Assembly: GCA_036925085.1 (NCBI GenBank)
Contig: JAUPFP010000040.1
Location: forward strand, 1,259,884-1,323,883
DNA length: 64,000 nt
DNA from: Brachycybe producta
Taxonomy: Eukaryota; Arthropoda; Diplopoda; Playtdesmida; Andrognathidae
Reading direction: 5' to 3'
Made by a program: the position numbers and the translations under genes. Below the pieces are notes generated by a model. That model was not told the origin of the DNA. It ran no database searches and saw nothing but the letters and a program-made list of their open reading frames with translations. Below, one piece after another: positions 1 through 64,000 of this stretch; the first letter of the stretch is position 1, and every line of letters begins with the position of its first letter.

Positions 1-137
1 TAAACTGATTAAGATATGGTATAATAATATCATCATAGGGTACCCAAAATGGGATTGAACTGTCATTATGCGTTTTTTTAACTATACACAAAATTTTGGT
101 CTTGATAATTACAGATACAATTTTATAAAGAAAACAC

Positions 138-1091
138 CTCCTTTGACATTCGAATCCTTTCCAGAAGCAGCTCTTTAAGAATGTTTGGTTGCCGTAAAAC
201 AATTCCTTCCGTTCTTCGGGCGAAAACTTAGCTTGAAGCCGAAGTAGAGTCTCCAAAGATTTCCTTTCATCTTCCTACGACAATTTAAAAAAAAACTGCT
301 GTGAAAAATGTTAACAAAATTCTCTCATTTAAAAAAAATCGTGTTTACGTCAACTGACGAATCTTGCATTTTACTAATTCTGAAACAAGAACGTGGAGAA
401 ACTCCTTTACAAAGTTTCTGTCGAAGTTCGGAAGTCATCTTTGAATGATGTAACCTCACGTTGGAACAAACGGTGAAAGACGGAAATGGAACCCTTCGAA
501 CATTCTCGTAATCAATTATTTGTATTGTTCTTCCACTGAAAGACATTATTAAAAAAGTTAGAAGCGTCGTAACAATGCCAACTTAACCTAACCTTTTGGC
601 TAGTACCATCTCTCTGATTTCCTTGAAGAAAAAATCTCCATCAAAACGGTGCCGAATAGGGCAAATTACTCAAAACTTTTGGGAATTTTATGAGAACTTG
701 CCAGTTGGCCATAACACTAAACTACTAGCAGCACATTTCTTCAAATCAAGAGATGGTAAAATTAAGCCATTCTACTAAAATAAGAGGAAAATGTTGGTTG
801 AGTTGGCACCAAATGGCTCAGCACCAAAATAAAATTTTCAATGTTTTACTCAAAATAATCCGAAATGACGTAACGGCTTTGATAGAGTGACATTACGACT
901 CCTGCCACGGACACCACGACCCAAAATAACTTCCATCTGGGATCACTACGAGTTCCAATTTGAGTCATTCCCGATAATGTCGTATGTTTCCAGAATTCCA
1001 TTACATCATTTAGCTCTTCAGAATCTGCATCGCTTTCTAAAGATTTTAATAGACAGAAACGGGCTCCACGCATCAATGAAGAAATCTTCAT
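138..1091 (-). CDS. DEG/ENaC-family sodium channel, N-terminal part (first 3 coding exons; continues off left edge)
   Basis: Exons are 1091-850, 535-349 and 274-138, read on the minus strand with donors gtaaaa, gtaaac and gtgttt and phases 2, 0 and 2. The ATG at 1091 follows an in-frame TGA two codons upstream. Exon 1 encodes a cytosolic N-terminus with the block FWKHTTLSGMTQIG, then a first membrane span around residues 53-70 (KLFWVVVSVAGVVMSLYQS). Exon 2 starts the extracellular domain with the family signature VPFPSFTVCSNVRLHHSKM. Exon 3 gives the pattern NQTFLKSCFWKGFEC, typical of the conserved cysteine region. DEG/ENaC proteins are trimeric, usually amiloride-sensitive cation channels of the plasma membrane, gated by protons, peptides or force. 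Oddity: the usual His-Gly gating motif after TT reads Ser-Gly. The finger, thumb and second membrane span are outside the window, so the subfamily (ASIC, degenerin, peptide-gated) cannot be set. Confidence 0.88.
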
Positions 1092-1120
1092 CCCAACTCA
1101 TTACATTTTGGTACTTTCAG

Positions 1121-1180
1121 TGGCGTAGCCAGGATTATTGTTATGAAGATTATTGTTATGAAGATGATTGTTTCTTCAGA
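1121..1180. repeat. short tandem repeat next to a dispersed terminus-like motif
   Basis: A unit of about 16 bases (core ttattgttatgaaga) is repeated nearly three times directly upstream of the channel start codon. It is preceded by cagtggcgtagccagg, which looks like a transposon terminus. Only one copy of that terminus was noticed here. Confidence 0.4.
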
Positions 1181-1294
1181 ATAAAGCTAGTTGCCCACTG
1201 ACGTGCAATGCTGTGCCGCACTGCCTAGAAGAACTTTCCATTGTATGCGTTATATGAAATCCCCCCCAAATTCCCACTCCTATGATTGGGGTTG

Positions 1295-2279
1295 ATTTGT
1301 ATTTGTATGCGTAGATGACATTAAATGTTTTAGCACTGACCATGAATCTTTGCAAAATTTTATTACTGCTATGGATGATTGGGCTAATCAGAATAAGATG
1401 AAGCTGAGTACGGATAAATGTGTCGTTATTCATTTTGGCAAATATGTTACTCACGAAGATGATATTTTTTGCGGATCAAACAAACTAAATACTGTCCAGC
1501 AATATATTGATTTAGGTGTCGAATTTTATTGCAAACTAAAGTTTAGTAAACACTGTTCTATGCTTTCAGGTAAAGGTCTGCAACATGGCTGGTTAATTCA
1601 CAAGGTTTTTTCTCATAGTTCGATTAAGACTTGGTTACGTGCCTATATCATATATGTGAGGCCCATAGTAGAATATGCATCTCAAGTTTGATCCCATATG
1701 TTAATTAAGAATTCTGTTTGTTTAGAAAAGGTTCAGAAACGATTTACCAAGGGCTTTCTTGAGCTTAAAAATTTAAGTTATGAAGATAGATTAAGGGTAT
1801 TGTACTATTGGGCCTAACTGACTTGTTTAATTATGTTTTATAAAATTGTTAATAGTTTAACATATTGTACTACTGAGTTTAAATCTTGTATAAAGATTGT
1901 ACCACTTAGTACACGAAGCCATAATTATCGGGTGGCCCTTCGTAAACACCATAGTAACTTAAGGCAAAACTCTTTTATAAACAGAACAATACCGTTGTGG
2001 AATGCTCTTCCAGATAATGTTGTATATTCGAGCTCTGTTAACATTTTTAAAAAAACGTATTATTGACTTGAATCTTTTACTCTTCAATGAGTCATCAGTA
2101 TTTGTTTAAGTTTTGACGAACTGATTTTTATTCTATTAATTTTTGTTTCATATATATTTTTTATTGTATTTTTGATGTATTTTGACTGTAACAGCATTAT
2201 GTATTGATTTGACTTTTTGTTTGTTGTCCCATGTAAGCTGTGTTTTTTCACATTTGAGATGAATAAAAATAATAATAAC
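1295..2279 (+). pseudogene. 5'-truncated, decayed non-LTR retrotransposon (LINE) reverse transcriptase fragment
   Basis: The C-terminal part of a LINE reverse transcriptase reads across 1350-2066 with stops and a frame change. Recognisable blocks are MKLSTDKCVVIHFG, YIDLGVEF, YVRPIVEYAS, and the terminal NRTIPLWNALPDNVV, the usual ending of jockey/CR1-type elements. The catalytic YADD box falls at the truncated 5' end, about 1302-1316. The codons TAT GCG and GAT GAC are separated by two extra bases, so the active site is broken. The copy ends in a short aataaaaataataata tail at about 2279, typical of a LINE 3' end. Both 5' truncation and internal stops show it is dead. Confidence 0.85.
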
Positions 2280-3604
2280 TAAGGGTACCACTACTAGAAC
2301 AAAATATTGGGGGAATTTATTTTTAGACACAAAAAAAGGAAGCATTAAAATAAATAAAGGAAATAAGCCTAAACACATTGATACAACATGAACAAATAAT
2401 TCTACAATTAATAGTAGTTTATAATCTTACAAAACAACTTGAATATTACAATAAAATGGATAAAAGGCACCATTTTTAAGAGATATGTGTATCTAAATGA
2501 GTAATATAAAATGCACTTGAAGTGTGAGGAGGGGAGGGGTTCTGTTTCCTAAAAGTTTTTTAGAAAGGGAACACTTATCAGTAGACAAAAAATACCAAAA
2601 GGGGAGGGTGAGGGCTGGATGTTTAAAATTTATTGGGCTACAGGAGGTGTGGGTATGTCTCAGATAGGCCTATTTACAGGGCCTATTTACGTGAGACAGC
2701 AAGGCAAGGGCTTTAGTTATGTCTTAGCTGTTAGGCCTACATTTCCTGTTGATTAGAAAAGGGAGGGGAATACACTATCTTAAGACTTTACATGGGTAAA
2801 ATCTAAATGAAGCCATGTAAAAAGAAAAAGGATATTTCAATATCCTATATGAACTAAATAATACCAAAACAAATGAAGCTCATTAATTACTTGAATACCA
2901 TCCTAGTAAATAGAATAATAAGAAGAATAAGAATAATAATAAGAAAAATGATAGTAATTAGAGTAATAGTAATAACTGCAATAATGGTTTTATATAGTTA
3001 GTCTATTGACAACAAAGGATAGACTGAAAACATACATAATGAAAATATGTAGGCTTATGTAGAATGAGAAAATCCTCATTCTACAGACAGACGGAACCAG
3101 GAGAAAAGCGCACTCAAGTGACATTCAGTGACAACTCTGGTGTCTTCGTTTGCCAGTGTGCCTTGTTGTAAACAACAGCACATGTTCATTCGTATTGTGA
3201 AGTGTGAGCATTTAAGTTGTCTTCAATTAAGTGGAAGAGTTGTGTAGGCACGTTTATATGGTAATAGTCTCAGATGAAATGTTCGACATGGCGGTTCAGG
3301 GTGGCACAGCACTGCATGCCATAATGGGCGACTAGCATAAGTCACTTAGTTGAGCATCTATCATGGTGGTGGGACTGAAAATACGTTTTGAAGGTACAGG
3401 TTAAGAGAAAGAAAAAAAGTTTTGGGAGGGGGGTCCAGGCCCATGAACGCCCCCTTTAGCTACTCCCTGCTTACTTTTAATTTCTTTTCTTTCCACTTAA
3501 AATGTTTCATTTTATACTTTTTTATATTTTCTACTGTAAAAAAAACATTCTAACGTTTATCACGTTTCGTTATGAAATTGGCATGGCCTTCAATATTTGA
3601 AAAA
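2280..3604. other. intergenic, no gene recognised
   Basis: AT-rich sequence with short G-rich patches (aggggagggg type). No coding pattern, exon or clear terminal inverted repeat was seen. Confidence 0.5.
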
Positions 3605-4030
3605 AAAATTTATATTTTTCAAGCGAACGTTTTTTTAGGAGAAACATTACGAAAAAATTCAGAAACTAGAATAGTTGGTAATAATGTTAAATGTTTTTTC
3701 ATGATCATATCTTTCAAAATAAACTTTTTATAACAGTTTGAAAAAGGGCAAAAATAATTTTTGATGAAATTTCAAAATTGTTGTAATTATAAAATGTAAA
3801 TTATAAAATTGATTATTATTTAAGATATTTTGATGAAAAAACTTTAAACAATCTTTTAAAATTCTAGTTTTGAAAACAATATGAATTTTTTCATAATGTT
3901 GTTTTTTTTTAAAAAAAAATGATCGCTTGACGTTTTTGCATCCAAATTTTACATGAAGATTAGCATTAATTAGCCAATGCAATATTGCTGCGTGTCCAGT
4001 AAGTGACAAAAGCAAAATAAATATCTATAA
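3605..4030. mobile_element. palindromic MITE, family I, copy 1
   Basis: This is a foldback element whose centre carries both tctttcaaaataaacttttt and its reverse complement. One arm has caagcgaacgttttttt, the other gatcgcttgacgttttt. Compare copies at 6395-6811, 14728-15505, 32650-33195 and 61704-62230. No transposase is encoded. Confidence 0.65.
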
Positions 4031-5070
4031 TGAAACGATAAGCCAAGGAGAAATCATGGCTCGTTTATTTTTCTTGTATATTGGCATAGAACTTTGTCAA
4101 CCCTGTGTACTCATGTACAGAGGATTGTCCTAGTTCTATCAGCTGATGGTGCCAATATCCTCTGTCTTGGGTCCTTTTTCCTCCCAGTCCCACCCCTTAA
4201 TACAAAGAGATCGCCCTGATAAGCCTCAGCATTAAGTCTATGGGTAAAACTTTCTTTTGTAAGTTTGTTTTTATTGATAATGAGTCATTTTTTCTATATT
4301 TTGGTGACCACTGGTCAATCACATTGATTGGCCAGTTTGGTTTTCACTTTTTTTTACCCAATCAGGGGATACTGAGAAAGTGTTCTCAGTATCCTCTTTT
4401 TGGGTATAATAAGGCCGTGTTTTTGATGTTTATAGAGCATTCTGTAAACAGAGAATCTATGCCCGATTTGGGATAGATATCAATGAAAGTAATTGTAAAT
4501 AAACTGATATTATGCTTAAAAATTGCCAAGTCTTACTTTTTATACTTACTAGACAGAACGAAAGTTCTAATATTTCATCATCTCAAACTGCCAACCCAGG
4601 TGTAAACCTGGATCATCACTTCTAAATGAAACTACTAAGGACAGCACGATCAACCAGCTTTTAATCGGGCGAAAGCCCGAGGGGTAACAGACAGCTAAAA
4701 GATCCTTTTAACTGTAAAAGTTCACTAAAGAGGAACTTGTGAGGAAACGGAAAGGGATTAATTTGTTCCCTTCCTCCCGAACCAGGATAGAATATGCGGC
4801 ATAGCCAACCGCTTTTTGGTATATACAGTACTATCCCCCACGAAAGCGGTTCGTTACAATAAAGCCACTTTAACTTACTTCTTACAGATGAGTGATCACC
4901 TTCAACAAAATGTTTCATTTGTTGATTCAAACGTTTTTTAACCTGTACTTTACTTCGTAAACGACAGAAGTCATCATCAGTAAAATGTAAATTCTGTTTC
5001 TAAAACGTTATTTTATAATAAAAAAAAAGATAATTGTCAATTATTTTGGTTAGAGGAAAATATTGAAAAT
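4031..5070. other. intergenic with small hairpins
   Basis: Two short perfect hairpins are visible: tgaccactggtca at about 4305, and ggatactgagaa...ttctcagtatcc at 4368-4396. No exon or gene was recognised. The open frames here have no family resemblance. Confidence 0.45.
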
Positions 5071-5480
5071 TAGGAATGGGACATTCGAATCCTCGAATCC
5101 CGCGAATCTTGAAAAATATTCGAGATACAAAAAACTCTAATCTTTGCGCTTTTTTTCGTCTTTCGAATCTTTCGAATCCTAACCTTAACTTTGGTAAAAT
5201 TAGTTTTAATTCCATTGACGTCCAATAGAAGCGACCACTAACAAAAAAAACGGCGATTGTTGCAATTTCGGTGGAGCCCGGATCACCAATAACACATCCT
5301 TGTGGCGACCCAGAGTGCCACGCTGTGTTTTTTATTATTAATAAATTAATATTTCATATTTAATTTGATTTGTATCTTCTTAATGAATAATAAAAGATTC
5401 TTATATGAAGGATTCGAGAGATTCGAGAACCTTTTAGGATTCGGATTCGAGAAAATTTAGGATTCGTCCCCCACCTCTAG
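5071..5480. mobile_element. hAT-like MITE, family H, copy 1
   Basis: The element begins taggaatgggacattcgaat and ends gattcgtcccccacctcta. Inner repeats of attcga/tcgaat make long imperfect arms. Full copies lie at 32136-32578, 42817-43251 and 51892-52327. Those with clear flanks show near-perfect 8-bp target duplications, which supports hAT-type mobilisation. Confidence 0.75.
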
Positions 5481-6394
5481 AGAAAATACAAAAACATATT
5501 ACTTACATTAGCCATTGCAAGAGTAATAAGTAGCTGAGTTAAAAAAAAAACTTCCTTCGTTAGTTAACTGAATGAGCTTTAAAATAAATGGATTTAACTT
5601 TTCAATTTAAAAAGCTCTTTTGCTTTTTAAAAAAAGTTAAAACAAAAAGTGTGCCATTTTGCTTGTATAATATATTCTACTGAAAATAGTTTCGTGTCAA
5701 ATGAAATCATTCTCAAATGGCGAAAATTGAATGAAAGACCAAACCCTCCCCCCCCCCCCACAAAAAAAAGAGATGATGATGAATATCTGAAAATGAGAAC
5801 CTGTCAATTTTAAGTGGATTAACCGCCTCCAAAATGTTGATTTTCATTTATGGTTTTTTTTTCTAAACCACTTTCATAATAGAGGCGTTTATACAATATA
5901 CAGTATGTCTCAGAAGACCTACATAAAAGCCCACTGACCGGGCTGGATCTGAGCTAAGCAATTTTATGAATAAGGCAACGAAATTGCAATGTCAGATCCA
6001 GGATTACTGACATTCAACTTGGGTCAGTTTTGAAAGTAATCACTGCGAACAAGATTTCCCCCGAAGTAGGATAGATTGTAGCAGAGAAGAGATGCCAAGT
6101 GTCACAGGAAGAAAACATTAATTTTACCGTTGTCTTTGTTGTTTTTTCTACTGTACTTTTTCGAAATAAACCTACGTTTCTATAAAAATTGAAGTTTTTG
6201 TTTTTTTGCGGCCCACATAAACTTAGTCCTTGTTTATTTGGCCCGTGTTAGCCTTTGAGTTTGACATGCTTGTTGTAAGGCCTCTTTCTAGAGCTCAAGA
6301 AAACATTCTGAAATTATGGCTTTTAAAACTTACTTTCTTCTGAAAACGTATCATTTTCAGAAGGTTCTGAAAGGCTCTAGAAAGGCCCTAAGTG
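5481..6394. other. intergenic, no gene recognised
   Basis: Contains a poly-C run (about 5747-5759) and AT-rich sequence. No coding or terminal-repeat signal was seen. Confidence 0.45.
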
Positions 6395-6811
6395 GGGAAA
6401 TTTCAAAATAAAAAAATCAAATTAATTTCAAAACTAGAATGGCAAAAAAATATGCTAAAAATATGTTCATGCAATATCTTTAAAAAATAAATATTTTATA
6501 TATTAGTTCAGTTTGAAAATGACCCGTTTTTTAGATTTTTCCATTGACATTTCATGAAAAACTATTTTCGCACATTTTCGTATTGTCATAAAAAGTTTAT
6601 TTTGAAAGATACCCTCATGATAGAAATTTTAGCATTATCATCAACTATTCTAGTTTCTAAAACACTTTCAATTATTTTTCGGAATGTTACTCCTGAAAAA
6701 CGGTCGTTGTTGGAGGGGAAGAGACCTACCTCTTATAGAACATAATAGCAATTGCAGTGACGCCATCCGAGGACGACAAAAAAAAAATATCTATTCAGCC
6801 ACCTTTAATGT
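6395..6811. mobile_element. palindromic MITE, family I, copy 2
   Basis: Shares the ataaaaagtttattttgaaa core, the ctattctagtttctaaaaca block and the end sequence gccatccg...attcagccacctt with the other family I copies. It is decayed at its left side. Confidence 0.6.
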
Positions 6812-7604
6812 GTAGTATTTATAATTTTTTAGATATAAATTTAAACGATTCAGCCACAGCATTAAACTTTGGTAATAAGTAGGGCTCGGATTTTTATGCA
6901 ATATCAAGTAACTCAGTTTCTCAATTTGTGGCCCAAATGCCAATTGTGAAATAATCATCATCCTCATTACAGCAACCAACAATTATGCTTTTTTTTTTAT
7001 CAAAAACACTGTTTTGAGGCTAGATATCTAATTACTATCAGTTGTCACGTACAGTTTTAGTCTCTAAGGTGTTTTTTGATTGACAAAAAACCATTAATTG
7101 TTGGTTGATCTAAACTGGGAATTGTTACTTCACAATTGGCTCTTGGGGCCACAGAATGAGAAACAGTTACTTGATAAATGCATACAAATCCCAGCCCTAG
7201 TAATAAGAGTGGTGGGCTTACTTTTGAGACATACTGTATTATAAGAAAAACAGTGCTCTCTGTATTCATTACAAATATACATATTATGATTATTATGCAA
7301 AGATATGTCAAAAAGCTTTTTATAAACACCTCCCATTAGTCAATATTAAATCAACCAATTTAATTATATCTCCAGAGAGAGAGAGAAAATGAGAGAAAGA
7401 GAGAGAGAGAGAGAGAGAAAATAATGAAACTGTCTCAACAACACACATGAAGCACGCAAACACGTAACACATACACTGGGTGCATTTGGAAACACTGGGC
7501 GCAATTTAGGCCCTTTTATTATTCATTGCGAGGCCCTTTTATTATTCATTGCGAGGCCCGGCCTTAGGGCAAGGTGAGTCCCAAGCTTTTATGGGAGCCC
7601 AGTG
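6812..7604. other. intergenic with (GA)n microsatellite
   Basis: A GA-rich microsatellite lies at about 7371-7420. A 28-bp direct duplication (ggcccttttattattcattg core) is at 7508-7558. No gene was recognised. Confidence 0.5.
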
Positions 7605-7747
7605 ACAGGCAAGTGTATCCAGCACTAAAATTTTGTTTACCCCGCCCTTTTATGACATCAGACCAAATAACAAACCAATTAGATATTGATGGCGATCATA
7701 AAAGGGCGGGGCAAACAAAATTGTTAGTGCTGGGCACACTTGCCTGT
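7605..7747. mobile_element. hAT-like MITE with GC box/CCAAT core, family B, copy 1
   Basis: Terminal inverted repeats acaggcaagtgt/acacttgcctgt enclose inverted GC boxes (ccccgccctttta and taaaagggcgggg) and an aaccaattag CCAAT motif. Sister copies of this group in other places have perfect 8-bp target duplications. Confidence 0.8.
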
Positions 7748-7864
7748 GTCCAGGTGCTGCCGACTAAACATTTTTTTTACTACTGTGAAATAAATGACAG
7801 TTGAACAATTATTCGAACAGTTCATTCAATGTCATTTCACATTATTTTCAACTAATTAGCGACA

Positions 7865-8425
7865 GTTTTGTATGCTCGGTGATAGTAATCATGATAGTTA
7901 CTATCACTGTCGCAATAGTATTATTCAACTATCTAGTCAAACGAGATAGTTGTGATAGTGCTATCGCAACAGTGCGATAGTGACTATCATGTAGTCTTCA
8001 CGATGACAGTTCTCACAATAGTTGCTGCTGTCATAAAGCCTCATTTTCACAATAGTTGCTGTCATGAGAGAAACTATCGCGAGAACTATCATGGTGCCAT
8101 AGTTGAATAGTACTGTCGCGATAGTAATAGTTGTTGAGTGACCGTCGCTTGTAGGAAAATATCCACTTTGTAGGGAAATTTGGCTTCTGGAGAAGAGAGA
8201 GAGAGAGAGAGAGACAACACTGTTGTTGACTCAATGATATCCTGTGAAGTAGACGTCACACTGTCATGTGACACAACTATCACGGTTACTTCAAGACGTG
8301 TAGACAGTTGCTATCATGAGAGTGAACTGTCGTTAACTTTCATGACAGCTACTCTCACGAAAGAACTATCGCTGTGAAAACGAGGCTTAACAGCAACTAT
8401 CGTGAAAATGAGGCTTTAGGTTAAA
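7865..8425. mobile_element. GATAGT-rich foldback element, family E, copy 1
   Basis: Made almost entirely of short palindromes of gatagt/actatc and tcatga. Ends read aaagcctcattttcac and gtgaaaacgaggctt. Contains a (GA)n run at 8194-8215 next to ttctgg and caacactgttg segments that recur in the other copies. No coding capacity. Confidence 0.7.
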
Positions 8426-8436
8426 AAATATTTTAT

Positions 8437-8497
8437 TTTACAGCCCTGTTTCCACTTGATGAAAATGAGGATGAAAATGTGGAAACAGGGCCGTAAA
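8437..8497. repeat. 60-bp hairpin, copy 1
   Basis: The arms ccctgtttccac and gtggaaacaggg surround gatgaaaatgaggatgaaaa. A near-identical hairpin is at 8938-9000. Confidence 0.7.
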
Positions 8498-8527
8498 ATA
8501 AAATATTATTTGCCACCTAGCCTCCAA

Positions 8528-8937
8528 AAGCCTCGTTTATACAGCGATAGTTCTTTCGTGACAGTAGCTGTCATGAAAGTTCTGTAGTTCAGTCTCACGA
8601 TAGCAACTGTCTACATGTCTTGAAGTAAACGTGATAGTTGTCTGTCACATGACAGTGTGACGTCTACTTCACAGATATCATTGAGTCAACAACAGTGTTG
8701 CCTCTGTTCCTCGGCCAGAAGCCAAAGTTTCCTACAAAGTGAATATTTCCCTACAAAGCGGCGGTCACTCAACTATCACTGTCGCGACAGTACTATTCAA
8801 CTATCTAGTCAAAAGAGATAGTTGTGATAGTGCTATCGCAACAGTGTGATAGTGACTATCATGTGGTCTTCATGATGATAGTTCTCGCGATAGTTACTGC
8901 TCTCATGACAGCAACTATCGTGAAAACGAGGCTTTAG
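8528..8937. mobile_element. GATAGT-rich foldback element, family E, copy 2
   Basis: Begins aaaagcctcgtttata and ends cgtgaaaacgaggcttt. The interior repeats the gatagt/actatc blocks of copy 1, partly in inverted order. Confidence 0.7.
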
Positions 8938-9000
8938 CCCCTGTTTCCACTTGATGAAAAAGGAGATGAAAATATGGAAACAGGGCCGTAAAATAAAATA
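8938..9000. repeat. 60-bp hairpin, copy 2
   Basis: Second copy of the ccctgtttccac...gtggaaacaggg hairpin. It is directly joined to the second family E element, as the first copy lies just after the first one, suggesting the pair was duplicated together. Confidence 0.65.
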
Positions 9001-9771
9001 TTTTTTTCTCCACCTAGCCTCCAAAATTATCCCAACCTAAAAACAATTAAAATTAAAGAAAAAAGTAATTAGTCAAATTAGTAATATTAAGTATTCGAAC
9101 ATTTTTTTTAATTTCTATAAATCTTCATAATTACATGAGTTAATTCGATTAGTAGATATTATTTATATTTTAACAGAATCTATGTACATGCACAATTACA
9201 GCACAGTAAAATGACTGTTAGAGGGTTTTTTTTTTGTTGTTGTTGTTGTTTCTCTCGTTATTTTTAGTGTAAATCATTATCACTGAATGATGTGTGTTTT
9301 TGCGCTTTGTTTTTAAAAACTACTTTAAATTTCTAAAAAAGGTTATTTTCTACTTTAAAAAGACTAAACAAAAAATGTGTTTCACCTTTGAGTTTTCTCT
9401 AAGCCAATCATATTTTTTTTTCATTATTAATTACAAGACTTTCTACTTTTTTTTTTGGAGCTTGGTATGTCACAATCAAATCACATTAATGTCCATCAAC
9501 TTTTATATTGCAATTAAATAAGATAATTTCAATAATGATTAAAACAAAGTTAAAATGAGTTTTAGAAGTTTGATTTGAACATTTTTAGTAAAAAAAAAAA
9601 CAGAAAGAAGAAGAAGAAAAAAAAAGACAATTTGCAAACAAGAATTTGAGCTATTTTTCTAGGCACTTTCAACGAAAGTTTACATATAAAATTAAGTTTA
9701 ACATAATTACACATAACAAAAACAAACTTAAGTTAGTAAATAAATTGCTCCGGTTATGGTCGATGTGTCTA
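9001..9771. other. AT-rich intergenic, no gene recognised
   Basis: Only homopolymer T/A runs and a (TTG)n patch at about 9233-9250 were seen. Confidence 0.45.
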
Positions 9772-10073
9772 ATACCTTGTACACACACGAGTTAAATGAA
9801 TTCAAATTAAATGTGTTTAGGTGAATTATACGGAATCCAGTTAAGGACATAAACCACATAAAAATTGACTATTATTAATGTTTTAAAATTGAAATACTAA
9901 ATCAATATTTTGTCAATTGTTTCTATATTTATATTTAAGTATTAACTCAATATTTTCAGATTCTTAACTGAATAAATTGAATTCGACATATTGTTTGTTT
10001 GTCCTTCACAGGGCTCTGTAGAACGCATTTATTATTTAAATGCATTTAAATTTATCAGGTGTGTACAAGGTAT
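9772..10073 (+). mobile_element. about 300-bp MITE, family D, copy 1
   Basis: Terminal inverted repeats ataccttgtacacac and gtgtgtacaaggtat bound about 300 bp of non-coding DNA. Other copies are at 16990-17290, 18294-18600 (reverse) and 41287-41601. Confidence 0.8.
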
Positions 10074-10083
10074 AAGGACTATG

Positions 10084-10263
10084 CTTGCCACCTTTCCTCC
10101 TTTGTGGAGGACAGTCCACCATTCGAAAGAAATGTCCTTCGACCAGGACCATCCTCCACGAAGACAAACATGTCCTCCACACAATAAATTGTATTAAAAC
10201 CGGTCTTGACCGGAGAACATTTCTTCCGAATGGAGGACTGTCCTCCACAGGTGGGAAGCCTAC
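10084..10263. mobile_element. 180-bp palindromic MITE
   Basis: The arms gtggaggacagtccaccatt and gaatggaggactgtcctcca are inverted, with gaaatgtccttcg/aacatttcttccg further in. It is inserted between elements of families D and F. Confidence 0.65.
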
Positions 10264-10754
10264 TAAGGACGGATCCACATCAAGCTGCTGAGTGCTGACT
10301 AAAATGCAATATGAGTTCAGGACAAAAACACAATAAAAATGCCAGAAAAAGCAGAAGAGTTTGAAAACACAAACAAAACTGAAACAACTGTCACATGACA
10401 AAAAACAACAAATTTTTGTGACAAAACACAAACAAATTTGGGTTTTGTTTTTGTTTCTATAGTTGTCTCCTACGCCAACTACTCCAACTCTTCTGTTGTT
10501 GTTTTAATACTAACTGTCCACACTGCACAAACAGGAGTTACCAAAATGTTGCGTATTACAGAGACAAAACAAAAGCTTTTTGATGTTTCACCGACATGAG
10601 CCGGGACATGGAATAGTTTGTGTCAAATTACAGACAAAAACAAAACACAAAAGTCGCAGAAATGTTCTAAAACTGTCGCCAAATTGTCTTGAAACATTTG
10701 AGTTTCTGTTTGCTGTTTGTGTTTTGTGTCAGCTTGATGTGGACCCGGCCTTAC
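10264..10754. mobile_element. MITE, family F, copy 1
   Basis: Ends cggatccacatcaagctg and cagcttgatgtggacccgg are inverted repeats. The interior is rich in caaaaacac/gtgttttgt blocks found in the copies at 28864-29648, 33651-34018, 34020-34640 and 35912-36364. Confidence 0.75.
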
Positions 10755-10962
10755 GGGCGCTGCAGAATGTTACAGAAAATAAATGATGTCAAAATGACAT
10801 CAACTGGCCTTGACTGAATTTCGAATGACCTGAACTATTATTTAGCACAACAATTGCATCATTCTGATGACGTCACTAATTTTCAGTAACATTTTCAGCA
10901 CAGTTAGAACACATCGACATAACAAATAATTGATTAAAAAATTTTTACTGGTCAGCAAATGG

Positions 10963-11169
10963 ACAGGCATTTAGAAATCGGGACGAACACAAGTTGGCTC
11001 CGCCCTTTTTATGACGAAAGTAACTTCTAATTGGTTTGTGATGTAGTCTGACGTCACATGCTCCGCCCCCTTTTCAACATCGAACCACACAACAAACCAA
11101 TTAGAAGTTGCCGGTCGTCATAAAAAGGACGGAGCCAACTTGTGTTCGTCCCGATTTCTAAATGCCTCT
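10963..11169. mobile_element. hAT-like MITE with GC box/CCAAT/CRE core, family A, copy 1
   Basis: A 207-bp element with terminal inverted repeats of about 45 bp (starting acaggcatttagaaatcggg) and a perfect 8-bp target duplication GCAAATGG on both sides. The interior holds two inverted ctccgccc boxes, two aaccaattag motifs and tgacgtca. Confidence 0.9.
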
Positions 11170-11224
11170 GCAAATGGTTGGCAGTTCGGTTTGTGTTGTT
11201 GCCTGTTTGTGCCGCACTTAAGTC

Positions 11225-11835
11225 GTGTATTCGTTACCAGGAATTTATACTTCGTTTCCATTACATAACTTAAATGAAGCTAAAATGACAAACACAGTTA
11301 ATTTTTAGGGGTTTAGAAAAAATAAAAGTGGTTAAATTAACCACCGTAAAATTAGCCAATACAATTAAGTCATGGTTACAACCTACTTGACCATTATACC
11401 TTGTTTCTACTGTTCTACAGTATTATAAAACTTAGCTGCAGCTAAAATGATAAAATCTTAATTGTTTACTGGAAACAAATGTGGTTAAATTAACCACAAT
11501 TAAATTAGCCAATGATAGTCATAGTTACAACTTAGTGAACTTTTTTATAACCTCGTTTTTATTCTAAAAGTTAACTGTAGTTAAAATTATAACCATGGTT
11601 AGTTACTTTATTGGTGAAAACAAAGGTGGTTAAATTAACCACAATTAGATTAACCAATGATAGTCATAGATACCAATTATTGAACTTTTTATAACTTCGT
11701 TTCTATTCCAAAAGTTAACTGCAGTTAAAATTATAACCACGGTTAGTTACTTTTACTAGTGGAAACAAATGAGGTTCAAACTTAACCACAATTAAATTAA
11801 GAAAACAATGGACTTAACCAGATTATTGAATAGAT
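11225..11835. repeat. tandem repeat, unit about 150 bp, four units
   Basis: The blocks gtttc(t)attcnaaaagttaa and gtggttaaattaaccac recur about every 150 bp (starts near 11252, 11404, 11554, 11699). Each unit contains its own palindrome ggttaaattaacc. Confidence 0.65.
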
Positions 11836-12371
11836 ACAATGTCACTTCCTGTTTTAAATACAAAATGGCCTAACTGGACGTCACATCAAGTAGCCTCGCT
11901 CTGTAATGTTCTGGTTAAGTCTACTCGTCTTACTGCTCACTGACTTGATGTAATCTGACTTTGAATAACCACACCACTCCTTTTTTTTTCGTAACTTTTT
12001 TTATTGTAACGTATGCAGGGTGTAGTTGCCCGAAGCATAAAAACAAACCTATCTTATCTTATGACTGCTGTACACCAGTTAATAAAACTAGCATTATACA
12101 ATTAAAAGAAGTTTATGTTGGCGCATCATCATAAACGCGATCAATCACCAATTAGCCTCTAACTCACGTTTTGTTATAAGTGTACCATACTACTAATAGC
12201 AGTCATAAATACATATCATACAAATATGACATTATTTGTAATATAATAATGATTAATGGCTTTTTTTTGTAATTTGCTTTTGTGACTTTTACAAAGTTAT
12301 GAGCAAGATATGACAATTTAGAGCCATATGACAAGTTATATTACTTTTATGTAAAGAACTTCCCCTCATTC

Positions 12372-12484
12372 AATAAGGCTGTTTAGAGGCTATAATTCTT
12401 ATAATAATCAATGAATGGAAATATGTATACAACGGCTGCAATTAATAAGTAATCTAAATAAATAGCCTCTAAACAGTCTCATTG
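12372..12484. mobile_element. 110-bp MITE, family P, copy 1
   Basis: Ends gctgtttagaggctataatt and agcctctaaacagtc are inverted. Related copies lie at 19278-19411 and 19506-19632. Confidence 0.65.
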
Positions 12485-12789
12485 ATCGAAAAATGTATTA
12501 TTTTTTTCTAGCTTTAATTGATTGTATTGTATATTTTTCAAAATACTTTTTTGTTCTTTCAGAAAGTTGGAATAATATTTCTAAGAGTTTACAAAACAAA
12601 TTCCAATTTTGGACATTTCTGAAAATTTTCTGAAAAATGTAAAAGCTAATTTGACTTTTTACAAACTGCTGTAAAAAGTATATTTTCATAAATATCGTCA
12701 TAAAATTATCCTTAGTTCAATTAATTTAATCGTTTACTTTGAACTATGAAAATGTTTAATCTAAAATTTACTTCAGATAGTCAAGTGTT

Positions 12790-13766
12790 TTAAGCCACTT
12801 ATAGACCAAGCTCGAGAACCGTTCTAGAACAGTTCGCGAACAGACACAGAACCTGGTTTAGATGGGAGCTCGCGAACAGACACAGAACCTGTTTAAGACG
12901 TGAGCTCATGAACCGTTCTAGAACAGATCGGGACCTGTTTGCAAACAGAAACAGAACCTCGTTTAGACGGGAGCTCGCGAACAGTTCTAGAGCTGCTCGC
13001 GAATAGACACAGAACCTGGTTTAGATAGAAGCTCGCGAACAGACACAGAACCTGTTTAAGACGTGAGCTCATGAACCGTTCTAGAATAGATCGGGACCTG
13101 TTTGCGAACAGAAACAGAACCTCGTTTAGACGGGAGCTCGCAAACAGTTCTAGAGCTGCTCGCGAACAGACACAGAACCTGGTTTAGATGGAAGCTCGCG
13201 AACAGACAAAACCTGTTTAAGACGTGAGCTCATGAACCGTTCTAGAACAGATCGGGACCTGTTTGCGAACAGAAACAGAACCTCGTTTAGACGGAAGCTC
13301 GCGAACAGTTTTAGAGCTATTTGCGAACCGGCACAAAGTTCGCTCTCGCGGCAGCGCATCAAAGGGTTCGTTCTCGAACATCTGCCGAACAGAGAAGCCG
13401 GCTCTAAACGTCAGTTAGCTCGTATCTCGCCAGTTTATAATTATTACAAATAATTTCTGCCAAAATTATTACAAACAAATTTAACAACGCCGAACTCTTG
13501 ACAAACTAACAAAATCTCGAGAGCTGTTCGCCATGCGAACGCGAACACAGCTAATTTTTTTTGGTGTCGATGTTGCATCCATTTGGATGTAAGTGTCCAT
13601 TACACGAAATGTATGTTCATTTCGTGAAAATAGACATACATTTCGTGTAATGAACAATTACACCAAATGGATGCGACATAGACATTACTGCTCGCGCGCA
13701 TGAAGCTCTCAAACAGTTTCCCGAGCGGTTCGCGAACATCTATTTTTGGTCTGTTTGCGGCTTTAG
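12790..13766. mobile_element. MITE, family G, expanded by a 163-bp tandem repeat
   Basis: The ends resemble ttaagccacttatagaccaa and its inverted partner ggtctgtttgcggctttaga. Inside, a unit beginning agacacagaacctggtttag starts at about 12842, 13004 and 13168. Each unit carries gagctcgcgaacag and ccgttctagaacag. An unexpanded relative of about 400 bp is at 55591-55990. Confidence 0.65.
13562..13684. repeat. near-perfect 120-bp hairpin
   Basis: The arms tgcatccatttgg...attacacgaaatgtatg and catacatttcgtgtaat...ccaaatggatgcga pair over about 55 bp with a small loop. It sits inside the family G element. Confidence 0.75.
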
Positions 13767-13767
13767 A

Positions 13768-14010
13768 GGGGCGCATTCGGAAACTAAAGCCTACAGTATT
13801 TCTTTGGTGTGTTCCAACTGGAACGTTTTCATTGGGAAGATTCTAACCAGGACGACGCGAAATGTTGGAGGTGGAGGCTAGCAATGATGAGAAGGAAATG
13901 GCTTAGATGATTGCTTTCTTGACGCCCCTGCTTATATGATGTTTCTGAATGTTCTTTTGCTGTTTTATTCACAAATTAACAGCTTTTTTCCTTTGTTTCC
14001 GAATGCGCCC
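13768..14010. mobile_element. MITE with gggcgcattcggaaac ends
   Basis: Terminal inverted repeats gggcgcattcggaaac and gtttccgaatgcgccc, 243 bp, abutting the family G element. No coding capacity. Confidence 0.7.
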
Positions 14011-14095
14011 AAAGTTGGATAGTTAACCCTATAATTCAGCAATAAATGCCGTTTTCAAAATTAACGTCAAAATGGCAAGTTAATCAATCTAATTT

Positions 14096-14568
14096 TGACT
14101 TCACACGGACCATTTTGTGTCACCACACAGTGGTACGTGTCGCCACAAAGTGGTACTTGTCACCACATAGGAGCGTCAACCACAAAGAAGCGTCAACCAC
14201 AAAGAAGCGTCAACCACAAAGAAGCGTCAACCACAAAGAAGTGTCAACCACAACGGAGTGTCAACCACAACGGAGTGTCAACCACAACGGAGTGTCAACC
14301 ACAAAGTAGCGCCACCAGAAAGGAGCGTCACCACAAAGTAGTGTCACTAATTGGTTGTGTGGACCACTAGGTATAATCTTGACCATCACTGACGACGAAC
14401 AGACGGTGGTCGCCACTTGTGGCTTGATTCAACCACTCATCGCCACTGCTGCATAAAAATGATAGCGGTGGCTCGTGATAACGCGCCTTATTGTAATCAA
14501 TATGGTCTGATAAAAAAAACAAAAAAATATGTGGCGCCACATAGTGGTCAGTGTGAAGCCCGCCTAAG
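14096..14568. mobile_element. MITE carrying a 17-bp minisatellite
   Basis: The ends acttcacacggaccat and ggtcagtgtgaag are inverted, with gtgtcgccaca/gtggcgccaca arms. From about 14174 to 14330 a 17-bp unit (cgtcaaccacaaagaag) repeats nine to ten times at 14174, 14191, 14208, 14225, 14242, 14259, 14276, 14293 and 14310. Open frames here are products of the repeat. Confidence 0.7.
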
Positions 14569-14727
14569 TTTGGTCATGTCTAAAACATTTCAATTTAAAA
14601 TATTTGGTCTCTTTTTTTCATATAGAACGACATAGAAAAACCAATTTCTACTTTCTGTCCATCGGTTAACTAGTGTATAAAACATATTTACACCCCCCCC
14701 CCCTCTTGTGGTTCAATTATGCCTATT

Positions 14728-15505
14728 TGAGGTGGCTGAGTAGATACTTATTTCGTTATTGACCTCCAGGATATGGTGGCCACCGCAGTGTCCAATGGAC
14801 GCAAAAACGTCCGCGAACTTTTTTTTAAACGCAACATTATGAAAAAAGAAATTCAAATTGTTTTCAAGGGTCAGATTAAAACACGGAAACTGACGGAAAC
14901 GCGCGGAAAAATAAATATTAGGCTACAATAGGAGATACAAGGCACGAAAAACACAAACACACGGAAAAGCCCGGAAAACACAAACACACGGAAAAGCCCG
15001 GAAAACACAAACACACGGAAAAATGCTTGTGTTTGTGTTTTCCGCGCTTTTCCGTGTGCAAGGAATGTGTATTCCTTGCGTTGTATCGCCTATAGTAGCC
15101 TAATATTTATATTTCCGCGCGTTTCCGTCAGTTTCCATCCGTTTCCGTGTTTTAGTCTGACCCGTTTTTGGATCTCAATTATCTTAAAAAATAAAACATT
15201 TTATAGTTAACCCGTTTTTTGTTTTTTCCCTTGAAACTTCATGAAAAACTATTTTCGCCTTTTTTTTTCAAACTATCAATAAAAAAGTTTATTTTGAAAG
15301 ATATTAACCATGAAAAAAACTTATCAACCACTATTCTAGTTTCTAAAACACTGAATTTTTTCGTAATTTTTCTCCTGCAAAACGTTCGCTTGAAAAATAT
15401 AAATTTTCTCAAAACCGCGGATTGGAGTGACGAAACCTCCCCTGCAGTGGCGCCATCCGGTGCAACAAAAACAAAATAAATATCTAGTCAGCCACCTTAA
15501 TGAAA
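14728..15505. mobile_element. palindromic MITE, family I, copy 3 (interrupted)
   Basis: Begins aggtggctgagtagatactt and ends in the inverse, tatctagtcagccacctt. It is split by a family J element at 14868-15163. The left half ends at the gttttcaa flank and the right half resumes with the cattttatag block of family I. Confidence 0.7.
14868..15163. mobile_element. palindromic MITE, family J, copy 1 (nested in family I)
   Basis: The ends gggtcagattaaaacacgg and ccgtgttttagtctgaccc are inverted, and the arms contain ggaaactgacgg and ataaatattaggctac. The centre has a few cacaaacacacggaaaagcc units. The second copy at 44092-44860 is expanded. Confidence 0.8.
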
Positions 15506-16996
15506 CAAAAAAGTGCCAATTTTTTTCTTCCCTTCCATTTCACACATGCATTAAGTTTATTAACAGCCATTAAACTAAAACATTTTAATTGCACCAACCC
15601 TGAAAAAGATTCAAAATGAAATATTTTTGGCACTGTATTATTTTTCCCTGGTTGTTAATTATTAATAGTCTATTGTAATTACATTTAATAAAATAAATTA
15701 TAAGTAGATTATATTTATTATTATTATTATTGCACGAACAATTTTAATTTAATTTAATTTTAATTTTAATTTAAATTTAATTTTAATTTAATTTCAATTT
15801 AAAAGTAACTTAAGTCGCAATTATTGTACCCAGCATTAGAATTTCTTTTGCTCCGCCCTTTTATGACGTCAGTCCAAGTAAAAAAACAATTAGAAATTTA
15901 AAAGGGCGGAGCACGTGACATCAGACCAAGTACAAAACCAATTAGAAATTGATGACGCTCGTCAAAGGGTGGAGCAAATAAAATTCTACTGCTGAGCACA
16001 ATCGCCTGTGTTATCTCTGTGCCAAATAAATGGCTGAAAGGGGAATGTTCAATAAATAAATTACATTTAATTTAAGTATTTGTACAAATAATCGTAATTA
16101 GATAACTTTCACTTAAATGCTCGTTTTTTTTTTTACTATTTTTAAACGTTTGAAGTTTTAAAATAGTTAATTAAAAACTTAAAAATATATTTTAAAAAAT
16201 AAAATATTGGAATTCGTTTAACAAGAAATGAAAAAGACAAGAATAGTTTTCGTGCTAAACTAATTTCGTGTTAAAAGAAAAAAAAATTGTAATGCTATTT
16301 TAAGGAACCGGCCTGAATATATATTTTGTGTTATCCGTTTTCGTGTTAAACGGTTTTCACTGTAAATAATGTGGAAACTATTTAACAAGAAATAGAAGAT
16401 AATGAAATAGTTTTTTTTTTTTTTCGTTTTAAACGAATTTTACGTGTTAAACGCTTTTTTTCACTGTTATATTTGTTTTTAACAGAAAAATCATTTTTTT
16501 CTCTAACATTGTATCAAATTATTATAAATGTAGTGTAATTACGATTAAAATTAACTGTAATAAAGCAAGGGTAGAGTTAACTATTCCAGAATAATTATCA
16601 TTTACGTAAACTACGAAATTATTCGAATTCGAATAATTTCAGTGATGCACGCGAGTGCACCTATAATCCTTTGTCAAATCAAAATTTCTGCTAGGGTTAT
16701 TTAAGTTAGCTTTCATCACTAGAGCCACAACAATTAATGCTTTTAACACCAAAAAACAAAACAAATTAGAGCCAATACTCAAGGCAAGGCTCATCTACAC
16801 AAGTCTCTAATGAACAAAAAGCGTAATTTGCTTTACATGTTAGTTGAAGTAGCTCATTTAAATAACCGAAATAGTAATCTTGAGTTGACAACTTCGTTTT
16901 TTTTTTTAAAGTGCGGCTTAAGTTACTTTTGAAAATTAACTGTGATTAATATTATTTTTTGAAGTGATTTAGATCGCAGCTGATGATTCAAAACAC
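15506..16996. other. AT-rich intergenic with one MITE
   Basis: Apart from the family B element at 15812-16012 this holds (TTA)n and ttttaattt runs (15715-15800) and unassigned AT-rich DNA. No gene was seen. Confidence 0.45.
15812..16012. mobile_element. GC box/CCAAT MITE, family B, copy 2
   Basis: Contains cccagcattagaatttc, inverted ctccgcccttttatga and its partner, aaccaattagaaat motifs, a tgacgtca CRE and the right end gagcacaatcgcctgt. The left terminus is degenerate. Confidence 0.7.
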
Positions 16997-17290
16997 ATGT
17001 GCACACATGAGTTAAATGAATTCAAATTAAATGTGTTTAGGTGAATTATACGGAATCCAGTTAAGGACATAAACCCAAATAAAAATTCACTTTATTATTA
17101 ATATTTTAAATTGAAATACTAAATCAATATTTTGTCAATAGCTTATAAATTATATTTAAGTATTAACTCAATATTTTCAGATTATTAACTGAATAAATTG
17201 AATACGGCATATTGTTTGTTTGTCCTTCACGGGGCTCTGTAAAACACGTTTATTATTTAAATGCATTTAAATTATCAGGTGTGTTCTAGA
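16990..17290 (+). mobile_element. MITE, family D, copy 2
   Basis: Carries acacatgagttaaatgaatt through ttatcaggtgtgtt. The outermost bases of both termini are altered. It forms the left border of a nested block that ends with a reverse family D copy. Confidence 0.75.
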
Positions 17291-17294
17291 TGTA

Positions 17295-17683
17295 AGGGCG
17301 AGCGCAGAGGACAGACAATCGCTGGAAGACAGTTTTAGTCGGTCAGAATGAACAGTATGGACTCTTACAGTGCAGACGTACACGGCCGACAAAAAGATGG
17401 GACATATTCCATTGTTCCCCACCGACCCGATTGTCCGCTTCGGCCATAGAAGCTCACACGAACTACTAATTAGTCGAAGCAGCTTGCAGTATTTCCATAG
17501 GTTCTGGCCGGTGCGCGCGCACGATAGCAGGCATATACACGCACAAGCACAACCACCGACAAACTGACGGTCGTGTGCGATTGCGTTTTGTCGGCTTCAG
17601 ACATCCGACAGACTGTCGCTCGTGTGCACTGACCTCAATACAATATAATTCGTCACCGACTGTCCTTCGTCTGCGCTCGCCCT
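17295..17683. mobile_element. MITE with agggcgagcgcaga ends
   Basis: Inverted ends agggcgagcgcagaggacag and ctgtccttcgtctgcgctcg. The inner arms also pair (acaatcgctgg / cgtcaccgactg region). It lies directly beside the family D end. Confidence 0.75.
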
Positions 17684-17961
17684 AAAAGTAACTGAAATTG
17701 CAGTTACAAATGTTGCTGCAGAACTTGCAATTTCCGGCGTTTCAAGTTAGTTTAAGAAAAATAAATCCAGCTGTGTTTTTCTTCTTATAAAAATTGCTTA
17801 AGTTACATTTTAACGTCAAAAAAAAGTTAACAGAAATTTTAAACCTTTATTAAACAGAAAATTAGTTTGCAGTTACTTTTAGAAACTAATCAGTTTATTT
17901 TGTTTTATAAAATTATCTTTCAAGTTAAAACGAGTTAACGCCTGGTTACAAATATACGACT

Positions 17962-18296
17962 TAAGTGCGGCGCAAACGGCAATACGGAAGAATGCCGTTA
18001 AAATGACGTCACAGTCTATGTCGACAGGCAAATAAGCGCAGCACACTAGTCATTTGCCCCGCCCTTCTATGAGCGTCATACGAAATATCAACCAATTAGA
18101 AATAAAAAAGGGCGTGGCATGCGACGTTAAACCAAATAAATCAATTACAAGTTGCTGTTTCTCATAAAAGGGCGGGGCAAACGACTGTATTTTACTGCGC
18201 CTACTTGCCTGTGCCTATGTCGTGTATCTCAATGCAATAATTGCTGTGACGTCATTTTGTCGTCACTATTCCGTATTGCCGTTTGGGCCGCACTTA
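17962..18296. mobile_element. MITE with aagtgcggcgcaaacggc ends, interrupted by a family B copy
   Basis: The inverted ends are ttaagtgcggcgcaaacggc and gccgtttgggccgcactta, with aatgacgtcaca/tgtgacgtcatt inside. The family B element at 18024-18214 splits it. Confidence 0.75.
18024..18214. mobile_element. GC box/CCAAT MITE, family B, copy 3 (nested)
   Basis: A perfect 8-bp target duplication CTATGTCG flanks the element. The interior has three ccccgcccttct/ggcgtggc/gggcggggc boxes, accaattag motifs and acaggca/tgcctgt ends. Confidence 0.88.
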
Positions 18297-18600
18297 TACC
18301 TGGTACACACCTGATAATTTAAATGCATTTAAATATTAAACACGTTCTATAGAGGTTTGTGAAGGACAAACAAACAATATGTCGTCAAATTCAATTTATT
18401 CAGTTAATAATCTGAAAATATTGAGTTAATTTACTTAAATATAATATATAAACTATTGACATTAAAATATTGATTTAGTATTTCAATTTAAAATATTAAT
18501 AATAAAGTTAATTTTTATTTGGTGTTCATGGCTGGATTCCGTATAATTCACTTAAACACATTTAATTTGAATTCATTTAACTCATGTGTGTACAAGGTAT
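18294..18600 (-). mobile_element. MITE, family D, copy 3 (reverse orientation)
   Basis: Reverse complement of copy 1, from acctggtacacacctgataa to catgtgtgtacaaggtat. With copy 2 it makes an inverted pair around 17.3-18.3 kb. Confidence 0.8.
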
Positions 18601-19277
18601 TAGTCGTATATTTTGTAACCAGAGCTTTTAGTTATCACTTCTAAAAAAATAACTTAAGTAGGAGTAATTTTAATTATTTTCTAAAAGTAACTTTTTTCCA
18701 TTAAAACACAATTAACAGTCATTAACTTCAGTTAAGATTTCGAGAAAAAAACGTATAGTTAACTTTTTTTCTTTCAATAAGCAACTTCATCAAGCTACTA
18801 TTTTTTAAAAAAAAAAAAGTATTGTCGTTACAAAGCAAATACTAGTTACTTTTATTTACTTTGTTAAGTTATTTCAGTCAGTCAAAACGTGCAAATAGGC
18901 ATTTGTAAAAAAAAAATCCTCTCCACCCCCTTCCCCCCCCCCCCCAAAAAAACAACTAACTTAACTGTCATTATAGTTTCATTTAAATTATCTTCATTAC
19001 AATTTATAAAAAAGTGTTTATAGTCATTTGTATGTATGTAAATGTGAGGTACCTGTTATTATCCCTTTAATTAATATTTGTTTTATCTAACTAGAAATAA
19101 CTATTTTGTAGTTAAATATAAAAAAAAACTTCTCTTTCCTTTCTCTTAATATACAAATGAAGAGAAGCAACTCGTCATTTAGGCAAAAACAATTGGTCTT
19201 TGCAATTAAGAGATTGGTTGGAGGCTAAATTCTTGCCAGAAAATTAAGGCCAGAAGAATTGCGCATTTTTTGATCAA

Positions 19278-19732
19278 AGCGACTGTTTAGAGGGTATAAT
19301 TCTTACCATTCTTCATAAGGATAGTAGATAGCTAGCAACTGTGCCACCTTGCAGTTAAACCTACATGCAGATTTTCCTTTGAATTCTAGCCTCTAAACAG
19401 TCTTATTAAGTGATATTAATAAAATTGTGTACCTGCTCTTTGCACAAGTTTTTTGGAGCAGATGCTAGCATTGGTATAAAATGTGTGAGTAGATGCTCAA
19501 AGGGACTGTTTAGAGGGTATACTTATTGTTAATCCTAAGGATGTTAGAGAGCCAGTCAATGTGCCACCTTGCAGTTAACCTACGCGCAGATTTGCCATTG
19601 AATTCTAGCCTATAAACAGTCTTATTAAGTGATATTAATAAAATTGTGTACCTGCTCTTTGCTCAAGTTTTTGGAGCAGATGCTAGCTTTAGTAGGAATA
19701 AAATGTGAGTAGATGCTCAAAGGGAGAGCACC
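19278..19732. repeat. about 226-bp direct duplication, each unit with a family P MITE
   Basis: Two copies (about 19278-19503 and 19504-19732) share ggactgtttagaggg, gtgccaccttgcagtta, ttgaattctagcct, cctgctctttgc and gtagatgctcaaaggga. Each contains a P element with ctgtttagaggnta/tagcctctaaacag ends. Confidence 0.75.
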
Positions 19733-20113
19733 TTTTCATATTATGAGCATATCCTCAAGCTGTGAGCAGTTGCTTTATTTTTTATATATGAATAAAAAAT
19801 GATTAGTGGACTCTGCATTTTATGAATTTCCTATAGGAAACGATACTACGATGTGAGAGTGAGCACCTACTCACACTGCCAGAGTAGGGGCTCCGGTTCC
19901 AATGGCAATTTTATTTGCACGAAAACTGAGCACATACTCATTTCTTTTCGAATAATGTAACTGCTCGTGAACAGATCTGCTCAATTTTATTAATAACACT
20001 CTTTGCAATCAAAAGCTCAACTCTAGTAGAACGCTAGCCTCTAAACAGCCTTCCTAATTTGAAAAAAACCATAATTATTTTTGCCTTATTGATCATATTG
20101 CAAAGATTTCACG

Positions 20114-20245
20114 TAGCAGTGTAGTATTATAAAATTTTCTGGCGGAACCCTTATTTTACCTTCACAGAACACCAGAGTTCCGTGAAACCCCATTTGGAAA
20201 ACGCTGTCCCTAGGGATTAAAATTCTATTACACTGCTACGCCAAA
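20114..20245. mobile_element. small inverted-repeat element
   Basis: Ends acgtagcagtgtagta and tacactgctacg are inverted, about 130 bp apart. No copy was noticed elsewhere in the window. Confidence 0.5.
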
Positions 20246-20797
20246 CCTCCACAACACAGAAGAAGAAGAAAATCTCTAAAAACTTAAAACTGATTGCGAG
20301 ACGACCATTTGATACGATTCAATAATTATCACTCCCTCCCACTTTTCATTTGTTTCTTCTATATACGACTTTACACACCCACATTACGAACGTAAACCTT
20401 TAACACATGTAACTCAAAAATTCAAATTCAACTACGTAACAAATCGCTTTAGCTCAAACACAAAAACATAACTTGAGAGTTGTTGCAACAACCTCGAAGT
20501 GATCGAAACCTTAGGGCCGAATTTGGCAAAGAACCTTTTTCAACGAGACCTCAAGAGACCCAACAACTTCAACCCTCTAGAGAAAAAGGTTCCAGCTAAA
20601 AAAACATTATCAAGAATAAAACTTAATTCTAACTTAATACTTCAAATCAAAATATTCAAATCTCAAGTAACTATAACACGATAACAACTTACTCGAGTAA
20701 AAATATCTGATTGCAAAATTAAAATAATCTTGAAAGTAACAATGTAACTCTAAAATAACCTTGAAAGTAACTTTGTAACTAAACTAACTTTGAAAAA

Positions 20798-21479
20798 GTA
20801 ACTATGTTACTAAAGTAACTTTGAAAAAGTAACTATGTTACTAAAGTAACTTTGAAAAAGTAACTATGTTACTAAAGTAACTTTGAAAAAGTAACTATGT
20901 AACAAAAGAAACTTCGAAAAAGTAACTATGTAACAAAAGAAACTTCGAAAAAGTAACTATGTAACAAAAGTAACTTCGAAAAAGTAACTATGTAACAAAA
21001 GTAACTTCGAAAAAGTAACTATGTAACAAAAGTAACTTCGAAAAAGTAACTATGTAACAAAAGTAACTTCGAAAAAGTAACTATGTAACAAAAGTAACTT
21101 CGAAAAAGTAACTATGTAACAAAAGTAACTTCGAAAAAGTAACTATGTAACAAAAGTAACTTCGAAAAAGTAACTATGTTACTAAAGTAACTTTGAAAAA
21201 GTAACTATGTTACTAAAGTAACTTTGAAAAAGTAACTATGTAACAAAAGAAACTTTGAAAAAGTAACTATGTAACAAAAGAAACTTCGAAAAAGTAACTA
21301 TGTAACAAAAGAAACTTCGAAAAAGTAACTATGTAACAAAAGTAACTTCGAAAAAGTAACTATGTAACAAAAGTAACTTCGAAAAAGTAACTATGTAACA
21401 AAAGTAACTTCGAAAAAGTAACTATGTAACAAAAGTAACTTCGAAAAAGTAACTATGTTACTAAAGTAACCGTGTATCC
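20798..21479 (+). repeat. 31-bp minisatellite, 22 units in exact register
   Basis: The start gtaactatg recurs at 20798, 20829, 20860 and every 31 bases to 21449 with no length change. Three unit types differ by a few bases: ttactaaagtaactttg, taacaaaagaaacttcg and taacaaaagtaacttcg. Their order is type 1 x3, type 2 x2, type 3 x7, then type 1 x2, type 2 x3 (the first keeps tttg), type 3 x4, and a final type 1. The block order therefore occurs twice. There are no unique spacers, so it is not a CRISPR array. Confidence 0.95.
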
Positions 21480-21919
21480 AAACAGTAAATTGTTACTGTT
21501 ATTGTTTCCTAATTAAGAAACAAATGCAAGATGGCAACCTTGAAATTAAACTTTAAACCTCTAAGCAAATTTCCAACATAGAAAATACGAGACTTTAGAA
21601 AAACAAAACTTGATTCAAACTTCATCCTTGAAATAAAATAAAAATACTTAAATTTCAAGTGACTGTAACGCATTAACAAAAGTAACTTAAGTAAAAATTA
21701 TCCAGTTAAAAGTTACAACCAAAAAAAAAATTAACTCAATAAATTATCAGTTTAAAGTAATTTAAAAGTAACTTGTAACTTATCGTTGCAAGATTAAGAC
21801 CCGAATTTAAAATGGCAACTTGGCACACGAACTTTAAATTTGAACCCTCAGAACAAGGCTCCAACATAAGAAGAAAAAAAAAACCATTTCAAGGGTACTC
21901 CATAAATAGGGTGTTTTTC

Positions 21920-22440
21920 AATGTCGGAACACTGTTTCGAGGATTCAAATGAAAGTTCAAGGGTCAAGTTTCCTTCTTGAATTTAGTCCTCAAGACACCA
22001 AAGTAGAAAAAGAGAATTTCATAAAAAAAAATTTCAAAACCAAATTTTGGAACCCTGTTTTGTGGTTTCAAATTAAAGTTTCAATGCCAAGTTTTGTCTT
22101 GAAATTAGCCCTCATGACACACCAAAGTTTAAAAACAGAATTTCATGATTCAATTTAATAAAAAAAAATTTCAAAATCAACAACTGATTTTAGGTTTTGA
22201 ATTTGGAACTAACCCTGGTTCAAGAGGCGCTTCAAGTTTACTCGATAAAAAGGATGTTTTCTATGTTGGAACCCTGTTTTGAGGGTTCAAATTAAAGTTC
22301 AAGGGCCAAGTTTTTTTCTTGAAAAAGCCCTTATGACACCGAAGTTTTTTTAAAAAGAGAAATTTCATGATTCAATGAAATAAAAAAAATCTCAAAATCA
22401 ACAACTGACTTCAGGTTTTGAATTTGGGTCTAACGCTGGA
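21920..22440. repeat. diverged direct repeats, three units
   Basis: The block ggaaccctgttttg..., aaagttcaagggccaagttt and gacacc(a)aaagt appears at about 21925, 22049 and 22260. The open frame at 21949-22158 is inside it and has no family resemblance. Confidence 0.6.
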
Positions 22441-22717
22441 CCTCTCTGGGTACCAAAAAGCACCTCAATTGCCAAGGTTCTTCATTCAATTCGGCCCTTA
22501 GGTGCCCCCCACTCCGAACTCACGAAAACTCAAAGTCGAGTTAAATAACTATTAGTATCATATTTTCTTTTTTATAATTGAATATTTCAAGATTCAATTG
22601 ACCTGTCTCTGTAACGAACGACCAAGTTGTCGCCATTTTTTTTTAAATGCGACACGACTTTATGCTTATTATTAGTATTAGTATCATTAGAATTAAATAT
22701 ATTCTAATAAGGTTAGG

Positions 22718-46686
<23,969 letters not shown>

Positions 46687-46764
46687 TATAATAGCAAAAC
46701 CTTTCGTTTCTTTATCGTAGAACCAACACTAATCCAATTTCAATCTTAAACTTGGTCCGTTCAT

Positions 46765-46822
46765 TCACAATAAACGTTTTTCTTCACAGCGACAACACTT
46801 CAGGCGTCCGTCCGCCATCTTG
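46765..46822 (-). promoter_or_regulatory. YY1-like motif overlapping a 17-codon upstream ORF, BRSK 5' region
   Basis: On the minus strand ccaagatggcgga (46811-46823) matches the YY1 core aagatggcg and also gives a strong start context (aagATGGcg). The ATG at 46818 opens MADGRLKCCRCEEKRLL with its stop at 46767-46765, 79 nt before the BRSK ATG. If transcription starts upstream of it, this is a uORF. If it starts at the motif, as with many YY1 promoters, it is a core promoter element. Confidence 0.55.
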
Positions 46823-47469
46823 GATTATGTCAATCCCACCACCACAAGCAGCAGTAGCAGTATATAGTAACATCCGGGCATTTCAAGATGCAGTTTATCG
46901 ATTATTCATAAAAAAATATGTGGAGGGGAGGAGCTTAAAATGAACACCAGATATAAAAAAGGGGGCGGAGACTCTTATGTGATTGGAGGATGTTTCGTTT
47001 GGTAAAAAATATAGCCTCAAATGTCCACTTACTCATATTCCGCAAATTCCGTTAGTCATCGATTTATTCAGCGGTTTGATGATGCCCTTTACTTTTCATG
47101 AGAGTGACGTCACGCTGCTAGATAAATCGATGATAGACATCACGTTGTGAGACTAAAAAAATGTAACTAAACGTCAATGTGGCTAACCTGTCGGTCTTTT
47201 GAGGCTAATTCTGTCCTTGCAAAGTTGTTTTAACAAGCGCGCCAGTACTTAATCTAGCCTCTAACCATGTCTCTTGTCATATCATTGTCAAAGCATTCAT
47301 TCAGTTCCTAACATGAAGAATTATTGAATTAGTCATTCAATAATGAAAGTTTGATATGTACGGCGCTTCATACATACATACTGTGCATAGCAAGTTTGTT
47401 GAGCCGCTTAAAACGCGCTTAGGAACTGATCTAACTCATTGATTAAAAATTATATGAATTTAAAGATTG

Positions 47470-47612
47470 GGATCCAACTCATATAATTCGTTTGCCCCGC
47501 CCTTTTATGAGCGTCAGACCAAATGACGTCAAACTCAATAACAAACCAATTAGAAATCGCCATTCCTCATAAAAGAGGCGGGGCAAACGAATTGTATGCG
47601 CTGGATCCAATG
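47470..47612. mobile_element. GC box MITE, family B, copy 7
   Basis: Inverted gtttgccccgcccttttatg and cataaaagaggcggggcaaa boxes with aaccaattag and tgacgtca, bounded by ggatccaac/gctggatcc. Confidence 0.72.
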
Positions 47613-47623
47613 GACTGTGGCAA

Positions 47624-47812
47624 GTGTGCTCAGCACAATACAGTCGTTTGTCTCGCCCGTTTATGTGGAACGGCAATTTCTAATTGGTTAGTTATTTGGT
47701 CTAATATCACATGCCCCGCCCTTTTCAATTTCTAATTGGTTGATTTTTGGTCTGACGTTCCTAAAAGGGCGGGGCAAACGACTGTATTGTGTTAAGCACA
47801 CTTGCCTGTGTT
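47624..47812. mobile_element. GC box MITE, family B, copy 8
   Basis: Ends ggcaagtgtgctcagcacaa and gttaagcacacttgcctgt. Three GC boxes and attggtt motifs. It adjoins copy 7 with 11 nt between them. Confidence 0.78.
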
Positions 47813-48199
47813 ATTCGCCACCTCCAATTTCTTCCGCTACACTAAGAAGGAATTGAAAGTGTGTTAAAAACTAGAAGGGTTGCTTAATCACTTAATAGTA
47901 TTTTCATTAAAAAATAAACTTTTTATATCTGCTTAAAGTTGGACCACTTTGAAACTTACATAAAAAGTTTATTTTGAAAGGTATTAACACGAAAATACCC
48001 ATAAGTGATTGAGCTACCCTTCTAGTTTATAAAACAAATTTAAGTTTCTCTTCATTTTGCGCCTAAAAGACAGAAAACAATCAGTTTGATGGGAATTTTC
48101 AGTTTAAAATCAGTTCAGTTTTTTTTTTCCAATATGGCTACCAATAACCTCAGGTGGTCCTTTCGACGTAAAATAACATTCAATTCGAATAAAAATCTG

Positions 48200-48205
48200 T
48201 TTATT
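48200..48205 (-). terminator. candidate poly(A) signal of the PHKA gene
   Basis: AATAAA on the minus strand about 131 nt past the PHKA stop codon. No transcript evidence is available. Confidence 0.4.
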
Positions 48206-48336
48206 ATTATTATAATTGCCAACAATTAGCTGAAGTCAAAAAAACAAAATTATTTTTCTAACACAACAAATAAACTCATAATTAATAAAACAATCCGTAT
48301 AAAAAAAAAATATAACAAAAAAAAAGGGGTCGTAAC

Positions 48337-48543
48337 TTAACTAATGGCACAATCGATCTCTCCAGATTTCGGAACGCAGTCGAGAAGACAAGCTGCGGCT
48401 CTAATCTGATACGTCATACTTCCGTAACATCCGCTCGGAGCGCTGTCATAAAAGTGCTGACAGATTCCGCAGGCAGCGTTACAAGAACCGCGAGGTCCCA
48501 CCAAAGGAACGCAACACAGCGTTGCGTCTCCTTTTATATTACG
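48337..48543 (-). CDS. PHKA: PHKA last exon with CaaX box
   Basis: 68 residues and stop. After a Cys-rich insert (eight cysteines in the first 30 or so residues, e.g. [20 protein letters not shown]) come the conserved [14 protein letters not shown] block and the terminus EIDCAIS. CAIS fits a CaaX prenylation box. Mammalian alpha subunits end in a CaaX-type sequence and are known to be farnesylated. Confidence 0.9.
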
Positions 48544-51500
48544 CTTTAAAAGAAAGATAATAAGATACAAAAAAAAATCATGATTAATGATTGAAACAAT
48601 AGGTTTTTAATTACTAAATCAACTAATAGATGAGGCTAGGTGTCTGAAAGTGGCCACGCCCATAATGTTGTACAGAAAAACAAACATTTCAAGGCGCGAA
48701 TCTACCATAATAAGTATGTAGCTTCGTAAAAGCAACTTTTAAACGAAATCGAGAGTGTTTTCGAAACTTGACAAATAAATGAATTGTGTGGTTACTTTTT
48801 TTTGACGACCTGTTCTGAAATAACTGTTTGAAAACAATTTTAAAATGCCGATTTTTCGAATTCGAATGTTATCGGCGTCTTAAAACTGTCATAAGCAAAT
48901 TATCTCCGTACAGATTGTCATTAAAAAGCAACCACCTGGTTAATTTATTCATTTATTTTCGAAAACACTTTGAATTTTATCTAAAAGACCTTTTTAAGTA
49001 GCTCCATACTTGCATTGGTCGATGTGCGTGGTCACGCTCTGACACGTTGTGATGGTAATGCCATCCTAGGACCAAAATTTATAACTAAAAACTTCCGGTC
49101 TAACCTTAAATCTAAAAAGAAAACGACTAATTTTCAAACCTGATCCTCTAAAAAGATCTCGTTAGCTTGATGAACGATGTCTTCAACAGCTATGACGCTT
49201 CCAGTATGTTTGACGACGTCGTATTCGATCAGGAGAGTCAGGACCATGATAGCTTCGACGACCAGCTGTCGGTATTCCGGTTGTGGAATCGTATTCAACA
49301 CGGTTTCCATCTGTAAAGCGAACTTGAGTTCACCAGGAGTCATCTGTATAAAAACAATAAAAGACAAAGTTGCCATTAAAGGTTTAGATTATTTTAAGTG
49401 AAAAAACGGTTATTCTTTCGATTAGGAGCTACTGTCTCCAAGATAAGACTGTGAAATTGTTACGAATCATACGAATATACGCATACTCATACGATTCTCG
49501 TATGAATCCATCTTGCATAACGACGAAGGTTGGCATGAAGGCTAGCAATGCTTCTAGTTAATGTGTTTAGAGTATGAAAATCTAGTCTCTGGCACGAAGT
49601 ACCAGCACACTCGGTATTTTAAAAAGCTACATCGCAAAATTACTTCGAAAAATCTCCACAAAAAGCGCTAGCATCGTTTTTCTATTCACAACATAGATCC
49701 AATGTTAAAGAAAAAACGTTAATTTTTAAAATCCACAGTCGAGGTGACAATATGTTTTATTTTTCATATTTAAAGTTGTCCAATTTTGATGGTTCAAAGT
49801 GCAAAGTGCATCTTAAATATATGTTTATCTAGTGATAGAATGACAAAAAATTGGAAAGTGTGCGTCTATTTTTAAAAAAATATTTCAAAATCGCGAATTT
49901 TTAATTCTATGTTAAACTCCATTGACTCCAAAAAACACAACCATAAATGTTCATAAAAATACCTAAAACAATTTTTAAAAAATCTATAAAGTAAACTACA
50001 TTGAAGCAAACAGAATGCTGCACGTGCTGATTTTTTTGTTTTTTAAATTATTTTTACGTATTTTTATGAGCATTTTATTGGATTTTTTTTTGCTTACGAG
50101 CGTGTACTCAATGGAGTTTAAAATAGCGATTGCGATTTTGAAATAGTTTTTAAAATAGAAGCACACTTTCCAATTTTTTTGACGATCTATCACTAGATGA
50201 ACATATATTTAAAATGTATATTGCACTTTGAACCATCAAAATTGGACAACTTTAAATATGAAAAAATAAACATAATGCCGCCTCGAACGTGTATTTTAAA
50301 AATTAACATTTTTTCTTTAACATTGGGTCTATGTGTTCAATAGAAAAATGATGCTTAGCGCTCTTTGCGGAGATATTCCAAAGTAATTTTGCGATGTAGC
50401 CTTTTAATATGATCTCCTAATAGCAAGCCTCCACCTCCAACACTGGTTGTCGCTCGTACAACACAAGTACAAACTTCTAGTTAGAACTTGTTATTGCCAT
50501 ATGTTTACGGCCGTTCTTTCATGATAGCTTTCCTCCTAAATTTGTAATTCAAACCATGCACCGATAAGAGAGAGGCTCTAATAGCTAGCCTCCACCTCTA
50601 ACATGCGAGATAGGTACATTCGTACAAGATGAGACGGGGAAAGATAAAAGCTTACAAACAGAGATACAAACTTCCGAGTCGCTCGAAAAAGTAACAAACT
50701 TTCAAATTCTTGTCAAAATTTCTTTTCAAATAAAGAATAACCAAAAAATCCCTATCAAATCAAATACAAAAATGGACCTCTTGTGTCAACGTATGCGGTA
50801 TAATCTTTCCAGCAATCTGGAGTCCGTAAGACTGCAAAAAATAAAACATACTTTAAAATTAAGAAATTCCCTCGTAATAACACCACCTTAACAAACAAAC
50901 AAATCAATGGTTTCACACCTTTTCCAAAAGACGCCATACTTTGGGATAGAATCCCAGTGGAACTCTGTTTAATGCTCCATCAAGTTTACGCCGTCGTAAC
51001 CAGTGACCTTGTTTTGCTATCTCTTGGTTCGTTTCGTTTACAAAACCCTCCTTCGACATTGTTGCTCCGAAGCTAAATTGACTTTTCTGTTAAAAAAGGT
51101 GATTTAAAGTCTGTTAGAAACTAGAATAGTCGAATGAACAAGAGCGCGATTTTTACAAATAACATCTTTACAGTAATCATTTTTACGCCAATTTGAAAGT
51201 TACGGCTATCAATTTCAAATTTAAAAAAAATATACCACATTTAAGAACTTTGTGAAAAGTGCCATAGTGCCTAAGAGCAACCGCGATTCGCAACAGAGAC
51301 TGCAGTCTTTCGCGACCTGGCAGGTCGTTGTTGTGCGACTCGCAATTGCAGTCGGGGGTCAACTTGCCAGTTGTTCAAACCGGTTTTTGTGTTTTGGCAA
51401 ATATTTATATTGAGTGTTATTTAAAAAAAAAACTCAGCACAAAGAACCTTCTACCACCATGCAGTCATAGTGGTAGAAGGCAGTCATTATTTCATATATT

Positions 51501-54500
51501 ATTATTTCATTTATTTGTATCTTCTCAATGAATAACATAGGATTCTTATATGAAGGATTCGAGATTCGGGAGATTCGAGAACCTTTTAGGATTCGTATTC
51601 GAGAAAATTTAGGATTCGTCCCACCTCTACAATAAAACAACAAGTACAAACCAATAACGTCATAAGGCACACATACATTCATTTTGTGTAATTTTCAAGA
51701 AAAATATCATGCAAATGCGAAGAATAAGACAAGTTTGTTAAACAAAGAACCAACAGAATTTTCACTTATACAAATCTAAAAAAAATTAATAAAAAAGGGG
51801 TGAAATTGTAGTTATTTTGGTTCAGAGTTTGAAAAAAAAAACTGCTTGAGATAACTTAGAAATATTTTCAGTATTATTCAATATGTTTAACTAGGAATGA
51901 GCCATTCGAATCCTCGAATCCCGTGAATCTTGAAAAATATTCGAGATTCGAAAACTCAAATCTTCGTGCTTTTTTCGTCTTTCGAATACTAACCTTAAAA
52001 AACTGTTAAAAACTTTGGTAAAATCAGTTTTAACTCCATTGACGTCCAATAGAAGCTTTCACTAACCAAAAAACCGACGATTGTTTGCAATTTCGGTTGT
52101 ACCCAGATCACCAATGGATCACCTTGTGGCGACCCTGAGTGCCACACTCGGTTTTTTATTATTAATAATTTAATATTTAATATTATTTCATTTATTTGTA
52201 TCTTCTTAATGAATAATATAGGATTCTTATGGTAAGGATTCGAGAGATTCGGAAGATTCGAATGATTCGAGAACTTTTTAGGATTCGGATTCGAGAAAAT
52301 TTAGGATTCGGATTCGTCCCACCTCTAGTTTTAACTATTGGAATATGCTGATTGATGTACAGCACACGTTACAAAAAAACCACCAAAAGCTAAAGGAAAT
52401 ACCATGGAAACAACATACATGGAACAAATACAAATTCACATAAGAGAGACACACCTTTGTCTGTGGAACTGTCTTTTTCTGCATCCGTTAATACACAAAA
52501 AAAAACATACAAAACAAATGAATAAAAAGTTAGAAACAGAAGAAAGGGAAACACAAAACATAAAAACACTGATTAGTTGAGCTGCAAACAAATTATTCAT
52601 TAAAAAAGTACAACACGTCGTTCGAACCAACAGAAAAGACACTGAGATCGCATAATAGCCAAATACCTTACTGACTTTGCTCGATTTACAACTGACGACA
52701 GAAAGTGTTCCACTTCGAGCTGTTAATCGAAAAAAAAAATTTAAAAGATTAGTTCGGGTAAAAACCAACATCCGAGATAAAAGTTTGGCTATTCTTTCTA
52801 TTAGCAGCCGCTTAGCCTCTATATACATAGCTGTTCGCTATGCTTTGTAATACAAGAGTCAATTAGAATTCGGTTAAGTACGCACCACTACGAACTCCGA
52901 ACTCTTTGCCGCTCAAAAGATGGTGCAAAAGATTCTTCATCTCGAAAGGACTTAGATTTAAGAGATGATCGGATGCGACACCGCCTGAAATGAGAAAATA
53001 TTTTGATAAGTTGCTCCCCCTTCCCTTTTTTTTTTTTTTTGTACGTAAGCAACATTTACCGAGACACTGCAGCGAATGAGCAAGTTCGGAAGCCATTACT
53101 TGAATGATTAATCCGACTCGAAGGCGAAGCATCTCTTCGAACAGATGCGGTTCGGTTCGAATGAACATTGCTAAATAAACGATCAGTTCCTAAGAAATGT
53201 GAAGAAAAAACCCAATCAATTCATTGAAATCTTTTCATTTCAATTTCAATGATTAAAGCTATTTAAAGGCGTTCATAGATGAGCGATTTTTAGTTGATCG
53301 AGTTGGTTTGTAACAAGTGGTCGAAAACAACGACCGATAGCTTTTTTTTAGGACCACTTGAATGACTGGCCATCGACTCGATTAGTCAGTTTGGGTGACC
53401 TGTCAACTACTTTTTTGCAATTCAACTCAACTACTAAAAGTTGCTAGTCTGTGAACGCAGATTATTTGTATGAGATTCATACTCTTCATTAAACTTCAAA
53501 AACATTTCGAGCACATCACATACTTGCGTGAGCATAGCAGTGCTCTCGTCATCGCCGTAAGCGGCATGAATCAGAGAACGCAATTCAGTGACGGGAAGAG
53601 GACGCGTGATCGTCTTTTCGTTGTACGGAGGCAATCCGACAGTAATCTGTTTCTGTCTTACAAGAAGGTCCGTTACGGCCTTTGTTTCCGAACAAACAAA
53701 AAAAAAGCATTTCATCAACAAAATAAAAATTATATTTTAGTGGTCCATACTTTGGCTAAGTCGGCCACTTTCTTTCCCAAAATTCCCGCAATGTGTCGTA
53801 CAAGAGCCCAGTTCTTCTGTTGGCACGCTTTATCATAAAGGGTCTTCAAAAGATCCTTTACTGTAACTTTTGTCGAACCAGTTCCCATTCCAGTGTTCCA
53901 TTCCAACCCACTTTAACCATAGCAACAATGTAATATGTTAATTTGAGACACAGATTCAACGATAGACGATTAATGTTACAACAAACCGGCTGACGACAAA
54001 GTACTGCAGAATATCTCCATGTTCTTCGAGGCTGTCCGAGTCTCGCAAAATCGTCAAGAGTTCTTCGATGTCCACGTTTGCGTATTGAGCACTTTGTATT
54101 CTGAAAAATTTTCATTGAAGATTGAATCGTTTATGTGGTTGAATACGAAACGCCTCTCAAGCTCTAACTTATTCTGTCTTTATATAGAAAATCAAGAGAA
54201 ACGTGAAAGTGTTTTAGAAACTAGAAGGGTAGCTCAATCACTTAAGGACATCATCATGTTGATATCTTTCAAAGTTAGCTTTTTACTAGAGTTCAAAAAA
54301 GTGACCCAACTTTAAGTAGACGATGTTTTTTTTAATATTTATCTATAAAAAGTTTATTTTGAAAGATATCAACATGAAAACAGCCTCAAGTGATTGAGCT
54401 ACCATTCTAGTTTCTAAAACACTTTCCAGTTTCTCTGAAGATTTTACAAGTTTAAACTCTACTCGAACTCCTAATTATTCTGTGTTTCAAAGTGTGAAAT

Positions 54501-57500
54501 CAAAAAATACATCTTCACGTTGATATCTTTCAAAATAAACCTTTTATAAACAAAAATTTTAAAAAACAAACATCGTCTGCTTAAAAAAAATGGGTCCCTT
54601 TTAAACTGACGTAACAAAAAAAAAAAGCTCATTTTGAAAGATATTAACGTAAATATAGCCGTAAGTGGTTGAGCTACCCTTCTAGTTTATAAAACACTTT
54701 CCATTTTATCTTAATTTTACTCCCGAAAGACTGCTTGTAGTTTAAAACCGACTTAATTGTTTTTGTCGTATTTCTGCACCATAAAAGCTAAACGATTCCC
54801 ATATATTAAGGCATTAAAAATTGCTGAGAATGACCTTAGTTGACCTCTTGGAACCCAATCGTCATCCGTTCCATCTCCTGCCTCCGGTGATGGCGATCGT
54901 GTTCTAACCTCAGGAGGTGATGTGTAGCCGTAGCCACCTGGAGGAGAAAGAACATCAGGAATCGCAGCTAAATTCGAGCTGATACGTCTCGAATGTCCAA
55001 TGTGCTTAGAAAGCTCTGGAAAAACAACACCAAAAGCAAAGAAAAGCGTTCAGAAGTCAACTAAATAAAAGAAAAAATGGCAATCAAATAAAACCTTCAT
55101 CGTTCAGAAGAATCGTTCGGCTTCTCTTGATCATTCCGGCTACGGACATTTTACGTCTCATCTTTGGCTGGTTTTTCTGACGAGCGCTCCATTCCGAAAG
55201 ACCACGGCTTCCGAGGCGCATTCGTGAATGAGATGAAAGCGACTTATTCAGTTCCTTTTCTAAGTATTCCTGAACGTGAGTGTGTAAAGCTAAATGAGAG
55301 AAGAAGTTTCGTTGTAAAATAGACCACATACAGTAAGTATATATATCGAAGGCTCTTAACTCACTGTCGGGACAACCGTCTTCTTGGTTTCCAAGAAAAC
55401 TCAAGTTTGTGATACAAGATGTGTTCAGAAAATCGTTCAATCTTCCTAAAGCAACTCTAAGTCGACGAGAAAACAAATTAAATTACGGCTTACAGCTTTT
55501 TTGTAGATTATATTTGTTTTAAGAGCATAGAAACACTCCAGCAAGTGAAATTTGATGTGCCCATAAAAACACGGACTCGATTCCAGCCACCTTAAGGCAC
55601 TGATAAACCAAAATTAGATGTTCCCAAACTGTTCAAGAGCAGCTTACTAGCATAACGTCAACACACAAAAAAAAAACAAGCGTGTTCGCGATCACATGGC
55701 GAACAGCTCTCGAGATAGTTTGTTAGTTCGTCAAGAGTTCGCGTTTTATTAAAGACGTCATCAAACGATGGCGATGTAATAACTGTAATAATTATCAACT
55801 GGCGCGACAAGCTCGCTCACGTCTAAACCGGGTTTTCTTTTAGGGCAGATGTTCGAGAATGAACCCTTTTATGTACAGCCTCAAGAACAAACTCTGTACC
55901 AGTTCGCGAGTCCTCGTCTCAAACGGGTTCGATTTCTGTTCACGAACAGGTCCTGGACGGTTTGCGAGCTTGGTTTATCCGCGCCTTTAAGTTGATTTTT
56001 TTTAAAGACAATTCAGGTTGCAATTGCTTCTTGAATTATGTGTCTTTTGATTGCAATATTCAAAGGTTTTTTTTTTATTTTATACAATTTTAAATTATGC
56101 TAATTTGCTCGACCCATGTTAAAGGCTATTTATTGACCTCAAAAAGCTCCATTTTGCTAACTACCTTTAAGAAAAATTGCGTGTACCGGGTATTCCTTAA
56201 AATGCTTTTTGCAGAGCTGTAATTAGCTAATTTTGCACCCGAGACAAAGAATAAAACTGGCGCACCCTTTGTATTAGCACTCTAGTTATTTTCTACAACT
56301 ATTTCTGCACCCCTGAACATCGCATCCAAAACAAAAAACTCGCGCCACCTTAGGATATCATCCCGGCTCGGACTGAGCCGCAGAAAAATGACGAAATTCC
56401 CAGTGCACCTCCTCAAAAAAAAATCTAAACCATACTTAAAAAAAACTGGCGCCTCTTTATTATTATCGCTTGTTACTTTGTGCCCCTATTTCAGCGCCCT
56501 GAGCTTTGCGCCTAAGGCTCACTCGCCTCGCCCTAGTTATGGCGCTGGTTCTTCAGAGAATACAATAATTTCACGACGTTTCAAATCGCCGTTCAATTGC
56601 TAGTTATTTAAGCAACTTTGGAAGTGCAAAATTGACTGCAACTCATGGCGCAAGAAATGCTGGAGTGCTTCTAAGTTCACAGTGGAAGGCGACGAACCGA
56701 GTGCCACCGATGTAACCGCTCTTAAGCTTCTTCATCGTAGATATTACGGCCGTCGGAATCTTACCCTCATCTGTGAAAGGCAACAAACAAAATAAAATGT
56801 AATGGTATTTAAAACACATTCAATTTCAGCACGAGAAAATAATATTTTCATGAATAACTGAGTTAGTCGCGTGTTACTTTGTGGCGAAATGCGATTGGTA
56901 GTTAAAGTTAAATTGAAAAGCAGTGACTGCAAACTATGCAAATAAACGGAAACGATGAAAATAGTTTTGCGCTTTAATAAATTATTTAAGAGTATTTTCA
57001 TGTTTGATTTGTTTAAAAAAAATAACCTTTTCAAATTAGAAACTTCCCTTCAAGTTGGGTCTTTGAAAAAAATCTTAATAAATAAATAAATAATAGAAAT
57101 TACCCTTCTAATTTCTAAAAAAAAACCAACAGGGTCGGGATAAAAAGTTGAACGAATGAACGGATGAACATTGGGGGTAACTCTAAAACCCGACACAGAA
57201 TGAATGCATATGAAATTGAATGAACACTATATTACTGTGGATGAACAGCAATTTTAAAAAGATGAACAGAGAGAAATAAAAGGATGAACAAAGATAAATA
57301 AAAAGATTAACATACTTTAGAAGGATGAACATAGTTTTAAGGGGGATGAACATGGTTTCAAGGGGGATGAACATGGTTTCAAGGGGGATGAACATGGTTT
57401 TAAGGGGGGATGAACATGGTTTTAAGGGGGGATGAACATGGTTTTAAGGGGGATGAACATACTTTTAAGGGGGATGAACATGGTTTTATGGGAGATCAAC

Positions 57501-60500
57501 CATTTTCATCACCATAAAACCATGTTCATCCCAATAAAACCATGTTCATCCACCTTGAAACCATGTTCATTCTCCTTAAAACCATGTTCATTTAAAGTTT
57601 GTGTTCAACAATATTAATATAGTGTTCATCCTTTTATCCCTCTATGTCCATCATTTTAAAATTTGTGTTCATCCAATTCTATGTGCTTCCTGTGTCGGGT
57701 TTTAGAGTTACGTTCATCCGTTCAACTTTAAAAAGATGAACGGATGAACGTAATCCTGACCCTGATTATTTCGAAAAATCTCCTCAAGGACCACTATAGC
57801 ATAGTTTTTTTATATTGACGTGATTTTGACATTTTTAATTGCCCTTCTATAGAGGCAGTGAGTGGTAATTAAGGAAAAAAGGAGGGTTTCCCCCCCCTCC
57901 CCCCCCCCCCCACACACACACACATTTCCTTTTTTAACTCTTTATTTTTTAGTGGCAGTAAATTACTTTTCTCTTAATTTTCAAATTTCAGGTATTAATT
58001 TACGTTAAATTAAACATAAAACTCCCTGTTAATGCTAAGGTAATATAAAGTAAATCACAGTGAAGCCAACACATCGGTGCACGTACTGATTTTTTTCTGT
58101 TTTTTCTAAACCTTGTTTTCGCCAAATTTATGAATATTTTAATGGATGTGTTTTTCTTACTCAACATAAGAGTTTAACATAAGAGTTTAAAATTCCCGAT
58201 TTTGAAATATTTTTTTTAAAAATAGTAGTACGCTTTCAAATTTAATGAAAAGCTATCACTGGGTGAACATATATATAAGACGCATATTGCACTTTGAACC
58301 ATCAAAATTGGACAACTGTAAAAAAAAATTTGAATCAAAAACCGAGACTTCCATTTTAAAAATTAATTTTTTTTTCTTTAACATTGGGTCTATGGGTTCA
58401 ATATAAAAACGATACTAGCGAACATTGTGGAGATTATTCGACGTAATTTTGGGCTATAGCCCGTTAAGATGTTTTCAAAATACAGAATAGAGTTTTAGTG
58501 ACTTTTTTTAAGTAAAAAAAAAAAGTCAATTCAAAAACAATTTCACTCTGAACTCTTTGTTTAGAGCTGTGGACAACATCCTAAACAAGAGGCTGATTGA
58601 AACCATTATCCAAACACATTGGTGCTAATGTGTTTCAAAGGCCCATGAACCTTTCAATTGTGAACCTATTGGGCTATTACGTGTTGGAAAACCCTGGAGT
58701 TAAAACATAACACAATTAGAAATGCGTTGGTGATTAGTGCGAGAATAGACACAAACTGCCATAAAAGTACGAGCACAAAAAAGCAAATGTGCAAATGAGT
58801 GTTTCTCAGGGCCGACAAAGAAAAAAATAGCTTAAGACTATAGCACACACTTGGATACAAAGTCGCGCGACTCTTAGTATCTGACCTTGTCTAGTGGATG
58901 ACTGTCGAAGTACAGTCGCTAGACTGTCTAGAGACAATGTTCCGCAGTCTAGAGACAACATTCCCGTGTCTTTCGCATCCCACCCGAAATGGGCAACATT
59001 TTGACGTGTGGACGTGTTGCGAGATAAGGAACTCGTCACACCAGCCACTCAAACACACACCCTTTTTTCGCGATCAAATGAAGGTTATATACAGTAATAT
59101 GCAAATATAAAGTTTTGATTCATTGGCTCCTTCCTCACATTTGATTTTAAATTAACGTGTGGATGAGTGATGATGTGTAGATACAATGTCTCGCAACAAT
59201 ATCTCGACACTCCCATACATTGCCGCGTGACTTTGTGTCCAAGTGTGTACTAGGCTTTAGAAACTCAGAACCCTAGGTCAATAAAGGTTTCCAAACTGCC
59301 AGGTCTGTCTAACAAGTTAATTGAGGTCCTAATATAATTTTGTAAAAAACAAAAAAACAAATTTATCTCAAACTCAAAACTTGTTTGAAAATAGAAACGT
59401 AAAGAAATTCATTAAGGTGGTTTTGTAAGGTGTAAACGATCCCTTGAACTCTGGTTATTCTGTCCTTCAGCAGAAAAATTTACAAAAACGTAAAACTGTT
59501 TTAGAAACTAAAAAAATTAAGAAACGAGCTAGCTTTTTTTTTCGTGCTAAAAACAGTAAAAGTAAACTTTTTATTGCCTTTCGAAAGGTGGACATTGTTA
59601 AAGATAGTCGATAGATTTTCCTTTAGAAACTAGAAAATTCGTGAAACGTAGGGTCATAATCTTAATGATTGTTAAGTCAAAGATAATGCTAAACTCGTAA
59701 ATTTTCATATTATTAATGGAATTAGTAGATGCTAAACGAGGCGTCAACTCATGCTCGACACAAAGCTAGACATTTGCTTTGAATTTTATTAAAAAATACA
59801 AAAGATGATTTGTGCCACTTCTAAGTTTAAACACTTGTCTAGCTGAGCTAAGCCAGTGGCTAGGCCCTTAGCACCGTCATGGCAAATTTACAGGATTAAC
59901 AGGACTACATTTTATTATATTTATGTCTGTCCACCAGACGGTACATGTTGACGTTTGTGGCACCGAATTCCCACTGTAGAGACGGCATTCGGACGGTGTG
60001 CCACGTATGCAGTGAGACACGTAACAACCTGTCTATGTGCCCACGAGCTGGCAAACTGACCATTTTTCTACGTCATCGCTACTTTTTTTTTTACAAAAAC
60101 AATATAAAGCAATAATATTATATGCATCTTCCGTATCCATTCTCGAAATGTTGGAGGTATGCAACGACAAAACGTCTCTTTTTTCCTACATGCCGGCGGA
60201 TTGACCGTTCCGGCGAAAATTCTTGCCATGGACAACCGGCATAACTTTTTTTTCATGTTGATGTTTTTAAAAATGAACTTTTTATAGCGTTTTGAAAAAT
60301 TAAAAAGTTTACATTTCAAATTACTAAAATTAAAAAACGTAGCTCTTTTTTTGAATTTTCTAGTTTCTAAAGCACATCTCTCGACCACTTAAAACTCATT
60401 CATTTACTTTGCTTCGTGTTTTAAACAGCTTTGAACTGCGTTTTGAGTTTTAGCCATACATAAGGTGGAATTCAGTAGAGGCGATCGCGACCTTGCAACC

Positions 60501-61550
60501 GGACTTGATTCAATAGTTCAATATCAGAGCAGCTCTTTTGACGCGTACGCGACCGGCGTCTCTACTGTGCGACTGCAACCAGACTGCTGTCCGAACAGTC
60601 TGGTCGCAGTCGTGATGGCAGAAGATTCTTTGTGTCGAGTTGAAAAAACACACTTCAATATAAATATTTGCCAAAACACAAAAAATGATCTTAACAGACA
60701 AGTTGACCCACGACTGACAATCGCAAGTCGCACAACAACGACCTGCCAGGAATCAAGGTGGGGAACAAACGAGACAATGTTCACGAAAGGCGGCAGTCGC
60801 GGTCGCTTCTAGAAAATTCCACCTATAGGATGTTCTAAATTGGTTTCCCTTTGACTCCCTGCAGACCGGGCCTATTTTTGTTGTTGTTGCTAAGTGTGCC
60901 ATCATTTAAAACGTACCCAACATTAAACGGTCCATTACAAGCGTGACCGTTGGCCGGCCCAACATTCTCCAATTTTCTTTAAGAAACGCCAATGCGGTCT
61001 TAAAAATATATACGAGGAGCTCAACATCGGTGACCGTGTAAAAATTCGTCGCGTCCAGATTCTGCAAGCAACGAACGACACACAACATTTTTAGGCGGGG
61101 GAGATTGAGAAACCCGAACACTTAAAGATAAAAACAATAAGAAAACGTCGTACGTACACAACAACACTACAAATGAATAACAAAATCAAAATAACGAAAG
61201 CAGTTAGTTAGTAAATAAATAATAAAAAATATGTTCGAGCAAAGCGTTGCGTTCATGCAAAAGGACTTATCATTTGTGTATATACATCGAGCAGCTTCTA
61301 TTTGAAAGCATTGCGTTTTAGAAGCTTCAATTTAAATTGTGCGTTCGGCGGGCGGGATTTTTGTCCTGCAAGATTACGGTTACGTGTTTTAAACCTGGTG
61401 TTTACCTAACATGGCATGATTAATTGGTATGATGACCGTGGGACGTCCCAGCATGTGCCAACTCGACTTCAAGAACGATAATTCCGATTTAAAAACATCA
61501 ATGAGTAGTTCGGTATCGGAAGCAATGTAGAAGCGCTGCTTATCTACAAA
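48337..61550 (-). CDS. PHKA: phosphorylase b kinase regulatory subunit alpha, C-terminal 684 residues (5' part off right edge)
   Basis: Exons: 61550-61406 or 61061-60917 (alternatives), 56770-56698, 55456-55365, 55289-55095, 55015-54835, 54100-53987, 53910-53751, 53679-53524, 53189-53060, 52984-52886, 52719-52667, 52478-52455, 51086-50919, 50831-50778, 49343-49140, 48543-48337. With one alternative exon they sum to 2055 nt and all phases fit. Recognisable blocks include [114 protein letters not shown] and [18 protein letters not shown] is the large regulatory subunit of the (alpha-beta-gamma-delta)4 kinase that activates glycogen phosphorylase. Alpha is favoured over beta by the DSAPSG ending. 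The glucoamylase-like N-terminal half is beyond 64000. Confidence 0.95.
49618..50405. mobile_element. large foldback element, family K, copy 2 (PHKA intron)
   Basis: Begins gctacatcgcaaaattactt and ends aagtaattttgcgatgtagc. Arms of about 380 bp share agcgctagcatcg, caatgttaaagaaaaaacgt and ccaattttgatggttcaaag with copy 1. A pure intronic hairpin with no reading frame of note. Confidence 0.85.
51270..51486. mobile_element. MITE, family O, copy 2 (partial)
   Basis: Matches the reverse of 60600-60770: gacctggcaggtcgttgttg, caaatatttatattgagtgt and aagaaccttctaccacca. Its end is lost where a family H fragment starts. Confidence 0.6.
51487..51629. mobile_element. family H MITE fragment (right half)
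   Basis: Covers atttgtatcttctcaatgaa to aggattcgtcccacctcta. The left half is absent. Confidence 0.65.
51892..52327. mobile_element. hAT-like MITE, family H, copy 4
   Basis: Ends taggaatgagccattcgaat and ggattcgtcccacctcta. The flanks tgtttaac and gttttaac are similar, in line with an 8-bp target duplication. Confidence 0.8.
52455..52478 (-). CDS. PHKA: PHKA 24-nt microexon
   Basis: Encodes KKTVPQTK, phase 0 on both sides, between acceptor gatgcag and donor gtgtgt. Neighbouring exons (52719-52667 and 51086-50919) are also phase 0, so it can be skipped without a frame change. It lies in the Ser-rich, poorly conserved linker before [14 protein letters not shown]. The call rests on splice sites and phase only. 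Confidence 0.6.
53266..53461. mobile_element. 196-bp MITE in a short PHKA intron
   Basis: Inverted ends aaggcgttcatagatgagcg and gttgctagtctgtgaacgc, with tcgagttggt and actcgatt inner pairing. A related partial sequence is at 27890-28015, 24 nt upstream of BRSK exon 7. Confidence 0.7.
54215..54720. repeat. family I-related inverted repeats (PHKA intron)
   Basis: gaaactagaagggtagctca and its inverse tgagctacccttctagttt occur with two pairs of tttcaaaataaac / gtttattttgaaag arms. Similar units are at 47870-48045 and 34660-35160. Confidence 0.65.
54835..56770 (-). CDS. PHKA: PHKA exons after the alternative pair (56770-54835)
   Basis: The exon at 56770 reads [20 protein letters not shown] then IGGTR. 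The exon at 55456 reads [20 protein letters not shown]. The exons at 55289 and 55015 carry a basic Ser-rich linker ([20 protein letters not shown]) and a Pro/Ser stretch ([20 protein letters not shown]). RRKMSVAG resembles a basophilic-kinase phosphorylation site. This stretch is the variable region of the family, which is subject to phosphorylation in mammals. Confidence 0.85.
55591..55990. mobile_element. MITE, family G, copy 2 (unexpanded)
   Basis: Ends ttaaggcactgataaaccaa and ttggtttatccgcgccttta. Contains gttcgcgatcacatggcgaa, agttcgcgagtcctcg and ctgttcacgaacaggtcc. It is about 400 bp against about 980 bp for copy 1. Confidence 0.65.
57130..57764. mobile_element. MITE containing an inverted gatgaacatggttt minisatellite
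   Basis: Ends cagggtcgggataaaaag and taatcctgaccctg. Arms ggtaactctaaaacccgaca and gtcgggttttagagttacgt pair. Between 57310 and 57500, ggatgaacatggttttaagg recurs about eight times with a 23-24 base step. From 57510 to 57600 the inverse (aaaccatgttcatcc) recurs four times. Confidence 0.8.
58030..58462. mobile_element. family K element, one arm (copy 3)
   Basis: Matches the right half of copies 1 and 2 (cagtgaagccaacacat, gcactttgaaccatcaaaat, acattgggtctatgggttca). The left arm is missing. Confidence 0.7.
58832..59260. mobile_element. MITE with cacacttggatacaaagtcg ends
   Basis: The inverted ends are cacacttggatacaaagtcg and gtgactttgtgtccaagtgt. The inner gtctagagacaatgttcc/gacaatgttccgcag blocks repeat. 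Confidence 0.7.
60462..60829. mobile_element. MITE, family O, copy 3 (PHKA intron)
   Basis: Ends taaggtggaattcagtagag and tctagaaaattccacctata are inverted, with ggcgatcgcgacc/ggtcgcttct pairing inside. It lies 88 nt from alternative exon B. Confidence 0.75.
60917..61061 (-). CDS. PHKA: PHKA alternative exon B
   Basis: 145 nt, phase 0 in and phase 1 out, identical in length and phase to exon A. Acceptor cttgcag, donor gtacgt. Encodes [20 protein letters not shown] and [18 protein letters not shown]. It aligns with exon A without gaps, 23 of 48 residues identical. The invariant WxMLGRPTV core is kept and the last residues differ. Confidence 0.9.
61406..61550 (-). CDS. PHKA: PHKA alternative exon A
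   Basis: 145 nt, phase 0 in and phase 1 out. Acceptor ttaaag, donor gtaaac. Encodes 48 residues including [20 protein letters not shown] and [18 protein letters not shown], the family segment just before [17 protein letters not shown] second AG, six bases further in (tttgtag), exists but would change the phase. Confidence 0.9.
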
Positions 61551-61703
61551 CTTTAATCAGTCAAGTTTAGCGTCTTTTAAATATATGAAGTTGCCAATGC
61601 AAAATATGCAAATGAAAAAGAAAAACACTGGAAATTAAATCTTGTTTAGATTTGCCTAATTCCGATTCGATTAATCGGCGAATCAATTTTTTTGTTTCCA
61701 ATT

Positions 61704-62230
61704 ACGGTGGCTGAATAGGGTACTTATTATGTTTTCGTCCCCCTTGATGGAGCCCTTGCAGTGGCTAGCATTTCCTGTCCATAGGAGGTCTTTTCCCTCC
61801 AGCCACCGTTTTGAGAAAATTTCTATTTTTCATGGGAACGTTTTTTACGAAAAAAATTCAAAGTGTTTTGGAAACTAAAATAGTCGGTGACAATGTTAAA
61901 AGTTGTTTAATGGTGATATCTTTCAAAATAAACTTTTTATGACAAGTTTGAAAAAGAGCGAAAATAGTTTTTCAATGGAAAAATAAAAAAAAACGGATCA
62001 TTTTCAAACTGAACTATAAAATTGTTTATTTTTTAAGATATTGCCATGAAAAAACTTTTAGCATAACCTTTTACAATTCTAGTTTTGAAAACAATTTGAA
62101 TTTTTTCGTAATGTTGTTTCGAAAAAACGTTCGTTTGACGTCTTTACGTCCAAAACGTTTATAGAGCATAGCATTTAAACACTCCAGTGGCGCCATCCGG
62201 GAAGACAACAGCAAAATAAATATCTATTCG
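61704..62230. mobile_element. palindromic MITE, family I, copy 5
   Basis: Begins ggtggctgaatagggtactt. Carries cagtggctagcatttcctg and its partner agcatttaaacactccagtg, with gatatctttcaaaataaact and gtttattttttaagatattg in the middle. Confidence 0.7.
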
Positions 62231-62747
62231 TATCAATATTCATTGCACATTCTGTTACAATGTTTCTTTTTTTTAAATCGAGTCCCTTTAAGAAAGTTCG
62301 TAAACAAGGCAAATTAGTGGTCCAGATGGACTCTAAAAAGTGGACGTCATTTCTTTTAAAATTATTTTTAAAAAGCAAAATACTCCAGCGTTCCATCCAG
62401 TAATTTTATGATGAGAAACTTTAAATGTAACAATTCTTAAGTTGTAGATATATTTCTTAGATCATTCATTAATATAAATTACTAACTATATTTCATGCAA
62501 CATTATCATCAACAAAACAATACAAACTAAACTACTCCTTATAAGCGAAACTCAATGAGGAAGAAATTCAAAGTTTCGTTAATCAGCATTAGAGAAGCAA
62601 CTTCAAGAAATAAAAAAACTACAGAACATAAAATGAATAGATATTAAAAATATACAGCCTGTCCCAAAAATGTATACACACTTTTGGTTGTTAACAACTG
62701 CCATGTTTATTTTCTTAAATTTAATTTAATAATTAAGAGTAAATTAT

Positions 62748-63104
62748 TATTATTATATATATAATATCCCAGGTCTGTGTATGTATGTGTGTGTGGAGTA
62801 ACAAAAACCATTGAAGCACATCGGAATTTATATAAATTTGAATAAATGAACCGTTTTTTTTTTGTCTCAAGGTCAACTATGTGTTGAACTCTTCCTTTGG
62901 AAAGTGTAGAAGGGGGAGAGAGAGAAAAGTGGGAGGGGGGTGAGGGGAAAAGGTTGGAAAGTGTAGAAGGGAGAGAGAGAGAGAAAAGTGGGAGGGGGTG
63001 ACTGAAATTGAAATGAAAGGAGTAAAAAAAGGAAAAAACGACGCGCATGCGCACAATTGCCTGTGAATTTTGCTCCAGTCATTTATGACGGGTTACCCCA
63101 CTAG
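62748..63104 (+). mobile_element. non-autonomous Helitron, short form (copy d)
   Basis: Begins near tatataatatcccaggtctg and ends gtcatttatgacgggttacc then CCACTAG at 63104. The interior is the reverse of copies b and c, including gacgcgcatgcgcac. Confidence 0.85.
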
Positions 63105-63698
63105 TATTATATATATAATATCCCGGGCCTGTCCGTGTGTGTGTGTGTGTGTGTGGATGGGTGTCTTTCCTCTAACGCTGGACAAACACCTTTGTCAGAA
63201 TTTATATAAATTTGAATAAATGAACTGCTTTTTTCTTCTGTCAAGGTCAACTATCTGTTGCACCCTTCCCATCCAAGAACCCCATGATATTAAATTGGAA
63301 AGGAGAAAAGGTTTATAAAGTGTAGAGGGGGGGGGGGGAGAGAGAGAAACGTGGAGGGAGAAAAAAGGGGAGGGGTGACTGAAATTGAAATGAAAGGAGT
63401 AAAAAAAGGAACAAACGATGCGCATGCGCCACCAGAAAAAATGAAAAGCTCATTTTCTCTTTCAAACATAAAAAAGGGGAGGGGATAATAGTAGCAAAAT
63501 TAAACCACAGTTTATCACGGGCAATTGTGCCCAGCATTAGAATTTTTTTTGCTCCGCCCTTTTATGAACATCATCAATTTCTAATTGGTTTGTTACTTGG
63601 TCTGATGTCATTAAAGGGCGGAGGAAAAGAGATTCTAATGCTGGGCACAATTGCCTGTGAATTTTGCTCTCGTCATTTATGACGGGTTACCCCACTAG
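63105..63698 (+). mobile_element. non-autonomous Helitron, long form (copy e), head-to-tail with copy d
   Basis: Begins tattatatatataatatccc immediately after the CTAG of copy d and ends gacgggttaccccactag at 63698. Contains a family B MITE at 63517-63656 and the extra ttcattttctctttcaaa segment shared with copy a. Confidence 0.85.
63517..63656. mobile_element. GC box MITE, family B, copy 9 (inside a Helitron)
   Basis: Ends gggcaattgtgcccagcatt and aatgctgggcacaattgcct. Inverted gctccgcccttttatga boxes with attggtttg. Same position in the host Helitron as copy 4. Confidence 0.8.
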
Positions 63699-64000
63699 TG
63701 TTACAATAAAGATTAGATGTAACAGTATTGCATATTTTATATTTAAATGAGGCATTATCTGAAATGTTCAAAATGTCGCCCATTCTCCTTGCTGACATTA
63801 GTAAGAAACTGATCTGCAAACACCAATTAATGTATTTCTTTTAATTGCACAACAATTCTCTTTGATTTCTTACTAAAATTATGTAAATGAGAAGAAATTC
63901 AAAGAGAACTGTCGCACAATTACAAGAGATAAGTTAATTGATGTTTGCAATTCAGGGTTTTTTTTTTTTACCAATGTCAGCAATGTGAATTGACGACATT

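Follow-up and report, generated by a model that had tools for sequence, protein, structure and literature searches.

Among regulated enzymes phosphorylase kinase is a textbook case, and its alpha subunit has two roles, tethering the kinase and inhibiting it. The arthropod alpha-subunit gene (PHKA) described here carries two similar exons in tandem, and it raises the question of whether these are alternatives of which each mRNA takes exactly one and, if so, what the choice would do to the enzyme. In insects, tandem exons that exclude each other are a familiar kind. The window that we analysed is a stretch of 64,000 nucleotides (C40:1259884-1323883) from an assembly of 295.3 Mb in 442 contigs. 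Judged from its sequence, it is highly probable that the pair is a tandemly duplicated internal PHKA exon subject to mutually exclusive splicing, giving two alpha subunits in which D2-alpha would be tuned differently, and the animal can probably make two enzyme forms from one gene.

Both copies lie on the minus strand. Exon A, the upstream copy (61406..61550), is translated as FVDKQRFY...HAML plus one base and is bordered by the splice sites AAAG/TTT and TTAG/GTAAAC, while exon B, the downstream copy (60917..61061), is translated as NLDATNFY...RLML plus one base and is bordered by GCAG/AAT and TTGG/GTACGT. Each is 145 nt long, enters in phase 0 and leaves in phase 1, with AG before and GT after. 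The 344 nt intron that separates them (61062..61405, minus strand) contains TTACTAACTAAC and decoy-like acceptors. The preceding exon 10 ends in ...FAFTPQ/GT in phase 0, and the common downstream exon, exon 11 (56698..56770, minus strand, AT/GAGGGTAAGATTCC...), begins at 56770 with AT/GAG and completes the split codon of either copy, the last G of A or B plus AT coding for Asp. The two peptides align without gaps, with 23/48 residues identical and 25/48 different (BLASTP, 55.8 bits, E = 2e-18). Coordinates and translation therefore agree with the initial annotation, which had described two homologous exons of this length, spacing, phase and identity; its G/AT junction to 56770-56698 is borne out by the splice-site and junction reading, and the core FY..(S/T)D.ELL...FK..L.FLK..W.MLGRPTV that it had delimited is kept in B by the alignment. 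It had further located the effect of the swap in the last eight residues and the helix before them; the changes are spread over the whole segment and do not fall mainly in its last eight residues.

The reading frame bears directly on how the two copies can be used. In silico translation of exon 10-A-exon 11 and of exon 10-B-exon 11 gives an open frame in both cases; exon 10-A-B-exon 11 runs into a stop 13 codons past A, and exon 10 joined to exon 11 without A or B into a stop after eight codons. Since each copy is 145 nt long, which is not a multiple of three, and the phases are identical, the full protein results only from mRNAs that include one copy and not the other, so that exclusivity is enforced at the protein level by frame. 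The use of one exon only had been put down to the protein family having a single such segment; the premature stop that follows from A plus B or from neither is the better reason for exclusivity. Several features of a mutually exclusive cluster are found here, in that the exons are neighbouring and internal, of like length, of equal phase and homologous, and the test translation showed the inclusion of both or neither to be incompatible with a full protein. The mRNAs that contain both copies or skip both would terminate after a few dozen codons at most and would presumably undergo nonsense-mediated decay. Length, phase, strand, position, splice dinucleotides, frame and constraint all agree with the mutually exclusive pair in PHKA that had been proposed.

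The gene itself was traced by tblastn, with a Drosophila PHKA protein, approximate in its letters, as the probe; the match to this probe reaches 96% in one exon. The gene lies on the minus strand. Its start Met is at 72911 in region coordinates, 8.9 kb outside the window, and its stop at 48337, and exons A and B are flanked on both sides by PHKA exons, all on this strand and in order. The remaining 3' coding exons and introns extend over 48337..55456 (minus strand), as placed by tblastn, the ORF listing and the junctions, with the stop codon at 48337-48339. Probe residues ~685-780 gave no tblastn match at the PHKA locus, and the gene model is incomplete there. A GH15 (glucoamylase-like) N-terminal domain is present, with Pfam PF00723 scoring above its cut-off in three places within the 5' exons (C40:1330331-1331541). 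At the other end, the last ORF finishes with DCAIS followed by a stop, a CaaX-like C-terminal prenylation box; the CaaX end of human alpha is farnesylated, according to PMC10978961.

With respect to subunit identity, a Pfam search of the whole assembly returned five GH15 matches, the three in the PHKA gene and two on contig C5. The D2 segment on C5, found in two pieces within 40 kb, is 68% and 50% identical to human PHKB, against 53% and 50% to exon A. Since GH15 matches occur only at PHKA and on C5, and the C5 segment is nearer to PHKB, the assembly appears to contain one alpha gene and one beta gene. The joined D2 segment (132 residues, including the common flanks) reaches, in its A form, 138 bits with alpha and 70.7 with beta, and in its B form 115.1 bits with alpha and 68.9 with beta. 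Exon B by itself is nearly equidistant, with 24.8 bits to alpha (human muscle alpha, PHKA1, residues 525-570) and 23.9 bits to beta (PHKB 581-619), while exon A aligns with PHKA1 residues 524-571 at 44.1 bits.

The duplication seems confined to these two copies. Searching the whole assembly with A or B, by a method insensitive to distant copies, as it missed the beta-gene segment that tblastn on 40 kb finds, gave as sole matches the query itself and the other copy (E ~3e-9). A profile built from the two exons together with the human segments of alpha and beta recovered A (2e-30) and B (3e-28) in 90 kb, where no third copy was detected, the next best match having E = 1.3. When 25 PHKA exon peptides, a set that leaves out one further likely exon (e14), were compared with 90 kb, 23 matched once and A and B matched each other (E <=0.05). 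The 300-nt stretches flanking A showed no homology above shuffles to those flanking B (12% and 19% of 300 shuffles were equally good), as expected if the duplication is old. Relatives were also sought in the prokaryote collection genome_contigs (56 pattern matches) and in viral_contigs (70 pattern matches) and none was confirmed, as expected of prokaryotes and viruses. No Pfam family was found in exon A or B alone, and an Rfam search of the window gave no match.

Two copies of an exon need not both be functional, and one of them might be a relic of the tandem duplication, skipped or spliced as noise. The comparison of A with B is informative in this respect. The differing positions show a modest enrichment at the third codon position (27/48, against 20/48 at the first and 15/48 at the second; Fisher p = 0.03), and pS is 0.79, which means that synonymous sites are saturated, whereas pN is only 0.33. 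In a simulation of neutral decay that derives B from A, a stop-free sequence with at least 23/48 identity was recovered in 0/2000 runs at 1.0 and again at 1.5 proposals per site, in 3/2000 at 0.75, and in 8% and 27% of the runs at 0.5 and 0.3. A young, neutrally decaying copy would be compatible with the low-divergence end of this simulation, though the saturated synonymous sites argue against youth. Because the latter place the divergence at the high end of the simulation, where neutral decay fails, both exons look constrained. The splice sites of A and B are weaker than most of the gene, as a relic would allow, but both frames are open with no stop in either, the GT and AG sites are intact, pN is far under pS and B retains the conserved core; hence a non-functional copy is very improbable, and we favour two working exons.

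As to the age of the pair, exon A is somewhat closer to human PHKA1 (21/48 identical residues, against 17/48 for B), while exon B is closer to the Drosophila CG7766 segment in its approximate letters (25/48, against 20/48 for A). If these CG7766 letters are right, and bearing in mind that the differences are small, the duplication would be older than the split from flies, since B is nearer to the fly protein; flies should then have an A-type exon.

The position of the swap within the protein suggests what it may do. Residues 524-571 would fall within D2, given their closeness to Lys588 and Tyr593, whose equivalents are encoded by the common exon 11, 15 and 20 residues past the swap here and 17 and 22 in human. 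In the cryo-EM study PMC10978961, alpha Lys588 and Tyr593, the latter in D2-alpha, touch the kinase N-lobe, D2-alpha also touches D2-beta, and an ADP-induced movement of D2-beta is proposed to loosen the kinase via D2-alpha. The products of the proposed splicing would be two alpha subunits that are 25/48 residues apart in a segment N-terminal to the kinase-docking residues of D2-alpha. We infer that the swap affects kinase inhibition or the response to ADP and Ca2+: it would most likely tune how firmly D2-alpha keeps the kinase domain inactive, and an altered hold would give a Ca2+/ADP responsiveness that differs by tissue or stage. An AlphaFold2 prediction from the alignment of A and B is a weak model (mean pLDDT 71.4, pTM 0.40), consisting mainly of one helix over residues 4-29. 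A natural exon swap directly before the kinase-docking residues would offer a ready-made experiment on the way in which D2-alpha sets inhibition, and it would be a candidate means by which insects fit glycogen breakdown to the needs of tissues from one gene.

At the RNA level, the splice signals were scored with matrices derived from the PHKA gene only, which are small (15 acceptors and 13 donors, unplaced junctions being omitted). The acceptors of A and B score 1.9 and 3.5, each below 13/15 others of the gene, and the acceptors of e6 and e15 score lower still; the donor of A (3.4) lies below 13/13 and that of B (4.8) below 10/13. A smaller matrix (9 acceptors, 13 donors) places both acceptors below 8/9 and both donors below 12/13. 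Weak splice sites are usual for regulated exons, and which of these two weak exons enters the mRNA is probably decided by regulated recognition.

The A-B intron has signals of its own. Two acceptor-like AGs, with 61120 and 61166 as the first following base, score 8.3 and 3.9 against 3.5 for the B acceptor, and 7.4 and 4.2 against 4.6 under the smaller matrix. Both are downstream of TTACTAACTAAC (61203-61214, minus strand). Its TACTAAC (61213) occurs nowhere else on the transcript strand across 66041-48337, and the element resembles both a branch point and the site of a STAR protein (How/QKI). Together with the AGs it may be a decoy or serve a STAR protein, or it may have arisen by chance. The acceptor-like AGs, together with the early stops of the A plus B and skipped forms, could also mean that the pair works in part as a productivity switch, in which double-inclusion and skipped mRNAs are made as well, and unproductive splicing with subsequent decay turns the gene off. 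This is possible, if rather doubtful, as AGs scoring at least 6 occur at a background rate of ~1.1 per 344 nt in the gene region, which makes the decoy unremarkable, and a mere off-switch would need no two constrained homologous exons.

Among the mechanisms that could keep A and B apart in the mRNA, steric exclusion was rejected, the 344-nt intron seeming long enough to splice, and so was exclusion by mixed U2/U12 spliceosomes, given that the donors (GTAAAC and GTACGT) and AG acceptors are not of the minor type by eye. Competition between docking and selector sites through RNA base-pairing, as in insect Dscam, 14-3-3zeta, Mhc and MRP1, is described for several insect clusters in PMC6071210, and could in principle set the exclusion here; however, the best duplexes of the A-B intron reach -61.0 kcal/mol with tiles of the upstream intron and -61.0 kcal/mol with those of the downstream one, while shuffled controls (15 each) have means of -59.7 and -61.1 and minima of -65.9 and -73.9 kcal/mol. 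In this one sequence, neither flanking intron pairs with the A-B intron more strongly than shuffled controls do, and base-pairing as the cause of exclusion is unlikely. The region 56650-64000 contains 151 inverted-repeat pairs, the 25 longest being mostly local and of repeat type.

Alternative isoforms of this enzyme are not without precedent. PHKA1 and PHKA2 are the vertebrate muscle and liver alpha paralogues, and mammalian PHKB, which encodes the homologous beta subunit, has an alternative exon pair near its 3' end. Vertebrates thus obtain two alpha isoforms from two genes, whereas here one gene and an exon choice would suffice, if the pair works as proposed. We tentatively suggest, with less than even confidence, that A and B would form an old arthropod splicing switch on D2-alpha, which relays between the ADP-sensing beta core and the docked kinase domain. 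The two products would differ in resting inhibition or in ADP/Ca2+ sensitivity, for instance between flight muscle and fat body, and exon choice would achieve what the PHKA1/PHKA2 gene pair does in vertebrates. Regarding PHKB, the 40 kb around the PHKB-like gene of this genome contain a single match to the D2 segment, split into two pieces. The mammalian PHKB exon pair is absent from the portion of PMC4971515 that we could access, which concerns PHKB mRNA level.

The general arrangement agrees with that of insect Mhc, Dscam, 14-3-3zeta and MRP1, which likewise have homologous exons in tandem that agree in length and phase, one being used per mRNA (PMC6071210). Compared with these clusters, the PHKA pair has two members, a host gene that regulates glycogen metabolism and, in this one sequence, no docking-selector sign. 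The pair also fits the prediction criteria given in PMC3228551, namely length, conservation of splice sites and frame, and homology. The same paper names annotated mutually exclusive exons in the Drosophila phosphorylase kinase gamma gene (X chromosome), and thus in the same enzyme; those exons are dissimilar in length and sequence, unlike PHKA A and B, which are similar.

CG7766 is absent from the main text of PMC3228551 as far as this was available, and its exons are not treated in the available parts of PMC12452063, PMC7013401, PMC8864734 and PMC8022946. Likewise, for the terms tried, no PHKA entry was found in the main text of PMC3303723, PMC5740500, PMC9741552, PMC7954323, PMC3923563 and PMC6071210. 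Among the papers listed by the literature searches we found no report of alternative D2 exons in PHKA. The kind of exon pair is well known, and annotated isoforms in fly or other insects may already include this one.

The window and the assembly also show several features apart from the exon pair. In the intron after exon B (57220-57675), 21-nt tandem repeats occur in both orientations, GGATGAACATGGTTTTAAGGG and a complement-like partner, and form inverted repeats of ~60 nt that are 89-90% complementary. Tandem arrays with a 31-nt unit are found at 20764-21470 (~23 copies, 97% matches) and 44198-44573 (~12 copies, 96%). An ORF at 31289-31624 on the minus strand matches Pfam Pkinase with 61.6 bits, and ~5 kb downstream of it lies a second ORF (25597-25980, minus strand) that is rich in Ser/Pro and matches no Pfam family; the two resemble a BRSK/SAD-1 type kinase gene adjoining PHKA. 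On the plus strand, an ORF at 1296-1691 gives a weak reverse transcriptase match (RVT_1), its 24 bits falling short of the Pfam cut-off (29.6), and is probably a retroelement remnant. Finally, the telomere repeats point to an insect outside Diptera as the probable host: TTAGG telomeres mark arthropods but flies lack them, and a TTAGG 25-mer has 7853 matches in the assembly (558 + 7295, with overlaps inside arrays), compared with 4 when the sequence is reversed as a control.
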